Origin: a virus
Virus record (IMG/VR): IMGVR_UViG_3300025632_000005
Span: 1-58,901 of that record
Reading direction: 5' to 3' (one strand)
Length of the DNA stretch: 58,901 nucleotides
In this document: positions 1 through 58,901 of the stretch, in pieces
How positions within the stretch are numbered: position 1 is the first letter of the stretch
Layout: each line of letters starts with the position of its first letter
Position numbers and translations under genes: made by a program
Notes under the pieces: model-generated
What the model was told of the DNA's origin: nothing
What the model saw: the letters and a program-made list of their open reading frames with translations, nothing else
The model's database searches: none

Positions 1-127
1 CATACCATTTTCCTGTACTTGGTAATAATATTGATGCACCACTTCCAGTAAATGCTGAGGCAGTTGATTGTAAATTACCATTACTTAAAGTAATACTTGA
101 GTGAGTATTAAGAGGATTCATTACACA
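1..127. repeat. terminal direct repeat, left copy (circular assembly)
   Basis: The first 127 bases are identical to the last 127 bases (58775-58901). Both copies lie inside one reading frame that is continuous when the ends are joined, so this is best read as the overlap left by assembling a circular or circularly permuted molecule. The exact length of 127 is a common assembler word size, which argues against a true phage terminal repeat. Confidence 0.95.
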
Positions 128-934
128 AAAATTATTAGTAGGTGAGTCAGCCATTTGGTCATGTGCTGCAAGTCCACTTGTCGTAAAATCATTACCATTA
201 CCTGATTCATCGTCTCCAAGGTCAGCACTATCTCTACCATCAATATAAAAACCTTTAGTACCAAATGTTAAGCCACTTACATCTTTGGGAATCCATATCC
301 CTTCACTATTTGTTTCAGCAAAGCTAGAAGGGTCTAGTGCAGTTCCATCTATATGCACCATTTCTGCTATATATCCATCAAAACCATATGTTCCATGTGA
401 TGCAAAATAATCACCTAAATAATAAGTTGACCCATTTTGATTCCAACCTAAATCTGCATTCAAAGCTGGATAGTTAATAGTAGAAAAAGAAGTTTCTCTT
501 TGACCATTTACATACACTCTAAACCTTTCAGATGAAACTGCATTTGATGTATCTGCGACTAATACTAAATTATACCAAGCACTTGGGTCACGAAAAACTC
601 TATTTGTTCTAAAGATAGTTGATGCAGAAGCACCATCATATATGCTTAAAAAATCTCCAGCTACTCCTAAACTACCACTATCAAAACTTAGCTGAAGTCT
701 GTTGCCATCACTTTGATGACACGACCAAAGAAAAGGTGATACACTTCTTTTTGAACCTAAGACACCTATTTTAAACCAACAACTAAATGTCCAAGTTTTA
801 GTGTTACCACCAGACCCAACTGCTCTGGACATATATGCACTATCAGAAAAGTTAAACCTAATTGATTGGTCTATAGAGTATGTGGTTGTGCCAGATCCAC
901 TTGCACCCATAAGAACATTATTTTGAAATACCAT
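1..934 (-). CDS. LamG-like tail protein, N-terminal part of a gene that crosses the circular join
   Basis: An open frame starts at ATG 934 and runs off the left edge. On the circle it continues without a break from 58774 down to 58257, giving 483 residues. The first 300 or so residues look like a LamG/concanavalin-type sugar-binding jelly roll: SCWFKIG, then AWYNLVLVADTS, YVNGQRE and DGYIAEMVHIDGTAL, the usual strand pattern of that family. It sits just downstream of another tail protein gene in the late arm. It is probably a receptor-binding or tail-fibre component. The fold is inferred from these motifs; binding specificity cannot be read. Confidence 0.8.
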   Translation of the reverse strand, partial: MVFQNNVLMGASGSGTTTYSIDQSIRFNFSDSAYMSRAVGSGGNTKTWTFSCWFKIGVLGSKRSVSPFLWSCHQSDGNRLQLSFDSGSLGVAGDFLSIYDGASASTIFRTNRVFRDPSAWYNLVLVADTSNAVSSERFRVYVNGQRETSFSTINYPALNADLGWNQNGSTYYLGDYFASHGTYGFDGYIAEMVHIDGTALDPSSFAETNSEGIWIPKDVSGLTFGTKGFYIDGRDSADLGDDESGNGNDFTTSGLAAHDQMADSPTNNFCVMNPLNTHSSITLSNGNLQSTASAFTGSGASILLPSTGKWY

Positions 935-948
935 TTATACCTCTTGTA

Positions 949-1887
949 TTATTTAACATCTAGTGATGCCGCCATATGCACACTAGAACTCGATAACACA
1001 ACGTAGTCAATACGGTCGACGGCAGAAGCTGTCGTTGTTAGTGTAGGAGCCGTACCCCCAACAAACTTGTAAGCACTATTAAATGATAAAGTTCGTGATC
1101 CAGTACCGTCCTGACGAATAAAGAAAGACCCGGTCTGCCCTTTTTGCACATTCGTTGGAGCACCTAAGTTTCTACTACCACCTAATCTAACATCAAAGTT
1201 TTGACCACTGTTGAAGTTTACCGAGATTGTTGATGCATCAGTTAATGAAACAATGTCAGCTACAGCCGACTTTGTAATTCTTAATTGTTTACCTAGTGAA
1301 TCAACAGCACTAACGGATATAGCTGTTGTTGCAAATAATTTGGTAGTATCTGTGATTGAACTTGAAATACTTGTAGCAGTCATACGAGTAGCTACGACTG
1401 CCGTAGCCGATACCGTGCCACCTACTGTAATAGGACCAACGGCACCACCTTCTGTAGATAGTGCACTTACACCTACTGGGTCAACAGCATTATGTACATT
1501 TGTTCCATCACAATAAATAAACTTTGAACCACCACGAGGGGCTATAACATTTGTTGTTGTTGCGGCTGTTTTTAATTTAACGGTATGTGTGCCACCTGTT
1601 GTTTGGTTGTCAACAACGTATAATTTTTCAACACTAGGGATCACTATAGTTGAGTTTGATCCTAATGTTCCTTCAATTCTTAATACGGCATTACGAGATT
1701 GGTCGGCTGCTCCGTTACTAGCTGTTAATGAAGTTGTTGCTCCTGTTGTACTGACAACGACGACACCACCTACGGCTTCGTCCACCATGTCAATTACTTG
1801 TTGGTTAAGACGATCACCCCAGGTATTCGCATTTTCTCCATCAGCTTGTTTTTCTAATCTAAGTCTTGTTGTATAACTACTTGGCAT
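949..1887 (-). CDS. tail fibre or tail spike-type structural protein
   Basis: 312 residues, rich in Ser, Thr, Val and Gly with no Cys-rich or enzymatic motif except a single YCDGTNV stretch. The N-terminus (TTRLRLEKQADGENANTWGD) is a sequence style often seen at the start of marine phage tail fibres. The remainder is low-complexity beta-rich sequence typical of fibre shafts. It lies between an adaptor-type protein gene and the LamG tail gene in the late arm, 2 bases after its upstream neighbour. Structural role is inferred from composition and position. Confidence 0.65.
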   Translation of the reverse strand: MPSSYTTRLRLEKQADGENANTWGDRLNQQVIDMVDEAVGGVVVVSTTGATTSLTASNGAADQSRNAVLRIEGTLGSNSTIVIPSVEKLYVVDNQTTGGTHTVKLKTAATTTNVIAPRGGSKFIYCDGTNVHNAVDPVGVSALSTEGGAVGPITVGGTVSATAVVATRMTATSISSSITDTTKLFATTAISVSAVDSLGKQLRITKSAVADIVSLTDASTISVNFNSGQNFDVRLGGSRNLGAPTNVQKGQTGSFFIRQDGTGSRTLSFNSAYKFVGGTAPTLTTTASAVDRIDYVVLSSSSVHMAASLDVK

Positions 1888-1889
1888 AA

Positions 1890-2552
1890 TTAATTACTTC
1901 CCTTTACTAATGTGTTATCACCTCCAGCTGGTGAGGCATTATTTCTCATATCATCCTGTCTTGTTCTTCTGGCTTCATTTAGTAAGTCAGTAAATGCTCG
2001 TTGGTATTCTTGTTCCCAAACTTGAGCAGCTGTATAATTTTTCATAAACATACAGGCTTCCTTCATACTAGCATAAAACAATGCATTAGAACAATATTGT
2101 GTAAAGAAATTCTCTTGATGCACAGAAGTAGCTGCTGTTGGTTGGACAATATAAGACATTTCACAATCATAGGCCGATACTGGTGTAGGTGATACTAACA
2201 GCCTATCAAATCCAAAGTTAGCATAATAACGAGGCACACCCGTACTTGTGCGTTGTGGCCAATAATCATTTAAATATTCATCAGTCTTTTGTAATAAATT
2301 AATTCGTGTGCCATTAGACTTTAAAATATTTAAGTTTTTAATTATTAATGTGTTTAATGGTTTAGTTAAAAATGGATCACCAATAACCATGTTTGATGTT
2401 GCATACTGTACAACACCATATGAATCTATTTCTCTTGTAAGCCTTCCTTCGGCTCTTTCAATAAAAGCTGGTATGTCTCCTACAAACTCTGTGCTTGTGT
2501 CTTCACTTGTCGTCTTAATTCTATTTATCAATTGATTGTATGTTATGCTCAT
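1890..2552 (-). CDS. head-tail adaptor-like structural protein
   Basis: 220 residues. The helical N-terminus (TYNQLINRIKTTSED, FIERAEGRLTREI) and the later RLLVSPTP plus helical C-terminus match the general plan of podoviral adaptor or gateway proteins that sit under the portal. It overlaps the upstream cupredoxin-domain gene by 4 bases (ATGA type). Polar Asn/Arg-rich C-terminus. Function is inferred from the layout (helical, beta middle, helical) and its place among connector genes; it could also be a tail tube protein. Confidence 0.5.
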   Translation of the reverse strand: MSITYNQLINRIKTTSEDTSTEFVGDIPAFIERAEGRLTREIDSYGVVQYATSNMVIGDPFLTKPLNTLIIKNLNILKSNGTRINLLQKTDEYLNDYWPQRTSTGVPRYYANFGFDRLLVSPTPVSAYDCEMSYIVQPTAATSVHQENFFTQYCSNALFYASMKEACMFMKNYTAAQVWEQEYQRAFTDLLNEARRTRQDDMRNNASPAGGDNTLVKGSN

Positions 2553-3523
2553 ATTCGTTTAGCCTTCCACGTTTCGTTTGTTCCTCCAAAAACTTTAGGT
2601 GTCCAGATACCTCTAACTCTTGTTCTAAATTTAGCACTAACTCCTGTTAGTACCAAGTTACCATCACCATTAATATTTGGAGAAATAACTCTCGTTCTAA
2701 TTAATGGTTGGAAGTTTGTTTTTCCACCCATGCCTGCGTGTATACTACACTGATAGTATAATGTAGTTGGACCATCATTCGCAACAAATATTTGTGTGTA
2801 AGCCCCAGCATTACCCGGAGTTCCTATAGTCTGTACATTTGTTGTAAAAGGTATAGTTCTACCTTCATCTAAATAAAATCGTAAAGGGTGTCCACTATTA
2901 GAACTATCAGATTGATCAAAGGTAAACAGTGCACGATCTTTGACTAAATTTAAACCATACTGTTGTCTGCCATCTATAAAGTATTTATTACTACCACCTA
3001 CACTTACAACTGTTACTTTAAATGTTTTACCACCATTGTATATTACTGGGTTAGCTCCAGCTTGTGAGCTTTCGTTACCTGTGTCAAATTCACTTGTTAC
3101 TCCAGTAACATCAACATCAATACCTGCTTTAATAAAAGGAGTTCCAAGACTAAATGATCCGATGACTTGGGACGGAATAACTTTTGGACTACTTGTAATA
3201 GTTGAACTACGAAGTGTAGTTACTAATGCTACCCCTGTAACATTATGTGTTTTAATAACTTCAACAGTTGCTGATCGTAAACTAAACCCTATACTTAATC
3301 TTGTTAGTGTTAAGTTAGCATTAGCTGCTGTAGTTACATTACGAAGAGATAAATTTATTCCTGCGTTAGTTACAAAAGCCGTGCCTGGAATAGTTACTTC
3401 TACAGAACGAAGAGCAGTAGATAGAGAAACTCCTGTTACAGTAACCGATTGATCTACAACACTACGGTTCCATGCACCTGAGTTCCAAGTATTTCTACTG
3501 TATCCACTAGTAACCACAGACAT
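2549..3523 (-). CDS. virion structural protein with C-terminal cupredoxin-like copper-binding domain
   Basis: 324 residues. The first 130 residues hold repeats of a Val-Thr-Gly-Val-x-Leu-x-Thr-x-Leu-Arg-Ser type, a beta-rich repeat. The region from about residue 150 carries SGHPLRFYL and then YYQCSIHAGMGG near residue 265. His followed much later by Cys-x2-His-x2-Met is the type-1 copper ligand set of plastocyanin-like cupredoxins. Similar domains occur in marine cyanophage tail proteins. The gene overlaps the downstream adaptor gene by 4 bases. Electron transfer seems unlikely in a virion; the fold may serve structure or copper binding. Confidence 0.6.
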   Translation of the reverse strand: MSVVTSGYSRNTWNSGAWNRSVVDQSVTVTGVSLSTALRSVEVTIPGTAFVTNAGINLSLRNVTTAANANLTLTRLSIGFSLRSATVEVIKTHNVTGVALVTTLRSSTITSSPKVIPSQVIGSFSLGTPFIKAGIDVDVTGVTSEFDTGNESSQAGANPVIYNGGKTFKVTVVSVGGSNKYFIDGRQQYGLNLVKDRALFTFDQSDSSNSGHPLRFYLDEGRTIPFTTNVQTIGTPGNAGAYTQIFVANDGPTTLYYQCSIHAGMGGKTNFQPLIRTRVISPNINGDGNLVLTGVSAKFRTRVRGIWTPKVFGGTNETWKAKRI

Positions 3524-3539
3524 AGACGATTAACCTCGA

Positions 3540-3977
3540 CTATGAAAGTGTGATAATAGCAGTGGCAGCAGCAGCAGCTGGGAATGAAATTGTAAAGGTA
3601 CCGTTAGTCGATACTTTATCAGACCCAAAGTCTAAAACAGCAATAGCTTTATTACTATTAGATGAATTATATATTAATGCTCCTCTAGCTGAGAATGTTG
3701 TACTTGTAAAAGATATATCAGCAAAATCAATAATTGCTGTTCCACCTGCAGCAGATGTTGCGCCAAGTGAAATAGTCACACCAGTTAGTGTGCCTCCACC
3801 AGGAGCATATCCACCACTTGATACAACTTCATTAGACGTTGAGTACGTAGCCGTACCCGCAGATAATGAAGCCACACTTGTGAATAAAGCTATCTTTAAG
3901 GTATCAGTTTTAATCTGATGCCCTTCTTGTAAAACTTCTGACTTAAAGGAATTACATACAGCTTGTGTAATGGCCAT
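3540..3977 (-). CDS. small beta-rich virion protein
   Basis: 145 residues starting MAITQAVCNSFKSEVLQEGHQ, a start style common to a conserved phage structural protein found next to connector genes. The body is Ser/Thr/Ala/Gly-rich (APGGGTLTGV, FADISFTSTTFSARGALIYN) and ends in an alanine-rich strand. Likely a minor capsid or tail-decorating protein. The gene is 2 bases from the next upstream gene and clearly in the late operon. Exact function unknown. Confidence 0.55.
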   Translation of the reverse strand: MAITQAVCNSFKSEVLQEGHQIKTDTLKIALFTSVASLSAGTATYSTSNEVVSSGGYAPGGGTLTGVTISLGATSAAGGTAIIDFADISFTSTTFSARGALIYNSSNSNKAIAVLDFGSDKVSTNGTFTISFPAAAAATAIITLS

Positions 3978-3979
3978 TT

Positions 3980-4249
3980 TTAGTTACCTCTCTTTGTAAA
4001 TGTTGAATCATCAGGACTCCACCCAGCATCACCAGTTGTAGCTAGTACGACTTCTGGACGTGCATCCCTCAAGTTTTCATTGTCATCAATTCTTGGAGTC
4101 TTGTTCTGCGGATGATCTATAATATTATATCGACCATCTGTTTCCGAAGCTCCAACAATTAATCCTGTCGGCTCTCTGACTCTTTCAGAATATTTAAATC
4201 TAAATCCTGAACGGTCACAGATAAAGTATGCATACTTACCTCTTGCCAT
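3980..4249 (-). CDS. conserved small phage structural protein
   Basis: 89 residues, starts MARGKYAYFICDRSGFRFKY. The FICDRSGF(R)F(K) stretch looks like half of a zinc ribbon (one Cys only) and recurs in small podoviral proteins next to the P22 gp4-like connector. Its ATG shares bases with the stop of the upstream connector gene at 4249, indicating translational coupling. A head-tail joining role is plausible but not shown. Confidence 0.5.
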   Translation of the reverse strand: MARGKYAYFICDRSGFRFKYSERVREPTGLIVGASETDGRYNIIDHPQNKTPRIDDNENLRDARPEVVLATTGDAGWSPDDSTFTKRGN

Positions 4250-4941
4250 TATAACCTAAATGATGGCTTAATCAAAAGACTAGCCCTTTCTTTATCAGCA
4301 TACATTGCTGAGGTTAGTTCTTCTTCATACATCTGTTTTAACATACTAGCTCGTTCTGATGTAATGCCTGGTCTTTTGATAGACATCTTATAGGCAAGAC
4401 CAGTTGATAAGCACGGTAAGAATCTAAATGGTATGTCTGCATCTTGATTAGATTTGGTTATATCTTCTACTTTATTAAAACTAAAGTATGATAATAATGG
4501 TGTGCCACCTGTAGTCGTAGCATCTGGAGTAGGCCACAAATATAATTCTGCTGCATCTCTTAGTCTGTTTATAGCATACTGTGTTGGTCTACCCGTTTGT
4601 GTTTTGTTTGTGATTCTTTGATAAGATTCCATTGTTATTCTTGTTAAAGCTAAATCTGTAGTTGTTGAACCACTAACTGTTCTATGTACTAATTCAGTTA
4701 TATCTATAAGTGAAGTGGGTAATGTATATTCAGCTGTACCGCTTGTAATATCTAATGTAGCAATGTTTTGTTTCCATAGTAATATACCACGGTTCATCCA
4801 ATCGATAAGGAGAAGATTAAGTGTACGTCGTGCCTCTAGTGGTTCAAACCCTAGAGTCTGTTCGCCACCTAACATAGACATAGCTTCTTCAATTACGTCA
4901 GCTATATCTAGATTGAATGTTGTTGTGCCTGAAGTTGTCAT
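4249..4941 (-). CDS. P22 gp4-like tail accessory / head-completion protein
   Basis: 230 residues. An N-terminal helix pair (IADVIEEAMSMLGGEQTLGF, then ARRTLNLLLIDWMNRGILLW) is followed by the ITSGTAEYTLP segment, RPTQYAINR, and LYLWPTPD, the order typical of P22 gp4-like head-completion proteins. These bind beneath the portal and close the head after packaging. The gene lies between tiny conserved late genes and other connector genes. Assignment rests on this characteristic pattern. Confidence 0.65.
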   Translation of the reverse strand: MTTSGTTTFNLDIADVIEEAMSMLGGEQTLGFEPLEARRTLNLLLIDWMNRGILLWKQNIATLDITSGTAEYTLPTSLIDITELVHRTVSGSTTTDLALTRITMESYQRITNKTQTGRPTQYAINRLRDAAELYLWPTPDATTTGGTPLLSYFSFNKVEDITKSNQDADIPFRFLPCLSTGLAYKMSIKRPGITSERASMLKQMYEEELTSAMYADKERASLLIKPSFRL

Positions 4942-4943
4942 AA

Positions 4944-5213
4944 TTACCTATCGTCGAAGTCAGTTCCGTATGATGGGTTGACCATACCACCAGCCATGTA
5001 GTTTTTCTTAGCTGGATCTGGTCTACCAGTAATATCTTTTAAACGTATAGGAACTCCAGATGCTCCACTACCTTTTCTTTTTTTAACTTTTTCTTTAGCT
5101 TTTTTAAAATCTTCTTTTGTTATATATGCATCAGTTGGCTTTTCATCATACTTCTTACCTTTAAAGGTTCCAATTCTACCAGTTAGCATTGGTTTTTTGT
5201 TTTTATCTGTCAT
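4944..5213 (-). CDS. small Lys-rich protein with C-terminal GGMVNP...FDDR tail
   Basis: 89 residues. I chose ATG 5213 over longer frames because GGAGGAGAG lies directly upstream. The middle is lysine-rich (KKAKEKVKKRKGSG). The C-terminus reads MAGGMVNPSYGTDFDDR and closely matches that of the next upstream gene product (FTGGTVNPLFGGEFDDR), though the rest differs. The shared tail may be a docking or incorporation signal. Overlaps the upstream gene by 11 bases. Function unknown; virion-associated by context. Confidence 0.55.
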   Translation of the reverse strand: MTDKNKKPMLTGRIGTFKGKKYDEKPTDAYITKEDFKKAKEKVKKRKGSGASGVPIRLKDITGRPDPAKKNYMAGGMVNPSYGTDFDDR

Positions 5214-5526
5214 CGAACTCTCCTCCAAATAATGGGTTGACTGTTCCTCCAGTAAAGAATTTACTTTTAACTTTACCACCACTAGCTTTAGAATCTTTCT
5301 TTTTCGTTCTTTCTTTTTCTAATTCTTTTGCTCTTTCCATAAACATATCCCGACCAAAAATTTCATTATATGCCTCGGCTGTTTTGTCAACTAATTCTCC
5401 CTCTTCTAAACCAATAGCTTTAGTAATTTTATTTTCATTACCGATTGCTTTGTGAAATTTTCTAACTAGTTTTTCTTTAATATTTGGTTTTCGTTTATAT
5501 TTAAATTTTTTAGTTTCTTCACTCAT
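5203..5526 (-). CDS. small charged protein with C-terminal GGTVNP...FDDR tail
   Basis: 107 residues from ATG 5526, which overlaps the upstream stop as ATGA; a longer frame starts at 5544. N-terminal two thirds are very charged (Lys/Glu) and predicted helical. The C-terminal tail FTGGTVNPLFGGEFDDR is nearly repeated in the next gene downstream. The pair probably arose by duplication or share a binding partner. Function unknown. Confidence 0.55.
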   Translation of the reverse strand: MSEETKKFKYKRKPNIKEKLVRKFHKAIGNENKITKAIGLEEGELVDKTAEAYNEIFGRDMFMERAKELEKERTKKKDSKASGGKVKSKFFTGGTVNPLFGGEFDDR

Positions 5527-6194
5527 TTCTTTTTCTTTCCCCATTCATATAGGTTATCAAATGTTGTTTCCCAGTCCATATAACTATCGTGTTGTTCTGC
5601 GGAGTGTTCCCACTGTGACGGTACAAAGTCTGGTGGTCCTTCTCCAACTGCCCATAGCGCAGGATTGGTTACACGTACACGATTGTTTGGTAATGCTACT
5701 ATACATCCTTTATAAGGACCTGATGTTAATTCCAACACATGCGATTGTTTATGTTGTGCTGGATCATCCGATATATAACTGTCAGTATAATCAACCGTAA
5801 ACATGTACTTACCATTATAAAACTCACCTGCTAGTTTACACAACCACGGACTAGAACTAATTCGATCCATTCTAATGATAGCATGGTTACGACTAGAACA
5901 GTCCCACGGCTGTGCTAAATGTGTTTGTATATTTGGTGGCCATTCGTCGAAAGGAGTATCACCGACAAGTGCAGTTATAGGCATACGTGCCCACATTGCG
6001 CCACCGTGAGGATTGGGATGGTCTTCACCACATCCTGTAAATACAACTTGAAAACTCAAACATCTGTCTGGAATAGTGCACACGGCAAAAGCTAATGCAT
6101 GAAGAAACTCACCTTGATATTCCTCATGATTATGTGTGAACTCTTTCCTCACCCAACACTTAAAGTGTGGGATATTAGAAATCGTATACGACAC
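5523..6194 (-). CDS. conserved marine-phage protein of unknown function
   Basis: 223 residues, rich in His, Trp, Cys and Pro, unlike the basic neighbours. Segments such as NPHGGAMWARMPITALVGD, HLAQPWDCSS and EFYNGKYMFTVDY suggest a compact globular protein, perhaps metal binding. The start ATG at 6194 shares a base with the stop of the upstream basic gene. Position between connector genes and small late proteins suggests a minor virion role. I recognise no enzymatic family. Confidence 0.5.
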   Translation of the reverse strand: MSYTISNIPHFKCWVRKEFTHNHEEYQGEFLHALAFAVCTIPDRCLSFQVVFTGCGEDHPNPHGGAMWARMPITALVGDTPFDEWPPNIQTHLAQPWDCSSRNHAIIRMDRISSSPWLCKLAGEFYNGKYMFTVDYTDSYISDDPAQHKQSHVLELTSGPYKGCIVALPNNRVRVTNPALWAVGEGPPDFVPSQWEHSAEQHDSYMDWETTFDNLYEWGKKKK

Positions 6195-6397
6195 TACTTG
6201 GCTCTACCACCTCTTGCCATATACTTGGAAGTTTTACCACCTTTAGCCATGTACTTAGATGTTTTACCTCCACCCTTCATTCTGTATTTGGAAGTCTTAC
6301 CTCCACCAGCCATTTTCTTTGGTCCTTTCATCATAGCTTTTAACTTTTTGTTTTCAGCCATGAGCTTTTTCATTTTAGTTTCCATTGCTTTACTCAT
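6194..6397 (-). CDS. small basic repeat protein (GGKTSKYM repeats)
   Basis: 67 residues. After a Lys-rich helix the protein contains four copies of a short unit, G-G-(G)-K-T-S-K-Y-(R/M)-M-(A/K), at about residues 33-63. Strong AAGGAG ribosome site upstream. Net charge is very positive, which fits DNA or RNA binding inside the capsid, or a glue peptide. It is one of a cluster of basic small late proteins. Confidence 0.55.
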   Translation of the reverse strand: MSKAMETKMKKLMAENKKLKAMMKGPKKMAGGGKTSKYRMKGGGKTSKYMAKGGKTSKYMARGGRAK

Positions 6398-6412
6398 TTT
6401 ACTTACTCCTTA

Positions 6413-6880
6413 TTATAGATTGGTTAACACATATACTTCGAAAGCTACGGCTGCCAATCCGATCAACCCAGCTCCGATTCCTATTATAATATTCTTTCTT
6501 CGTTTTTGCATCTGTATTTTTTGTTTTAATAGTGTTGCCTGTCTCTTTCTTTCAAATGCAATTTCTTTTTGTAGTCTCTCCCACTGTCCTGGAGAACCAT
6601 ACAATGCAAACATTTCTCTCATTTGATCTCGTATTCTCTTTGCCTCTTCATTTCTAAAGTGTGCATCAATAGCATTCTGTTCTGTTCCAGTTAGTTTACC
6701 AAGAACTTTACCTAATCCACTTGATTTATTACTAGCCACAACTTGTAAACCAGCTTCGGCCTTTGCCCATTTCGACACAGTGCTTGACATATTAGCTAAA
6801 TCCTTACCAGCTTTAATAGCTTTGGTTATAGCATCAGTAGCGCCTTTTAGTGCGGCGAAAGCTGTGAATGGGTCTATCAT
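6413..6880 (-). CDS. helical virion protein with C-terminal membrane segment
   Basis: 155 residues. The N-terminal third (PFTAFAALKGATDAITKAIKAGK) is an alanine-rich amphipathic helix, the middle is Arg/Lys/Glu helical (EEAKRIRDQMREMFALYGSPGQW), and residues 129-152 form one hydrophobic membrane segment (IIIGIGAGLIGLAAVAFEVYVL) after a basic KRRKN stretch. A protein of this plan is conserved in many marine podophages near small late genes. It may insert into the host membrane during DNA entry or lysis. Function unproven. Confidence 0.55.
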   Translation of the reverse strand: MIDPFTAFAALKGATDAITKAIKAGKDLANMSSTVSKWAKAEAGLQVVASNKSSGLGKVLGKLTGTEQNAIDAHFRNEEAKRIRDQMREMFALYGSPGQWERLQKEIAFERKRQATLLKQKIQMQKRRKNIIIGIGAGLIGLAAVAFEVYVLTNL

Positions 6881-6886
6881 CGTCGT

Positions 6887-7162
6887 CTATGCCTTTCTTT
6901 TTGTTTTAACCTTTTGTTTCTTACCACTAGCGCTAATCGGATATCTTATCGATGTAGGTTTTGGTCCAATATTAGTCTTGGCTCTTTTTCTTTTAACTGC
7001 CGAAGATTTCTGTCCAGCAGACATTTTGTTAGCAACTGCCTTTGGACGACAGACTGGATACTTTCTTTTTGACGACTTAGCTGATTTACGACCACATTTT
7101 TTACCAGTAGATATATCAACCCAATCTTCTTTAAACCAAGTCTTTAAACCTTTCTTAGCCAT
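6887..7162 (-). CDS. small basic protein, DUF5872-like
   Basis: 91 residues, starts MAKKGLKTWFKEDWVDI; the KTWFKEDWVDI motif followed by CGRKSAKSSKRKYPVCRPK is the hallmark of a small family (DUF5872) found in marine phages. The rest is Lys/Arg-rich with AxxMSAGQK. Two Cys (CGR, VCRP) could pair or bind metal. Likely nucleic-acid binding; function unknown. Confidence 0.55.
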   Translation of the reverse strand: MAKKGLKTWFKEDWVDISTGKKCGRKSAKSSKRKYPVCRPKAVANKMSAGQKSSAVKRKRAKTNIGPKPTSIRYPISASGKKQKVKTKRKA

Positions 7163-7253
7163 TCTTTTTCTTTAAGTTATATTTATTAGGAACCTTTCCA
7201 TAACCAACAACTCTGTCCCATTCTCTTTGTGTGTAATAATTTTTTTCAGTCAT
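7155..7253 (-). CDS. very small hypothetical protein (32 residues)
   Basis: ATG 7253 to TAA 7155 gives a 32-residue product beginning MTEKNYYTQREWDRVVGYGK. It exactly fills the gap between two conserved small genes, starting 2 bases after the upstream stop and overlapping the downstream start by 8 bases. The composition resembles real coding sequence (Tyr, Lys, Asn rich). No clear ribosome site is seen, so it would depend on coupling. Confidence 0.4.
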   Translation of the reverse strand: MTEKNYYTQREWDRVVGYGKVPNKYNLKKKNG

Positions 7254-7254
7254 A

Positions 7255-7512
7255 CTATCTATACTTAGTTACTTTTCGACGGTTGTTCATAACTTTACCA
7301 CAACCACGAGCTATGCCACCATTCTTTAATTTAATCTTACCACCACCAGCTTTACTAGGCTTTGGTCCTTTAAAATCTTTTCTCTTCTTACCACTAGGAT
7401 CTTTTATCTTACCCGCACATATCTTTGACGCATATGCATTTGCATAAGCTGAGGGATATACTGCAAACTTACGTTTAGCAGCAGCTTTACCTCTAGGACA
7501 TAACTTTGTCAT
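7255..7512 (-). CDS. small basic Cys/Gly-rich conserved phage protein
   Basis: 85 residues, starts LCPRGKAAAKRKFAVYPSAY after MTK and continues ANAYASKICAGKIKDP. This motif is a recurring small protein of marine phages. The C-terminal half holds KAGGGKIKLKNGGIARGCG, which resembles the Gly-Gly-Lys repeats of the 67-residue neighbour. Three Cys residues. Probably a capsid-packaged basic protein; function unknown. Confidence 0.55.
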   Translation of the reverse strand: MTKLCPRGKAAAKRKFAVYPSAYANAYASKICAGKIKDPSGKKRKDFKGPKPSKAGGGKIKLKNGGIARGCGKVMNNRRKVTKYR

Positions 7513-7618
7513 ACTTGTATCCCCATCTGTTTTCTGATAAATCCCAAACTCTTTTAGTGGCCTTTGGAATCTTAACTAATAATTTATTAAACTTTACGAC
7601 GTTTTTTGTTACTTGCAT
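7493..7618 (-). CDS. very small hypothetical protein (41 residues)
   Basis: ATG 7618 to TAG 7493. A clean GGAGG lies 4-5 bases before the ATG. The product is basic and reads like coding sequence, with LLVKIPKATKRVWDLSENRW in the middle. It overlaps the upstream 34-residue frame by 32 bases and the downstream gene by 20. The overlaps are longer than usual here, so either this or the 34-residue frame could be spurious, but both have sensible composition. Confidence 0.45.
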   Translation of the reverse strand: MQVTKNVVKFNKLLVKIPKATKRVWDLSENRWGYKYDKVMS

Positions 7619-7691
7619 ACTTCCTCCGTTTCTTTGGTTTACTCGGTGGTTTTGTTATTTGTTGTCCTATATTAGCACGACTTATTACCAT
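7587..7691 (-). CDS. very small basic protein (34 residues)
   Basis: ATG 7691 to TAA 7587, starting MVISRANIGQQITKPPSKPK and ending in KKRRKYASNKKRRKV. A tiny protein with the ISRANxxxQIxKPPSK start and Arg/Lys tail occurs in other marine phages as far as I recall. It starts 6 bases after the stop of the 296-residue gene. Extremely basic; a nucleic-acid binding or capsid-internal peptide is plausible. Confidence 0.5.
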   Translation of the reverse strand: MVISRANIGQQITKPPSKPKKRRKYASNKKRRKV

Positions 7692-7697
7692 AACTCA

Positions 7698-8588
7698 TTA
7701 TATACCACGAGGTTCATAATTACCATAGGGATTTGAAGCTATTATTGATCCACCTTCTTTGTATCCAAAATGGGATGCAATATCTTTAACAAAAGTTCTA
7801 TTAGGTATAAATGTTTTTTGAGTATACATTGGTTTGCCAGTCTTTGGAGAAGTTCCCTCATATTGTCTGACTATGATACGTTCAGCTCTTTGGTATTCAC
7901 TGCCTTTACCTTTACTAGGCACTGACTCATAAACGATAGACTCTTTACCACCTTTACCAAAGGGTTCTAATTTAGGATCAATTAAATCTTTTTTTGATCC
8001 AGGAACTATAGAACCATCCAAATACTCTAAATATTTTTCTAAACTTTTTCCGTCTAATGTTTCATAAGGATGTAAACCACCTGTAATATAATCCTCTGGA
8101 TCAACATAACCATACTTATCATCTAATTGATCAAGCATTTGTTCTTTTTTCATCTGTCTTGTGATAGCTTCTTGTTCTCTTAATTTTTTATCTTCTATTA
8201 ATTTAACTTCTTTAGTTTTATCAGGTAGCTGTAAAGGCACATCCCTATCATCAGTTAAACGTAAAGGAGAGTCCCCAATACCTTGAATTGGTTTTTTTGA
8301 AAAGTTTTTAGCTAAAGATTTTAAAGCTCGTGGTGCAAGACCGACGGCTGGAATAGCCCCTAGTGCTGATAATAAATATAAAGCTGCATTACCAGAGGCA
8401 TCAAGATAATCTCCTGATTCTAAATCTTCTTTTGTTTTTTCATAATACTCAGGTATATCAGCTAATGATTTAGCCTCTCCTGTAATCGGAGATAATTCAT
8501 AAGCTAAACCTAAACCCGATGGTTGTTTTTCTACAAACTCTTTGTAGTCTTTTAATGGTGTAATACCTTTATTTGTTTCTTCAGCCAT
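7698..8588 (-). CDS. hypothetical late protein
   Basis: 296 residues. An N-terminal region (LGLAYELSPITGEAKSLADI) leads to an alanine/leucine hydrophobic stretch at about residues 66-87 (AALYLLSALGAIPAVGLAPRAL) that could insert in a membrane, then a charged central part (LIEDKKLREQEAITRQMKKEQ) and a C-terminus ending KEGGSIIASNPYGNYEPRGI. The Gly-Gly...NP-G ending is reminiscent of the tails on the small proteins near 5 kb. Likely virion or ejected protein. Confidence 0.5.
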   Translation of the reverse strand: MAEETNKGITPLKDYKEFVEKQPSGLGLAYELSPITGEAKSLADIPEYYEKTKEDLESGDYLDASGNAALYLLSALGAIPAVGLAPRALKSLAKNFSKKPIQGIGDSPLRLTDDRDVPLQLPDKTKEVKLIEDKKLREQEAITRQMKKEQMLDQLDDKYGYVDPEDYITGGLHPYETLDGKSLEKYLEYLDGSIVPGSKKDLIDPKLEPFGKGGKESIVYESVPSKGKGSEYQRAERIIVRQYEGTSPKTGKPMYTQKTFIPNRTFVKDIASHFGYKEGGSIIASNPYGNYEPRGI

Positions 8589-8589
8589 A

Positions 8590-8811
8590 TTAAATACCTA
8601 TAAGTATCTTTGCAATCACAGCCGATGCTCCAGATTGCATGACTATGGTAGCACACACAGCCCCGACAACTAACCACTTAACTTGAAATATAGACCGTTT
8701 TACACAACCCATATCTTCTTTTAACTCAGATACATCTTCACGAAGTTGTGCTTCTCTTTCAATGTGACGAGTTAACTCAAGTTTAATATCAGTTAATTCT
8801 TTGTTAGTCAT
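8590..8811 (-). CDS. small coiled-coil membrane protein
   Basis: 73 residues from ATG 8811. The first 40 residues form a heptad-like helix (LTDIKLELTRHIEREAQLRE); residues 48-73 are a hydrophobic membrane segment (WLVVGAVCATIVMQSGASAV). The plan, a coiled coil plus one C-terminal membrane anchor, resembles haemolysin XhlA-like and Rz-like lysis helpers. Starts 2 bases after the stop of another tiny membrane protein, so the two are coupled. A longer frame from 8865 is not preferred. Confidence 0.5.
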   Translation of the reverse strand: MTNKELTDIKLELTRHIEREAQLREDVSELKEDMGCVKRSIFQVKWLVVGAVCATIVMQSGASAVIAKILIGI

Positions 8812-8812
8812 T

Positions 8813-8941
8813 CTAGAATACCCAGCACCATACCAGTAAACCTGCAAAAATAGCAATGATAACATCTTTCTTACATTTATGTGGCCAATACTCTATACAC
8901 TTTTCTTTAATCTTCATCCATATCATTTTAATATCTAACAT
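8813..8941 (-). CDS. very small membrane protein (42 residues)
   Basis: ATG 8941 to TAG 8813, with a near-perfect AAGGAGGAG ribosome site 6 bases upstream. An N-terminal basic helix (WMKIKEKCIEYWPHKCKKDV) precedes a single hydrophobic segment (IIAIFAGLLVWCWVF) that ends the protein. It overlaps the upstream gene by 7 bases and is coupled to the coiled-coil membrane protein downstream. The pair could be accessory lysis proteins or entry proteins. Function inferred only. Confidence 0.55.
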   Translation of the reverse strand: MLDIKMIWMKIKEKCIEYWPHKCKKDVIIAIFAGLLVWCWVF

Positions 8942-9234
8942 TTCCATCTCCTCCTTGCTTGACAGATTCTTTTATTTGGTGTCTTTTTACAGTTAACATT
9001 ATGCATCTTGGCTTGACCCGCAGACCGTGCACAAAATGACTTTCTTCTTTTCGCAGATTTACTACCCTTTGCGACTTTACCAGTAACAGCAGTTTTTAAT
9101 TTAGAACCCGGATTAGCACGACGATAAGCGGCGACACCTTTAGCCGACATACCTGCGCCTTGTTTCGTAGGTCTAAAGTTACCAGATTTGACACTGGACT
9201 TTATGCCCATGCCTTTCTTTTTACGAGTAGCCAT
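8935..9234 (-). CDS. conserved basic Cys-rich small phage protein
   Basis: 99 residues from ATG 9234, 5 bases after the upstream stop. The middle (KSGNFRPTKQGAGMSAKGVA, AYRRANPGSKLKTAVTGKV) and the C-terminus (RRKSFCARSAGQAKMHN, CQARRRWKC) are a strongly conserved signature of a marine-phage family of unknown function. Four Cys in the last 35 residues could bind zinc. Highly basic: likely to bind DNA inside the head. Confidence 0.6.
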   Translation of the reverse strand: MATRKKKGMGIKSSVKSGNFRPTKQGAGMSAKGVAAYRRANPGSKLKTAVTGKVAKGSKSAKRRKSFCARSAGQAKMHNVNCKKTPNKRICQARRRWKC

Positions 9235-9238
9235 AAGT

Positions 9239-9514
9239 CTAGCCAGTAAAGACTGTACCAGCTGCACTTGTAGGTACAGTTATATGTAAATTTGTTTCGT
9301 AACGAATACCAGCATCTTCAATATACTGATCCGTTGCGCCACCACTATTAAGTTGAACTTTTAAAACAATGTCACCAGTAGCGCCACCATCTCTTAATGT
9401 AAGTTCTTTAATAGATGTAGAATTATTTACAAAACTATAGCCTCTTATACGACCAGAACTTGAATCAATCGTACCAGTAGCTGAAACAAAACTTGATTTT
9501 ATATTTGTTGCCAT
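9239..9514 (-). CDS. small beta-rich head or tail protein
   Basis: 91 residues starting MATNIKSSFVSATGTIDSSS, beta-rich with Gly/Ser/Thr, no charged helices. It is the first gene after the terminator that follows the major capsid gene. This place is typical for capsid decoration or head-fibre proteins. Function inferred from composition and position. Confidence 0.5.
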   Translation of the reverse strand: MATNIKSSFVSATGTIDSSSGRIRGYSFVNNSTSIKELTLRDGGATGDIVLKVQLNSGGATDQYIEDAGIRYETNLHITVPTSAAGTVFTG

Positions 9515-9531
9515 ATTTAATTCCTTATAAA

Positions 9532-9559
9532 TAAAAGGGGCTTGTTAAGACCCCTTTTA
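9532..9559 (-). terminator. terminator downstream of the capsid gene
   Basis: TAAAAGGGG (9532-9540) and CCCCTTTTA (9551-9559) form a 9-bp stem around a 10-base loop. On the minus strand the second arm ends in TTTTATTTAT, a U-rich tail. It lies 10-37 bases after the capsid stop. It may lower expression of downstream late genes relative to capsid. Confidence 0.75.
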
Positions 9560-9568
9560 CTAGTTAGA

Positions 9569-10507
9569 TTATGCTCCCGCAGAACCGTAATATGATCTCC
9601 AGTCACTGAAACCAAAGCTATATCTTTCTCTAGCTTTGAATCTCAAGTTACCAGTATCAAAGTCTGGTTCCATTTTTGTAGCTAATGGTGCTCTTACGAA
9701 CATTTTAGCTCCGTTTGGAACATCGGTTTTAATGAAGTACGCATTGGTATCTGTAAACCTATGATTTACAAAGTAGCCTTTAGGAAGCATACTCATTGAA
9801 CGTACTGCATTAACATCGTTCAAGTTTGTAGCTCCATTTGCTGCTGTGGTAGGATTCACACCAATCGAAGTTGACAGTGTACTTGCTAAGATTTTCTCAG
9901 CTGTAAACTGTAGATTCGGTGGAATGTGCAAAGATTCTGCACGTGTACCAGTTAAGATACCTCTGTCGTCTTGTGTATTTTGAATAGCAATCAAGGCAGT
10001 TTCTAGTGTAGCTTCAGATAAGTCTGATGCTGCTAGTAAGTTGTCTTGAGTACCACCCACGACAGGGTGACTGTTAGAGAAGAATGCAACTCCGTCTCCT
10101 CCAGCAAAGTTTGCGTTAAAACCATTGTTAAACACATTTGCGGCTTTTACTTGTTTAGTAGTAGCCATTGCTCTTGCAAGACCTCTTGCACGTACTTTCG
10201 CAAAAGTATCATACAAATTATCTTCCATTGCTTCCTCAGTAACTGCGAAAGCTAAAGCAACTGTTTCGTGTGAGTAACGGCTAGTGAATGACTCTGAAGC
10301 AGAATCATACTGCACCGCTGCACCTTCTGATTTAGTTGGTGCTTCACCGAAACCAGTGAAAAGAACTTCTTCTTCAAAAGCTCTATCCGAGTTTTCAGTC
10401 TCAAACAAAGATGCGTGTTCGTCATCTATTGAGCCATACTCCAATCCAAAGACTGCGTTTAGTCCAGGAAGGAGCTGTTTAGCGATATTACCTCTATTTA
10501 TAGCCAT
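9569..10507 (-). CDS. major capsid protein
   Basis: 312 residues. It follows a scaffold-like gene and a capsid-decoration candidate and is followed at once by a terminator, which fits the most abundant virion protein. Segments VALAFAVTEEAMEDNLYDT, KAANVFNNGFNANFAGGDG and FFSNSHPVVGG are typical of phage head subunits (the FxxSHPxxGG loop is common in Mu gpT-like capsids). Single-chain HK97 fold is inferred. No protease gene is seen, so maturation by cleavage is not evident. Confidence 0.8.
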   Translation of the reverse strand: MAINRGNIAKQLLPGLNAVFGLEYGSIDDEHASLFETENSDRAFEEEVLFTGFGEAPTKSEGAAVQYDSASESFTSRYSHETVALAFAVTEEAMEDNLYDTFAKVRARGLARAMATTKQVKAANVFNNGFNANFAGGDGVAFFSNSHPVVGGTQDNLLAASDLSEATLETALIAIQNTQDDRGILTGTRAESLHIPPNLQFTAEKILASTLSTSIGVNPTTAANGATNLNDVNAVRSMSMLPKGYFVNHRFTDTNAYFIKTDVPNGAKMFVRAPLATKMEPDFDTGNLRFKARERYSFGFSDWRSYYGSAGA

Positions 10508-10520
10508 AATATATTCCCTC

Positions 10521-11117
10521 CTATGCTAAGTCGGCAATCGAGACCGTGGAACCAAGTCCGTAGTGATCTCTATGCTGGTTAATTTTAACTTCAATATTTG
10601 GGAATGCATCAGTTGCGGCTTCACCCGGTAACGTAGACCTTCTCAAAAGTCTTAAAGTCTTTGCTTGAACAGAGCCTGATCCGCCTTTTAAGCTAAATCC
10701 AGACATACCTGTGATTGTAGATCCAGCACCTAATGATACATCCATGTTCAAGTGAAGCTGAGTGTCTGCCACTGAAGCGCCTGCTTGAATTTCGAATGTA
10801 GCATTTGGATCATCAATGACTAAAGCTTTCGCTTCACCTTGTCCGTGATGAACTTGACCTGCTGGAAAGTAGTTATTAAAGGTTGGTTGCTTTGTGTTTG
10901 GATCAACCCAATTAGCACCCATAAAAACTCCTGCAACTAAATCCGTTGCGGCTGAGACTTTATGCACCTTGCCACTAACAATCTTTACCAAGTCACCTTG
11001 GAAAATTGCAGTCGCATGAGCTGCCTTTACCCCATACTCATTCATACCACTGGTATTATAAGCACCGCCACGCATTCTAGAAGGTTGGAGTCCTCTAAAG
11101 TTTTTCGATGTTGCCAT
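10521..11117 (-). CDS. capsid-associated structural protein (decoration or head protein)
   Basis: 198 residues from ATG 11117, chosen because AAGGAGG precedes it; an upstream TTG frame is rejected since it would include the ribosome site. The sequence holds YNTSGMNEYGVKAAHATAIF, GDLVKIVSGKVHKVSAATDL and GVFMGANWVDPN, a pattern of a beta-rich protein found just upstream of major capsids in marine phages. Likely decorates the head. Function inferred. Confidence 0.55.
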   Translation of the reverse strand: MATSKNFRGLQPSRMRGGAYNTSGMNEYGVKAAHATAIFQGDLVKIVSGKVHKVSAATDLVAGVFMGANWVDPNTKQPTFNNYFPAGQVHHGQGEAKALVIDDPNATFEIQAGASVADTQLHLNMDVSLGAGSTITGMSGFSLKGGSGSVQAKTLRLLRRSTLPGEAATDAFPNIEVKINQHRDHYGLGSTVSIADLA

Positions 11118-11168
11118 CTCTTCCTCCTTCAAAAGTAAGTGTTTAAGTTAAATTTTAACCGACACCCT

Positions 11169-11669
11169 TTATTTATCAAAGTGTGTTGGTCTACCTGTGG
11201 TAACTTTTGATCGACTGTTGTTAGAGATTGGCATACGAGGATCATTCTTACTCATAAGCTGTCTGTTGATTGCATCAGTTTGGGATTGTGTAAACTCATC
11301 TACATGTTGTTTATATCCCTCTTGATTTTCTATAGTGTTTGTTGCTAAAGCTACATCACCACGGATAACAAGTTTACCGAGACTACCTACAGCTTGGTTT
11401 TGGAAACCAGCACTGAGTTCAGGAACATCTTCAGGTCGAACAAAGTCCCACCCTTCAAATTGTTTTTCCTGTACATTCTGATCATCATACTGACCCTTCA
11501 GAGAAACTCTGATCCATCTAAGGATAAGTCCTTTTTCTTTGAATCTATTAGTTACCTCTTCAGGAACCTTTAACCAATTCTTCTTTTGATATACACCTCT
11601 TTGTTTTCGAGCTGTACTTTGCGCTGAACGAGTCGCTACTTTTACGTCATTTGTTTTTGGTGTAGTCAT
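11169..11669 (-). CDS. hypothetical head-morphogenesis protein
   Basis: 166 residues. Basic N-terminus, then VTNRFKEKGLILRWIRVSLK, WDFVRPEDVPEL and a C-terminal polar tail. It lies between the scaffold and the decoration/capsid genes, a slot often used for small head assembly factors in podoviruses. The WxFVRPEDVPE segment recurs in related phage proteins of unknown role. No catalytic motif seen. Confidence 0.5.
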   Translation of the reverse strand: MTTPKTNDVKVATRSAQSTARKQRGVYQKKNWLKVPEEVTNRFKEKGLILRWIRVSLKGQYDDQNVQEKQFEGWDFVRPEDVPELSAGFQNQAVGSLGKLVIRGDVALATNTIENQEGYKQHVDEFTQSQTDAINRQLMSKNDPRMPISNNSRSKVTTGRPTHFDK

Positions 11670-11696
11670 ATCAATTATTACCTTTCATTATCCACG

Positions 11697-12671
11697 TTAT
11701 ATATTTACTGTAGTGTAGTCATTCCCGGCTTTCTCAACCTTCGCTTTTTCTTTAGCATACACATCAAGCGGTACTCCCATCTTTTTAGCAAGACGGACAT
11801 CTTCTTGAGATAGTCTTATCTTACCTTTGGATGATGCCGAAGTACGTGACTTTCCAGCAACCACTTGAGCAGGTTTGTTTGTTGGTTCTTCCTGCTGACC
11901 AAACTTGTGAGGCATTTCTTTTTTTAGCCTTTTACTTATCTCAGTATAGAACTCTTCACTCTCTGGATCAAAGCCCTCTTGTAATAAATCTTCATTTATA
12001 ATATGTGCGGCTTGTGTAGTAATTCTATCTTTATTATACCACTCACTATTATCAGATATCCACTCCCTAGCTAGCTTGTGTAGCTTTGCTGGTTGTTTAG
12101 CTTCTTGAGTTGGTTTAGCTTCTTCTTCTTTTTTAGGCTCAACCGTTTCAGTTTTCTTTGCCTGATCGTCCATATAGAATCTTTTAGCATCAACCATTCT
12201 AAGTTCAGTCGTTGCATCGGCAATAGCTTTCTGTGCATCAAGAAGTTTATCCTTATCACCTGAGTCATAAGCATTCTTATATCCTTCTTCAGCAAGTTTA
12301 AGCTTATCTTTAAGTTGATTCTCATAACTAACTAAACTAGCCTTCTCAGTTTCTTGAACCTTTTGTGTTGAGTTTTGAAGTTGTGATTGTAAATCAGCTA
12401 TCTTTTGCTCTTGAGCTTCAAGTTGTTCTTCTCTCTCTTTACGTTGTTTAATTAGTTGTCTTATTCTTTTTTCAGCACCAGCCGTATTGATACCATCAAG
12501 TTCTTGAGGTTCAGAATCTTTTGATTCTTCTCTTTCTTCTTTCTTGGCTTCAACCGTATTATCTTCGACAGTCTCTTCGACTTCGTAGTTTTTATCTGGT
12601 TCTTCTTTTTGGGATTTAGTAACGTCTACTTCTTCGTAGCCGTCATCTTGTGTTTTGTTTTCTTCGTTCAT
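11697..12671 (-). CDS. scaffolding protein
   Basis: 324 residues, extremely Glu/Lys/Gln-rich. Residues 1-60 are acidic and disordered; about 60-165 form a long coiled coil (EKRIRQLIKQRKEREEQLEA); the last 80 residues are mixed with a basic RTSASSKGKIRLSQEDVRLA segment. An acidic helical protein directly upstream of the capsid is the classic scaffold arrangement; the basic C-terminal part is where scaffolds contact the capsid. Inferred from composition and order. Confidence 0.7.
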   Translation of the reverse strand: MNEENKTQDDGYEEVDVTKSQKEEPDKNYEVEETVEDNTVEAKKEEREESKDSEPQELDGINTAGAEKRIRQLIKQRKEREEQLEAQEQKIADLQSQLQNSTQKVQETEKASLVSYENQLKDKLKLAEEGYKNAYDSGDKDKLLDAQKAIADATTELRMVDAKRFYMDDQAKKTETVEPKKEEEAKPTQEAKQPAKLHKLAREWISDNSEWYNKDRITTQAAHIINEDLLQEGFDPESEEFYTEISKRLKKEMPHKFGQQEEPTNKPAQVVAGKSRTSASSKGKIRLSQEDVRLAKKMGVPLDVYAKEKAKVEKAGNDYTTVNI

Positions 12672-12724
12672 TTTTTCTCCGTAGTTACGAGTTACGTTTA
12701 CGTCAACAATCTCATTATATAATA

Positions 12725-13147
12725 TTACTTACTGATATCCAAATAGTTAGGGTCAAGGTCTTTCGGGTCTGGTACAACCATTAATACTTGGTCATCAAAC
12801 AATAGAATCATTCTAATACCTTTGTAAGAGAATTTATCACCTTGATACTTACCATACACAACATAGTCGCCGGGTTTACACCATGCTCTTCCTTTAAACT
12901 TATCACGGTCAGCATAGGCAAGTTCGCCTACTTTTAAAACACGACCAATAGTTGTTAAGTATCGAGCATCATCTTTAAATTTATCTGGAAGTAATATACC
13001 TCCTTTAGTTTTTTCTCTAATAGACACTGGTCTAATCAATACATGATAACCAGGAAGATTAGGTAACACCTCTGGATCGGGTGATTCTTTATTAGTAATC
13101 CATTCGTCGTTGCCAGATATGGCTGTTGCTACTCCTGCTGCCTTCAT
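12725..13147 (-). CDS. groES: GroES-like co-chaperonin
   Basis: 140 residues. After a 30-residue extension, LPGYHVLIRPVSIREKTKGG and ILLPDKFKDD match the start and mobile loop of Cpn10, then GRVLKVGELAYAD, CKPGDYVVYGKYQG and ILFDDQVLMVV cover the beta-barrel. It is longer than bacterial GroES (about 95) through its N-terminal extension. It probably pairs with host GroEL to fold the capsid, next to whose genes it lies. The mobile loop reads EKTKGGILLP. Confidence 0.85.
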   Translation of the reverse strand: MKAAGVATAISGNDEWITNKESPDPEVLPNLPGYHVLIRPVSIREKTKGGILLPDKFKDDARYLTTIGRVLKVGELAYADRDKFKGRAWCKPGDYVVYGKYQGDKFSYKGIRMILLFDDQVLMVVPDPKDLDPNYLDISK

Positions 13148-13148
13148 A

Positions 13149-13346
13149 CTAGTCTTCTTCTCCTTTTTCGTATAAGTTTTTTTCTGCTAATTTAAGTTCT
13201 TCGATAGCAATAGTCAAGCCTTCTATTATACCAACTTGATACTTATAGTCTGCATAATTTTCAGATGAACCTGTTGCTATTGTTTCACTTAAATTATTTT
13301 TAGTTGTCGTCAATTTCTCTCTAAGATAGTCAGCTACGGCATCCAT
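13149..13346 (-). CDS. small helical hypothetical protein
   Basis: 65 residues, almost wholly helical and acidic (VADYLREKLTTTKNNLSETI, AIEELKLAEKNLYEKGEED). It overlaps the sulfotransferase-like gene by 13 bases and ends 2 bases before groES. A protein of this size and plan often lies here in marine phages. Function unknown. Confidence 0.5.
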   Translation of the reverse strand: MDAVADYLREKLTTTKNNLSETIATGSSENYADYKYQVGIIEGLTIAIEELKLAEKNLYEKGEED

Positions 13347-13948
13347 ACTTCATGCCTTTCAAATAATTCTTTTTCTGACTCATACATAGCTTTTAAATAT
13401 TCTTCTTTTATCATAGCCTCTTGAACTGTTATAGACTTAGATGGATCTCTTCCACCTATAATAAGTTTACTATGTGTACGTATTGACGGCTCATCAAACT
13501 TTTCTTCAATACCATCCATAATCATGATCAGATCATCACATAATCTTTCCATATACCCAAACTGAATATAGGGATAATGATTTAAAGTATAGTGGTCATA
13601 ATAATCTTTTACCACATTCTTATTCTCTACTATTTTAGTCAGGAATGTTTCATAATCTTCGGCTTGACACTTTCGTTCAAGTCTAATGTCTTCTTGCCAG
13701 TTCCATTGATTACCATACTTGTTTGCTTTCTTTCTGGCTCTGTGATGAAACAAACTATGTACAAACGTCATAGGATGTCGTAGGAAAGCAAAAGGTTGTT
13801 TATGGGTGAATGGTGTATTATGTGAGTCATATATCGCATCACCGATAGCTTTAGCGCCCTCTACATAACTAAATAACATTTGTTTGATCCAACGTCCACC
13901 AGTCTTCGGTACGTGTATGAATACACTATTTTTAAGTTCTACTGCCAT
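13334..13948 (-). CDS. sulfotransferase-like protein
   Basis: 204 residues from ATG 13948; ATG 13969 is an alternative. The start VFIHVPKTGGRWIKQ is the PAPS 5'-phosphosulfate loop (PKTGG) of the sulfotransferase family, and FAFLRHPMTFVHSLFHH is the 3'-phosphate motif (R-x-P followed by Ser). It would transfer sulfate from PAPS to a sugar hydroxyl. It lies with a methyltransferase and an oxygenase in a cassette inserted among head genes, pointing to modification of a surface glycan. Target unknown. Confidence 0.7.
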   Translation of the reverse strand: MAVELKNSVFIHVPKTGGRWIKQMLFSYVEGAKAIGDAIYDSHNTPFTHKQPFAFLRHPMTFVHSLFHHRARKKANKYGNQWNWQEDIRLERKCQAEDYETFLTKIVENKNVVKDYYDHYTLNHYPYIQFGYMERLCDDLIMIMDGIEEKFDEPSIRTHSKLIIGGRDPSKSITVQEAMIKEEYLKAMYESEKELFERHEVWMP

Positions 13949-14663
13949 GTATAAATAAAAAGTCGCCATCCGTTATGTCTGGCATTGTTATAGCTACTTT
14001 GACACCGTGTTCAGTATCTTTCACTGGTTGAAGTCCTTTACCCCTATGATTATAAAAACATTCATAGCCATGTTTAAAACAAAATTCAAAGGTTGTTTCT
14101 ACTGGATACTTGTTAAACTTATCATAAACCTCAATCATTAAGTTTGGTTTATCTCTTTCTATAACTTTCTCTCCACCTTCTAATACATCAAGTTCTGTTC
14201 CTTCTGTATCTATTTTTATAAACCCACACTTGTAACCATGTATAAGAGTCTTTGCATACATTGAATCAATGGTTCTTGTTTCTACAGTTATAGGTATACC
14301 ACTGACAAGATTTTGAAATGACGAGTTTGATAATCTTTTATCATCTACATAAAACTTTTGGTTACCTTCCATATTACTCATAGCCACATTGTGTGTTGTA
14401 ACATTATCGTACTCATCTTCTACCTTTTTTAGTTGATTGTAGACTGGAGGTACGGCTTCAAATGCAAATACAATATCGGCATGTTTAGCAAACCATCGTG
14501 TATATTGTCCAACACCTGCACCAATATCTAATACATAACTATTTTTAGGAATGTAGTCTTTGGTTTTACCTATTAAAAATTCTTTAGTATGTAAATCATA
14601 ATAGTATGGATTGAACACTCTTCGTTGTAACACTTCGTCAGAAAGTTTATCAGTTAAGTTCAT
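13932..14663 (-). CDS. FkbM-family SAM methyltransferase
   Basis: 243 residues. VLDIGAGVGQYTRWFAKHAD is the SAM-binding motif I; FAFEAVPPVYNQLK is motif II with the acidic ribose ligand; IKIDTEGTELDVLEGGEKVI is the FkbM signature (IKIDxEGxExxVLxG). The family methylates hydroxyls on sugars and polyketides. Overlaps the PhyH-like gene upstream by 14 bases and the sulfotransferase downstream by 17, so the three are one translational unit. Confidence 0.8.
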   Translation of the reverse strand: MNLTDKLSDEVLQRRVFNPYYYDLHTKEFLIGKTKDYIPKNSYVLDIGAGVGQYTRWFAKHADIVFAFEAVPPVYNQLKKVEDEYDNVTTHNVAMSNMEGNQKFYVDDKRLSNSSFQNLVSGIPITVETRTIDSMYAKTLIHGYKCGFIKIDTEGTELDVLEGGEKVIERDKPNLMIEVYDKFNKYPVETTFEFCFKHGYECFYNHRGKGLQPVKDTEHGVKVAITMPDITDGDFLFIHGSRT

Positions 14664-15651
14664 TTGGTTTCATTATCACTTGTAGTGCTATACGTTCCCC
14701 ATCTTCAACATGAGTTCCTCTATGCCAACCATGGTTCGGTTCAAATAATATAAAGTTAGTTTCGTCAGTTGTAAAGTGTTTTAATTTAGAATATATAGTT
14801 TCACTTGTATATTCACCATCTAGTAACTGTCTAGAAAAGTATGAATTTTTACGTGCCCATACTGGTAGTGTGGCATTAGACTTTCGTTGACTTGAGTTTG
14901 ATAGTGTATTTACTAACTGATTACTTTTACAGAATAACATTTCAACCTCATCAAAATACCATCTATGACTTTCTGGAACGTAAGCAAAAGGTCCGTTGTT
15001 ACTTTTAACTTCGTTTAAATATATAATAGTTTTTATATAACTGTACTTGGGATCTATGTGTAATGTGTACAGTTTATTCTTTGGTTTATTACGTTGGTCT
15101 CTTTGAAAGTATTCATTGAATGTATCGTTAGAATCACTGATGTGTAAGTTAATATCTGTAATTTCATACGGTTTTTGAATAAGATTAAGTTTAGAATATA
15201 TCGTATTTAGTTTCTCATGTATCTCATGTTGAGGTGGTAGGTTTGTTATTCTGTCTTGTATCCGTGTATCTCGTACTGGATTTCTTTTCTTTAAATCATC
15301 AATATCTTTTTCTAAACATTTAACAAGGGAATCCGTATCTATCGTAGTTGTATAATATCCTAAGTCATCAAATGTTTTAGGACCACTATATTTTATATTC
15401 TTAGATTTATCTTTAAGTGTAAAACCGTTTATTGCTGATGTAAGTTGTTTTTGTACTTGTTCATCTGATTTTATTTCTTTATGTAGTTGACCAACTCCAT
15501 CGATAAATGTTTCAATATTATTATTCTCTAAACCTTTTCTAAGTTTATCATAGACGATGGGATATTCGTGAGTGTTTGGTTCGTATTCAATGTCGCCAAA
15601 ACAAACGGTGGGATCTGGAATGACCACACCGTGTTGAGATATGTTATGCAA
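14650..15651 (-). CDS. PhyH-like Fe(II)/2-oxoglutarate dioxygenase
   Basis: 333 residues. The C-terminal half holds TLHIDPKYSYIKTIIYLNEV, an His-x-Asp iron site, then NNGPFAYVPESHRW typical of phytanoyl-CoA dioxygenase-like proteins, and NHGWHRGTHVEDGERIALQV containing the distal His and the 2-oxoglutarate Arg. The first 150 residues are helical with no known domain. Such enzymes hydroxylate sugars, lipids or amino acids. It starts 8 bases inside the end of the portal gene and couples to the FkbM gene. Confidence 0.7.
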   Translation of the reverse strand: MHNISQHGVVIPDPTVCFGDIEYEPNTHEYPIVYDKLRKGLENNNIETFIDGVGQLHKEIKSDEQVQKQLTSAINGFTLKDKSKNIKYSGPKTFDDLGYYTTTIDTDSLVKCLEKDIDDLKKRNPVRDTRIQDRITNLPPQHEIHEKLNTIYSKLNLIQKPYEITDINLHISDSNDTFNEYFQRDQRNKPKNKLYTLHIDPKYSYIKTIIYLNEVKSNNGPFAYVPESHRWYFDEVEMLFCKSNQLVNTLSNSSQRKSNATLPVWARKNSYFSRQLLDGEYTSETIYSKLKHFTTDETNFILFEPNHGWHRGTHVEDGERIALQVIMKPNELN

Positions 15652-18600
15652 TTTGATTACTATCTAAATTATATTTTTTAGAAATTTTACCTATACGTTT
15701 TTCAGTTGGTTGATCAACATCTGTATGATGTAATTTACGGTAGTATTCTAACATTGCTTCGTTATCACCTTCTTTTAAAACTTTTTTTAATAAATTATCT
15801 GATCCTTTTTTTTGAAACATATCTGCATAGAAAAGTATTTGCTGTTCTTTTTCACTAAGCTTTCTAGCATCTTTATGTTCTCTAGCTTCAACTGCCCACT
15901 GCGGTAAATTATCTTCACCAATAGTATTAGCCAAACGATTAACGGCTGTTACGACTGAATCCTCAGTAAACTGATATAGTCCTGCTGCCGTTGACTTAGG
16001 ATTCTTTGCTTTAGGATTAAAGTTACTTTCCATTTCTTGATGAAATTTATCAAATTTTTCTAGACGAGCTTTAACTTGTGGATCTGTTAATAGTTCTTCG
16101 CCTAAACGTGGTAAGTTTTTTTGTAGTACAGATTGTATTATTTTGTCATCATCTTGCATTATTTTTGTCCTTTCTTTTTGTAAGTCTGATAAATCAACTG
16201 GGTCTACTTCCTCAACATCAGGAATGTCTTTTCGTTCAACAGGAATGATAGGTGCTGTTACACCTCTTTCAGGTATTTCTGGTTGTGGTATTGGTTCTTC
16301 TTTTTGTAATATACCTTGAGCTTCCATTGCTTGTTCTAAAAAACCTTTAGGTTCAACCATAGGTTGTTTAATAGCAAGGTCTGCTGCCTGCTTAAATTCT
16401 TCTGCTGATGCTTGGGCAACTGAAGATGGCTGCATTCCTCTGGCTTGTTCAACGAATCCTCCCTCTTGAAATTTTTGTTTGTCAACTAATTTTAAAAGAT
16501 CCATTACTACTTTAGCTGTAAGGGTTTCATTTTTTTGTTTTTTACCTTCTTCTATCTTAGCTGCTTCAACCATGGCATCTATATTAATCTTCTTTTCTTC
16601 AAGAGCAAGTTCTTTATTTTCACGTTCTTGTCTATTTATCATAGATTGTTTTTGAATGTCTAAGTTCTGTTGCTCGATACTATCCAGTCCACCTTGCGCT
16701 GCTAACTGGTTCGCTGTTAGAATCTGTTTGGCTGACTCTGCCATAATCATAGTTAGACTAGCGCCTTGGTCTACTTGACCCTCTTGCGCTTTCATTAGTC
16801 CACCCATCTGTTCTTGGAATCTTAGAACCATATGTTCCCTGACGTTAGCCATTAGAATTGGTTCTACTTGTTTCATAATAGGGTTGGCACCATTTAGCGG
16901 GTCTTGTAAGTAAGAGGTCTTCACGGCGATGTGAGCATTGTGGTCTTGTCCTGGAAATGCTTTGATCGGCTGTCCACGTGTAGCCGACATGATATCCGCA
17001 AGTGGATCCTGCTGGACTGCCTGTTGAGGCGCATTCATGAATCGCTCTGGACTATCGACGTTAGCTGCGGCAAGAACCGCTTTGTTTACCTCTGGCATAT
17101 TGAAAGTTCCTGGTGGTGACTGTGAAGCCAACTGTAACATCAGCTGAGCTTGGGCGAGTCTGTGTGAGTTCGATGGGATGTTCGGATCACTAACAGGAAG
17201 TACATCGATACGACCATCAAAATCTTGCTTGAATACTTCGGCAGACTGTCCTATAATATCATAAGGATAAGCAGTCGGTAAAAACTCGTTGTTTATTCTA
17301 GCTAATATTTTAAACTCGTCTCTTTGAGACCTGTGGAGTCGTTTGTGAATTGCTGAAAAGAACTTACCTGATGCTTCTAATAATGCTAATGTCGTGCCAA
17401 CAGGACCGTAGTTCGTTGCATCAGACACTACTTGATCTGTCGTGTCAGCAAATTTCTGACCAGCAGTGGCTACATAGCCTAGCATTTGATAAAGAGTCTG
17501 AGACGGTTCTTTATAGGGAAGAGGAACAATGGATTTGCCCAAATCTAAACCCGTTGACTCAACATCACGAAACTCCCCCGGCATTATCGGAGAATTATCT
17601 CCCACAACTCTAACACCTCTGGCTTTGAAACCACCTGGTAAATTAGAGAATTGACCCGCATCTATTAGTGCTCTCATTGCTGCCGTTGCCGACATAGTAA
17701 GATTACCAAGGAAATGAATTAAACCTAGTCCATAGAATCCGAAACCTGGTACAAACTTGTAACTAACAAAGTGTTCTCTCTTTACAAATCGTGGATCACC
17801 GTCATTCCAGTTACGACGAATACTAAGAACCTTCTTAGAACTTTTATCTATTGTAACGATGTAGGGATAGGCTACACCAGTTGGACTGTTGAATGGTTCT
17901 GGTAAATCTAAATATAAATGTTGTTCAATTAATACATAGCTCGGGTCATACGGATTTTCATCATATGCCGATAGTCCCATAATCTGCTCTGCTTTAGATG
18001 TAATGTTACCTCTATCAGTTTGCTCTGGATCTCCCAAGTCTATTTCACTATACATACCTGCATCCATATCTTTTCTCAAATCATTTTCAGAACGATAGAT
18101 AATATGTGAATAACGATCGGCACGACGAAGGTCGGATACTAAATTAGATACGTGAAACTGATCGATAGGTATGAACTCTGATATAGGTCGTCCTAGTGTT
18201 TCATCGTAATAAACTTTTTTAACTGCTGTACCAATTAATGGTAAGTGAAATAACATTTTTTCAAACTCATCAAAATACTCTGGCATCTCCTCGGTAATTT
18301 GATAGTTCATGAAATCTTTTACACGTTGTGCTTGTTTCTCTTTCTCTGGTGTTGGTGATCCAACCATTTGAGTTTTAATTGGACCTTTACTTGGAAATAA
18401 TTCTTGTGATGCTTTGGATTGAAACTTGACGGCATTCTCTATAATTAATGGATGAGTTGCTGTACATGCACCATCAAATGGTTCTGTAGTTTCTTCTAAT
18501 TTTAAACCAAGTAAATCAAATCCTCTTTCAAATGTCTGCTCCCATTCTTCTCGTGAATCTTTATCAGATGTGAAGTTATCCATAACTGTTTGAGCTATGT

Positions 18601-18859
18601 CTTCTAAATCTTCTTCTTCCATTAAGTCAGCTAGATTCGTGTAGAAGTCTTCACTGATTGAAGCTAGTACCTTACCACTGTCTTCATTTAAATCTATTTC
18701 TACCTCACCAGTATTAGGATCTACATTGACGGCGAGGTCTTCTTCCTGTTCTTCTTTTATATTTACATCTATACCTAAAGCTTGAGATTGGTTTTGAATC
18801 TTTTCTTTTGCTACTTCTATAGGGGTTGATATATCGTCTGGGTTTTTTTCTATTGCCAT
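15644..18859 (-). CDS. portal protein fused to a C-terminal lytic transglycosylase domain
   Basis: 1071 residues. Residues about 75-620 are a P22-type portal (GLKLEETTEPFDGACTATHP, FMNYQITEEMPEYFDEFEKM, VPGFGFYGLGLIHFLGNL). A long helical barrel/coiled part follows (IEQQNLDIQKQSMINRQERE). Residues 935-1071 begin HQEMESNFNPKA, NPKSTAAGLYQF: the catalytic Glu (about 944) in E-S-x-F-N-P and the G-L-x-Q-F motif of SLT lysozyme-like enzymes. Portals are normally 500-750 residues, so this is a fusion. The domain could cut peptidoglycan at DNA entry or at lysis. Confidence 0.8.
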   Translation of the reverse strand: MAIEKNPDDISTPIEVAKEKIQNQSQALGIDVNIKEEQEEDLAVNVDPNTGEVEIDLNEDSGKVLASISEDFYTNLADLMEEEDLEDIAQTVMDNFTSDKDSREEWEQTFERGFDLLGLKLEETTEPFDGACTATHPLIIENAVKFQSKASQELFPSKGPIKTQMVGSPTPEKEKQAQRVKDFMNYQITEEMPEYFDEFEKMLFHLPLIGTAVKKVYYDETLGRPISEFIPIDQFHVSNLVSDLRRADRYSHIIYRSENDLRKDMDAGMYSEIDLGDPEQTDRGNITSKAEQIMGLSAYDENPYDPSYVLIEQHLYLDLPEPFNSPTGVAYPYIVTIDKSSKKVLSIRRNWNDGDPRFVKREHFVSYKFVPGFGFYGLGLIHFLGNLTMSATAAMRALIDAGQFSNLPGGFKARGVRVVGDNSPIMPGEFRDVESTGLDLGKSIVPLPYKEPSQTLYQMLGYVATAGQKFADTTDQVVSDATNYGPVGTTLALLEASGKFFSAIHKRLHRSQRDEFKILARINNEFLPTAYPYDIIGQSAEVFKQDFDGRIDVLPVSDPNIPSNSHRLAQAQLMLQLASQSPPGTFNMPEVNKAVLAAANVDSPERFMNAPQQAVQQDPLADIMSATRGQPIKAFPGQDHNAHIAVKTSYLQDPLNGANPIMKQVEPILMANVREHMVLRFQEQMGGLMKAQEGQVDQGASLTMIMAESAKQILTANQLAAQGGLDSIEQQNLDIQKQSMINRQERENKELALEEKKINIDAMVEAAKIEEGKKQKNETLTAKVVMDLLKLVDKQKFQEGGFVEQARGMQPSSVAQASAEEFKQAADLAIKQPMVEPKGFLEQAMEAQGILQKEEPIPQPEIPERGVTAPIIPVERKDIPDVEEVDPVDLSDLQKERTKIMQDDDKIIQSVLQKNLPRLGEELLTDPQVKARLEKFDKFHQEMESNFNPKAKNPKSTAAGLYQFTEDSVVTAVNRLANTIGEDNLPQWAVEAREHKDARKLSEKEQQILFYADMFQKKGSDNLLKKVLKEGDNEAMLEYYRKLHHTDVDQPTEKRIGKISKKYNLDSNQIA

Positions 18860-18865
18860 AATTAA

Positions 18866-20401
18866 TTAGACCTTCCAATAGGTTGCCTTATTTTTTTTAT
18901 AAGTATTGTCATTATCACTATAATACGGATCATGGGGATGTTGCAAGTGCCAAGAATCTTTCATATAATGTATCGCCATAACCATTGCATCTACTTGGTC
19001 GTCATGCGCTGCATTTGGAAAACTAATTGCTTCGTCAAATAATACTTGCGCCCACAATTTATTCGGTAACCAAACACGACCCGCTTCAATCAAAGGTGAT
19101 GCGGCATAAGCTCTTGCTACTTTATCACGATCTGGAGTATATTCAAGTATTGGTAAACCTGCTCTCCGTAAATCTTGTATTAGCGATTGCCCACTGGCTT
19201 TCTTTTCTATTATTATAATGTCTGGCTTGTGTTCATCAAATGCATCTTGTGCATTACTTCGTAACTCTGGATATTCAAAACGACCTCGAACACTTCCAAG
19301 TAATATTAAATTACCGACATCATGCTCAACACCTTCGCTATCTTTCTCTACAGTAACAAATATACCCCATGTCTGCATAACACTATAATCGGCAGTCGTC
19401 CGTGTAGAGAATGCTGTATCCATTGTTTGTATTACAAAGTCACACTGAGGTGGATCTTTGTCTTCCCATATTTGAAACCACGATTTTTTAAGTATACCAC
19501 CTTCGGCTGGTACAGGATTCTGCATATATAACGATTCCCAATATCGTGAACCGTTGTGTCTGCGAATTTCTGCCTCATCGTTTTCTAATATCTCTCTTGG
19601 TTTCCATTCTGGAAAATATGATTCACCAACTGGTAGATTTAATATTTTACTACTGTTGTCGTCAACCCATGCGGGTATACGAATAACTTCCCAGTTTAAA
19701 GATTTATTATCATCGTCACTTTGATTTGATAATAACCATCCACAGATATCATCTTCATGGTATCGAGTGTTAATAATAACTATAGAACCATTCGGCATAA
19801 GTCTTGTCCGTAAACCTGCTGGATACCATTCTTTAATATATCTTCTGCCTGCTTCACTGAAGGCATCTTCCTCTGACATTACGTCATCAAGTAAAGCAAC
19901 ATGCGCACCACGACCAGCTATCTGTGTTCGTACACCAGCTGCTACATATACACCGTTCTTGTTTGTTTGCCACTTACCCGCAGCCCTAACATCGGATCTA
20001 AGTTTTACATCTTCAAAGATTGATTGATAATCTTGGTCGTTAACTACATCTCTAACACTTCTACCAAAGTCAGATGCGAGTTGGTCACTGTGTGATACCG
20101 ATAGTATCTCGTGATTAGGGTGGCGCCCAAGATACCACGCAGGAAATAGTTTAGAACATATTAATGATTTAGAACTACGTGGTGGTAGAAATACCATTAA
20201 CCTTTTAATATCACCTTGTTCAACTTGTTGTAGCTTTTTACTAATGACATCTATGTGTCTACCCATTTTAAAGTCAGCTACAAGTTTAGGTGCAAAGGCT
20301 TCTATGAAACCAGAGAAGTTATCACGAACATTTTGAAATGCAAGGTGTCTAAGCTTGGCAATATCCTCGTCGCTTATAGATTCATTACTTTTTAGGTTCA
20401 T
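18866..20401 (-). CDS. terL: terminase large subunit
   Basis: 511 residues. ATPase: VFLPPRSSKSLICSKLFPAW (a deviant Walker A, P-P-R-S-S-K-S) near residue 73 and HVALLDDVMSEEDAFSE (Walker B plus catalytic acid). Nuclease: IQTMDTAFSTRTTADYSVMQ, IIIEKKASGQSLIQDL and AAHDDQVDAMVMA supply the RNase H-like acidic residues. It packages DNA into the head with the small subunit just upstream, which it overlaps by 17 bases. Type and packaging mode cannot be set by eye. Confidence 0.9.
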   Translation of the reverse strand: MNLKSNESISDEDIAKLRHLAFQNVRDNFSGFIEAFAPKLVADFKMGRHIDVISKKLQQVEQGDIKRLMVFLPPRSSKSLICSKLFPAWYLGRHPNHEILSVSHSDQLASDFGRSVRDVVNDQDYQSIFEDVKLRSDVRAAGKWQTNKNGVYVAAGVRTQIAGRGAHVALLDDVMSEEDAFSEAGRRYIKEWYPAGLRTRLMPNGSIVIINTRYHEDDICGWLLSNQSDDDNKSLNWEVIRIPAWVDDNSSKILNLPVGESYFPEWKPREILENDEAEIRRHNGSRYWESLYMQNPVPAEGGILKKSWFQIWEDKDPPQCDFVIQTMDTAFSTRTTADYSVMQTWGIFVTVEKDSEGVEHDVGNLILLGSVRGRFEYPELRSNAQDAFDEHKPDIIIIEKKASGQSLIQDLRRAGLPILEYTPDRDKVARAYAASPLIEAGRVWLPNKLWAQVLFDEAISFPNAAHDDQVDAMVMAIHYMKDSWHLQHPHDPYYSDNDNTYKKNKATYWKV

Positions 20402-21068
20402 CGTTTGACGATACGACTTTTAGACCTGCAATCTTTACAAGTCTTTCTACGTCTTTCTTCTTATTACCACTTTCAAAGCCAGTTGTTTTTACAGTCTGTT
20501 CTACTTTGTCTACAAACATACCCAGATGTTTGGCAATATGTTCCATTGACTTGTTCGCATTTGTAAAATCACTGTCTTGCATGGCTTCACTGTAAACTTT
20601 AGCTAGTCTTTCTAGAACTTTTTCTTTTGTCCATGTAATTTTAGTTACGGCTTCGTCTTGATATTCTTTGATTCGCTCCATAACCTTGTCATTCTTCATA
20701 ATTACTCTAGCTTTGGCTCTAGTTCGTGCATCATTCTTGTCTGGTTGGTAACCTGCAGCTAAATATGCTTTGACTTCGTCGCCGTGGCCTGCAAATTCCA
20801 TGCAGAATTTCTCTTGCATAGCTGTGAGTCCACGGAATGTAGGAACTTTTACGTTATTGTCTTCTGGTTTTTCTAACATTCTCTTTTTATACTCCTCTGG
20901 GTTCTTTTTTTCTAGCCTTCTTAGTCTACGTCTTTCTAATTCGGCTTGTATTTCTTTTAATTCTGTACCGCCTCCATATATTCTCGCTTCTTTCTTAACT
21001 TTATGCAAGTTAATCAGCTCTTCTTCCGTCATGTTTCCGTAAAGTATGTGTACTTTTTTCTTTGTCAT
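20385..21068 (-). CDS. terS: terminase small subunit
   Basis: 227 residues from ATG 21068 (a TTG at 21095 is less likely). After a charged N-terminus, FRGLTAMQEKFCMEFAGHGD, VKAYLAAGYQPDKNDARTRA and then NDKVMERIKEYQ form the helix-turn-helix DNA-binding domain of the terminase_2 family (Q-x-x-F-x-x-x-Y/F...A-x-x-A-G-Y). The C-terminus would contact the large subunit. First gene of the late minus arm. Confidence 0.8.
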   Translation of the reverse strand: MTKKKVHILYGNMTEEELINLHKVKKEARIYGGGTELKEIQAELERRRLRRLEKKNPEEYKKRMLEKPEDNNVKVPTFRGLTAMQEKFCMEFAGHGDEVKAYLAAGYQPDKNDARTRAKARVIMKNDKVMERIKEYQDEAVTKITWTKEKVLERLAKVYSEAMQDSDFTNANKSMEHIAKHLGMFVDKVEQTVKTTGFESGNKKKDVERLVKIAGLKVVSSNDEPKK

Positions 21069-21285
21069 AGTTCTAAAGCTTTGAAGGGAGGACAATAACC
21101 CACAACCATCTCTCCCTTCTCTTCAAATACCAGGATTCCAAAGCTGTAGGAGACAAATGTAGCTTTAAACCTAGAATACTAGGACGTTTCTAGGTGGATC
21201 TGCTGGTATAATCAATATAAACAAGTAATTGACAGGATGCAAGTATTTGTTTATTATCAAGTTTTATTTAATTAGGAGATTTTAA
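21069..21285. promoter_or_regulatory. divergent intergenic region with inverted repeats
   Basis: This 217-base gap separates the minus late arm from the plus arm. Inverted repeats: GAAGGGAG...CTCCCTTC, AAAGCT...AGCTTT, and ACCTAGAA (21169-21176) with TTCTAGGT (21188-21195), which also contains CCTAG-AATA-CTAGG as an alternative pairing. They suggest operators or a regulated leader for the terminase transcript. No clear minus-strand -35/-10 pair is seen. Confidence 0.45.
21229..21257 (+). promoter_or_regulatory. sigma70-type promoter
   Basis: TTGACA (21229-21234), a 17-base spacer, then TATTAT (21252-21257). It lies 29 bases before the start at 21286, which has an AGGAG ribosome site. This near-consensus promoter should be read by host RNA polymerase early in infection. 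Confidence 0.75.
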
Positions 21286-21474
21286 ATGAATAAACCACAG
21301 ATACTAACCGTATGGTTTAGTAATGAACATATCAACTCTAACTTTATAGATAAAGACAAACCAATGTCTAAGGAAGAGTACAGTAAGTTTATTGAATGGG
21401 CCGAACAAAACGATTACTACGATAAGATTTCAAAAGTAACCCAACATTTTGTAAATAAGTTTAGAGAACAATGA
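21286..21474 (+). CDS. small acidic hypothetical protein
   Basis: 62 residues, starts MNKPQILTVWFSNEHINSNF and continues with an acidic helix (MSKEEYSKFIEWAEQNDYYD). First gene behind a strong promoter with a TAGGAG ribosome site. Overlaps the next gene by 4 bases. Function unknown; the size and position suggest an immediate-early host-takeover protein. Confidence 0.55.
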   Translation: MNKPQILTVWFSNEHINSNFIDKDKPMSKEEYSKFIEWAEQNDYYDKISKVTQHFVNKFREQ

Positions 21475-22070
21475 GACCAGAAGAGTTTATATATCAACCC
21501 ATGATACTTTTAGACCATCGAATGATGGAATATAACTTCTGCATGCAAAACATACAACACCCTAACGGACACTACACAGAGTTTGGAGTATATGAAGGTA
21601 AGTCAATAAACTATTTAGCGAACCTTAATAAGAAAGTTACATTTCATGGGTTCGATAGTTTCAAAGGGTTACCTGAGAAATGGTTCATGGGACATAAAGT
21701 TGTAGAAGAAGGACACTTTGCCATAGATGGTTTACCAAAAGTTGTACCGAATGTTGTACTGCATGAAGGTTTGTTCGATGATACGATACCTATCTGGAAG
21801 AAAGACCATAAGAAACATTTATCGTTTATTAATATTGATTGCGATTTGTATAAATCTACTCAGACTGTATTAGAATTATTGAATGACCAGATTGTTAGTG
21901 GGACATTATTACGGTTCGACGACCTACTACCATCACCTATATCTCCATATCCTAATTGGGAACAAGGAGAATGGAAGGCACTTGTCGAATGGTGTCAGAA
22001 ATATAATAGAAAAGTAACCCCACTTGCTCGTTCTTGGAAGCAAGGATGTATTATGAAAGTAGATGAATAA
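21471..22070 (+). CDS. TylF/MycF-like methyltransferase
   Basis: 199 residues. YTEFGVYEGKSINYLANL is motif I of the macrocin O-methyltransferase (TylF) family, FHGFDSFKGLPEKWF is its acidic second motif, and FINIDCDLYKSTQTVLELL with LRFDDLLPSP are the metal-binding Asp positions. TylF enzymes methylate sugar hydroxyls using SAM and Mg2+. ATGA overlap with both neighbours, so translated together with the second methyltransferase. May modify host or phage glycans. Confidence 0.75.
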   Translation: MRPEEFIYQPMILLDHRMMEYNFCMQNIQHPNGHYTEFGVYEGKSINYLANLNKKVTFHGFDSFKGLPEKWFMGHKVVEEGHFAIDGLPKVVPNVVLHEGLFDDTIPIWKKDHKKHLSFINIDCDLYKSTQTVLELLNDQIVSGTLLRFDDLLPSPISPYPNWEQGEWKALVEWCQKYNRKVTPLARSWKQGCIMKVDE

Positions 22071-22675
22071 TGGTTGAACGAATTATGGACCCTACCAATA
22101 TTAGGGCAGACCACTTAGAAAGATATAACTTTGCCGTAAAGAAACTAAAAGAACTTAAACCAGAGAATATTTTGGATGTCGGTTGTGGTATCGGCTACGG
22201 TTCTGTGATTATGCATAACTTACTTTGCGCATCTATTGATTGTATCGATAAATCTATAGAGGCTTACGAAGTATTCGAAGAAGCATTCAGTCGTGACGTC
22301 GGTAAGGTGAACTACATTGTCACCGACATTACCAAACTAGAACCACATACGTTAGGACCCGCCTATGATGCTGTCGTATCGTTTGAGTTTATAGAACACA
22401 TACCACCAGAACTAGCGCAAGATGTATTCGACTTGGCCGCAGAGAAGTCAAACATATTCATCGCATCATCGCCGAATGAATGTGTACGTCCCCATAAACA
22501 ACCACCAGTGAATGAGTTTCACTATAAGCATTACACCCCAGTTGAGTTTGAGGCTATGGGTAAGAAAGCTGGATTCACAAACGTGGAGTTCCACTGCCAG
22601 ACCAACGGTAGTCACTACATGGTTAGACCCGGCCTAGAGCAAGGGAAGTTTATGATCGGAGTTTTTACAAAGTAG
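22070..22675 (+). CDS. class I SAM-dependent methyltransferase
   Basis: 201 residues. ILDVGCGIGYGSVIMHNL is motif I, IDCIDKSIEAYEVFEEAF is motif II, and AVVSFEFIEHIPPELAQDVF is motif post-II with the usual E-x-I-E-H-I/V. Ends with a YMVRPGLEQGKFMIGVF strand. This is the UbiG/methyltransf_11-like fold; substrate unknown. Overlaps the TylF-like gene by one base. Last gene before a terminator-like hairpin. Confidence 0.75.
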   Translation: MVERIMDPTNIRADHLERYNFAVKKLKELKPENILDVGCGIGYGSVIMHNLLCASIDCIDKSIEAYEVFEEAFSRDVGKVNYIVTDITKLEPHTLGPAYDAVVSFEFIEHIPPELAQDVFDLAAEKSNIFIASSPNECVRPHKQPPVNEFHYKHYTPVEFEAMGKKAGFTNVEFHCQTNGSHYMVRPGLEQGKFMIGVFTK

Positions 22676-22859
22676 TATGGGTACCCTAGATTTAAAACAA
22701 GGGGGCCATATTTGAAAATCTGCTCATTTTGTCTATGGTAGATACAATAGATAGAAGAGCTGCAACGGCTAATTTTTCTTGACCCCCAACGCAAAAAGAG
22801 TCCCCCCTATCTCTAGGAACAACTCTTTTTACTTTGTCAATGGCCTTGTAGTTAAGTGT
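22676..22859. other. intergenic spacer between convergent genes
   Basis: No gene seen on either strand. It contains the 22793-22830 hairpin described separately and the start of the 3' region of the opposing minus transcript. The poly-C/G tracts (GGGGG near 22702, CCCCC near 22784, CCCCCC near 22802) are unusual in this AT-rich genome. Confidence 0.4.
22793..22830. terminator. bidirectional terminator-like hairpin
   Basis: AAAAAGAGT (22793-22801) pairs with ACTCTTTTT (22822-22830), a perfect 9-bp stem with a 20-base loop. A-rich on the left and T-rich on the right, so it can end transcription from both sides. It separates the plus methyltransferase pair from the minus 161-residue gene. Confidence 0.7.
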
Positions 22860-22997
22860 TTATTTGTTTAACCTCACTTTCATATCACGTTGGGCCTTAA
22901 CGATCTCTTCAGTGGTGATCTCAGATCCAACAAATTTATTTTTATTACTAAACAAAAAAACATATTTGCGAATTGCGTTTTTAGTTTTACTTTCCAC
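22860..22997 (-). CDS. possible small protein (GTG start) overlapping the end of the next gene
   Basis: From GTG 22997 to TAA 22860 the frame gives 45 residues with a coding-like composition, including SNKNKFVGSEITTEEIVKAQ and ending RDMKVRLNK. It overlaps the last 11 bases of the 161-residue gene in another frame. No ribosome site is visible before the GTG, so it may need coupling, or may be a decayed or frameshifted extension of the neighbour. Confidence 0.3.
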   Translation of the reverse strand: MESKTKNAIRKYVFLFSNKNKFVGSEITTEEIVKAQRDMKVRLNK

Positions 22998-23472
22998 TAG
23001 TGCCGTTCGCTTTCTGTTTTTTAAATTCTAGGTACTCGTTCCATTCTTGATCTGAAGCACTTCTAGATTTACTTTCCATTACTACAGTTTTAGAAATACG
23101 TTCATCAACCTCCTTAAAATTTTTGGCTTGAGTCAATGCCTCAAACAAATTCCAAGTTATCATAAAGGCTTTAGATTGAACCTTATATTCTTTAGCCCAT
23201 ATGTCATTGATAGTTATTGCAAACATATCTTTTTGAGATTTGGATTTAATTTTACCTTTTCCGTAACCCACTGGAAAATAAACCAAATCACCGTTTAATA
23301 GTGTAACGCCTTTTTTAGTTTGGATTGTCCACTTAGGATCACCGTTATAATCTAGCATAGGCGTTCCGTCTTTTTTCATTTTAGGAACGATCTCTTTTAC
23401 TTCATCAAAATCATAAATTTTGACTCCGTCTTTTTTGATTCGTTCCAAATCTAAATTTAAATCTTTTTTCAT
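22987..23472 (-). CDS. hypothetical protein, lone minus gene in the early region
   Basis: 161 residues, Lys-rich. The ATG follows AAAGGAGATAAAAA. Segments EIVPKMKKDGTPMLDYNGDP and TLLNGDLVYFPVGYGKGKIK suggest a small beta domain, followed by a helical part ending in EYLEFKKQKANGTSGK. It is transcribed against the flanking plus genes from its own promoter region near 23.5 kb, as early regulators often are, but has no helix-turn-helix I can see. Function unknown. Confidence 0.5.
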   Translation of the reverse strand: MKKDLNLDLERIKKDGVKIYDFDEVKEIVPKMKKDGTPMLDYNGDPKWTIQTKKGVTLLNGDLVYFPVGYGKGKIKSKSQKDMFAITINDIWAKEYKVQSKAFMITWNLFEALTQAKNFKEVDERISKTVVMESKSRSASDQEWNEYLEFKKQKANGTSGK

Positions 23473-24068
23473 TTTTTATCTCCTTTGTTAAAGATTTATA
23501 TTTATGAAAGACTGTCAATTTTTTGACATTCAAAATAGTCAGTCCTTCAATTGTAGACTAATTCAAATCTCGAAAAATGTCAAGTTTTGAATTATCGACC
23601 ACTTGAAACCCACGGAATCCGTGCATTCCTAGGGTGTTCTATTTTTGTTCTTTTGATTCTGAATCGTGCAACTTATTAATTTAATACTTATTATTCTCTT
23701 TTTCCCCTTTTATGATTTAGGTACATAGCTATCATACGCAGAAGAGTAGTAACAATTTAGAATGATTCTAAGTTAGGACACATACCCACCGAGAACACCC
23801 CTAATACATATGTCAAGTTGTATTTATGCAACAAATACATAGCTAATTTGCTAACAAAAAACCATAAAGACCAGGGACTTATGTGATTTACTTGGCGAGA
23901 AAAAAGTTGCAATCGGTCGAATTTTCGAGTATCGTTGAAAAATCTGGGAAATTTCGCAAAATTCTGCATATGTTTCTTAGATATGATAATAACTTATACA
24001 CTATTCTAGGGCATCTAGATTTTCTTCCCAATTCAGTTCTAGGATAGTGTACTAACAAAGGAGACGAC
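23473..24068. promoter_or_regulatory. 596-base control region with divergent promoters and palindromes
   Basis: No convincing gene. Features: TGTCAA-TTTT-TTGACA (about 23513-23528), an inverted repeat that places -35-like TTGACA boxes on both strands; another minus TTGACA near 23580; palindromes CACGGA-A-TCCGTG (about 23612) and TTAGAAT-G-ATTCTAA (about 23757); and a leader stem CACTATTCTAG (23999-24009) with CTAGGATAGTG (24040-24050) just before the ribosome site of the first early gene. Likely operator/promoter hub. Exact start sites cannot be set. Confidence 0.5.
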
Positions 24069-24341
24069 ATGACTAATTTAATTATGGTTCGTAAAGACTT
24101 TGAAGCATTAGCATCTAATTGGATTGACGATGAAGAGAGATATTACTCAGAAAGTTGTCACGATATTATGGCTGATGTTAGTTACAAGAACTGTGAGTAT
24201 CATAAGAAACTTGCCAAAGGAGAGATAAAGCCTTTTGAAATTCCCACAAGTAAGCTAGCCGATGGATACGATTATACTCATCTTAGACATCTAGAGGATT
24301 ACTTTAGCCAAGAACAATTCTATAACAAAGGAGATAACTAA
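24069..24341 (+). CDS. early hypothetical protein
   Basis: 90 residues. It is the first gene of the dense early run and has the 12-base leader AAGGAGACGACA that recurs before two other unit-leading genes. Sequence is acidic with ASNWIDDEERYYSESCHDIM and DYTHLRHLEDYFSQEQFYN. No known domain. The stop overlaps the next ATG by one base. Confidence 0.6.
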   Translation: MTNLIMVRKDFEALASNWIDDEERYYSESCHDIMADVSYKNCEYHKKLAKGEIKPFEIPTSKLADGYDYTHLRHLEDYFSQEQFYNKGDN

Positions 24342-24517
24342 TGGATATTCAAAGAGAAAGACTAATAACTAAAGTACTAGAGCAACCACTTGAAGAGTTG
24401 CTTAGACAGTTAGATACTAATGAAGTTCAAGTATTATTCATATACATCAACAAGGTGGTAGACAAGAAAATGAAAAGCCGATTTGATAGAGATATGGCTA
24501 AACTTAAACAAATATAG
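24341..24517 (+). CDS. small early helical protein (58 residues)
   Basis: ATG 24341 to TAG 24517, beginning MDIQRERLITKVLEQPLEEL. AAAGGAG lies upstream within the previous gene. Charged, helical, ending in DKKMKSRFDRDMAKLKQI. The stop overlaps the ribosome site (AGGGAG) of the next gene, showing a tight unit. Function unknown. Confidence 0.6.
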   Translation: MDIQRERLITKVLEQPLEELLRQLDTNEVQVLFIYINKVVDKKMKSRFDRDMAKLKQI

Positions 24518-24527
24518 GGAGATACTG

Positions 24528-25265
24528 ATGGCGTTAACAACAACAACTAAATCACAAAACAAAAAGATATCAGACTTAAAGAAAAAGATTTGGACTTCTG
24601 CTACATATCGTAGTGGAAGTTCTAATGTCTTTGGGACTTGTCCCTCAAGTTGTAAGCTCAATCCATACCCTAATGAATCTACAACGGAGTTTGATTGGGA
24701 CTATGCAAACACACTAGTCAACTATGGTTGTCCAAAGAATGGTAGTGCTTTTACCTATACACACTTTGAAGACAAATATGTTGAAGAGTTTGCTAAGACC
24801 TGGACTAAGGGTAAAACAGTTATCAATGTGTCTAGAGATACCCTTGACGATGCTATTGAGTCATATCGAAAAGGGATACCCACAACAGTGACTACATCGA
24901 TAGGCTTCATTGATAAAGTCGGCAGTTACAAAGGTGTAACCTTGTCTAGATGTCCAGCTGAATATCAAGACGAGAGAAACTGTTCTAACTGCAAGCTATG
25001 TGCTAACCCAAACAGAACATCGATTGTGGTGTTTACTGCACATGGTTCAACTAAGAACAAGGTTGGTAAGACCGAGCAAGGTGGATGCTATGGTACTGTT
25101 GGTCCAGTAGCTTGGGCTTGGAAAAAGACTATGAGTAAAGCTAATCTTGATGAAAAACAACAACTAATAAACTGGATTGAAAACGATGTACCTACTGATG
25201 GCTTGGTAAGACATCATGTCGTTGGAGATTTGGGAAAGGAGATAACTAATGGAACTATTAAATGA
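24528..25265 (+). CDS. Cys-rich phage protein, DUF7227-like
   Basis: 245 residues from ATG 24528, chosen because AGGGAG sits 6 bases upstream and the longer frame would overlap the previous gene. Eight Cys are arranged as GTCPSSCKL, YGCPKNG, SRCPAEYQDERNCSNCKLCA and GGCYG, a pattern for a metal or Fe-S site. TVINVSRDTLDDAIESYRKG and RHHVVGDLG are other conserved-looking blocks. The arrangement resembles DUF7227 proteins of marine phages. Enzymatic role unknown. Confidence 0.5.
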   Translation: MALTTTTKSQNKKISDLKKKIWTSATYRSGSSNVFGTCPSSCKLNPYPNESTTEFDWDYANTLVNYGCPKNGSAFTYTHFEDKYVEEFAKTWTKGKTVINVSRDTLDDAIESYRKGIPTTVTTSIGFIDKVGSYKGVTLSRCPAEYQDERNCSNCKLCANPNRTSIVVFTAHGSTKNKVGKTEQGGCYGTVGPVAWAWKKTMSKANLDEKQQLINWIENDVPTDGLVRHHVVGDLGKEITNGTIK

Positions 25266-25551
25266 AACTTTTAACGAGGTCTATGTAGACTGTGATAACG
25301 ATAACGATAGCTACACTAGAGAATATATCCAACTTGATATGTTTAAGGACTACACAATGGCAATCGTTTTACCTAGAGATGAAGACGATGACTACTGGTT
25401 TAGTGACTACTGTGCTACTGTTTTTATAGGAACTAATCGTTATAGTGTAGAGGACAAGTTTACGGATGTTCTACAAAATCACCCAACCAATGTTGGTAGG
25501 TTTCTATTAATCGATCAACCTTTACATAAACTATATAACAAGGAGTGGTAA
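25249..25551 (+). CDS. acidic early hypothetical protein
   Basis: 100 residues, strongly acidic (VYVDCDNDNDSYTREYIQLD, PRDEDDDYWFSDYC), a possible DNA mimic. AAAGGAG upstream and a 17-base overlap with the Cys-rich gene. Acidic small early phage proteins often inhibit host nucleases or polymerases, but nothing specific can be read. Confidence 0.5.
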   Translation: MELLNETFNEVYVDCDNDNDSYTREYIQLDMFKDYTMAIVLPRDEDDDYWFSDYCATVFIGTNRYSVEDKFTDVLQNHPTNVGRFLLIDQPLHKLYNKEW

Positions 25552-25766
25552 TGACATATGAAGAATATAAAATACAAAAACTTTCATTTGTATTGAAACA
25601 GTTTTGCACATTGAATGGGTTACCATTTATGTGTGCAGAGGACTTACTCTATGACCATTCAGTAAGTAAAACACCTTATCAAATAGGGTGGTTAAAATTT
25701 TACTGTCAGTTATGGAGTGAGTGTATTATTAACCCACAAATAAAGGAGAAACATCATGGGTTTTAA
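25551..25766 (+). CDS. small early hypothetical protein
   Basis: 71 residues from ATG 25551, with AAGGAG at 25540-25545 and a TAATG overlap with the gene before; a GTG at 25545 lies inside the ribosome site and is rejected. Contains LSFVLKQFCTLNGLPFMCAE and a WLKFYCQLWSECI segment. Two or three Cys. Function unknown. Confidence 0.5.
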   Translation: MTYEEYKIQKLSFVLKQFCTLNGLPFMCAEDLLYDHSVSKTPYQIGWLKFYCQLWSECIINPQIKEKHHGF

Positions 25767-25839
25767 ACGAGAAGAACTAAGAGAAATAAGACGAGAACTT
25801 GAGAGTGCTAAACAAATGTTCAAAAAGGAGGTAGCATAA
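25756..25839 (+). CDS. tiny helical protein (27 residues)
   Basis: ATG 25756 to TAA 25839; starts MGFKREELREIRRELESAKQ. Has AAAGGAG upstream and overlaps the previous gene by 11 bases and the next ATG by one. The charge pattern is of an amphipathic helix. Could be a leader that couples translation to the coiled-coil gene. Confidence 0.4.
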   Translation: MGFKREELREIRRELESAKQMFKKEVA

Positions 25840-26060
25840 TGGAACTAGAAACATTGGGCGATAAGGTATCAGATATATTTGATGCTATTGGTCGAATTGA
25901 AACTAAGCTTGAAGAGTTGGAAGACAAGATGGATGATGTCGAGTCTCAACTAACGGCTAACTTTGAAGGGATGTTAGATAATATTCGCAGTTGTATCGGA
26001 GACGATATTCAATCTGCCGTATCTGATATCAACTCGAACATCGACCGACTGAAAGACTGA
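25839..26060 (+). CDS. small coiled-coil protein
   Basis: 73 residues with continuous heptads (FDAIGRIETKLEELEDKMDD), acidic, ending in a polar DINSNIDRLKD helix. AAGGAGG ribosome site. Likely a dimer or trimer that binds a host protein. Last gene before the promoter and leader RNA at 26061-26190. Confidence 0.55.
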   Translation: MELETLGDKVSDIFDAIGRIETKLEELEDKMDDVESQLTANFEGMLDNIRSCIGDDIQSAVSDINSNIDRLKD

Positions 26061-26088
26061 TTGACTTTCGCTAGATTAATTATATTAT
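26061..26088 (+). promoter_or_regulatory. sigma70-type promoter
   Basis: TTGACT (26061-26066), 16-base spacer, TATTAT (26083-26088). It begins right after the stop codon of the coiled-coil gene and would start a transcript a few bases before the large hairpin, so the hairpin would be its 5' leader. Confidence 0.6.
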
Positions 26089-26090
26089 AG

Positions 26091-26189
26091 TTAGTCTAGT
26101 GGGGTAGTGATTTTTAATTTCCTTTGTTACACTATCCCACTAGCCTAACTATTAAGTTGGCATAGTTAGGTGACTTAACCCAAGCCAAC
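26091..26189 (+). ncRNA. candidate structured leader RNA (hairpin, alternative hairpin and pseudoknot)
   Basis: A 19-position stem joins 26091-26109 (TTAGTCTAGTGGGGTAGTG) to 26130-26148, with one G-U pair and one mismatch. A second perfect 9-bp stem joins CCTAACTAT (26144-26152) to ATAGTTAGG (26162-26170) and shares five bases with the first, so the two compete at their junction. The loop of the second holds GTTGGC (26156-26161), which pairs perfectly with GCCAAC (26184-26189), an H-type pseudoknot just before the ribosome site at 26192. It may be a riboswitch, attenuator or stabilising 5' element; no known class recognised. Confidence 0.55.
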
Positions 26190-26205
26190 ACAAGGAGACG
26201 ACAAT

Positions 26206-26418
26206 ATGTCACAAGCACAAAAAGATATGTTCAGAGAACAAGAACTGAACGAGATAGGTTTAGCTATCTCTAAAGCTGATGGTGATTGTCTAAGTGAGAT
26301 CATGAGTAATGTTCTCAAAGACAGAAGACTATCCCTTGTTACTGAGGAAGAAGTCGAAGAGATGGTTAGAGAATATCTAAACGACCAAGCCATGCAATAT
26401 GGATATTGGGGGTCATGA
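26206..26418 (+). CDS. small acidic early protein behind the structured leader
   Basis: 70 residues, helical and acidic (MFREQELNEIGLAISKADGD, TEEEVEEMVREYLNDQAMQY). Ribosome site is the shared AAGGAGACGACA leader. It is the first gene downstream of the hairpin/pseudoknot leader, so it is the likely regulated target. Function unknown. Confidence 0.55.
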   Translation: MSQAQKDMFREQELNEIGLAISKADGDCLSEIMSNVLKDRRLSLVTEEEVEEMVREYLNDQAMQYGYWGS

Positions 26419-26419
26419 G

Positions 26420-26503
26420 ATGATAGAACTATTTAAAACTGGAGTCATAGTAATATCAACAATATTAACTTTATACTGGATACTAGTATTTTTAGTATTC
26501 TAA
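26420..26503 (+). CDS. tiny single-pass membrane protein (27 residues)
   Basis: ATG 26420 to TAA 26503. After MIELFKTG the rest is hydrophobic (VIVISTILTLYWILVFLVF), a single membrane helix. GGGGGT lies upstream and its stop overlaps the ribosome site of the next gene. Could be a superinfection-exclusion or membrane-modifying peptide. Confidence 0.5.
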   Translation: MIELFKTGVIVISTILTLYWILVFLVF

Positions 26504-26512
26504 GGAGACACT

Positions 26513-26869
26513 ATGCCAATTAGAAAATGGGATAAACTACACGTTGTAACTCACAATGATATGCATATCATATCGGTGGGTTCTAGTTTCTTAGGTAAAC
26601 TAACAGAACCATACGAGAACTTACTTCGTATGTTAGGTAGACCAAGAGATGACAATACTAAATGGGTCAGTTGGAGTTTACAATTCAACTCTGATCCAAG
26701 GTCTGTAATTGTAATCACATCATTAGACAAAGCCAAGACTGACGACTGTACGTTAGAGAGTCTATGCTCTGTATGGGATATGAAGAATTGGTCAGTCAAT
26801 GGTCACGATAAAACTTACTACGACAAGTTCATTACTAAGCTTAATCAATTTAAAAAGGAGGCAGTATGA
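26513..26869 (+). CDS. early hypothetical protein
   Basis: 118 residues, starts MPIRKWDKLHVVTHNDMHII; compact alpha/beta composition with several Trp (WVSWSLQFNSDPRSVIVITS, SVWDMKNWSV). AAGGAG at 26502-26507. ATGA overlap with the next gene. No known family recognised. Confidence 0.5.
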   Translation: MPIRKWDKLHVVTHNDMHIISVGSSFLGKLTEPYENLLRMLGRPRDDNTKWVSWSLQFNSDPRSVIVITSLDKAKTDDCTLESLCSVWDMKNWSVNGHDKTYYDKFITKLNQFKKEAV

Positions 26870-27198
26870 CAAAAGCTACAAGCTTTACACTCGAACAACT
26901 AAACCAAAAGCAACAAGAGGTACACAATCTTCAGATGCGATTGAAGAGGTGCATTAAAGAGCGAGATGCTCTTAAAGAAAAAGCACCTACTAGAATGTAT
27001 CGTTATGTTGTAACTGAGACTGTGATAAGTGAACGATGGTTCGAGGCTCACTCTGATGCAGATGCTCAACAAGAGTTACAACGAATGAGAGATGGCGCTA
27101 TCGATTGGGACTTAGAACAACACGATTCTGAGGTAGTAGATGAAACATTATACTACTGTCCAGATAGTGGTGAGGGTCACGAGGAGGTGGAGATATGA
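26866..27198 (+). CDS. early hypothetical protein with N-terminal coiled coil
   Basis: 110 residues. Residues 8-42 are a coiled coil (LEQLNQKQQEVHNLQMRLKR); the C-terminal half (YRYVVTETVISERWFEAHSD) is a small beta-alpha unit ending in an acidic tail, similar in style to phage accessory proteins. Overlaps the methyltransferase gene by 4 bases, suggesting a shared job or regulation. Confidence 0.5.
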   Translation: MTKATSFTLEQLNQKQQEVHNLQMRLKRCIKERDALKEKAPTRMYRYVVTETVISERWFEAHSDADAQQELQRMRDGAIDWDLEQHDSEVVDETLYYCPDSGEGHEEVEI

Positions 27199-28025
27199 AA
27201 CACAAACTACTAGATTTATTTTCTGGCATCGGTGGGTTCTCTCTTGGTGCAGAGGCTAACGGCATACCAACTGTAGCCTTTGTAGAGAAAGACCCATTCT
27301 GTCAGAAAGTATTACGTAAACATTGGAGTAACACACCAATCATATCTGATATTAGAACAGTGAAAGGAGAAGATTATGAAACAGATGGAGTTACAATTGT
27401 CAGTGGAGGATTCCCATGCCAACCATTCTCAGTCGCAGGGAAACAAAAAGGAACAGATGACGACAGATACCTCTGGGATGAAACTATTAGAGTCGTTGCC
27501 GAAACAAAACCAGAATGGTTTATTGGAGAAAATGTTGACGGAATTGTTAACATCCAAGACGGCATGGTACTCAGACAAGTGCAAGATGACTTGGAGAAAG
27601 AGGGTTTCCAAGTCCAATGTCTTGTTGTTCCGGCTTCAGGCATCGGTGCTTGGCACCAAAGAAAAAGAGTCTGGATCATTGGACACAATGTATCCAACAC
27701 CATCGGCGAGTTGTCAGATGGATGTAGTGGCACCACCAGACACAGTGAGTCAGAACTCAAAGGGATGGTCAGTGACGAGGCTAAAAACTGGAACAAAGTT
27801 TGGAGCGAAACTAAACGATGTAGTGAACAAACTAAATCCTGGTGGCAAACTGAATCCAAACTTCGTGGAGTTCCTCATGGGATATCCTACGAACTGGACA
27901 AAGATAGAGCCAATCGAATAAAGGCACTTGGTAATTCCATAGTGCCACAGATTGCCTATCAATTATTTAAATCAATAGTAACTGTAACAAAGGAGGACAA
28001 TCATGAGCAAGTCTATTGGTGCTAA
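27195..28025 (+). CDS. dcm: DNA cytosine-5 methyltransferase
   Basis: 276 residues. Motif I LLDLFSGIGGFSLG, motif IV GGFPCQPFS with catalytic Cys75, motif VI FIGENVDGI, motif VIII QRKRVWIIGH, motif X IKALGNSIVPQIAYQ are all present in order. The target-recognition part between VIII and X is short (about 70 residues). It methylates cytosine in phage or host DNA, probably to escape restriction; no partner nuclease is next to it. A 181-codon frame with its own ribosome site lies fully inside this gene. Confidence 0.9.
   Translation: MKHKLLDLFSGIGGFSLGAEANGIPTVAFVEKDPFCQKVLRKHWSNTPIISDIRTVKGEDYETDGVTIVSGGFPCQPFSVAGKQKGTDDDRYLWDETIRVVAETKPEWFIGENVDGIVNIQDGMVLRQVQDDLEKEGFQVQCLVVPASGIGAWHQRKRVWIIGHNVSNTIGELSDGCSGTTRHSESELKGMVSDEAKNWNKVWSETKRCSEQTKSWWQTESKLRGVPHGISYELDKDRANRIKALGNSIVPQIAYQLFKSIVTVTKEDNHEQVYWC
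27376..27921 (+). CDS. overlapping +1-frame ORF inside the cytosine methyltransferase gene
   Basis: 181 residues from ATG 27376, preceded by AAAGGAG with a 6-base gap. It shares all its DNA with dcm in the +1 frame. Its middle (WYSDKCKMTWRKRVSKSNVL, LFRLQASVLGTKEKESGSL) and C-terminus (NPGGKLNPNFVEFLMGYPTN, then W-T-K) resemble proteins I know from other phages as the overlapping frame of dcm, and the LNPxFVExLMGxPxxWT ending is itself a known C5-methyltransferase tail. I infer a true second product, but homology needs a search. Confidence 0.5.
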   Translation: MKQMELQLSVEDSHANHSQSQGNKKEQMTTDTSGMKLLESLPKQNQNGLLEKMLTELLTSKTAWYSDKCKMTWRKRVSKSNVLLFRLQASVLGTKEKESGSLDTMYPTPSASCQMDVVAPPDTVSQNSKGWSVTRLKTGTKFGAKLNDVVNKLNPGGKLNPNFVEFLMGYPTNWTKIEPIE

Positions 28026-28242
28026 AATATATGCAAGAATAGTGGAAGAGAATGGAGGTAAAACCTTTAGACTCGGAACAGAAAAAGATATTCCCAATTG
28101 GGAAGAAGAAAACCGTATGTGGGAGGAAGAAGAAGATTTTTCCACGGATGGTGATAGCATCAACGAGGTAGGCACGACGGATGATGTTGAACAATTACTT
28201 ACTAATATTAACAAACTAATAAAGGAGCACTATGAGGAGTAA
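28003..28242 (+). CDS. small acidic early protein
   Basis: 79 residues. Basic start (MSKSIGAKIYARIVEENGGK) then acidic body (PNWEEENRMWEEEEDFSTDG). AAAGGAGG upstream, overlapping the end of dcm by 23 bases. No recognised family. Confidence 0.5.
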   Translation: MSKSIGAKIYARIVEENGGKTFRLGTEKDIPNWEEENRMWEEEEDFSTDGDSINEVGTTDDVEQLLTNINKLIKEHYEE

Positions 28243-28408
28243 TGACCCACGATTCATACATTGCGAACAAGCAATGAATGACTGTCGTCACCAAGCACGA
28301 ATGTCTAGAGTGAAAGGTGAGGACAACAAGGCTATGTGGTATGAGACACAAGCCGACTACTACGAAGAAATGCTACTGCAAGGTAGAGAATACGAACCAT
28401 TATTTTAA
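28232..28408 (+). CDS. small early protein (58 residues)
   Basis: ATG 28232 to TAA 28408, start MRSNDPRFIHCEQAMNDCRH, helical, ending EEMLLQGREYEPLF. AAAGGAG at 28221-28227. Overlaps the gene before by 11 bases. Two Cys and several His could bind a metal. Function unknown. Confidence 0.55.
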   Translation: MRSNDPRFIHCEQAMNDCRHQARMSRVKGEDNKAMWYETQADYYEEMLLQGREYEPLF

Positions 28409-28421
28409 AGGAGACAGACTA

Positions 28422-28628
28422 ATGACAACATATGAAAAATTTGCCAAGAAATATTTTGGTCAACTAAAAGGTTATACCATAATTGATTTTAGATTAGAGG
28501 AGGAGGACGATATAGCTTTCCCTATTTTGATAATGAAGAAAGGAGATAGAACTATTGAGGTAGCCGTTAGCCAAGACGAAGAGGGTAACGGAGGTGGTCA
28601 TCTATTTATAGAGGGGTCAATATGTTAA
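28422..28628 (+). CDS. small early protein
   Basis: 68 residues from ATG 28422, just behind AAAGGAG; the longer frame from 28317 would run through the previous gene. Starts MTTYEKFAKKYFGQLKGYTI and contains DIAFPILIMKKGDRTIEVAV, a compact beta-rich unit. Overlaps the next gene by 7 bases. Function unknown. Confidence 0.5.
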   Translation: MTTYEKFAKKYFGQLKGYTIIDFRLEEEDDIAFPILIMKKGDRTIEVAVSQDEEGNGGGHLFIEGSIC

Positions 28629-28903
28629 AAGATATTAACGGCTTTGACTACTCAGATGACAAGGACGATGATGATGATGATGACTCACAAGAGCGAGAGT
28701 ATGCTCAAGACGAGACAGTAAAGTTAATCACTAATCTAGAAGCTGAGATTGTTAACAGACAGAATCTGTTTGTTGGTGCTATGACAACCCTCATGGATGC
28801 ATGTTACTTTCATGCTCCAGAGGATTCAAGTGCTACACATTTAATATTAACGGCACATCAGAAAGTGCTAGAAGCGAGAAAGGAAGCGAGTAAAGATGAC
28901 TAA
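28622..28903 (+). CDS. small acidic early protein
   Basis: 93 residues with a run of aspartates (YSDDKDDDDDDDSQ) at residues 9-22, then a helical part (AEIVNRQNLFVGAMTTLMDA, HLILTAHQKVLEARKEASKDD). The helical half looks like a regular folded domain; the acidic run may mimic DNA. Overlaps both neighbours. Confidence 0.5.
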   Translation: MLKDINGFDYSDDKDDDDDDDSQEREYAQDETVKLITNLEAEIVNRQNLFVGAMTTLMDACYFHAPEDSSATHLILTAHQKVLEARKEASKDD

Positions 28904-29054
28904 ACCAAATAACATAGATATCAATCAGTATATTGAATATGATGAGGGTAAGAATATGAGAATCTATTTTAAAAGAACTCAGTTTATTCAAGATGCTGAA
29001 GAGTACTTACAAAATGATAACCCTGATTATGAGATAGTGGGGATTGATGACTAA
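28896..29054 (+). CDS. small early protein (52 residues)
   Basis: ATG 28896 to TAA 29054, start MTKPNNIDINQYIEYDEGKN, acidic, single alpha-beta unit (RIYFKRTQFIQDAEEYLQND). GGAAGCGAG precedes it weakly. Overlaps the upstream gene by 8 bases and the downstream by 8. Function unknown. Confidence 0.5.
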   Translation: MTKPNNIDINQYIEYDEGKNMRIYFKRTQFIQDAEEYLQNDNPDYEIVGIDD

Positions 29055-29262
29055 AGAACTCTTTGCTTTATATCTAGTTTTCTCTACACCAACTGGTGTG
29101 GAGGAGAGGTTTGTCATGGAACGAAAGAACTGTGACAACCTAGAACCGATCGTTGAACAAGAGTTTAAACGATTGAATATTAACCGAGATGGAATAAACT
29201 CTGGGCATATGTGTATTGGTTGGAAGTTCCATCTTATAAGACAAAGGAATAATCATGATTGA
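29047..29262 (+). CDS. small early protein
   Basis: 71 residues from ATG 29047 (a TTG at 29044 is rejected). Starts MTKELFALYLVFSTPTGVEE. The layout (short beta hairpin, ERKNCDNLEPIVEQEFKRLN helix) is also seen in the next gene (VYNECEPIVSQIYEQYG), suggesting a diverged pair. Function unknown. Confidence 0.5.
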   Translation: MTKELFALYLVFSTPTGVEERFVMERKNCDNLEPIVEQEFKRLNINRDGINSGHMCIGWKFHLIRQRNNHD

Positions 29263-29464
29263 ACCAGTGATCATAACCTTTTGGATTGAAGTTAACTCTC
29301 GGTTATACGAGAAGACTTTACCAAAAGTATACAATGAGTGTGAACCTATCGTCTCTCAAATCTATGAGCAGTACGGTGAGTCTAACGGCAAAGTTGTCGC
29401 AGTAAAATGTGATACATATAAACAATACAAAGATAAGAGGGAGTATTTCCATGGTAAAAAGTAA
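29255..29464 (+). CDS. small early protein, possible paralog of the preceding gene
   Basis: 69 residues, starts MIEPVIITFWIEVNSRLYEK. Both this protein and its upstream neighbour place a Cys before EPIV and a helix in the same position, and both open with a hydrophobic strand. AAGGA ribosome site. Overlaps both neighbours. Function unknown. Confidence 0.5.
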   Translation: MIEPVIITFWIEVNSRLYEKTLPKVYNECEPIVSQIYEQYGESNGKVVAVKCDTYKQYKDKREYFHGKK

Positions 29465-29657
29465 CGGATCAGATATAAACGACGACGAGATTCTTTCTGA
29501 TGTAGAGATAGTCTATGCATTAGCTAAGATAAAACACTTCAAAGATATAGTACAAACAGTATCAATTAAAAGATATTCTCAAGAAGAATATGTTGATGTT
29601 GTTGAAGCTATCTTTGAGGATATATTTAACCCACGAACTGACAAGGAGAAACAATAA
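29451..29657 (+). CDS. small acidic early protein
   Basis: 68 residues from ATG 29451, preceded by AGAGGGAG; a GTG at 29409 is a worse start. Helical and acidic (DINDDEILSDVEIVYALAKI, EEYVDVVEAIFEDIFNP). One-base overlap with the next gene. Function unknown. Confidence 0.5.
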   Translation: MVKSNGSDINDDEILSDVEIVYALAKIKHFKDIVQTVSIKRYSQEEYVDVVEAIFEDIFNPRTDKEKQ

Positions 29658-29893
29658 TGAAGTTATCAGTTTTAAAGAGAGAACTTACAAAGGTCATTGA
29701 TCTTGTAAGAAATGGAACGGACATAGAAAACATGAGTGACCAAGAGGTTGAGCATTTAATTAACTATGCTATGTATGAAATACTTTATCTGCCTAAGAAG
29801 AAGTCAACTGCAAGTAAAGTTACTACTTCTACGGATGATAGACCTTGTGACACTGAGGCATCAGATAACGTAGTGAGGGTCAACTTCAAATGA
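29657..29893 (+). CDS. small early helical protein
   Basis: 78 residues, helical N-terminus (MKLSVLKRELTKVIDLVRNG) then VEHLINYAMYEILYLPKKK and a polar tail. ACAAGGAG upstream. Overlaps the HNH gene by 4 bases. Function unknown. Confidence 0.5.
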   Translation: MKLSVLKRELTKVIDLVRNGTDIENMSDQEVEHLINYAMYEILYLPKKKSTASKVTTSTDDRPCDTEASDNVVRVNFK

Positions 29894-30384
29894 CGAGTTG
29901 CAAAAGAGTAGGGTGTGATAATGAGGTCACATCCTCACGGAATGTGTATTGTTCCATGACGTGTTCAGCTATTACTAATAACACCAAGTTTCCTAAACGG
30001 ATCAAGAAAGATCCAGGTGTTTTCCGTTGCAACTATTGTAACAAAGAACAACCAAGACGGAACAATACAATGAATAAGTATTGTGATAATGTCTGCCAAC
30101 AAAAGCATCGCAAACATATTCGTAATACTAAAATAGAACGAGATGAACATATGGGTAAGTCTGTTGGTAAGAAGAGACTCATCATATCTTATCTCAAGGA
30201 TACTAACCAATGGCATTGTCACCAATGTAAAGTAGGGGCAGAAGAGGCGCCGATGGAGTTCCATCATATCGATGGGAATCGCTATCACAACCGTCTGTCA
30301 AACTCGATGGTGCTCTGTCGTAATTGTCATGGGAGGACACAGAACTTCGCAGGTAGAAACAAAGGGTGTGGCCACTATATATAG
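29890..30384 (+). CDS. HNH endonuclease with zinc-binding motifs
   Basis: 164 residues. Three Cys-pair sets (CKRVGCDNE...YCSMTC, RCNYCNKE...YCDNVC, WHCHQCK...LCRNCHG) suggest zinc ribbons; the last set frames EFHHIDGNRYHNRLSNSMV, the HNH catalytic core (His-His, Asn). Free-standing HNH genes in phages cut DNA as homing nucleases or assist packaging. It overlaps the upstream gene by 4 bases and is followed by the AT-rich repeats, so it may act at that site. Confidence 0.8.
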   Translation: MTSCKRVGCDNEVTSSRNVYCSMTCSAITNNTKFPKRIKKDPGVFRCNYCNKEQPRRNNTMNKYCDNVCQQKHRKHIRNTKIERDEHMGKSVGKKRLIISYLKDTNQWHCHQCKVGAEEAPMEFHHIDGNRYHNRLSNSMVLCRNCHGRTQNFAGRNKGCGHYI

Positions 30385-30539
30385 TTATATATAGTTATCT
30401 AGAGATATATATAGTTATAAGAGATATATATAGTTATAAGAGATATATATAGTTATAAGAGATATATATAGTTATACGAGATATATATAGAACTAGCATT
30501 AGACTAACACTAGACTAGTATTAGACTATATATAGTCCC
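30371..30539. repeat. AT-rich tandem repeats, candidate replication origin
   Basis: Four exact head-to-tail copies of the 19-base unit AGAGATATATATAGTTATA fill 30401-30476, with partial copies on both sides (TATATATAGTTATATATAG before, GAGATATATATAGAACTAG after). Then come related ACTAGACTAGTATTAGACTA blocks and the palindrome GACTATATATAGTC (30525-30538). It sits between the HNH nuclease and the primase-helicase promoter. Iteron-like AT-rich DNA beside primase fits an origin or a replication-enhancer; it could also be an early operator array. Confidence 0.6.
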
Positions 30540-30589
30540 CCTCTGTATATGGGGATAGGCTATCATTGATTTCGAAATCTGACAACCCC

Positions 30590-30618
30590 TTGACAAAAAT
30601 AATTAGAGGATGTATTTA
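30590..30618 (+). promoter_or_regulatory. sigma70-type promoter of the replication block
   Basis: TTGACA (30590-30595), 17-base spacer, TATTTA (30613-30618), 35 bases before the primase-helicase ATG. The ribosome site is the shared AAGGAGACGACA leader (30640-30651). Confidence 0.75.
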
Positions 30619-30652
30619 TAGGGCAAGACCCGCAAAAATAAGGAGACGACAT

Positions 30653-32344
30653 ATGACAATAAATTATGACCCAAAAAGGTTTATACGACACACCAGTTGT
30701 GATAAGTGTGGATCATCGGATGCCAATGCTTTATATGCCGACGGCTCTCGCTTCTGTTTCTCGTGCCGAAACTACACTGAACCTCCCAAGGACAAGACCC
30801 GACTTGAGGAACTGCTCGGAGATGACACAAAAATTCAAGGCTCGGCGCCGAAAGTTATACCACTAGGTGTTAGTAAACCTATTACTGAAAGAAAGATAAG
30901 CCAAAAGACTTGTGAGTTCTTTGGTGTGACAACCACTAACGATACTAAACCTAATCTATATAAACACCACTACCCCTACTACGATAGTGAGGGTAACCAC
31001 ATTGCAACCAAGGTCAGAAGAGTTGTCGATAAATCATTCACAGTGGAGGGTAAGACTGGGAAAGCTTTATTGTTTGGCCAACACTTATTTAGTTCTGCTA
31101 ACAATAAGGTGGTAACAATATGTGAGGGAGAGATTGATGCAATGTCTGTCTATGAAATGTTTTCACCTAAAAATTATACAGTCGTTAGTGTTAGGACAGG
31201 CGCAGCTGGAGCTGTTACAGATTGTAAGAAACAATATGAGTATATTAATAGCTACGAAAAAATATATATTTGTTTTGATAATGACGAGCCTGGTCGTGAG
31301 GCGAGCAGAAGAGTCGCTGAACTATTTCCACCAAATAAAGTATTCATTGTAAATCTTACACTCAAAGATCCTAACGACTATTTAGTTCAGAACAAAAAAG
31401 AAGATTTTATTAAACGATATTATTCTGCACAAGCCTATACACCAGAGGGTATCATACTTGGTGAGAATACATGGGATCTTATTGCTAATGAAAAGGTAAT
31501 TGAATCAATACCTTATCCGTGGGAGGGTATGAATACTATGACTTATGGTATGAGACTCGGTGAGTTATGTACGTACACTGCGGGGTCAGGTATAGGTAAG
31601 TCTAGTGTAATGAGAGAACTAGCTTACCACATAATAAAGAACAGTAATCATTCAGTTGGTTGTTTATTTTTAGAAGAATCTATTGAACGAACAACCAAAG
31701 GTATCATGTCTGTACATGCCAACAAACCACTGCACTTACCATTCTGTGAATCAACTATGGAAGAGAAACGTGCAGCATGGGAGGCTACCCTTGGTACAAA
31801 CAAAGTAAGAATGTGGGATCACTTTGGTTCTACTGATATCGATAACATTATATCTAAAGTACAATACCTAGCTAGTGGATTAGATTGTAAGTTTATTATA
31901 CTCGATCACTTAACTATGATTGTATCGGCTATGACTGGTGACAATGAGAGAAGAGCAATCGATAGTATAATGACAAGGCTCAGAACTCTAGTCCAAGAAC
32001 AGAACATACATCTGATGTTGGTATCTCATTTAAGTAGACGAGCTAGTTCAGATAGTGGACACGAAGAAGGTGCGATAGTTAGTCTGTCACAACTCAGAGG
32101 TTCGCATGGTATTGCGCAACTCTCTGACTTTTGTTTCTCATTAGAAAGAAACGGACAAGCAGAAGATATGGAGAAGAGAAACCAAACTATAGTTCGTATA
32201 CTGAAGAACAGATTTAGTGGAGAGACTGGCCCATGTTGTTGGTTACAATGGCATAAAGATAGTGGTCGCTTGACTGAAATATCTAACCCCAAAACCAAAG
32301 ACAACGATGACTTCAAGGAGGTGAATGATGGATTCAAAATTTGA
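30653..32344 (+). CDS. T7 gp4-like primase-helicase
   Basis: 563 residues from ATG 30653. Zinc ribbon Cys16/19/35/38 (TSCDKCGSSD, RFCFSCRNY); TOPRIM fold with ICEGEIDAMSVYEM and ICFDNDEPGREASR; DnaB-like helicase with Walker A CTYTAGSGIGKSSVMREL, Walker B KFIILDHLTMIV and HLMLVSHLSRRAS. Primes and unwinds at the fork with the polymerase encoded next. A longer frame from 30566 would read through the promoter and is rejected. Confidence 0.9.
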   Translation: MTINYDPKRFIRHTSCDKCGSSDANALYADGSRFCFSCRNYTEPPKDKTRLEELLGDDTKIQGSAPKVIPLGVSKPITERKISQKTCEFFGVTTTNDTKPNLYKHHYPYYDSEGNHIATKVRRVVDKSFTVEGKTGKALLFGQHLFSSANNKVVTICEGEIDAMSVYEMFSPKNYTVVSVRTGAAGAVTDCKKQYEYINSYEKIYICFDNDEPGREASRRVAELFPPNKVFIVNLTLKDPNDYLVQNKKEDFIKRYYSAQAYTPEGIILGENTWDLIANEKVIESIPYPWEGMNTMTYGMRLGELCTYTAGSGIGKSSVMRELAYHIIKNSNHSVGCLFLEESIERTTKGIMSVHANKPLHLPFCESTMEEKRAAWEATLGTNKVRMWDHFGSTDIDNIISKVQYLASGLDCKFIILDHLTMIVSAMTGDNERRAIDSIMTRLRTLVQEQNIHLMLVSHLSRRASSDSGHEEGAIVSLSQLRGSHGIAQLSDFCFSLERNGQAEDMEKRNQTIVRILKNRFSGETGPCCWLQWHKDSGRLTEISNPKTKDNDDFKEVNDGFKI

Positions 32345-34025
32345 CACAGTAGTTCTAGATATAGAGACGGATAGTTTAGATGCTACCAAGGTACATTGTA
32401 TATGTATTCAAGACTATGCAACTGGAGAACAGAGAGACTTTATACAAGAGCAAGGATGTAAAGAGTTCAAAGAGTTTCATAACCACGAACGTAAATACAT
32501 TATGCATAATGGTATAAGCTTCGATGGTCCAGTGCTAGAAAGATTATTAGGTATAACAATTCCTTTGGAAAATATTATTGATACACTTCTTATATCTCAA
32601 ATGATTAATGCACACATAGATGGTGGTCATAGTTTAAAATCTTGGGGTAAGAAACTAACACGAGGTGGTAAGCTAGAGTTTAAAGACTTCGAGGAATATT
32701 CAGAAGAGATGCTGAAGTATTGCCAACAAGATGTATATGTCACACGTAAACTTATGCAACACCTAGCGCCAAAGATAACACGGTTCAGTGTTGAAAGTGT
32801 ACGTATGGAACATCGCATCAGAAGAATCATAGACCAACAAGAGAAGAATGGATTCTATTTAAATATAAACAAGGCACATGATTTGTTAGAAGAGTTGAAG
32901 ACAAAGTCAGAAGATTTAAAGAAAGATTTAAAAACTATATTCCCCACAATATATACACCACGATTTCATAAGACAACCAACAAACCATTAAAGGATCATG
33001 TTGATGAGTTCAACCCTAGTTCTCGTAAACAAATAGCAGAACGATTGCAAAAGAAATATGATTGGGTACCAAGTAAAACTACACCAACTGGTCTACCAGT
33101 TATTGATGAAAAAGTTTTGAAAGAGTTGGAGTATCCAGAGGCTAAGATGATTGCAGAGTATCTGTTGTATGAGAAACGTGTATCACAAATACAATCATGG
33201 TTGAAGAATGTTAAAGATGATAACCGAGTGCACGGTAGAGTTATAACACTGGGTTGTGTGACATCTCGTATGAGTCACTATGGCCCTAATATGGCACAAG
33301 TCCCAGCAAGTTACTCACCTTACGGTAAAGAGTGTCGTTCATTATGGACTATACAAGATCCAAATAAGTATTGTTTAGTTGGTTCGGATGCTAGTGGTTT
33401 AGAACTACGATGCTTTGCCCACTACTTACAGAACCCAAAGTTCACGGAGCAAGTAGTTGATGGTGACATACATACATATAATCAAAAGATTATCGGATTA
33501 AAAGATAGGCCAACGGCCAAGACTTGGGTCTATGCATTTATCTATGGAGCTGGAGATGCAAAGCTAGGTCAGATAGTAGGCGGTGATACGGTTGCTGGAT
33601 TAGGTAGTCGTAAGAGATTTATAAATAAAGTTAAAGGTATGAAAACTTTAACAAGTAACTTAGTTAATTTATTACGACAACGTAAGCGCAAGTATGGTGA
33701 GTACCAATTGGTTGCGCTTGATAAAAGGATTCTACTTGCACGATCCATTCACTCTAGTTTGAACACACTTATTCAAGGAGCGGGTGCAATTATATGTAAG
33801 CAATGGCTACTCAATATAATTGATGAGGTCGACAAGCAGAACTTGGATGCCAAGCCAGTGGCTAACGTCCATGATGAGGTACAGTTTGAAGTCCGTAAGG
33901 AACAAGCTGTAGATTTTGGCAACATTACAAAGGAGGCAATGAAAAATGTAGAGATACAATTTGACTTACGATGTCCACTAGATAGTGAGTATTCAATCGG
34001 CACGACTTGGAAAGAAACCCACTAA
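32328..34025 (+). CDS. family A DNA polymerase with 3'-5' exonuclease domain
   Basis: 565 residues from ATG 32328 (6 bases after AAGGAGG; ATG 32325 is also possible). Exonuclease: VVLDIETDSLDA, HNGISFDGPVLER, YCQQDVYVTRKL. Polymerase: motif A VGSDASGLELRCFAHYL, motif B RPTAKTWVYAFIYGAGDAKL, motif C NVHDEVQFEV. Shorter than T7 gp5 (704), with no visible thioredoxin-binding insert, so a different processivity factor is likely. Copies the phage genome with the primase-helicase. Confidence 0.9.
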   Translation: MDSKFDTVVLDIETDSLDATKVHCICIQDYATGEQRDFIQEQGCKEFKEFHNHERKYIMHNGISFDGPVLERLLGITIPLENIIDTLLISQMINAHIDGGHSLKSWGKKLTRGGKLEFKDFEEYSEEMLKYCQQDVYVTRKLMQHLAPKITRFSVESVRMEHRIRRIIDQQEKNGFYLNINKAHDLLEELKTKSEDLKKDLKTIFPTIYTPRFHKTTNKPLKDHVDEFNPSSRKQIAERLQKKYDWVPSKTTPTGLPVIDEKVLKELEYPEAKMIAEYLLYEKRVSQIQSWLKNVKDDNRVHGRVITLGCVTSRMSHYGPNMAQVPASYSPYGKECRSLWTIQDPNKYCLVGSDASGLELRCFAHYLQNPKFTEQVVDGDIHTYNQKIIGLKDRPTAKTWVYAFIYGAGDAKLGQIVGGDTVAGLGSRKRFINKVKGMKTLTSNLVNLLRQRKRKYGEYQLVALDKRILLARSIHSSLNTLIQGAGAIICKQWLLNIIDEVDKQNLDAKPVANVHDEVQFEVRKEQAVDFGNITKEAMKNVEIQFDLRCPLDSEYSIGTTWKETH

Positions 34026-34028
34026 CTG

Positions 34029-34055
34029 TTGACACTATTGATAGTATGGTATACT
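34029..34055 (+). promoter_or_regulatory. promoter with overlapping palindromes
   Basis: TTGACA (34029-34034) followed by TATACT (34050-34055), spacing 15, or TACTGT at 17. The spacer contains ACTATTGATAGT and AGTATGGTATACT, both inverted repeats, so a repressor could bind here. A GTGTTTC...GAGACAC hairpin follows. It gives the single-strand binding gene its own control. Confidence 0.55.
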
Positions 34056-34125
34056 GTCGAGGTGTTTCTTTATTGAGACACTAATTTTAATAACTTTTAT
34101 AAACTTTTAATTTAAGGAGATAAAT

Positions 34126-34629
34126 ATGCCAGTAATTTCAGGCACTGCTTATTGGGCGAAAGTCCACCAACCACATTACGATCAATACAATGAACAAGGT
34201 ATCTTTTCTATTGACGTAGCAGTGGATTCAAAGACTAAGAAACAACTACAAGATTTGGGTCTTGGTCCTCGTATTAAAAACAAGGGTGACGAGAGAAATG
34301 ATTTCGTTACTATCAAAAGAAAGTACACTCGTAAGGATGGTACAAAGAACTCTGCACCTCGTGTTGTAGATTCTAAGAAGACACCAATTAGTCCTGATGT
34401 TTTAATCGGCAATGGCTCACAAATTAATGTAGCTTTTGATACATACGATTATAATGTCGGTGGTAACCAAGGTGTTGGCTCATCTTTAAAAGCTGTACAA
34501 GTAACTAAACTAGTTGAGTACAGTCCTTCTGAAAACTTAGATGAGTTCGGTGAAGAGTCTGGATACCAGGCTCCAACTAACGGAGCAACTAAGAAAGATG
34601 GATTGGAAGACGAAACACTTCCATTCTAA
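34126..34629 (+). CDS. T7 gp2.5-like single-stranded DNA-binding protein
   Basis: 167 residues. OB-fold pattern (ISGTAYWAKVHQPHYDQYNE, GIFSIDVAVDSKTKKQLQDL, QINVAFDTYDYN) and an acidic C-terminal tail ending DETLPF, the aromatic-terminated tail that in gp2.5 contacts polymerase and helicase. Own promoter and AAGGAG, as expected for an abundant protein. Directly followed by recombination nucleases. Confidence 0.75.
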   Translation: MPVISGTAYWAKVHQPHYDQYNEQGIFSIDVAVDSKTKKQLQDLGLGPRIKNKGDERNDFVTIKRKYTRKDGTKNSAPRVVDSKKTPISPDVLIGNGSQINVAFDTYDYNVGGNQGVGSSLKAVQVTKLVEYSPSENLDEFGEESGYQAPTNGATKKDGLEDETLPF

Positions 34630-35492
34630 TGTCAGATAAGAAAAGCATAGATACTCTTGTAAAAGATATTTACAAATTGTTTGACGAGGGCAACACTAAT
34701 CAACCCACAACAAATAATTTAAATGAATTTGCAGAGAGTATGAAAGATGCTGTTCTTACTTCTCTAACAGAGAAACAATCCGGTAGCCGAGGTATTCGTA
34801 TGTCGAGCCTCGGCAAACCAGACAGACAATTGTGGTATGAGTTATACAAATCAGAACTAAGAGAGCATATGCCATCTCATGTTCGAATAAAGTTTTTATA
34901 TGGGCATATGTTAGAAGCACTTCTATTATTACTAGCTAAAACGGCAGGACATTCTGTCACAGATGAACAGAGAACATTAGACCTTGATGGAGTTATCGGT
35001 CACCAAGATGCAGTAATAGATGGAGTTGTCGTTGATGTTAAGTCAGCATCACAGTTTGGATTCAGAAAGTTTAGAGAGAATGATCTTACTCCAGAGACAG
35101 ATGCCTTTGGTTATCTTCATCAGATTGCTGCATACTCACAGGCAAATAAGAACGATGAGGTAGGCTTTCTTGCTATTGATAAACAAAGTGGAGCACTTGC
35201 ATTATGCCGTCCACATAAATCAGATATACCTAATGCACGAGAAAGAATTAAACATTTACGAAAAGTATTAAAGGATAAGAACAAACCACCACCAAAATGT
35301 TACGATGAAGAACCAGACGGAGTATCAGGTAACATGAAGTTAAGTATTGGTTGTTCTTACTGCGCATATAAAGTTGACTGTTGGTCTGATGCTAATGATG
35401 GACAAGGATTACGAAAGTTTATCTACAGTAAAGGGCCACGATGGTTAACCAAAGTGGTTAGCGAACCTAATGTTTCAGAAGATATACCATGA
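34629..35492 (+). CDS. PD-(D/E)XK exonuclease, Cas4/RecB-like with Fe-S cysteines
   Basis: 287 residues. IGHQDAVIDGVVVDVKSASQ gives the Asp...Asp-x-Lys core of the fold, FGYLHQIAAYSQ the conserved Tyr/Gln helix. Four Cys (PPKCYDE, SIGCSYCAYKVDCW) match the C-terminal Fe-S arrangement of Cas4/AddB enzymes. It probably resects DNA ends for recombination or concatemer processing, the role of T7 gp6. One-base overlap with the single-strand binding gene. Confidence 0.75.
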   Translation: MSDKKSIDTLVKDIYKLFDEGNTNQPTTNNLNEFAESMKDAVLTSLTEKQSGSRGIRMSSLGKPDRQLWYELYKSELREHMPSHVRIKFLYGHMLEALLLLLAKTAGHSVTDEQRTLDLDGVIGHQDAVIDGVVVDVKSASQFGFRKFRENDLTPETDAFGYLHQIAAYSQANKNDEVGFLAIDKQSGALALCRPHKSDIPNARERIKHLRKVLKDKNKPPPKCYDEEPDGVSGNMKLSIGCSYCAYKVDCWSDANDGQGLRKFIYSKGPRWLTKVVSEPNVSEDIP

Positions 35493-35971
35493 GTGTATTA
35501 AGAAAAGAAAAAGGATTTTATAGATCCATCTTTGAAGCTACTGTTTGTGCTAGGCTTGATGAAGATAAAGTTAAGTTTGAATATGAAACACTTGTCATAC
35601 CTTATTTAGTTCCAGAGATTAAAAGGACATATACTCCAGACATTATATTAACAAACGGTATTATAATAGAACTTAAAGGACAATTAACAAGAGAAGATAG
35701 AGCCAAGCATTTGTATATTAAAAAGCAAAGACCCGACTTAGATATTAGATTTGTATTACAGAATTCTAGGAATAAACTTTACAAAACTAGCAAAACAACT
35801 TATGGTGATTGGCTAACTAATAATAATTTTATATGGGCAGAACGATTTGTACCAGTGGACTGGATAGATGAACGACCAAAAGAAATTAACACAACAGAAA
35901 TCTTTGTTAAACCAAAGTCAAACCCGAATAGTTTTAGACCCTATACTCGATACGACCACCGAGGGAAATAA
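35489..35971 (+). CDS. T7-type endonuclease I (Holliday junction resolvase)
   Basis: 160 residues, similar to T7 gp3 (149). FRSIFEATV-like start with Glu16, VIPYLVPEIKRTYTPDIILT with Asp51, and GIIIELKGQL with Glu61 and Lys63 form the catalytic set of the family. It resolves branched DNA before packaging. ATGA overlap with the Cas4-like gene. The actual start reads GFYRSIFEATV. Confidence 0.85.
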   Translation: MSVLRKEKGFYRSIFEATVCARLDEDKVKFEYETLVIPYLVPEIKRTYTPDIILTNGIIIELKGQLTREDRAKHLYIKKQRPDLDIRFVLQNSRNKLYKTSKTTYGDWLTNNNFIWAERFVPVDWIDERPKEINTTEIFVKPKSNPNSFRPYTRYDHRGK

Positions 35972-36278
35972 AGAGGGAGAGAATGAAAGAGCATTATTCA
36001 GAGCCGTTATATACCAAGCTTTACTCGATGCTAGTAACGATAATAATAACACCACTAAAGAAGCTGTACATGTTAGGGAAGAAGCTGTTCGTTGGTTTAG
36101 CAAATCTGTTGGGGTTACTGCTTCTTGGTTCGTCGATGTTTGTGATCTTGCTGGTCTGCATTATAGTCAAGTGCGGTCTTTTGCTCGTAAGCTCATTCAT
36201 GAACCTAATAATACAGACTTTCAAAGGAAGAGATTAAATGTACTACTAAACATGACACATGGAGAGGACAAAAAATGA
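35868..36278 (+). CDS. conserved phage protein of unknown function
   Basis: 136 residues from ATG 35868, overlapping the resolvase by 104 bases. I found no later in-frame start, so the long overlap may be real. The body (ERALFRAVIYQALLDASNDN, VREEAVRWFSKSVGVTASWF, VDVCDLAGLHYSQVRSFARK) is a helical family common in phages near recombination genes. ATGA overlap with DUF3310. Possibly an adaptor of replication or transcription. Confidence 0.55.
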   Translation: MNDQKKLTQQKSLLNQSQTRIVLDPILDTTTEGNKEGENERALFRAVIYQALLDASNDNNNTTKEAVHVREEAVRWFSKSVGVTASWFVDVCDLAGLHYSQVRSFARKLIHEPNNTDFQRKRLNVLLNMTHGEDKK

Positions 36279-36505
36279 CAGATGATTTAGTAAACAACCC
36301 ACCCCATTACAAATATAATAGTAAAGGTGTCGAGTGTATAGAAGCTATCGAAGCTGCGCTTACACCTGAAGAATACAGAGGATACCTACGTGGACAAGTA
36401 ATGAAGTACTCTTGGAGATGTAATTACAAAGGCAAAAGACTAGAGGATTTACAGAAAGCTCGATGGTATTTAAATAGATATATTGAATTGCTAGAAAAAG
36501 AATGA
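36275..36505 (+). CDS. DUF3310 (SaV-like) protein
   Basis: 76 residues. PPHYKYNSKGVECIEAIEAA and YLRGQVMKYSWRCNYKGKRL followed by EDLQKARWYLNRYIELLE are the DUF3310 signature (HY...G.E.I......F..GN..KY..R...K....DL.KA..YL). Role unknown; DUF3310 proteins sit in phage nucleotide-metabolism and early regions. ATGA overlaps on both sides. Confidence 0.8.
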   Translation: MTDDLVNNPPHYKYNSKGVECIEAIEAALTPEEYRGYLRGQVMKYSWRCNYKGKRLEDLQKARWYLNRYIELLEKE

Positions 36506-36732
36506 TAGTATCAGAACTTCCGATACTTGAAATAATCTGCTCACTCAGTGCATGTGTGTCAGTATACTTGTACGGAAACGGGTCACGAAAGGCACCGTTG
36601 TTTGGTATTTGCTCCCAGTTTTTTTGGTGGTCATGGACTATCCAAGAGGGTCTATACTTTATGATGGTACTGAATGTAGTAATGACATTAATACATATTA
36701 GAAACTTAATTAAAATGAAAGGGAGACCATGA
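36502..36732 (+). CDS. small two-helix membrane protein, PnuC-like
   Basis: 76 residues with two hydrophobic helices (LPILEIICSLSACVSVYLYG and FMMVLNVVMTLIHIRNLIKM) and a WWSWTIQEGLYF link. The pattern (YLYGN...FGICSQFFWW...N...RNLIK) resembles the C-terminal part of PnuC-type nicotinamide riboside carriers that phages carry as single small proteins. ATGA overlap with DUF3310 and the reductase. Transport role is a guess. Confidence 0.5.
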   Translation: MIVSELPILEIICSLSACVSVYLYGNGSRKAPLFGICSQFFWWSWTIQEGLYFMMVLNVVMTLIHIRNLIKMKGRP

Positions 36733-38657
36733 CGACATTACCAACTGTTTACCAACAATTTATACACAAATCTAGATATGCTAGATGGTTACCAGAAGAA
36801 AAGAGAAGAGAGGAATGGCACGAAACTGTAAGTCGGTACTTTAATTTCTTTAAACAACAACTAAAAAAGAATTGTGACTATGATTTAGATAAAAAAACTA
36901 TGGACTATTTATCTAATAAAGTCATGAAGTTAGATGTCATGCCATCAATGAGGGCACTAATGACTGCGGGCCCAGCCTTGGAAAAAGAAAACATAGCTGG
37001 GTATAATTGTTCTTATGTTCCAGTAGATCACCCAAAAGCTTTTGATGAAATATTATATGTACTTATGTGTGGGACGGGAGTTGGCTTTAGTGTTGAGAAA
37101 AAATATACCAGAAATTTGCCTAGTGTTGCTGATGAGTTTCACAATACAGAGACTGTTATTATGGTCAGAGACTCCAAGCTTGGTTGGGCAAAAGCATTTA
37201 GGGAAATCGTTACACTATTGTATGCCGGGCAAGTCCCAAGGTGGGATGTATCTAATGTGCGACCATCAGGAGCAAGACTTAACACTTTCGGCGGCCGAGC
37301 TTCTGGACCTGCACCTCTTGTCGACCTCTTCAACTTCGCCATTGAAACCTTTACTAAAGCAAAAGGCAGACAACTAACACCACTTGAGTGTCACGATCTT
37401 GTCTGTAAAGTAGGTGAGATTGTTGTTGTTGGAGGAGTAAGACGTTCGGCTATGATTAGTTTATCAGACCTTGATGATAGAGACATGAGAGATGCGAAGT
37501 CTGGTGAATGGTATAGAGTTGAGGCACAACGTGCGCTATCAAATAACTCTGCCGTATATGAAACCAAGCCAGATAACATTGGAACTTTTATGGAAGAATG
37601 GTTAGCGCTATATAAATCTGGTAGTGGTGAACGCGGTATCTTTAACAGACAAGCCTCAAAGAAAGTTGCATCACGTAATAAAAGAAGAGACGCTGACTTT
37701 GAGTTTGGAACTAATCCGTGTTCGGAAATAATTTTACAACCTTTCCAATTTTGTAACTTATCCGAAGTAGTGGTACGTGAGAGCGATAAAGAAGAAGACT
37801 TACTAGATAAGGTTGAGGCGGCTACTATACTTGGTACTATGCAAGCTACCTTAACAAACTTTAAATATCTACGAAGACAATGGAAAGATACAACAGAGAA
37901 AGAAAGATTACTCGGAGTATCTTTAACTGGTATCATGGATCATAAAATATTATCTGGAAATATTTATAACAAAGCTGTACTAACAGAGTTGCTTGTGAAA
38001 TTAAAAGATAAAGCAGTAGCTGTTAATAAGACATGGTCTAAACGATTTGGTATCAACCAAGCTACGGCTATTACTTGTGTTAAACCATCAGGCACAGTAT
38101 CACAATTAGTTAATGCTGCATCTGGTATACATGCAAGGCACAATGATTATTACATTCGTAGAGTTAGAGGAGATAAGAAAGATCCACTAACACAATTCTT
38201 ACAAACTCAGAATATACCAATAGAAGATTGTGTTATGAAACCAGATTCTACATCTGTCTTTTCATTTGTAGAGAAAGCACCAAGTGGGTGCATAACTCGT
38301 AATAAACGTACGGCTATTGAACAATTAGACCATTGGTTAGTTTATGCCAAACATTGGTGCGAGCACAAACCAAGTGTAACTATATCAGTGGATGAAGATG
38401 AGTGGCTTGGTGTAGCTGACTGGTGTTGGAGAAACTTTGATGATCTTAGTGGTATATCTTTCTTACCTAACTTTGGGCATGTGTATCAACAAGCACCGTA
38501 TGAAGATATAGATGAAATAAAATATCACAAGTTAAAAAAGAACCAACCAAATAAAATTAATTGGAATGAACTAGCATTGCATGAGCAAGAGGATCACACC
38601 AAGTCCTCCCAAACTCTTGCATGCAGTGCTGGGTCATGTGAGGTTGTGGATGTATAA
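36729..38657 (+). CDS. nrdJ: class II (B12-dependent) ribonucleotide reductase
   Basis: 642 residues. Cys94 (AGYNCSYVPVD) and the barrel loop FGTNPCSEIILQPFQFCNLS with Asn329, Cys331 and Glu333 are the catalytic set; PSMRALMTAGPAL and VKPSGTVSQLVNAASGIHAR are NrdJ family motifs; the C-terminus ACSAGSCEVVDV carries the redox Cys pair. Converts ribonucleoside triphosphates to deoxy forms for replication, using adenosylcobalamin from the host. No NrdA/B is present. Overlaps its neighbours. Confidence 0.9.
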   Translation: MTTLPTVYQQFIHKSRYARWLPEEKRREEWHETVSRYFNFFKQQLKKNCDYDLDKKTMDYLSNKVMKLDVMPSMRALMTAGPALEKENIAGYNCSYVPVDHPKAFDEILYVLMCGTGVGFSVEKKYTRNLPSVADEFHNTETVIMVRDSKLGWAKAFREIVTLLYAGQVPRWDVSNVRPSGARLNTFGGRASGPAPLVDLFNFAIETFTKAKGRQLTPLECHDLVCKVGEIVVVGGVRRSAMISLSDLDDRDMRDAKSGEWYRVEAQRALSNNSAVYETKPDNIGTFMEEWLALYKSGSGERGIFNRQASKKVASRNKRRDADFEFGTNPCSEIILQPFQFCNLSEVVVRESDKEEDLLDKVEAATILGTMQATLTNFKYLRRQWKDTTEKERLLGVSLTGIMDHKILSGNIYNKAVLTELLVKLKDKAVAVNKTWSKRFGINQATAITCVKPSGTVSQLVNAASGIHARHNDYYIRRVRGDKKDPLTQFLQTQNIPIEDCVMKPDSTSVFSFVEKAPSGCITRNKRTAIEQLDHWLVYAKHWCEHKPSVTISVDEDEWLGVADWCWRNFDDLSGISFLPNFGHVYQQAPYEDIDEIKYHKLKKNQPNKINWNELALHEQEDHTKSSQTLACSAGSCEVVDV

Positions 38658-39216
38658 AACATTTATAACTATACCGAAAGCTGTTCCGATAAAGTTATGT
38701 GATGAGATGGTAAAAGAGTCACCAGATTATTCGGAACAGTTGGCTGGTGTTATGTGGAAAAAAGAGGCGGACTTAAAGAAAGATAGAAACTCTAAGATTA
38801 AATGGTATCCTCTTGAGCATTGGATTGTTCCTAAGTTGTGTGAAGTTGCATCGCAAATAAATAAACAAGATTATGGTTTTGATGTGACTAACTTACAGTG
38901 CCCTCAGTTTACTGAGTATACAAAAGGACAACATTACCAATGGCACAGAGATATATACCCACCAGAGATGGACGGACCATATCCAGGATTGATACGAAAG
39001 TTATCTATGATTGTACAGTTGTCTAACTTTGAGGATTACAAGGGTGGCATCTTACAAATTAAAAACATGGACGGTAAGATAGAACCGATTGAAGGATTTA
39101 AAGATAAAGGTGATATGATTATCTTCCCATCTTTTTATTTACACAGAATAAAAGCAGTAACAGAAGGAACACGACACAGTTTAGTGTGTTGGTTTATGGG
39201 GCCACCGTTTAGATAA
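38650..39216 (+). CDS. 2-oxoglutarate/Fe(II) oxygenase (P4H-like)
   Basis: 188 residues from ATG 38650, overlapping the reductase by 8 bases. HYQWHRDIYPPE gives the His-x-Asp iron site, FPSFYLHRIKAVTEGTRHSL the distal His and the 2-oxoglutarate Arg, on the jelly-roll pattern of prolyl-4-hydroxylase/PKHD enzymes common in phages. Substrate unknown; could hydroxylate a protein side chain or a base. TAATG overlap with the next tiny gene. Confidence 0.75.
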   Translation: MYKTFITIPKAVPIKLCDEMVKESPDYSEQLAGVMWKKEADLKKDRNSKIKWYPLEHWIVPKLCEVASQINKQDYGFDVTNLQCPQFTEYTKGQHYQWHRDIYPPEMDGPYPGLIRKLSMIVQLSNFEDYKGGILQIKNMDGKIEPIEGFKDKGDMIIFPSFYLHRIKAVTEGTRHSLVCWFMGPPFR

Positions 39217-39305
39217 TGGATAAATTCTTGTGGGGACTTCTTAAATTTTCATTATATGTATTAGCTATACAGCTGATATGTATTTTTATGGCTTCTATTA
39301 CATGA
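39216..39305 (+). CDS. tiny single-pass membrane protein (29 residues)
   Basis: ATG 39216 to TGA 39305, starting MDKFLWGLLKFSLYVLAIQL and continuing with a hydrophobic end (ICIFMASIT). One membrane helix. TAATG and ATGA overlaps with both neighbours make it look like a real coupled gene. Function unknown. Confidence 0.5.
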   Translation: MDKFLWGLLKFSLYVLAIQLICIFMASIT

Positions 39306-39652
39306 AAAATTTAGTAGTACGACCATGGGGAACATATCGAGTTCTAAAAGCTACACCAAAAATAGTTATAAAGATATTAAATGTCTATCCAAATAGAGCA
39401 ATGTCCGTTCAATACCATAAATATAGAAATGAACACTGGAAAATACTTGAAGGCGAAGTAACGGCCCTCATAGATGAGCACTGGTGGACGTTTCTACCTG
39501 GTCATAGAGTTTATATCCCAAAAAATACTGTTCATTGTGTACGGGCTTCTAATAGGCATACAAGGATATTCGAGGTTTGGGAGGGTGAAAAACTAGATGA
39601 AAACGATATTATAAGGATACATCATGATTATAGTAGTGAGTGGGGGGTTTGA
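39302..39652 (+). CDS. cupin protein, mannose-6-phosphate isomerase type II-like
   Basis: 116 residues from ATG 39302 (GTA upstream frames rejected). RPWGTYRVLKATPKIVIKIL, NRAMSVQYHKYRNEHWKILE and RVYIPKNTVHCVRASNRHT are the cupin domain of ManC/ManA type II enzymes, with metal ligands in H-x-x-R-x-E-H and H of NTVHC. It would interconvert fructose-6-P and mannose-6-P, or act as a sugar-nucleotide helper. Next to a cytidylyltransferase gene. Confidence 0.7.
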   Translation: MKNLVVRPWGTYRVLKATPKIVIKILNVYPNRAMSVQYHKYRNEHWKILEGEVTALIDEHWWTFLPGHRVYIPKNTVHCVRASNRHTRIFEVWEGEKLDENDIIRIHHDYSSEWGV

Positions 39653-40049
39653 TCCCCTACATTCTGGACATATAAATATGTTCAAACAAGCTTATGAGTT
39701 CGGAACTGTGTGGGCAATTGTTAATACAGACGAATGGTTACAAAAAAAGAAAGGTTATAACTTACTAAGCTATGACGAACGTGAGCTTGTGTTAAGTTCA
39801 AACAAATATATAGACAAAGTTATCAAAGCAAAAGATGATGACGATACTGTAGTAAATAATTTAAAAGAGTTTGTTAAGAACGATATGGATTTTGCTTTTG
39901 CTAATGGTGGTGATCGTATACCTACATCTACACCAGAGATGACATATTGTCTTGAGAATAATATTCCTATGTTGTTTAATATCGGTGGAACTAAGACAGA
40001 ATCATCTTCTAAAATTGTTCGTAATTTACTTGACCAAGCTACTAAATAA
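39624..40049 (+). CDS. cytidylyltransferase-like nucleotidyltransferase
   Basis: 141 residues. VVSGGFDPLHSGHINMFKQA holds the H-x-G-H nucleotide-binding motif of the glycerol-3-phosphate cytidylyltransferase/HldE C-terminal family; ANGGDRIPTSTPEMTYC and the C-terminal GTKTESSSKIVRNLL match the rest. It activates a sugar phosphate or alcohol phosphate with CTP or ATP. With the cupin it forms a sugar-nucleotide pair, likely feeding the glycosyltransferases of the late arm. Overlaps the cupin gene by 29 bases. Confidence 0.75.
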   Translation: MIIVVSGGFDPLHSGHINMFKQAYEFGTVWAIVNTDEWLQKKKGYNLLSYDERELVLSSNKYIDKVIKAKDDDDTVVNNLKEFVKNDMDFAFANGGDRIPTSTPEMTYCLENNIPMLFNIGGTKTESSSKIVRNLLDQATK

Positions 40050-40083
40050 TATATATTTAGAAGTGAACACCAACGTCGTCAAT

Positions 40084-40126
40084 AATCCCTAGGGGTGGGT
40101 AATGTAAACCTCTAGGGATTTTTTTT
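40084..40126 (+). terminator. rho-independent terminator of the plus arm
   Basis: AATCCCTAGGGG (40084-40095) pairs with CCTCTAGGGATT (40109-40120) (12 bp with one G-U), loop of 13, then eight T residues (40119-40126). Strong and directional for the plus strand; it separates the early arm from the opposing minus late arm. Confidence 0.9.
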
Positions 40127-40226
40127 GCCCAAACAAATTATCGGACATCTATACCCTAACAAGTTTCTTTTATTACTATTTGGAAATCTATTACCTCTAA
40201 GAGGTTTGTAAAGAATTGTAATGGGT

Positions 40227-40242
40227 GGGGCTAATTCGCCCC
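40227..40242 (-). terminator. hairpin after the PqqA-like gene
   Basis: GGGGC-TAATTC-GCCCC, a GC-only 5-bp stem 5 bases after the stop codon of the PqqA-like peptide. There is no run of U, so it may be a rho-assisted end, a stability hairpin, or part of the intergenic spacer. Confidence 0.4.
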
Positions 40243-40247
40243 TTCCC

Positions 40248-40322
40248 TTATTTTTCGGCACAAGCATAGCTATTGATTTCAAGACCAACAGATACAACCG
40301 TGATTGATGGTTTAGACCACAT
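40248..40322 (-). CDS. pqqA: PqqA-like PQQ precursor peptide (24 residues)
   Basis: ATG 40322 to TAA 40248. It starts M-W-S-K-P and ends GLEINSYACAEK. Trp2 and Pro5 near the start, then Gly13-x-Glu15-x3-Tyr19 and a small polar end match the PqqA family, where PqqE cross-links the Glu and the Tyr to begin PQQ synthesis. GGAG lies 8 bases upstream (AAATGGAGTTGATT). It is the last gene of the late arm, after the holin. No pqqB-E genes are here, so host enzymes would process it. Small size makes chance similarity possible, but many positions agree. Confidence 0.7.
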   Translation of the reverse strand: MWSKPSITVVSVGLEINSYACAEK

Positions 40323-40397
40323 AATCAACTCCATTTGTTAAAGGTTAACAAACAGTGCTGGTTGCCTTTACGACCGCAGCCCACTGATTATTATATT
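40323..40397 (-). promoter_or_regulatory. spacer with inverted repeat between holin and PqqA-like gene
   Basis: TTGTTAA-AGG-TTAACAA (about 40336-40352) is a perfect inverted repeat 14 bases before the PqqA-like ATG. It could be an operator or a processing hairpin that isolates the short mRNA. No -35/-10 pair is clear. Confidence 0.35.
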
Positions 40398-40808
40398 TTA
40401 CTTCTTCATGTTCTCTCTTGCAACCCCTTTTGATTTTTCAAAAGAACGTAAGCCTCCCATTCCGAGTAAGGCTATCGTTAAAGAAATAAGTTCACCAGTA
40501 TCTATAAAGTTTGGCATACTAATTTCTGGTGCAAACAAGGCTGTGAACCAAGTCATTAGTGGTAGTATAAAGAAGTTTACAAATAAACCTATTGCGCAGA
40601 CCCACATGATTGCTGGTCGTGCTCCTGCTACAAACATGCTTGGATGTTTAGCTGCTTCGGTGTTAGCTTTGGCTTGTTCTTTTGCTAAAGCATTCGCATG
40701 CTTCTGTGACATGGTAGCTATATCGTGAGCTAGGCGTGCTTTTTGGTCTTTGTCTTCTATGAATTTATCAAGTAGCCCAGTAACTGGACCGATGAGTGCT
40801 GTTAACAT
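40398..40808 (-). CDS. holin (3TM, GTA-type)
   Basis: 136 residues. Polar N-terminus with AHDIATMSQKHANALAKEQA, then SMFVAGARPAIMWVCAIGLF, VNFFILPLMTWFTALFA and ISLTIALLGMGGLRSFEK: three membrane segments with the ARPxIMW signature of the gene-transfer-agent type holin family. Punches the inner membrane at the end of infection. TAATG overlap with the 103-residue gene upstream. No endolysin is adjacent. Confidence 0.75.
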   Translation of the reverse strand: MLTALIGPVTGLLDKFIEDKDQKARLAHDIATMSQKHANALAKEQAKANTEAAKHPSMFVAGARPAIMWVCAIGLFVNFFILPLMTWFTALFAPEISMPNFIDTGELISLTIALLGMGGLRSFEKSKGVARENMKK

Positions 40809-41119
40809 TACTTAGTTCCTTCTTCAATTTTCTCTAGTATAACATCTTTTAGTTGGTCCATCAAAACATAGGCCATATGTAAGTTAATACTACCAGCAAA
40901 GTAATCTACCAAGGGTCCTTTATCATCAAACAAAACAGTCATGACACCAGTGGCTTCGTGCTTACTGGCATCTTCTTTAATAACATCTATTTGATTTATA
41001 ACTAATTTATTAAAATGATCTGGCGGAAACTGTTTAGCCATGTCAGCAGTCATGATATGTTCGTTAGTGTCTTTAAATAAATTAACAACTACGTCTTCAG
41101 GTTTCTTTTTATCTGTCAT
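40808..41119 (-). CDS. hypothetical protein next to the holin
   Basis: 103 residues, starts MTDKKKPEDVVVNLFKDTNE, with helices (FNKLVINQIDVIKEDASKHE, LHMAYVLMDQLKDVILEKIE) and a central VMTVLFDDKGPLVDYFAG strand. The start is coupled to a 15-residue hydrophobic peptide frame. Place beside the holin suggests a lysis or timing role, but the sequence shows no known domain. Confidence 0.45.
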   Translation of the reverse strand: MTDKKKPEDVVVNLFKDTNEHIMTADMAKQFPPDHFNKLVINQIDVIKEDASKHEATGVMTVLFDDKGPLVDYFAGSINLHMAYVLMDQLKDVILEKIEEGTK

Positions 41120-41167
41120 CTAAAACAATAGGAATATTATTACGTTTATAATTATGTATGTTGTCAT
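41120..41167 (-). CDS. possible 15-residue hydrophobic peptide
   Basis: ATG 41167 to TAG 41120 encodes MTTYIIINVIIFLLF. It overlaps the glycosyltransferase stop as ATGA and ends directly before the next ATG. A membrane-spanning peptide this short could be a translation-coupling leader. Very small, so low confidence. Confidence 0.25.
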   Translation of the reverse strand: MTTYIIINVIIFLLF

Positions 41168-42072
41168 TTTCTTTCCAATAAATGTTTATATGGTAGACCA
41201 TGAGCCATCTCTGTTACAGTCCACTGTGTGTAAGCTAAGTCGTTAAACAGTTGTTGTCTATCTTCCATCTTTGGATTCTCTACACAACTAATATCGTGGG
41301 AGCTGATTGGATAAGCAAAGTTAAGATTGCTAGGTGTAATAACAGGGACACCAGCAAGCAGACTATCCACAGTACCTCCCGACGAGTATCCAACAGTTGC
41401 CCAAGCGCCTTGCAAGTCTTTATAAATTGGGTCTTTATTTCCATAAACCATAGTAACATTTTCTTGTCCATCTACAAACTCCTCAAATTTAGACAGATCG
41501 TAAGACGATATAAGAGGATGCATCCGTACTCTTATAGGTCTCTTCGATACCTTTTTACATTTAATTATTTCTTCTCGTAACCATTGTAATATTTCTACAT
41601 TAGCCGTAGCCGCATCACCTGGTAGCTGCATTAAGAATAGTATATAGTCTCCATCTTTTCTCCAGTCCTTAATCCCAAGGTCAAGGTCTGTTTTAATTAT
41701 ACCCCATCTATCCTTATGAGAATTTTTATTGTTAAAGGTACCTAATGTATTCATGTAGTGTCCTTTACCAACACGATAATACTTATGATCTTCAGTTATT
41801 GTTCTACCTAGTAGTGGTGTCTCAATAACAAGTAGGTCACCTTTGTGTTTATTAACTACACTGTTTTTTAATAGATGATGAGATATTCTTCTATCCTTCC
41901 AAGATCCAAATATGATAGCTACGTCACACTCCATATATTCTGTTGAGTTAGATAAGAATACTAGGTCGTTTGTTGTTTCTCTAATACCATGAGTCATGGC
42001 TGTTAATGTATTTACATGTGGTTGATGTACAGCCGAGTTTAAAAATACACCGACTACTTTACGGGATGTCAT
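41164..42072 (-). CDS. glycosyltransferase / polysaccharide export-like protein
   Basis: 302 residues. ATVGYSSGGTVDSLLAGVPV, ITPSNLNF, the pattern seen in KpsC/CDP-glycerol glycerophosphotransferase type enzymes, where G-T...D-S-L-L-A-G-V-P binds the nucleotide. Upstream, YILFLMQLPGDAATANVEIL and RPIRVRMHPLI are also shared. It would transfer a sugar or polyol phosphate. Overlaps its upstream neighbour by 14 bases in a three-gene glycan unit. Confidence 0.6.
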   Translation of the reverse strand: MTSRKVVGVFLNSAVHQPHVNTLTAMTHGIRETTNDLVFLSNSTEYMECDVAIIFGSWKDRRISHHLLKNSVVNKHKGDLLVIETPLLGRTITEDHKYYRVGKGHYMNTLGTFNNKNSHKDRWGIIKTDLDLGIKDWRKDGDYILFLMQLPGDAATANVEILQWLREEIIKCKKVSKRPIRVRMHPLISSYDLSKFEEFVDGQENVTMVYGNKDPIYKDLQGAWATVGYSSGGTVDSLLAGVPVITPSNLNFAYPISSHDISCVENPKMEDRQQLFNDLAYTQWTVTEMAHGLPYKHLLERK

Positions 42073-43687
42073 CGAATAACTCCTTGTAACTTAATTGTTT
42101 ATTTTTATCTTTAAGACCATCTTCCCACAGTGCTTTGACAAGACCGTCACCGTGCACGTGGATATCTATATCGACTTCTTCTCTTTGCATAAGTTTTTCA
42201 AAGTCTTGGGCTTGAGCTAGTAACTCACCTGTTGTCCAGTGTGGTTCATTCTCTTCGCCAACAGATACCTTTAGCCATTTCTTTCTCCCATCCTCGGCTA
42301 ACTCATTCTTATTTTTTGGCTCGCCCTCAATTGATGAATCAAATCCAAACAAGTGTACGGATCTAAAACCCAATGTATGTAGCATACCAATAGTTCTCAT
42401 ACCTGCGCAAGTGCCACCAGTAATTAATGTTTTGTTCTTAAAATAATCCCAACCTTCAATTGCATTACAATAGGCATCCCAAGCTACAATTTTACATTTA
42501 TGTTCTAGTAGATGTGTAACTACTTCTGGGTTAGACATGGTTGCTACCCAGTACATAACATCTTTATGCGGTTTAGCTAGTAAATCTTTACGTACATAAC
42601 CGTGTGTAGATTTTTCGTTGAATGGTCTCGGATCAAGTATTGTACAAGACCACGGTATTACACCATTATCTATCAATGTGTTGTGACTATGCTTAACACA
42701 TACAACTTTTGTACCCTTAGCTTGCATCTCTTTTATTTTACCAATGTCTTTCATAAGAGATGGACCAGCTGATGCAATGATAACTTCTTCGTTGTTCCAT
42801 TTACATCGTTCTAGTTTAGAGTCAACTCTTTTAGAATTAGTTATGATATTCATACGGATATCTTCTATCGGCATACAATCTTGTGGTGTAACTACAATTG
42901 GTTTCTTAGTTGAGCCTTCTTCCTTCTGCGCTTGTACTTTAGTATTTGGCGGTTCTTGACTAGCTTGTTGTTGTTTGAACTTCAACATACCTTTGTTGTG
43001 ATACATGTGTCGGACTAACGGTGAGGCCTCAAATGCATTGAGGTCGGCACAGTGTGGTGAAAGGTTATGTACCTTGAGACCATGCGCTTGATGTAAATTA
43101 ATTATACGTGTCAATACAAAAGCATCATGCCACTCACGATAGTTATACACTTCACCCGTGTTCCACACCCCAAACATATCAGCAAACAAAGCCTTGTTGA
43201 GATCAGACATACGTAAAGCTAAGAACCCCGCCTCGATATAGTTGACAGCCGTTCGACCAAGCACAGATATATCGACATCTTCTGGGATCCACTTTTGGAT
43301 ATCATCCATAGTTACCTTTTTGTACGTAACGGTATCAGCATCAAGCCATATACCGACATCACATTTAGGTGCATTCTTAACAAAGAAGTCATACTCAGTG
43401 TACACTTTATAGGCCCACCTCTTTACATCGGTTCGCCAGTTAGGGTCATCTTTTTTATCTTTATGTTTAGAAAAGAACTGACAGAGTTCTTTTGATTGAT
43501 TCATGAGGTTAATGAACTCGACTCTATTAGGGTCATAGTTCTGTAGACCACATTCAGGCCAGTCATTATAATATACATATAATTTAGTTTCTTTAGGCCA
43601 GTATTTTACAAAACTATCTATACATTCTTTTGCATAGACATTCCAATGGTCGCCGCGAAACGACGTTACAAGTGAAAATGTAGGCAT
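42059..43687 (-). CDS. two-domain glycosyltransferase plus DUF115-like protein
   Basis: 542 residues. The N-terminal half is a nucleotide-diphospho-sugar transferase (SLVTSFRGDHWNVYAKECID, GIWLDADTVTYKKV with D-x-D, AGFLALRMSDLN). The C-terminal half is DUF115/MAF flag10-like (EEVIIASAGPSLMKDIGKIK, TCAGMRTIGMLHTLGFRSVH, LFGFDSS). Glycan transfer plus a sugar-phosphate-binding fold, as found in glycosylation of flagellin with nonulosonate. Fusion of the two is notable. Confidence 0.65.
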   Translation of the reverse strand: MPTFSLVTSFRGDHWNVYAKECIDSFVKYWPKETKLYVYYNDWPECGLQNYDPNRVEFINLMNQSKELCQFFSKHKDKKDDPNWRTDVKRWAYKVYTEYDFFVKNAPKCDVGIWLDADTVTYKKVTMDDIQKWIPEDVDISVLGRTAVNYIEAGFLALRMSDLNKALFADMFGVWNTGEVYNYREWHDAFVLTRIINLHQAHGLKVHNLSPHCADLNAFEASPLVRHMYHNKGMLKFKQQQASQEPPNTKVQAQKEEGSTKKPIVVTPQDCMPIEDIRMNIITNSKRVDSKLERCKWNNEEVIIASAGPSLMKDIGKIKEMQAKGTKVVCVKHSHNTLIDNGVIPWSCTILDPRPFNEKSTHGYVRKDLLAKPHKDVMYWVATMSNPEVVTHLLEHKCKIVAWDAYCNAIEGWDYFKNKTLITGGTCAGMRTIGMLHTLGFRSVHLFGFDSSIEGEPKNKNELAEDGRKKWLKVSVGEENEPHWTTGELLAQAQDFEKLMQREEVDIDIHVHGDGLVKALWEDGLKDKNKQLSYKELFDDIP

Positions 43688-44451
43688 TTCATATCCTTTA
43701 ATGTTGATCCATGTTGGTAATCCATGTGAGCTTTTTCAGCAAACCATTTGTCTGCATACTCACAGTCGTCATAACCGCTCATCCACGGACCACCTAAAGA
43801 AAAGTGAACAGCTGATGGTGTAAGCGGGGTATGTTCCCCCATTATACCTGGAACATAATTCCATTTTGGGTTGAGTTCTCCTACACTAGCAGGCCCTCGT
43901 GAGAGCCATTTGAATTGATGAAGGTCAAGACCTTTCATATCGTTGACATCATAACAAGATAATTCTTTGTTAGATTTATGATCCATATTAAAAGCCATAA
44001 GCGAAGACCACAACTTACAGTTGTATTTTGTCTGTATCTTATTATCCATCTTAGTATTTTCTTCTGGGTGATAATTAAACTTAACTGTCATTACTGGATA
44101 GCTATCATCTAGTTCATCAAGTAAATTTTTTATATCATCAAGCCATAAGAAATCACAATCACAAAAGATTACCCACCCCTTTACTTTGTTTCTTCTTGCT
44201 AGTTCTGGAATAAGAAACCGAGTATGACTGAACTCCGTAGAAAAAGGTGCGTTGTCTTTAACGTCCCAGTGTTGTCCGTTCTTATCAATGCGCCATTCAC
44301 GATCAAACAATTTAAAGTATCGTAAATTATTATGCATGAGGGGAGTGACAGCCACAGGTATAGACGATCGTCTTACAACGGAATGAGCACACACTTCGTA
44401 TGCATCTATTTCTCTTGAGTCCCAACCGATCGCCACGTGGACGTCTTTCAT
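43666..44451 (-). CDS. glycosyltransferase (GT8-like)
   Basis: 261 residues. VHVAIGWDSREIDAYEVCAH starts the nucleotide-binding fold, GWVIFCDCDFLWLDDIKNLL contains D-C-D-F, the D-x-D metal site, and the C-terminus GIMGEHTPLTPSAVHFSLGG fits the acceptor side. Overlaps the two-domain gene by 22 bases. The first gene of the glycan unit after the large ejected protein, suggesting modification of the virion or host surface late in infection. Confidence 0.65.
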   Translation of the reverse strand: MKDVHVAIGWDSREIDAYEVCAHSVVRRSSIPVAVTPLMHNNLRYFKLFDREWRIDKNGQHWDVKDNAPFSTEFSHTRFLIPELARRNKVKGWVIFCDCDFLWLDDIKNLLDELDDSYPVMTVKFNYHPEENTKMDNKIQTKYNCKLWSSLMAFNMDHKSNKELSCYDVNDMKGLDLHQFKWLSRGPASVGELNPKWNYVPGIMGEHTPLTPSAVHFSLGGPWMSGYDDCEYADKWFAEKAHMDYQHGSTLKDMKCLHFHL

Positions 44452-44488
44452 ATAGTTAAATATATACTTTTAATAATGTTAGTCAATA

Positions 44489-47400
44489 CTATTGCGGCAT
44501 GTATTTTGTACGTTCCCTTTGTCGTCTTTGTGAATCTAATGGTTGGTTGTTATAAGTGTTCTGCATTCCTCTTCTGTTTTCGTTTATATTTGACCGTGTT
44601 GTTTTAGGATCAAGTCTAATCTGTAAATTATATTCTCCCTGTGATCTAGCTTTTTGATTGTGTTCTCGTAAGTCTTCATATAGTTCTCTTAAATCTCTCT
44701 CAGCACTTCTAACAACGTCAGGTCTATTCTCACGCACACCTCTATCTCTTTTTGCATTAGCCACCTGTTCTCTTCTATAAAACCTTTGTCTTAATAAAGC
44801 AGCGGGATCTTTACCAGATTTCATAAGGTAATTCATTTCCCTTTGTCTGGCTATTTCGGTAGGTGTAAATCCTAGTGCTTGTAAAAAAGCTGAATAATTA
44901 CTTACGTCTTGTGGTGGCACAATAATCTCACCGTTACGTGTTCTATAACCACCTTGTTTTAAAGCTGTTGCCTTTACAAAATTTGCAAATGGTTTAGGTA
45001 ATACAGAAGCCGTTGCCATATGGGCATCGTCAACTTGCATATAACTTAAAGCATCAAACAAACCACGACCTATACTAAGTGCGGGTACACTGGCTTTGTT
45101 AATACCACCGTCCCCCATAAATACATCAATCAACCCACCTGTTACAGGATGTGTTCCTAAACCAACACGTGGACCTATACTTAAACCAGCCATATTAAGT
45201 TGTCCTTTTAATAATGCTTCAGCTACATTAGGACTTACTATGCCTTCAAGCACTTTATAATATTCTTCTTCTATGTTAATTTTTTTACCTGTAAACCATT
45301 GATAAGATAACTCAGCAATCTCGGATGAATCTTCGGCGAATGGTAAACCCATCAGTCCACTGGTTAGTATTAAAGCAACACCATACATAGCCATCGCTTG
45401 TCTACCTTCAGGTCCTCTATTAAAACCTAACTTCCACATTAATTGTAACATCATTGTTGGGTATTCACTGAACTGTAAAAGCAATGCGCCTATACCCCTT
45501 GTAACTCTTGGCTTTGCTTCTCGACCATATAAGAACTGTGTTTCTTCAACAGCTGTCTGCGCAACTTGATCTCGTAAAGCCTCAAGATTATCTTGGTTCT
45601 GTATAAACGTATCAAAGTTATCAAGTATATTTTGAGTATCCACACCTAGTTTAGCTTGTATTGCGGCATTAAAGTTCTGATCATAAGCATTAAATTTTAA
45701 AGCTTTGTGTAACACATTATTGTTTCGTGTTAGTTCATAACTATTAATGTAAGTAGCAAGACGATTTAAAACCTCAGTGGTTGTAAACATCGTGCCCATA
45801 ATTCTAAATACTTTTTCACTTTTTAATTTACCTTCTCTAATTAAAGCTTGAGTATTTAAATCAGAATCTCTCATTATTCCATCAAGTTCTGAGTTTAAAT
45901 ATTCGTTTGTACGATTAGGTGCTATGACTGATCCTAATATATTTTCTATTTTATTTAATCTAGGCATGGTTGATCCATATTTTTCTATAACTTTTTCCAA
46001 ACTAATTGCACTATCGTTTGATAGATTTTTTAATTCTTTAAATGGTTTCAACAGTTTCATTACATCTTTCATTGCTTTTACTTGACCAGCCGCCGACTTT
46101 CTCATACCACCATAAGCACTAATATATGTCATAGCAGGTAAGCCTTGAAAAGTATTCATAGTTGCTGCACTAACATCAGTTAAGAAAAACATAAACCCTA
46201 GTTGTCTTAGGTTTTGAAATTCGTATGGGTCTTCGTTAATGTATTTATCTAGTTTTTCGATGTAATCTCTTTCTCTAGCCGTTGTCGCTTCATCATTTAC
46301 AACAGCATTTTTTGCTTCTATTATTTTTGTTTCAAATTCAAAATGAGATGCCCATGTTGCATATGATGTAATGCTATCACTTAAAGATACTAAAACATTA
46401 TCAAAGTCATATCCAGGTATGAGCCTTGCTGTTCTAAAAAATGTTGGTGTGCCTTTTACATCTCGTAAAGTTTTAGCTTTCTTTAACATCTTATCAACTG
46501 TTTCATTACCAAGGCGCACACTGTTTGGCATCATTGATATAAAAGCTTCCAAAGATTCATAAAAGTTTTTATCAACAGATTTTTCTAATTCTTTTATTGT
46601 ATTTGTTTGAATTCCTGAATGTTCATACTGAGGCTTTACATTACCATCTCTATCCTTAACAGTTAATGTTGGATCGTATTTGATTCGAAGTTGTTCTGCA
46701 ATACGATTCGCCTTACCCATAACAATTTTAGAAGACCCATCTTTAGAATCAAAAGTTTCGAAGTACTTTGTTCTACGAACTATTTCTCCGTTTTTCTTTT
46801 TAAAATTTTCTGTAACAGCCACAAACCTATCACCTCTTCTTGATAGTGGAAAGTATAATGTGTCAGCATTATTAACCATAGTTTTAATTCGTTTAGAAGC
46901 ATTTTTAAGAAGCACAGTTGCCTCTGGCATATTTCTAAGATTTTTTGCAACCTCATTTAAATTTTCAACAAGTTGATCCAGTCCCTCACGAGTTAGTAAA
47001 TCCTCCATACTTACATTCATTTGTTCAAATATAGCTTGATCTGTGTCCGTGCTTAATTTCTTTTTTAAAGAATCCAATGTATTCATAATGGTATCAGCTC
47101 TACGATATTCTTGAACTTTAGCTAACGAGAGATAGGCTTCGGTTTCTTGAGCATCAAGTACAAGGTCTTCATTAATTGTCCCTGCTAAATTTACTACAGT
47201 TAGACCGACATCTTGACCTCTTTTATTCTGACCATCAGTCCTATTAAAATCATTAACACTAATAACAATCTCACCGTTTTCATTTGGTTGTAGTATGGTC
47301 TTGTAAGCAAGAGAATAGACAGCCGCAAGACCTACTTTTCTTTCTCTATCTTTTGTTTTTAAATTTGTCCACGGTTTAAGTATACTAGACTGACGTTCCA

Positions 47401-49828
47401 TCTTTTCTGATCTTGACTGTGTTCTTAAATTTAAAAGTGTATTATATAAGGCTATACCTTTATTATGACGACCAATAAAGTTAGCCGAAGTAAACCAACT
47501 GCCAAACTTTTTAAGTGAGTTAAGTGGTCCTTTAAAAAAATCTAAAGCTTTGTCGACTCGTTTACTTTGATCTCGTCTTATTTGTTGCAATACATTCTGA
47601 TCAATCCTTGGTTCTTCTGATGGAGGTTCTTGATCACTTGGTGGTTGTCCTCCTGGAGGTGTTTCTCCTGTACCACCACTATCGGCACTTTCACTTTCAA
47701 CAGCTTCTATTATTTCGTCAGCTTGTTCTGTAAATTCGTTTGAAAAATTATTACCACCACCAGTAATTTGTTTATCGTCACTAACTGTTTTTTTGTTTGG
47801 TTTATCTTTAGCTTGGCTAAAAGCTTTTGTTGTTTTATTGTTCTGTACTCTTATTAAGTCTGGTATTGAGATGTCAGATTCTTTTTCTTCAACTGAAAAA
47901 TTAGGCATTTCGTTTATATCCTCAACTGTTTCTACATCAACTGTCTGATTACCTATTTTACTATTTAAATATTCAATAGCTTTTGTCTCACCTTTATTTC
48001 CATCTTGGTCAGTCTCTTCAAAAAACTTAGTATCGTCTGGGTTGTTAGGATTAATAGCTGCAACTAAACTTTTTAAATAACCCGGTAATTTAATTTGTAT
48101 ATTTTGTATTTGACCAACAACCTTATTACCTTGATTTGTCGCATGTATATTTTTAACTGTGCCTTTTTTGTCAGCCTCTGTCATAGTTAAAAATTGTTTA
48201 GTTTTTTCTTGAACAGACTCAGGCAAATCTGTTACAGCATTATCAATAATTTTGTCTATGGTATCATTAAATTTATACTCTTGAATATTCTGTTGCATGT
48301 CTGCCTCAGAAGTAAATTGTAATCTTGGTTTACTTAATTTTATCGATGTCTTTTTCTTTGGTTGTTGTTTTCTTTTGTTTGAATTAATCTCAGCTTGTTT
48401 AACTTCTTCTTGTGTTTTCGTATCGTATGGAGATTTAGTGTGATATATAAATCCTTGTTTTTGTCTTGGCACACCTTTAGCTTTATCGCCTCCATATATA
48501 GGTGACTTGTCTATTTTCTTATTTTTAACTAAATCTTCTAAAACATTTTTAACAAATGTTACACCTTTGTCATCTGTTTTACGTCTAAGAAATTCTCTTT
48601 CGGCAGAACCTAAACTTTTTAATATAGCTGTAGGCGATATCTTTCTATAGTTCGTACCGTCTTTAGTTCCTTGAGTAGCAACATCACTAATTAAATTATA
48701 TATCTTAGCCGCTATACCTTGTTCAGCCGTTTGCTCTGATGTTAATCTTTTCTTTCCTGTAAACCCTTCACCAACAATATCTTCTGGTTGAAAGGTTAAT
48801 AACTTTGGACCTTCTTCTTTAATAGTTTGACCTATTTGTTTTTCTTCTGGTTTGTACTCTATCGCTAAAGGTTTAGATGGATTGTCCGTTGTTTCTATAT
48901 CTTTTTTTAAACCTGCTAAACCAACCTCTACTAAACTTAACGGACCTTCGGCAATACCCTCAAGAGCCACAGCCCCTGGAGATTTTATTTCACCAAGACT
49001 TTGTATTTGTGCGACAGCCTCACCAAGAGAACCAAAGCCAGCTGCGGGTACAAACTCCATAGCTGCTGCCGTTTTCTTACCGACGTTTACTTTTGCGCTC
49101 GTCTTCAAAGCTTTGGTTAATAATCCCGCCGACCCAAAAGCCACAGCATCAAAGGCACCAATAGGTACACCACGAGCAAGAGCAAACTCTTTTGCCTCGG
49201 CTAGTTTATCTTCATCTGATAAGGCATCGGCTAATTCACCACCATCATTGATATCTACTCCCGCTTCATTAAAAGCATCGACAATAGATAGTCCGTATTC
49301 AGTAGCACCACTACCCGATCCTGTGGTTAAAGCACCAACAATACGACCGAATAATCCTCGTGTTGCTAAAGCCGCACCACCACCTACTGCCAGTGTTGGT
49401 AGATATGTACCAATCGACTCACCAATTAATGGTCCGATAACACTAAGGTTATCTCCTAGTGCAGACATAGCTCCACCAAGTGTATCAGCCTCGGTAACTT
49501 TTTGTAGTGTTTCGGCATCTTCTCGATCTATAGGTATCTCGGCTTGACGTTGTTGATAACGACGAATGTCATAGACTGCATTTTGTATATCATCAATCCC
49601 AAGTTCTAACTGCAACATATTGAAAGCGATCTGGGCATTACGAAAACCACGTTCAACAGAATTGAACGGTAGCATTTTTGCAAGGGGTCCTACAGGCTCT
49701 GGTGGAATGTTAAGACGATTCGATATCTCTTTATGGTTGTCGTCTATGTATGTTTTGATTTCAGCATCCGTTGCATCGTCATCAAAACTAAGTGAACCAT
49801 ATTGACCAATGTCAACTAGCTTAACCAT
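44489..49828 (-). CDS. very large ejected internal virion protein
   Basis: 1779 residues, the largest gene here. N-terminal: hydrophobic loops (TLAVGGGAALATRGLFGRIV, GLLTKAL) that can enter membranes; centre: long charged repeats with Gln/Lys; around residue 1020: LYFPLSRRGDRFVAVT, a motif of big phage injection proteins; near residue 1220: FMFFLTDVSAATMNTFQGLP and SAYGGMRKSA, membrane-active patches. Corresponds in order to T7 gp16. Ejected into the host to form the DNA channel. No lytic motif found in this protein. Confidence 0.6.
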   Translation of the reverse strand: MVKLVDIGQYGSLSFDDDATDAEIKTYIDDNHKEISNRLNIPPEPVGPLAKMLPFNSVERGFRNAQIAFNMLQLELGIDDIQNAVYDIRRYQQRQAEIPIDREDAETLQKVTEADTLGGAMSALGDNLSVIGPLIGESIGTYLPTLAVGGGAALATRGLFGRIVGALTTGSGSGATEYGLSIVDAFNEAGVDINDGGELADALSDEDKLAEAKEFALARGVPIGAFDAVAFGSAGLLTKALKTSAKVNVGKKTAAAMEFVPAAGFGSLGEAVAQIQSLGEIKSPGAVALEGIAEGPLSLVEVGLAGLKKDIETTDNPSKPLAIEYKPEEKQIGQTIKEEGPKLLTFQPEDIVGEGFTGKKRLTSEQTAEQGIAAKIYNLISDVATQGTKDGTNYRKISPTAILKSLGSAEREFLRRKTDDKGVTFVKNVLEDLVKNKKIDKSPIYGGDKAKGVPRQKQGFIYHTKSPYDTKTQEEVKQAEINSNKRKQQPKKKTSIKLSKPRLQFTSEADMQQNIQEYKFNDTIDKIIDNAVTDLPESVQEKTKQFLTMTEADKKGTVKNIHATNQGNKVVGQIQNIQIKLPGYLKSLVAAINPNNPDDTKFFEETDQDGNKGETKAIEYLNSKIGNQTVDVETVEDINEMPNFSVEEKESDISIPDLIRVQNNKTTKAFSQAKDKPNKKTVSDDKQITGGGNNFSNEFTEQADEIIEAVESESADSGGTGETPPGGQPPSDQEPPSEEPRIDQNVLQQIRRDQSKRVDKALDFFKGPLNSLKKFGSWFTSANFIGRHNKGIALYNTLLNLRTQSRSEKMERQSSILKPWTNLKTKDRERKVGLAAVYSLAYKTILQPNENGEIVISVNDFNRTDGQNKRGQDVGLTVVNLAGTINEDLVLDAQETEAYLSLAKVQEYRRADTIMNTLDSLKKKLSTDTDQAIFEQMNVSMEDLLTREGLDQLVENLNEVAKNLRNMPEATVLLKNASKRIKTMVNNADTLYFPLSRRGDRFVAVTENFKKKNGEIVRRTKYFETFDSKDGSSKIVMGKANRIAEQLRIKYDPTLTVKDRDGNVKPQYEHSGIQTNTIKELEKSVDKNFYESLEAFISMMPNSVRLGNETVDKMLKKAKTLRDVKGTPTFFRTARLIPGYDFDNVLVSLSDSITSYATWASHFEFETKIIEAKNAVVNDEATTARERDYIEKLDKYINEDPYEFQNLRQLGFMFFLTDVSAATMNTFQGLPAMTYISAYGGMRKSAAGQVKAMKDVMKLLKPFKELKNLSNDSAISLEKVIEKYGSTMPRLNKIENILGSVIAPNRTNEYLNSELDGIMRDSDLNTQALIREGKLKSEKVFRIMGTMFTTTEVLNRLATYINSYELTRNNNVLHKALKFNAYDQNFNAAIQAKLGVDTQNILDNFDTFIQNQDNLEALRDQVAQTAVEETQFLYGREAKPRVTRGIGALLLQFSEYPTMMLQLMWKLGFNRGPEGRQAMAMYGVALILTSGLMGLPFAEDSSEIAELSYQWFTGKKINIEEEYYKVLEGIVSPNVAEALLKGQLNMAGLSIGPRVGLGTHPVTGGLIDVFMGDGGINKASVPALSIGRGLFDALSYMQVDDAHMATASVLPKPFANFVKATALKQGGYRTRNGEIIVPPQDVSNYSAFLQALGFTPTEIARQREMNYLMKSGKDPAALLRQRFYRREQVANAKRDRGVRENRPDVVRSAERDLRELYEDLREHNQKARSQGEYNLQIRLDPKTTRSNINENRRGMQNTYNNQPLDSQRRQRERTKYMPQ

Positions 49829-49829
49829 T

Positions 49830-52043
49830 TTATTCCGTCCTAGATGGTGACGTTGATTGTCGGATTGTGATTGGTTGATTTAAGTTTTTATCAATATATT
49901 TACTTTGGTCAAAGGGATCGACTGTGCCTGCTACAATGCCTCTATCTTTAATTTTATCAAGAGAATTTTTAGCAACTCTAAAAGCATCTGTTATTCTATC
50001 TGATAATATTTGTTTTTTTGCTGGATTTGTTTCATTAACATAATCTTGAATTAAGTATGGATCAGCAGTCATAACTTGTTTTGCAATTTCTCTTGACTCT
50101 GTACTGTTTAATTTTAATTGTTCCATGGCCATCTTAGTTAGATTGTTTTGAAGGTCAGCACCAATCTTACCTTTTTCTAGTTCAAGAGTTGCACCAGTTG
50201 TTAACAGTGAAGTGTCTTCTTTAAGTCTTTTTCTATCCCCTGTTGATACACTAGAAATATCAGAAAGTCCCTTATCAATTATTGATTGCGCATCTTCACG
50301 ACCAACCTTACCCGTTGCCACATCAAAACCTCTAAGACCCGCAGCCCCCATTGCTAGAGCATCTGTGTATTTTTCAAGGTCTGTTTTTTCTCTACCGACA
50401 ATCCCAAGAATATTTTCCATCAATGCATTATACATATCACCACCAACTTCGGGTTGTTGTTCTTTTTGTTGCGCCGCTAATAATGCTGCTTTTCTTTGTT
50501 CTTCTGCAGCAGCTCGAAGTCGTTCTTTCTCGGCCTCTGCACCTTTTTGTTTATCTTGAACGTCAGTCTCTTCTTGTTTTTTAATTTCTTTTACTTTAGC
50601 TTTATCCTGTTTACTTGTTATTATTGGTCTAGCTTTTTTAATAGGCATTATAAACTCACCTTCATCATCAGTAAATTTCTCAACACCTGGACGGAAGTAG
50701 CTATTAGGCATATTTAAAATTTCAAACGGTGCTGTTTCTTGAAAGTCTTCCATAGATTCTGCAAACTTTTTCTTTTTCCTAGTTCCTGAAAACACACTTG
50801 GCCTTAGTTTTTCTAATTCTCTTTGTCTTTCTAAAACCTCTTCTTCTTCTTCTGGTGTAGCCGTTGCACCAGCACCAGCCGATGTACCATAAACACTCAT
50901 ACCTCCCGGAGCATAGTTAATCTTACCACCCATATAAGCATTGATAACTTCTTGTGGATTAAAGCCCATCTTCTCTACAACTTGTGGAGCTTTGGATGCT
51001 AACTTCTTCAGACCTGGATTATCTGGGACTTCACCACCTTCGGCGAATAGTCCTACACCTTTACCCGCACCATAGATACCTAATGCACCTAGACCAAGAC
51101 CAGCCGCTTGTTGTCCAAATGTTGCTGGAGCTTGTTGTGCTTGTGAGGTTGTGTATGTCGATACTGGTAAATTAAATCCACGAAGTACAGATGACATCTC
51201 TTGTACTTGTTGTGATGGTCTAGTTGTTTCTCGTGCAAAATCTTCGTAACCAATGTCTAATGCTCTTTGTTGTTGTGCTTGTTGCGTACCACCTACAGTT
51301 TCAAGAGCACCTAACCCAGCTAAACCTAACTGTTGTTGCTGCGCACCTAGACCTGCAAACTGTTGACCAGCTGCTAACGATGCGGCTCTATCTGCTGCTA
51401 ACTGATTCATAGCTTGTTGATAGGCTTGTTGTGAACCTACGGCTTGAATGTCGGCTAGTCTTTGACCAGTCTGTCTACCTAATTCTGATTCTTGTAATGC
51501 TTGTCGTGATCCTCCGAATGCACCTGCACCAACGGCCGATGCTCCTATTTGTTGTTGTAGTTTATTAGCATCTCGTAAGGCTTCTCTTTTCTGTATATCA
51601 ATAACAGATTGTTGGTATGGACTCATACGTGAAGCAATAGCTGCTGGGTCTGTTGATTGTTGTGCGGCTTGAGCCGTAAGTAAGTCAGCCGTAGCTATAT
51701 ATGGTTTATATCCACCAACCATTTCTTCGACACCTTGATATGCCTCTTGTTGTTGTGGTGTTATTGTAGCTAGTCTTTGTCCTTCGTATCTTTGAAACGG
51801 TTCGGTTGTAACACCTTCGGCTCTTTCAAATAATCGTTCTAGATACGGTTGAAAATATTCTGGTATGTTACTTGTTTGTTGTGTAACTGTTGACGGAGGA
51901 GGAGGGGGAGGTGAACCACCACCACTACCACCAAAGCATGTATGCATACATTCATCAGGTGATGCATTATGGAATGGATTGTCCTCCATGCCTACACCGT
52001 ATTGTTGTTCAGAAGTTTGTAGTCGTTTTAATAAGTCAGCCAT
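49830..52043 (-). CDS. Gln/Ala-rich internal virion protein
   Basis: 737 residues. PPPPPPSTVTQQTSNIPEYF near residue 50, then an Ala/Gln-rich helical core (LDIGYEDFARETTRPSQQVQ and others) and a helical, charged C-terminal part (KAKVKEIKKQEETDVQDKQK) that ends in FDQSKYIDKNLNQ. Contains GLGALGIYGAGKGVGLFAEGG, a Gly-rich patch. Resembles gp14/gp15-type core proteins by composition and place. Start overlaps the GNAT gene by 16 bases. Confidence 0.5.
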   Translation of the reverse strand: MADLLKRLQTSEQQYGVGMEDNPFHNASPDECMHTCFGGSGGGSPPPPPPSTVTQQTSNIPEYFQPYLERLFERAEGVTTEPFQRYEGQRLATITPQQQEAYQGVEEMVGGYKPYIATADLLTAQAAQQSTDPAAIASRMSPYQQSVIDIQKREALRDANKLQQQIGASAVGAGAFGGSRQALQESELGRQTGQRLADIQAVGSQQAYQQAMNQLAADRAASLAAGQQFAGLGAQQQQLGLAGLGALETVGGTQQAQQQRALDIGYEDFARETTRPSQQVQEMSSVLRGFNLPVSTYTTSQAQQAPATFGQQAAGLGLGALGIYGAGKGVGLFAEGGEVPDNPGLKKLASKAPQVVEKMGFNPQEVINAYMGGKINYAPGGMSVYGTSAGAGATATPEEEEEVLERQRELEKLRPSVFSGTRKKKKFAESMEDFQETAPFEILNMPNSYFRPGVEKFTDDEGEFIMPIKKARPIITSKQDKAKVKEIKKQEETDVQDKQKGAEAEKERLRAAAEEQRKAALLAAQQKEQQPEVGGDMYNALMENILGIVGREKTDLEKYTDALAMGAAGLRGFDVATGKVGREDAQSIIDKGLSDISSVSTGDRKRLKEDTSLLTTGATLELEKGKIGADLQNNLTKMAMEQLKLNSTESREIAKQVMTADPYLIQDYVNETNPAKKQILSDRITDAFRVAKNSLDKIKDRGIVAGTVDPFDQSKYIDKNLNQPITIRQSTSPSRTE

Positions 52044-52453
52044 TTAGTTCTCTGTATAAATTGTTGGTTATCGAAACCAAGTTTATCACATACTTTATTC
52101 CATTGCATGCGACCTGTTAATTCAATGCCATCTAACTTTAGCTTCTTTGCCAAGTCTTCTAGCTTTTTAAATATTTGTTTACCAATATTGAAGTTAAGAT
52201 TTCTACCAAAGATAAATAAAATTTCTAGTAGTCTTTTCGCCGTTGGATAAACATTTATTTTTATTACATAACCTGCGACTATTCTACCATTATGTTTAAT
52301 TCTTAACAAACCTAGCACTCCTGTTTCAATATGGTTCCTTAGTATTTCTGGTGTATATTTATTATCAAACGGTATTCGTTCTACCTCCACTGGAAATAAC
52401 ATAAACACTTCATTAATATCGTCATATGATTGTACCTCTTCTACCTCAACCAA
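52028..52453 (-). CDS. GNAT-like protein, position of T7 gp13
   Basis: 141 residues, the same size as T7 gp13 (138). GVLGLLRIKHNGRIVAGYVI, KRLLEILFIFGR, FNIGKQIFKKLEDLAKKLKL and RMQWNKVCDKLGF follow the acetyltransferase fold (motifs D, A, B) though the canonical Q/RxxGxG/A acetyl-CoA loop is degenerate. In T7 this protein helps core assembly. It starts 8 bases inside the upstream gene. Confidence 0.55.
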   Translation of the reverse strand: MVEVEEVQSYDDINEVFMLFPVEVERIPFDNKYTPEILRNHIETGVLGLLRIKHNGRIVAGYVIKINVYPTAKRLLEILFIFGRNLNFNIGKQIFKKLEDLAKKLKLDGIELTGRMQWNKVCDKLGFDNQQFIQRTKWLTY

Positions 52454-54320
52454 TAGCCGTTCTCATCAACTGTCCTAACCCTCGTGTAAGTTCAGCTGGT
52501 TGTTTCGTTGTTCCTGTTTTTGTTTTACGTACGTTTCTCATTAGCGCATATAGTTTATTTGATCCCTTATCATAACTACCTTGTCCTAATTCTGCAACAA
52601 TATCTCGTGGTACTACAAATTCTTGTGGACTGACGGCAGCGGCTCTTTTACCCTCGATGCTAGTTTGGATTAAGTCATCCATACCACCACCTGGTCCTTG
52701 GAGTTCACCCGCCATAATCCCACCCGCTTGATACTGTTGCGGGTTCATACCCAAATAACTTTGTAATCTTTGAGCACCAGCATCAGATGAACCGTCACCT
52801 ATGTGACCCACGACATCTGCTGGTATAACGAATGCATTCTCTTGTAATGTTTTGTCGGAGTTTACTTCTCCACCCTCGGCCATTTCTTTAGTATTTTTAT
52901 ATTGTTGATACATTTGTTTACCAACATTCTCACCAAGGCCTAATTCACGAACAGTGTTACCTACAATATTATTTGGCATAATACTTAAAAACCCTTGTAC
53001 AAATTCTTCTTCATTCATTTTATTTGGACTTGTATTGTAAACACCTAAACCTGATGACGGACCCATAGCCCCAGCTGGAGCTTGCTCAGCCATGCCCGGA
53101 ACTTCACCACCTTCAGCCATTCCAATAAACTGACGAAGTGAATCAATGTTAACACTAATATCTTTTTGTGGTAATTGATCTATAAGTTTTTGCGCATTGT
53201 TTGCTACTTGTGGTAATGGCTCACGTGTTGGTTGTGGAGCAAGACCACCTCCACCTTGTGGTAGCATTGGTCCTTGTGGTGGCATCATCGGAGTTGGACT
53301 AGACATTGGCATATTTGTAGGCACAGTTGGTGCTACTGGTTGAGCTAGTCCTTTAATCTTTTGTGGACTCATTGACATCATTGGTTGAGTTTGGGCGAGT
53401 CTTGAAATGCTTGGACCAGCTGTGAGTGGAACCAAAGATCCTGTTGGACGGAACGTACCTTTCTGTTTTTCAACCTCTAAATTATATGGCCCTTGTTGCA
53501 TCATAACACCACCACCTTGAGCTTTGATTTTACCACCTTCTTTAGCGCCGAGATAACCATATGAATCTGGTGTGGCTCTGCCGTAAGCAATGTCTTCTGG
53601 ATCAGCATATGTATATTCACCACGATCAAGTGGACCCTTGTAGCCATACTTACTGAGGTCAGTAGTTCTACGTTGTGGTTGCATTGGAACAAAAGGGGCT
53701 GGTTCTGGTGGAGGTGTGGCAAGAGTTTTTAAAGCCAGTCCACCTAAAGCTATAGTCCCTGGAGATTGTCTAGTTATAAATTCTGGTAAAATATCTTTAG
53801 TTCCTGGTAACTGTCCACCTAATGTTACACCTTCGGCTGTTAGGTTTTTAACACCTGTTCCGATTCCTGAAAAAGTGTTACCCGCTCCTGCAACAGATTT
53901 ACCCACTTGATCAAGGAAAGATGTTGATCCTTGTCCTACTCTACCAGCAGCTCCTTTGAAAAAACCACCTGAACCTTGTAAAAAATCACCACCTCCACCT
54001 ATGTTACCAATAGCACCCGTTGTTCCTCCTGTTGTTGTTGAACCAAAAGTAGAACCAGCAACTTTACTTGCATCAATACCTGCGGAAGACATTGGAGAAG
54101 AGCCTTGTGTTATACCCTTAAATGCACCAGACAACCCTAAACTTAAACCAGCTGAACCAATACCAGCTAGTGGACTACCAGTTTTAATACCTGTATTAAT
54201 ACCAGAATAAGCGGCAGCTAAATATGGACCGACCGTAGGAATAAATGCTAGACCAATAGGCGCAACTACATCTCTAAAAAAACCACCTATACTTTTAAAC
54301 ATCAGTGAAAGTCCCTCCAA
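52446..54320 (-). CDS. Gly/Pro-rich structural protein
   Basis: 624 residues, mostly low-complexity Gly/Pro/Met/Gln (TPMMPPQGPMLPQGGGGLAP) with helical islands. The N-terminal 60 residues are hydrophobic (VVAPIGLAFIPTVGPYLAAA). Repeated short GGEV/GGKI units (YLGAKEGGKIKAQ, MAEGGEVPGM) recur in other proteins of this arm. Likely an internal head or tail-tip protein. Overlaps the GNAT gene by 8 and the next gene by 19 bases. Confidence 0.5.
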   Translation of the reverse strand: MEGLSLMFKSIGGFFRDVVAPIGLAFIPTVGPYLAAAYSGINTGIKTGSPLAGIGSAGLSLGLSGAFKGITQGSSPMSSAGIDASKVAGSTFGSTTTGGTTGAIGNIGGGGDFLQGSGGFFKGAAGRVGQGSTSFLDQVGKSVAGAGNTFSGIGTGVKNLTAEGVTLGGQLPGTKDILPEFITRQSPGTIALGGLALKTLATPPPEPAPFVPMQPQRRTTDLSKYGYKGPLDRGEYTYADPEDIAYGRATPDSYGYLGAKEGGKIKAQGGGVMMQQGPYNLEVEKQKGTFRPTGSLVPLTAGPSISRLAQTQPMMSMSPQKIKGLAQPVAPTVPTNMPMSSPTPMMPPQGPMLPQGGGGLAPQPTREPLPQVANNAQKLIDQLPQKDISVNIDSLRQFIGMAEGGEVPGMAEQAPAGAMGPSSGLGVYNTSPNKMNEEEFVQGFLSIMPNNIVGNTVRELGLGENVGKQMYQQYKNTKEMAEGGEVNSDKTLQENAFVIPADVVGHIGDGSSDAGAQRLQSYLGMNPQQYQAGGIMAGELQGPGGGMDDLIQTSIEGKRAAAVSPQEFVVPRDIVAELGQGSYDKGSNKLYALMRNVRKTKTGTTKQPAELTRGLGQLMRTAIG

Positions 54321-54706
54321 GCTGTACCATCATAACCTTGAAACTTATTGGTAGCTGTGTTGAATCTCATCTGTCCAGCTACTGGAGTTGGTTCAGGTGT
54401 GTCTGGGTTTGATAAGTCGTTATTTAATCTTAGTCGACCACGAATACTTATAGATCCAAATTGATCTTGTTGTACACTGTTACGAATCTTTACTTGGTCT
54501 GCTGATAGTTTATCGTTTAATGTATCGGCCCACGTTTCCATTTGGTTAAGGGCATTGTCTGAAAAAGCATTAGCACCACCAGCATCAAGAAACGATATGG
54601 TCTGTGTCTGTGCAGGTGCAAAACTTGTTGCCTGTGACGTTGTAAAAGTCGTTGAGCTGTTTTCCATATTAGGAGTTATTCTTGGGAATCTAGGATAGTC
54701 TGCCAT
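54302..54706 (-). CDS. small tail or tail-fibre base protein
   Basis: 134 residues, starts MADYPRFPRITPNMENSSTT. The C-terminal half (SISIRGRLRLNNDLSNPDTP, PVAGQMRFNTATNKFQGYDG, TAWRDF) matches the repeated GxMRxxxxTxxFExYxGxxW ending found at tips of many phage tail fibres. It is placed between the gp10-like and the Gly/Pro-rich genes. Function inferred from that motif. Confidence 0.55.
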   Translation of the reverse strand: MADYPRFPRITPNMENSSTTFTTSQATSFAPAQTQTISFLDAGGANAFSDNALNQMETWADTLNDKLSADQVKIRNSVQQDQFGSISIRGRLRLNNDLSNPDTPEPTPVAGQMRFNTATNKFQGYDGTAWRDFH

Positions 54707-54708
54707 TA

Positions 54709-56553
54709 TTACCTCTTACCATCTTGTGTTACATCCATTCTAAAAGATCCGAGTCGCCAGTTAGTTCCACCCGTAGATGTCGAGATACGGATGATAGCTT
54801 GACGGCTACGAGCACGTGTTCTTATAAATTGTGTGGTAGGTGTTACGGTAAATGGTCCCTTCTCTCTAACTTCGCCATTGGGAAAGTTCTTCAGTTTCAT
54901 TTTTAATGTAACAATACCACCATCATTTATTGTAAAGTCTGGAACGATTCTATCCAAGTACATAATATTATCTCCTGCGCCATAAGATGGAGGAGTTGTA
55001 TCAAACTCTGAAGATTCTAAGAAAGCTTCTTGCTTTTGGCCGTCGGCTGTATATATTCCTTCTGGTTCGTTTGTATATAAATAATTCGTCGTGCTTGTTT
55101 CTTGACCTGTTGTTATCACGTTTTGAAATACTTCTTTATCTTCCCATGTTGTAAATATAGTTGTACCAAATGTCCAATAGTTTTCAACAGGATTATAACT
55201 TACATATCTATCAACCTCTGTAGAATTTCTACTTGGATACAACCATGTCACTTCTCTAAACTCTTGGTTCGTACCCGCATACACTTTTTCTTTTTGGTCA
55301 AAGTTAAAATCATCGTAGACATATCGACGAACTGAACATGGTAAAGCTTTGACAGCACCATCATATACAAAGAAATCTTTTGCACCCATCCAAAATACAC
55401 GACCATCTAATTCAATAGCTGCATGTTGACCAGCAATACCACAGTTAGAACCGAGTTGTCTAAAGTTAAATATAAATGGTGGACCAACAAACTCCATAGC
55501 ATGTACAGCATTGTCTGTCCAGATTAGTGATTGGTTACGAGTGTTCAGTCCAGTGATTAATTCACTACCATCACCCAGTTGATTCTCACCTGATGTACTA
55601 CTAACATTGACATTCCAATTTGTGTAGTCGTTTTGATCTGACCACCTAACAAGCATAGGGTCAAATCCACTAGCTACTCCGTGTGTTCCTAAACAAATAA
55701 CATGTCTGTCTTGTTGTGATACGAACATAAAATTAGAGGCACTTGGAGCTGTCGGTACAACGACGGATCTGTTACCTGTACCACCCGATTGATCCCATAC
55801 ATACAAACGTCCTTCTCGTGGTAGGGCTAATAAATCTTCTCCAAAGTTATCAAGTGACCATTGTCGTAATGGTTCAGTTTGTGCATCACCAGATATACTA
55901 GCAGGACTATTCCATGTACGACGACCAGTAATTGATACACCAGCATTATATATACCAATACCCCAACCCAGTTCTGGTATATTTTGAGAACCACCAGAGT
56001 GTATGTAGAACCGTATGTTAGCTTGGCCTTGGTTGTTAGTTGTGGCTGATGCGGCTACGGTTGTGTTAAATGTAAATTGGTTTTGTGTCGCAGATACAAC
56101 TTCGTGTTGAGCATTATTAAATACAAGATTACCACCAATAGTTGTTGACGATACAGCAATGAAGTAATCACCAACATTAGCTCCATGATTTGTTGTTGAT
56201 ACTTGGATACGTGTTGATCCAGCTTGGGTACTAAATGTTCCTGATGTTGTTATTGACGTACGAATCGGTGTGATGTCTGCATTAGCACCACCAGCATATA
56301 CATATAAATGACTCGGTGTACCAAACGAATGAAACTTGACTCCTGTATTACTTGTGAATGAATGAGCAGATCGACCTGTACCAATGAATGATTGTTGTAC
56401 TCTCTTCTCATAACCACGAATGTTTTCTGGTTTACCTGCACGGAATCGTACCTTATCACCGTTAAACCATCCACCTTTGGAGGCATACTGTGTTGACTCT
56501 CTGTCTATCCCCGGTCTGAAATTTACATCAAATAGAATTGTATCGGTGGACAT
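54709..56553 (-). CDS. large beta-rich tail protein (P22 gp10/T7 gp12-like)
   Basis: 614 residues. Starts with FDVNFRPGIDRESTQYASKG, WFNGDKVRFRAGKPENIRGY, a start block known from podoviral DNA-stabilisation/tail hub proteins; the middle has beta-propeller-like repeats (LLALPREGRLYVWDQSGGTG, HVICLGTHGVASGFDPMLV, FWMGAKDFFVYDGAVKALPC). The order relative to the gp13-like and larger core proteins matches T7 gp12. Closes the tail. Assignment is by pattern. Confidence 0.6.
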   Translation of the reverse strand: MSTDTILFDVNFRPGIDRESTQYASKGGWFNGDKVRFRAGKPENIRGYEKRVQQSFIGTGRSAHSFTSNTGVKFHSFGTPSHLYVYAGGANADITPIRTSITTSGTFSTQAGSTRIQVSTTNHGANVGDYFIAVSSTTIGGNLVFNNAQHEVVSATQNQFTFNTTVAASATTNNQGQANIRFYIHSGGSQNIPELGWGIGIYNAGVSITGRRTWNSPASISGDAQTEPLRQWSLDNFGEDLLALPREGRLYVWDQSGGTGNRSVVVPTAPSASNFMFVSQQDRHVICLGTHGVASGFDPMLVRWSDQNDYTNWNVNVSSTSGENQLGDGSELITGLNTRNQSLIWTDNAVHAMEFVGPPFIFNFRQLGSNCGIAGQHAAIELDGRVFWMGAKDFFVYDGAVKALPCSVRRYVYDDFNFDQKEKVYAGTNQEFREVTWLYPSRNSTEVDRYVSYNPVENYWTFGTTIFTTWEDKEVFQNVITTGQETSTTNYLYTNEPEGIYTADGQKQEAFLESSEFDTTPPSYGAGDNIMYLDRIVPDFTINDGGIVTLKMKLKNFPNGEVREKGPFTVTPTTQFIRTRARSRQAIIRISTSTGGTNWRLGSFRMDVTQDGKR

Positions 56554-56572
56554 TTATTCTCTCCACCTTTCT

Positions 56573-57133
56573 CTAAGCCTCATCTGGATTAGCTGGCCAA
56601 TGCCATAGATAACCACTAGATACTGATGTCATTGTTCCGTCACTAGCCGATGCATAGGTTACATATAAACCCGGAACATCGGTGATTGTTGTTACGGCAT
56701 TGATTGCTGTCTTCATAGCTTTAGCTTGTGTTCTTACACTGGCTCTCCATGTTTTCCAATCATCAGCTATAGTTACACCAGCTTCAACTTGTCGAACAGT
56801 CATCCAATCCGTTGGTGATAGAACATTATTAGCATGGTTATCAACTTGACTTAATAGATTTGTTTTTAAACCAGTTAAGTTATGAGTAGTTTTTTCATAA
56901 TGTATAGCTACGTGATCTGTATTAACTGTATAGGTCACACCACCAGTTTCTCTGTGAGTCTTACTATCTATCGTGCTTGTAATCTGTGTAGGATAAATAC
57001 CAATATTTTTAAGATCGGCCTTTGGCCATATACTAAAAATATTACTAGGGTATTGTATACCATTTATGGTTACAGCTTTTGCACCATTTAGTATCTCAAT
57101 TACTTGATCGTTTTTTACTATTGCCCAAGACAT
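56573..57133 (-). CDS. tail-fibre associated protein (DUF4376-like)
   Basis: 186 residues, AAAGGAG upstream. Beta-rich start (MSWAIVKNDQVIEILNGAKA) and a helical C-terminal part (TDWMTVRQVEAGVTIADDWK, WRASVRTQAKAMKTAINAVT) are typical of DUF4376-type tail fibre and assembly proteins. Located among tail-fibre genes. Function inferred. Confidence 0.55.
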   Translation of the reverse strand: MSWAIVKNDQVIEILNGAKAVTINGIQYPSNIFSIWPKADLKNIGIYPTQITSTIDSKTHRETGGVTYTVNTDHVAIHYEKTTHNLTGLKTNLLSQVDNHANNVLSPTDWMTVRQVEAGVTIADDWKTWRASVRTQAKAMKTAINAVTTITDVPGLYVTYASASDGTMTSVSSGYLWHWPANPDEA

Positions 57134-57187
57134 AATACTCCTTTACGTATGTTTCTATTATTAAATATTTGTTTCATATATACAACC

Positions 57188-58255
57188 CTATCGTGCAGTT
57201 ACAGGACTCGTTCCGTCCCCAACGAATGGATGTTCAGCAAACGCCATATAAATATAAGATGCACCAGATGCATTATTAGAGTTTAAAGTGTTTCTAATTT
57301 TAAAACCATTTGATAGTAAATCCATAGTTATTGATGAAAGACCCGATTCTGGGTCTGTTGTATCAGCAAGTAAAGGTGCACCGATTGGGTTTGCTGGGTA
57401 TCTGGTATTATCAATTATTGACCAATTACCACCAGTGCTAGAATCTGTTCGTTTGATCAGTAACCAAGCTGGTCGGAATCCTGTGTAAATCATAGAACCA
57501 TCTGTACTGCCGTTTCCCTTGTAGGTACCAAATTTACTAAAGCCATCTACTTCGTGCCAGCAGTATGCGACATAATTCTCAGAACTTGTATTAACATCTG
57601 TGTGAGTTCCAATAGAAAAAACTGTACTTGTAGGGGCAGTATCATTCCAAACAGTAGCATCATCTACAACAGCACCAGTAGTATTTAATACTAAATAATC
57701 AGTTTGTGGGTCACTAGAAACCTTATGATGATATACTTTCCAAGCATCACCTTGAGAAAGATTTTTTACCATTATCCAACTTGGTGCTAAAGATAACCCA
57801 TGTCCAATAGTAGCATTGCTACCATTTCCAGTATATTTTACGATTGAAAATCCAGATGTTGTATCAGCTTGGACAGTTGAGGTAATTGAACCATCAGTAT
57901 TACTTGCAGTAGTTCCTCCATTTGCTTTCCAATTCCACCCAACAAAACTTTCATTGTTAGTATTAACTTGGTCTAAACTACCTAATGTAAAACCATCACT
58001 TGTAAAAGAAGTTAATCCCTCTGACTCTGTTGTTTCTGCTGAAGTATTGTCAGACTCTATTTGTTTAGTAACACCTCTTGATGAATCATATAAACCATGA
58101 CTATCTGAGGCATCTCTATTTTTTATCCATGTAAAATCTGGTTTAAACTCTAACCCAGTAATAGTTTTACCTCCAGAACCTATAGCAGTTCCATTACCTT
58201 GGTAAATTGTATTTGTAAAATGTTCTTCGCCATTTGGTATTGTTGGTGTTGCCAT
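57188..58255 (-). CDS. tail fibre protein, DUF7483-like
   Basis: 355 residues starting MATPTIPNGEEHFTNTIYQG. GLEFKPDFTWIKNRDASDSH, ATIGHGLSLAPSWIMVKNLS, SVFSIGTHTDVNTSSENYVA and FRPAWLLIKRTDSSTGGNW show an internal repeat of W-(I/L)-x-x-K-x-(R/L) modules, the DUF7483 family widespread in marine phage receptor proteins. The end (YIYMAFAEHPFVGDGTSPVT) also fits. Probably a receptor-contacting fibre; variable between phages. Confidence 0.65.
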   Translation of the reverse strand: MATPTIPNGEEHFTNTIYQGNGTAIGSGGKTITGLEFKPDFTWIKNRDASDSHGLYDSSRGVTKQIESDNTSAETTESEGLTSFTSDGFTLGSLDQVNTNNESFVGWNWKANGGTTASNTDGSITSTVQADTTSGFSIVKYTGNGSNATIGHGLSLAPSWIMVKNLSQGDAWKVYHHKVSSDPQTDYLVLNTTGAVVDDATVWNDTAPTSTVFSIGTHTDVNTSSENYVAYCWHEVDGFSKFGTYKGNGSTDGSMIYTGFRPAWLLIKRTDSSTGGNWSIIDNTRYPANPIGAPLLADTTDPESGLSSITMDLLSNGFKIRNTLNSNNASGASYIYMAFAEHPFVGDGTSPVTAR

Positions 58256-58256
58256 G

Positions 58257-58901
58257 TTAACTCCCTATATTCTTTGTACATAATGCTAGATAATTTGTTG
58301 GTGGTGCATAATAGAAGTTACCCAATTCATTAGCATCTGTATTACCTTGTGCTGTTTCTGTTCCACCAAAGGTGCCCTCTTGTCCAAAGTTCCAACATAC
58401 TATTGAACCACTATAATGACTATTTCCAAAAACTACATTATCAGCAAATGCTTTTGTATTAGCCTCATTATTTCCTGCTGATGGGTCTCCACTAGCTTGC
58501 CACACAAAAGAACCACTATTATTATGTCCAAACCAAATCTTTTTATTATCCATATCAATTGCTAAAGCACCTATTTTTCCATCACCAACAGCATTACCCC
58601 AACTACCTGTAGTTGTGCTATCTTCATTTCGTCTACCATCAGCACCAAAACCAATATCTTTATCACCACTTGTGTTGCCAGGATTTAATCCAGAAGTGCT
58701 TAAATTTTTAATAGTATTATAAATCCCTATCATAGGATATTCACCCAAACTTGCATTATTATATCTAATCTCAGCATACCATTTTCCTGTACTTGGTAAT
58801 AATATTGATGCACCACTTCCAGTAAATGCTGAGGCAGTTGATTGTAAATTACCATTACTTAAAGTAATACTTGAGTGAGTATTAAGAGGATTCATTACAC
58901 A
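58257..58901 (-). CDS. LamG/SPRY tail protein, C-terminal part (continues across the join)
   Basis: The right-hand half of the gene whose start is at 934. It reads ASILLPSTGKWYAEIRYNNA, GSWGNAVGDGKIGALAIDMD, NKKIWFGHNNSGSF and ends in PPTNYLALCTKNIGS, a SPRY-type jelly roll common in marine phage tail proteins beside LamG domains. Full length on the circle is 483 residues. Any internal ATG (such as at 58895) is not the real start, because the frame stays open upstream. Confidence 0.75.
   Translation of the reverse strand, partial: CVMNPLNTHSSITLSNGNLQSTASAFTGSGASILLPSTGKWYAEIRYNNASLGEYPMIGIYNTIKNLSTSGLNPGNTSGDKDIGFGADGRRNEDSTTTGSWGNAVGDGKIGALAIDMDNKKIWFGHNNSGSFVWQASGDPSAGNNEANTKAFADNVVFGNSHYSGSIVCWNFGQEGTFGGTETAQGNTDANELGNFYYAPPTNYLALCTKNIGS
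58775..58901. repeat. terminal direct repeat, right copy
   Basis: Identical to bases 1-127; see the left copy. Remove one copy to obtain the 58,774-bp circle. Confidence 0.95.

Follow-up and report, generated by a model that had tools for sequence, protein, structure and literature searches.

A pseudoknotted mRNA leader ahead of unrelated early genes in a group of uncultured marine-type phages

In an uncultured marine-type phage we found an intergenic region with the features of an mRNA leader, a 5' hairpin and then an H-type pseudoknot beside the Shine-Dalgarno (SD) sequence, and comparison with related phages shows both stems of the pseudoknot to be maintained by compensatory change. The same leader stands before unrelated genes in different phages. 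Our preferred reading, which we consider probable from the sequence comparisons, is that it is a generic cis-acting leader that would serve the stability and translation initiation of an early-gene mRNA, whichever gene follows. Phage mRNA leader pseudoknots are rarely documented, and what is new here is one that is absent from Rfam, has covariation support and comes from an uncultured marine-type phage group.

The window, by which we mean the whole stretch of DNA analysed, is an IMG/VR virus record of 58,901 bases whose DNA polymerase shares 42% identity with its counterparts in the Pelagibacter phages HTVC115P, HTVC104P and HTVC103P. The leader region (26061-26205, plus strand) is intergenic, with a 73-aa ORF ending at 26060 on its left and a 70-aa ORF starting at 26206 on its right. 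Pfam and PHROGs gave no match for the 70-aa protein or for several of its neighbours. The features of the region and its surroundings are as follows.

26061-26088, plus strand: sigma-70-type promoter, with -35 TTGACT (26061-26066), a 16-nt spacer and -10 TATTAT (26083-26088)
26071-26099, no strand assigned: dyad CTAGATTAA / TTAGTCTAG across the -10, a candidate repressor operator
26087-26094, plus strand: ATAGTTAG, outer 5' arm of the long stem, overlapping the end of the -10 and the discriminator
26096-26143, plus strand: hairpin H1, a 14-bp stem CTAGTGGGGTAGTG / CACTATCCCACTAG with a 20-nt loop holding TTTCCTTTG
26144-26170, plus strand: pseudoknot stem S1, 9 bp and perfect, CCTAACTAT (26144-26152) with ATAGTTAGG (26162-26170); loop L1 is TAA
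26156-26189, plus strand: pseudoknot stem S2, 6 bp, GTTGGC (26156-26161) with GCCAAC (26184-26189)
26171-26183, plus strand: loop L3, with the conserved AACCC
26192-26197, plus strand: SD AAGGAG, for the start codon ATG at 26206
26192-26202, plus strand: AAGGAGACGAC, an 11-mer start-associated sequence (the SD plus ACGAC)
26206-26418, plus strand: downstream gene, 70 aa, ATG at 26206
27195-28025: cytosine methyltransferase, in the neighbourhood of the 70-aa gene
34126-34629: SSB-like gene (identified by eye), about 8 kb downstream of the leader

Compensatory change in both pseudoknot stems

Relatives were gathered from IMG/VR with four queries, namely the 70-aa protein, the 73-aa protein, a stem pattern and a promoter pattern. 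They comprise about 25-26 related contigs with 17 distinct full leaders, and all of them form one genus-like group. Two further candidates (L036 and L153) were dropped as spurious pattern matches.

An earlier note on this DNA had proposed a structured leader RNA with a pseudoknot beside the SD, built from a 9-bp stem and a 6-bp loop-to-3' pairing, and had named a lack of compensatory changes in related sequences as a result that would count against it. Both stems are present exactly where it placed them, the region 26061-26205 has a folding z-score of -6.0 relative to shuffled sequences (0/200), and when the relatives were examined, compensatory changes were found in S1 as well as S2, so the structure survived. 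In S1 there are three compensated pairs (C-G to U-A, A-U to G-C and U-A to G-C), a level of compensation reached in 0/500 shuffles. S2 comes in two allelic forms, GUUGGC/GCCAAC (8 leaders) and UCGGUG/CACCGA (9 leaders), which differ on both sides at five of the six pairs and are fully paired in all 17 sequences; when the alleles are combined crosswise as a swap control, just 3-4 bp can form. MAFFT misplaces the 3' arm of S2 by 1 nt in one allele, and for this reason the S2 pairs were counted from the parsed sequences. Over the relatives the geometry is that of an H-type pseudoknot, with an S1 of 9 bp, an L1 of 3-5 nt, an S2 of 6 bp stacked directly and an L3 of 12-13 nt in which AACCC is invariant. 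The element belongs to this class as two crossing helices, each with compensatory change.

The pseudoknot is convincing through this comparative evidence, and less striking from the single sequence. Shuffled loop and flank pairs give a 6-bp S2 in 1.9% of cases, about 0.37 H-type pseudoknots of equal size are expected per shuffled genome, and in the window a nested hairpin closed by S2 rivals S1 in energy. The distance from S2 to the SD differs between phages (2 nt in the window, 9 nt in L015, about 1 nt in L024), so a strict occlusion of the SD by S2 is not a conserved feature.

Each relative searched carries the pseudoknot leader in one copy per phage, and a model-based search turned up no further copy of the pseudoknot within a phage. 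The leader was not found in more distant phages (helicase 39-48% identical), and a DNA search of annotated phage records returned no similar sequence. Cellular genomes gave five matches, in unrelated bacteria, to the hairpin only and without the pseudoknot, and these were judged to be chance.

Unrelated first genes and related leaders

Behind the pseudoknot leader we observed two unrelated genes, the 70-aa gene or, in other phages, a gene of 107-109 aa. Since the same leader precedes unrelated first genes, these sequences make autoregulation by the first gene product, in the style of gp32, unlikely; in a T4 gene 32-type leader the element would precede the gene coding for the protein that binds it, whereas here the leader stays constant and the first gene is replaced by an unrelated one, and the SSB-like gene lies about 8 kb away, downstream.

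The start-associated sequence AAGGAGACGAC has exactly three copies in the window (24058, 26192 and 30640), each at a start: that of the gene behind a second leader, which we call leader A, that of the gene behind the pseudoknot leader, and that of the helicase-primase (start 30653). Most relatives have it twice, and the helicase copy is retained in nearly all. In the window the helicase-primase copy (30640-30650) is accompanied by a TTGACA promoter, itself conserved, and by a leader that is short and has little structure. Just 5' of that promoter we noted AT-rich tandem repeats at 30386-30528 (19 bp x 5.5, then 11 bp x 3.4), a possible replication origin. Leader A is the leader of the first gene in the rightward operon.

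23998-24068, plus strand: leader A, with a 5' hairpin ACACTATTCTAGG..TCTAGGATAGTGT, a pyrimidine loop and then AAAGGAGACGAC before the ATG at 24069

It is conserved in about 24 contigs and has two compensated stem pairs, and its loop is UUUCCUU in nearly all of them (UUUUCUU in the window, UUUCCUC in L015). At least 10 unrelated first genes stand behind leader A in different phages, with nearly every phage group having its own, and its locus (23998-24068 in the window, loci L002-L155) looks like a place where small early genes are exchanged. Taken together, the sequences place the pseudoknot leader in a set of early-gene leaders. Two weak model matches (L016 7929-8017 and L022 20-85) lie some 4 kb upstream on the other strand, where a TTGACT promoter is followed by a 12-bp hairpin and then a leftward gene, and these elements may be a further leader of the same set. 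The operon's first gene in L131 is preceded (185-262) by a stem of unrelated sequence that nevertheless carries the pyrimidine loop of leader A, TTTTTTCCTTCCC, with AAAGGA as the SD.

Complementarity between loop and SD recurs in both the pseudoknot leader and leader A. The pairing of UUUCCUU with AAGGAGA is no better than that of shuffled pyrimidine-rich loops in most sequences (p 0.04-0.57), so that pairing of the SD with the H1 loop is suggestive and is offered as a lead only.

These observations bear on whether the pseudoknot is a ligand- or protein-responsive switch that would gate the SD, either as a riboswitch-like aptamer or as the site bound by a translational repressor. A switch of this kind would fit a pseudoknot adjoining the SD, the conserved L3 nucleotides and H1 loops with UCCU(U) that are partly complementary to AAGGAGA, but this last feature is the one that shuffled loops largely reproduce, and the unrelated downstream genes speak against both a pathway-specific ligand and autoregulation by the first gene. 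Rfam also argues against it: at the gathering cut-off no family was matched anywhere in the window, and a permissive search returned low-scoring unrelated models only, mostly microRNA hairpins. The riboswitch suggested in the earlier note is not established, with no Rfam family found and the element sitting before unrelated genes, and the fold belongs to no known riboswitch class. We regard a ligand- or protein-responsive switch as a minority prospect, though it fares best among the alternatives to a generic leader.

Promoter, 5' hairpin and the longer stem

Matches resembling TTGACT-16-TATTAT are no commoner than in shuffled DNA (5 found, 5.2 expected), and for this reason the promoter call rests on conservation. 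The promoter sequence TTGACTTTC and the -35 are invariant across the 17 leaders, and the -10 (TATTAT, TATGAT, TATCAT or TACCAT) holds TA..AT in 16/17 at a spacing of 16-17 nt; L015 has TATAAT 17 nt from the -35, about 3 nt closer to the hairpin. Transcription is predicted to start at about 26093-26098. A covariation test of the dyad across the -10 gave chance level (32/500 shuffles). By eye, the 3' end of the 73-aa ORF (26028-26060, ATCAACTCGAACATCGACC) is near-invariant among the relatives, synonymous positions included, unlike the remainder of that ORF, which diverges, and this end may belong to the promoter control region. The single terminator-like call in the region, at 26066-26104, was rejected as an AT-rich artefact spanning the promoter. 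There is no U run after 26152 of the sort that marks an intrinsic terminator, in agreement with the earlier view that the region is not a simple terminator.

The H1 stem is identical in 16/17 relatives, with a loop that varies in sequence and in length (19-26 nt). Even L015, whose neighbouring proteins are 33-56% identical, keeps the inner 14-bp stem letter for letter, and L055 has one A.C mismatch in H1 and one in S1. Because the stem hardly varies, it shows almost no covariation, and something other than pairing may be what preserves its sequence.

Conservation of H1 in sequence, beyond pairing alone, is one of several observations that would be explained if the block acted mainly as DNA, a repressed early promoter with operator repeats whose hairpins would be by-products of protein-binding sites. 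There are CTAGnCTAA half-sites at 26071, 26091 and 26140, the -10 dyad is perfect in L007 and L024 and altered on both sides in L015 (one compensated pair), conservation reaches back into the 3' end of the 73-aa ORF, and the ESAS elements of cluster K phages provide a precedent of promoter-holding repeats without RNA pairing (PMC3203893, PMC11373665). However, the window has no excess of CTAGnCTAA (48 found, 57 expected), the changes in S1 and S2 track RNA pairing, including crossing pairs for which an operator has no need, and a promoter operator accounts for nothing at 26150-26189. On balance we think it unlikely that the block is chiefly a DNA element.

The earlier note had also described a 19-position stem, with one G-U and one mismatch, that competes with S1. 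The stem is present and longer than that, with arms at 26087-26109 and 26130-26152 and 23 positions, and it consists of the 14-bp core plus an outer 8 bp that uses 26087-26094. Since this outer arm lies within the -10 and discriminator, the local transcript should lack it and, judging from the predicted start, probably does. Covariation of the outer pairs was no better than chance (32/500 shuffles), and with one strand in the -10 and discriminator the competing stem is not supported in the form described. Competition between the long stem and the pseudoknot could apply to read-through RNA alone; there the long stem would be favoured energetically according to the folding model, so a switch between the two set by the start site is possible.

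RNase III cuts between early genes of phage T7, and in parallel the 22-bp stem of a read-through RNA might be cut here, the pseudoknot then being a stabilising 5' structure of the product, or more simply a 5' stabiliser. The arms of 23 positions with one mismatch make about two helical turns, and the presence of leader A upstream implies read-through. On the other side, the covariation of the outer pairs is not above chance and a local promoter makes processing needless for generating the 5' end, and we are doubtful of this explanation to about the same degree as of the DNA-level one. That the pairing arose by chance in AT-rich intergenic DNA, a reading for which the expectation in shuffled genomes could be cited, is extremely improbable, being already refuted by the compensated pairs in both stems, the swap control and the conservation of 17 distinct leaders.

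Proposed function and comparison with known systems

As a generic leader, the region would be the 5' untranslated part of an early-gene mRNA in which the 5'-terminal 14-bp hairpin would protect the 5' end and the pseudoknot, whose position corresponds to the upstream portion of the 30S footprint, would either set translation initiation or gate it. Given a constant leader and a first gene that changes between phages, a controller common to phages or hosts (the ribosome, an RNase or an RNA-binding protein), or none at all, seems likelier than the product of the first gene. RNA reading through from upstream would contain 26087-26094 and could form the 23-position stem, which would deprive S1 of its 5' strand and so confine the pseudoknot largely to RNA begun at its own promoter. 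A bolder version, which we put forward tentatively and think less likely than not, is that constant structured leaders (a hairpin with or without a pseudoknot, and a shared extended SD) might be plug-in cassettes for ever-changing early genes, with one phage or host factor reading all of them and thereby placing these genes under a single control at the RNA level. The leader pseudoknot is tied to genome positions of early-gene swapping, which gives a searchable RNA signature for variable early genes, and the two natural S2 alleles are material for a clean compensatory test.

One similar system is the gene 32 leader of phages T4, T2 and RB69, whose mRNA also has an H-type pseudoknot 5' of the ribosome site. 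In T4 the pseudoknot serves a single gene and nucleates the cooperative coating of an unstructured A+U-rich tract by gp32, and a 2010 review considered T4 gene 32 possibly the sole viral example used in translational autoregulation (PMC3014915). The pseudoknot described here, in contrast, follows a 5' hairpin, lies 2 nt from the SD in the window and precedes unrelated first genes. The preQ1, SAM-II and similar H-type pseudoknot riboswitches and the rpsO (S15) operator likewise place a pseudoknot near the SD, but unlike them our element has no Rfam match, no known ligand consensus and no related pathway gene behind it.

For T4 gene e, soc and I-TevI, whether an inhibitory structure forms depends on the start site (PMC3014915). 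Our leader resembles these in that a strand of the alternative fold lies within the promoter region, so that read-through and local RNA would fold differently; here the overlap of 26087-26094 with the -10 and discriminator goes with a start that is predicted only and with outer-helix covariation at chance. The gene e type pairs the SD or AUG in the read-through RNA, whereas no SD-covering helix is established here.

The SAS/ESAS of cluster K mycobacteriophages, in which a promoter and an inverted repeat with a variable spacer precede genes of different families (PMC3203893, PMC11373665), are unrelated in sequence and similar in kind. AAGGAGACGAC is a start-associated sequence like theirs, a conserved SD-containing repeat, longer than the 16S pairing, found at several early starts. 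The difference is that ESAS repeats are without RNA pairing, whereas the leaders described here pair and add a pseudoknot.

What the first reader, a model, noticed from the sequence alone, without database searches (positions are those of the whole stretch)
40248..40322. Phage-encoded PqqA-like PQQ precursor peptide
A 24-codon gene at the end of the late arm has the hallmarks of PqqA: short length, Trp2 and Pro5 near the start, and G-L-E-I-N-S-Y-A-C-A-E-K with the Glu-x3-Tyr pair that PqqE joins. PQQ is the cofactor of methanol and sugar dehydrogenases. The maker genes pqqB-E are absent here, so the phage would supply only the substrate peptide. Expressed late beside the holin, it may raise PQQ output, compete with the host PqqA, or be a decoy for the radical SAM enzyme. 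Seen: ORF, ribosome site, residue pattern. Known: PqqA chemistry. Inference: function.
Basis: partly seen in the sequence, partly recalled or inferred. Interest (0 to 1): 0.92.

Follow-up and report, generated by a model that had tools for sequence, protein, structure and literature searches.

The report
Phage-carried PQQ precursor peptide with RNA leader
Many aquatic viruses of bacteria carry a tiny gene for the peptide that the host turns into the redox cofactor PQQ, often behind a previously undescribed RNA hairpin, which suggests that they feed the host's methanol- and alcohol-oxidising enzymes while they replicate.

Summary
Window 40248-40322 (minus strand) encodes MWSKPSITVVSVGLEINSYACAEK. 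It passes the curated PqqA cut-offs of Pfam and NCBIfam and is the last gene of a late operon, after a holin, in a ~59-kb podovirus-like contig without pqqE. One phage PqqA was already published (Lake Baikal, PMC7678222), so the gene type is not new. Its extent is. All nine held genomes of isolated Methylophilales phages, from four unlike lineages, carry pqqA; three isolate papers I checked do not mention it. With Glu15 and Tyr19 left free, 120/120 and 123/123 hits keep both. pN/pS is 0.13-0.19. Fifty records have no PqqE and no PQQ-enzyme domain. Peptide type follows the likely host. In the window's group a 36-nt hairpin with compensatory changes and no Rfam match precedes pqqA; found without reference to pqqA, 125 of 126 copies are followed by it. 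Streamlined alphaproteobacteria with the same peptide ending carry a second pqqA away from the pqq operon. Best reading: an auxiliary metabolic gene that supplies the consumable substrate to host PqqD/PqqE. The decoy reading is less likely. Function and the RNA's role are inferred.

The parts
40248..40322 (-). pqqA: 24-codon PQQ precursor peptide MWSKPSITVVSVGLEINSYACAEK (Glu15, Tyr19)
   Evidence: PF08042 and TIGR02107 above curated cut-offs; purifying selection in relatives
40329..40332 (-). ribosome site GGAG of pqqA
   Evidence: sequence; an SD-like purine run precedes the relatives' start codons too
40352..40387 (-). pqqA leader hairpin (model R1): CAGUG-GG-CUG-CG-GUC-loop-GGC-AAC-CAG-CACUG
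   Evidence: cmsearch 45.6 bits, E 4e-10, the only hit in the window; 8 of 10 pairs with compensatory changes; 125 of 126 viral copies precede pqqA
40395..40423 (-). possible promoter TTGCAA-N17-TAAAAT that would start transcription near the hairpin's 5' base
   Evidence: consensus match only, 9 of 12; about as many such sites are expected by chance in the region; weak
40398..40808 (-). holin directly upstream of the hairpin and pqqA
   Evidence: PF11351 56.6 bits; phrog_3427 holin; adjacency kept in close relatives

Best explanation
The gene is a true pqqA used as an auxiliary metabolic gene. The phage makes PqqA. The infected cell's own PqqD binds it, PqqE joins Glu15 to Tyr19, and PqqF/G, PqqB and PqqC finish PQQ. 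The PQQ would serve the host's PQQ-dependent dehydrogenases (XoxF-type methanol dehydrogenase in the methylotrophs; the enzyme in the window's likely alphaproteobacterial host is unknown) and so supply energy or carbon for virion production. In the window's group a conserved RNA hairpin between the preceding gene and the ribosome site probably sets stability or translation of the pqqA message. Shown: gene identity, invariance of the cross-linked residues, selection on the protein, lack of PqqE, host-matched peptide type, tight hairpin-pqqA linkage with covariation. Inferred: expression, modification by host PqqE, metabolic benefit, role of the hairpin.
For: Curated PqqA models met. Glu15 and Tyr19 free in the search yet 120/120 (alpha type), 123/123 (beta type) and 125/125 after the hairpin. 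Both codons of each residue are used (GAA/GAG 194/49, TAT/TAC 154/89) and pN/pS is 0.19 and 0.13. No PqqE above cut-off and no PQQ enzyme domain in 50 pqqA-bearing records. All nine Methylophilales isolate genomes held, of four unlike lineages, carry it, and no other phage record does except ctXG6705 and two records named Acinetobacter phage MD-2021a, one of which was read and is bacterial DNA. Candidate hosts have a second pqqA away from the pqqBCD operon. PqqA cross-linking: PMC10906245. Raising pqqA alone is reported to raise PQQ in Gluconobacter (Wang 2016 as cited in PMC7936290); some methylotrophs keep several pqqA genes (PMC6520949). iscU, an Fe-S scaffold, directly follows pqqA in six phage contigs.
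Against: No expression or chemistry data. No isolate carries the window's peptide type, so its host is only inferred. The gene is patchy: close relatives L256, L258 and L317 have the holin but no pqqA after it, so it is not essential. PQQ enzymes are periplasmic and PQQ may turn over slowly, so benefit within one infection is not obvious.
Confidence: 0.75

Rival explanations
1. Decoy: the phage peptide binds PqqD/PqqE and ties up the radical SAM enzyme or competes with host PqqA, to lower PQQ or redirect iron-sulfur and SAM chemistry.
For: Only the substrate is encoded; late position beside the holin in the window.
Against: A decoy needs the leader but not the cross-linkable pair; both residues are invariant and the far C-terminus is also kept (Ala20, Cys21 and Ala22 are largely set by the scan pattern, but Glu23 at 90% is not). 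Phage types resemble host peptides.
Confidence: 0.1
2. Messenger other than PQQ as cofactor: the cross-linked peptide or PQQ itself acts in late infection (redox signal, or release at lysis) rather than as a dehydrogenase cofactor.
For: In two large groups pqqA sits next to a holin gene, so it may be late.
Against: It also sits after portal, capsid and other genes, and isolate carriers are confined to phages of methylotrophs.
Confidence: 0.08
3. Neutral passenger captured from hosts with extra pqqA copies.
For: Patchy presence; L148 is 91% identical in DNA to a host stand-alone pqqA.
Against: Purifying selection; many genomic sites in unlike phages; presence in all nine held methylophage isolates; linked leader RNA.
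Confidence: 0.04

Closest known systems
Phage PqqA of Lake Baikal virus population VP_266 (Coutinho et al. 2020, PMC7678222)
   Same: pqqA in a phage genome, proposed to aid methanol oxidation
   Different: One T4-like population that also encodes methanol dehydrogenase; here pqqA stands alone in many lineages, with a leader hairpin in one group
Cellular PqqA (PF08042, TIGR02107)
   Same: Length, Trp/Pro leader, Gly-x-Glu-x3-Tyr core
   Different: No pqqE in the phage; the phage copies are single genes
Stand-alone extra pqqA genes of bacteria (Methylovorus, M. extorquens, cited in PMC6520949; L555, L556 here)
   Same: pqqA away from the operon, likely to raise precursor supply
   Different: Carried by the cell, not by a virus; the R1 hairpin was not found in five pqqA-bearing alphaproteobacterial genomes
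Auxiliary metabolic genes of phages such as cyanophage psbA (own knowledge)
   Same: Phage replaces a host component that turns over
   Different: Here the component is a ribosomal peptide that becomes a small-molecule cofactor

Membership tests
PqqA (TIGR02107 / PF08042) | Score above curated cut-offs | tested here: met
   31.2 against 20 bits; 23.5 against 21.1 bits
PqqA (TIGR02107 / PF08042) | Glu-x3-Tyr pair that PqqE joins | tested here: met
   Glu15 and Tyr19 present; invariant in relatives when left free
PqqA (TIGR02107 / PF08042) | Short peptide (about 22-30 aa) with its own start and ribosome site | tested here: met
   24 aa, GGAG six bases before ATG
PqqA (TIGR02107 / PF08042) | Cross-linked by PqqD/PqqE and turned into PQQ | not testable with these tools
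   needs biochemistry
pqq biosynthesis operon | pqqE beside pqqA | tested here: not met
   no PqqE in the window or, above cut-off, in 50 other records; pqqB-D not searched by profile in phages
Phage auxiliary metabolic gene | Host-like metabolic gene inside a phage genome, flanked by phage genes | tested here: met
   holin, terminase, polymerase and RNR in the window; nine isolate genomes
Phage auxiliary metabolic gene | Expressed and beneficial in infection | not testable with these tools
   no transcript or deletion data
Known structured RNA (Rfam 15) | Leader hairpin matches a family | tested here: not met
   no gathering-level hit in the window; at E up to 10 no hit on the leader strand over the hairpin; six relatives gave only a tRNA elsewhere

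The most novel reading that the evidence does not exclude
A mobile two-part module, an undescribed small structured RNA plus a stand-alone pqqA, lets aquatic phages control cofactor supply of their hosts; the RNA senses a ligand (PQQ, a lanthanide or a related metabolite) or a host protein and tunes precursor synthesis.
Probability: 0.3. Interest if true: 0.9.

Novelty: new variant of a known kind. Interest (0 to 1): 0.76.

Why it matters
Gene finders skip 23-29 codon genes, so a common viral metabolic gene has gone mostly unseen: in the isolate methylophages here it is unannotated or overlapped by a hypothetical protein. If it works as inferred, phages across lakes and oceans adjust C1 and alcohol oxidation by supplying a consumable cofactor precursor instead of an enzyme, which could be tested now in cultured OM43 and LD28 phage-host pairs. 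The leader hairpin is a candidate new regulatory RNA with a clear gene partner.

Tried and rejected
PHROGs gave no PqqA match. Acinetobacter phage MD-2021a is not evidence: its pqqA lies in a full bacterial pqq operon. The Maricaulis genome hit L230 is a phage contig with a portal gene in a MAG without PqqE above cut-off. A dedicated promoter for beta-type pqqA was not supported: TATAAT-like sites in 65 of 103 against about 52 in shuffles. Single-sequence folding of the hairpin is no better than shuffles, so the structure claim rests on covariation. The hairpin was not found in 385 alphaproteobacterial genomes, under strict filters that could miss weak copies. MEP431-434, other named Methylophilales phages and partial HIM624-A could not be examined.

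Full report
What is there. On the minus strand at 40322-40248 lies a 24-codon ORF, MWSKPSITVVSVGLEINSYACAEK, with GGAG six bases before its ATG. It passes the curated cut-offs of Pfam PqqA (23.5 against 21.1 bits) and NCBIfam TIGR02107 (31.2 against 20). It is the last gene of a leftward block after a holin (PF11351) and meets the rightward replication block (polymerase, class II RNR, 2OG oxygenase). The window is an IMG/VR virus record. Its terminase and polymerase are closest to pelagiphages such as HTVC027P/HTVC023P and HTVC115P, at 37-42% identity.

How common it is. Two groups appear: an alpha type (GLEIN[SC]YACAE.) that includes the window, and a beta type ([23 protein letters not shown]). 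A further scan found rarer forms, among them Methylorubrum-like peptides. In 50,697 phage records, pqqA was found only in Methylophilales phages, ctXG6705 and two records named Acinetobacter phage MD-2021a, of which the one read is bacterial DNA. The Methylophilales set is Venkman, P19250A, MEP301, MEP401, MEP402 and four Melnitz genomes: a Venkman/P19250A group, MEP301, a MEP401/402 pair (MEP402 is filed under Zobellviridae) and a Kyanoviridae myovirus. The papers on Venkman, MEP301 and MEP401/402 do not mention pqq genes; the Melnitz paper mentions PQQ only as a medium vitamin. The one published phage PqqA found is Lake Baikal VP_266.

Is the peptide kept as a substrate? The patterns left Glu15 and Tyr19 free. 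All 120 viral alpha hits (127 counted, including the window copy and six genome loci) and all 123 beta loci keep both. Both synonymous codons occur at each position, and pooled pN/pS is 0.19 (alpha) and 0.13 (beta). These numbers are conditioned on the other residues in each pattern. Holin-anchored loci are not: where pqqA is present after the holin it always has both residues; three holin relatives at about 90% identity lack pqqA.

What is missing. The window has no PqqE; 50 pqqA-bearing records have no PqqE above cut-off and no PF13360 domain. These records carry the substrate without the first enzyme. PqqB, C and D were not searched by profile in phages.

Context. pqqA sits after at least ten kinds of gene: two holin families, portal, capsid and others. 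Podovirus-like relatives sharing portal and capsid with the window carry alpha or beta peptides, which suggests that peptide type follows the host and not the phage. In six alpha contigs iscU directly follows pqqA; PqqE needs several Fe-S clusters (PMC10906245), so this fits, but it is circumstantial.

The RNA. Between the holin and pqqA, 40387-40352, lies a hairpin: outer stem, two-base bulge, three-pair stem, CG/AAC internal loop, three-pair stem, loop. In 24 variants, 97.5% of cells pair and 8 of 10 pairs show changes on both sides, against 3.8 in shuffles; no slid version comes close. Part of the set was chosen by a filter that asked for pairing. Two pairs escape that bias: the outermost pair (columns 4/37), not in the filter, pairs in 21 of 24 with four types; and the middle pair of the second stem, left as N/N in the scan. 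That scan ignored pqqA: 125 of 126 untruncated matches have pqqA downstream, its Trp codon 22-36 bases after the hairpin, and the one exception is a GC-rich chance match. Some of these loci come from the same contig. The model finds one copy in the window, one in each of 32 alpha-type loci, and none credible in 100 loci of the beta set. About 80 alpha-type loci lack it by the filter. Rfam has no match. It was not seen in 385 alphaproteobacterial genomes; a control search rang on a phage contig in a MAG.

Likely host. 71 of 385 alphaproteobacteria carry pqqA. Streamlined genomes of about 1.4 Mb mostly hold two or three copies (G058, G290, G371; one was seen in G192): MAWTKPMISEISVGLEINSYACAEK, in one genome read beside pqqB, C and D, and MAWTKPTISEISVGLEINSYACAEK away from them, in 28% GC DNA. 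The phage gene in L148 is 91% identical to the latter over 66 bases. The window's own copy is more diverged (about 70%), so its host is less sure.

Mechanism. PqqA is consumed; PqqB-E are catalysts (established chemistry, PMC10906245). Overexpressing pqqA alone is reported to raise PQQ in Gluconobacter, and several methylotrophs keep extra pqqA genes (PMC7936290, PMC6520949). The simplest reading is precursor supply to the host pathway. A decoy would not need an invariant cross-linking pair. The hairpin's job is open: message stability, translation control, or ligand sensing.

Limits. No expression or chemistry. Nine isolates is a small set; several Methylophilales phages named in the taxonomy could not be checked.

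Noticed in passing
L126:5932-6330, L203, L153, L200, L219, L192: iscU (TIGR01999, above cut-off in L126) directly follows hairpin and pqqA in six alpha-type phage contigs.
   Followed up: partly
L439 and 10 related loci: A desaturase- or AlkB-like membrane protein precedes pqqA (by eye); no NCBIfam match for the piece tested.
   Followed up: no
L230 (NZMJ01000006.1): A phage contig with hairpin and pqqA is binned in a Maricaulis MAG that has no PqqE above cut-off.
   Followed up: partly
L248 (CAKLQF020000010.1): Record named Acinetobacter phage MD-2021a holds a bacterial ppk and pqq operon: host DNA in a phage collection.
   Followed up: yes
L247 (Melnitz-1, record 74888-74953): pqqA overlaps an annotated opposite-strand hypothetical protein and lies at the edge of a tRNA-Leu call that looks doubtful; annotation there needs review.
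   Followed up: no
L593 (265,895-base contig), L023 (356,312-base contig): Very large viral contigs carry pqqA, one of them Methylorubrum-like.
   Followed up: no
window 40080-40125: Inverted repeat AATCCCTAG...CTAGGGATT followed by a T run on the + strand at the end of the rightward block, a likely terminator between convergent operons; missed by the simple scan.
   Followed up: no
window 36502-36732: Small protein weakly like the NMN transporter PnuC (PF04973, below cut-off), before the B12-dependent RNR.
   Followed up: no
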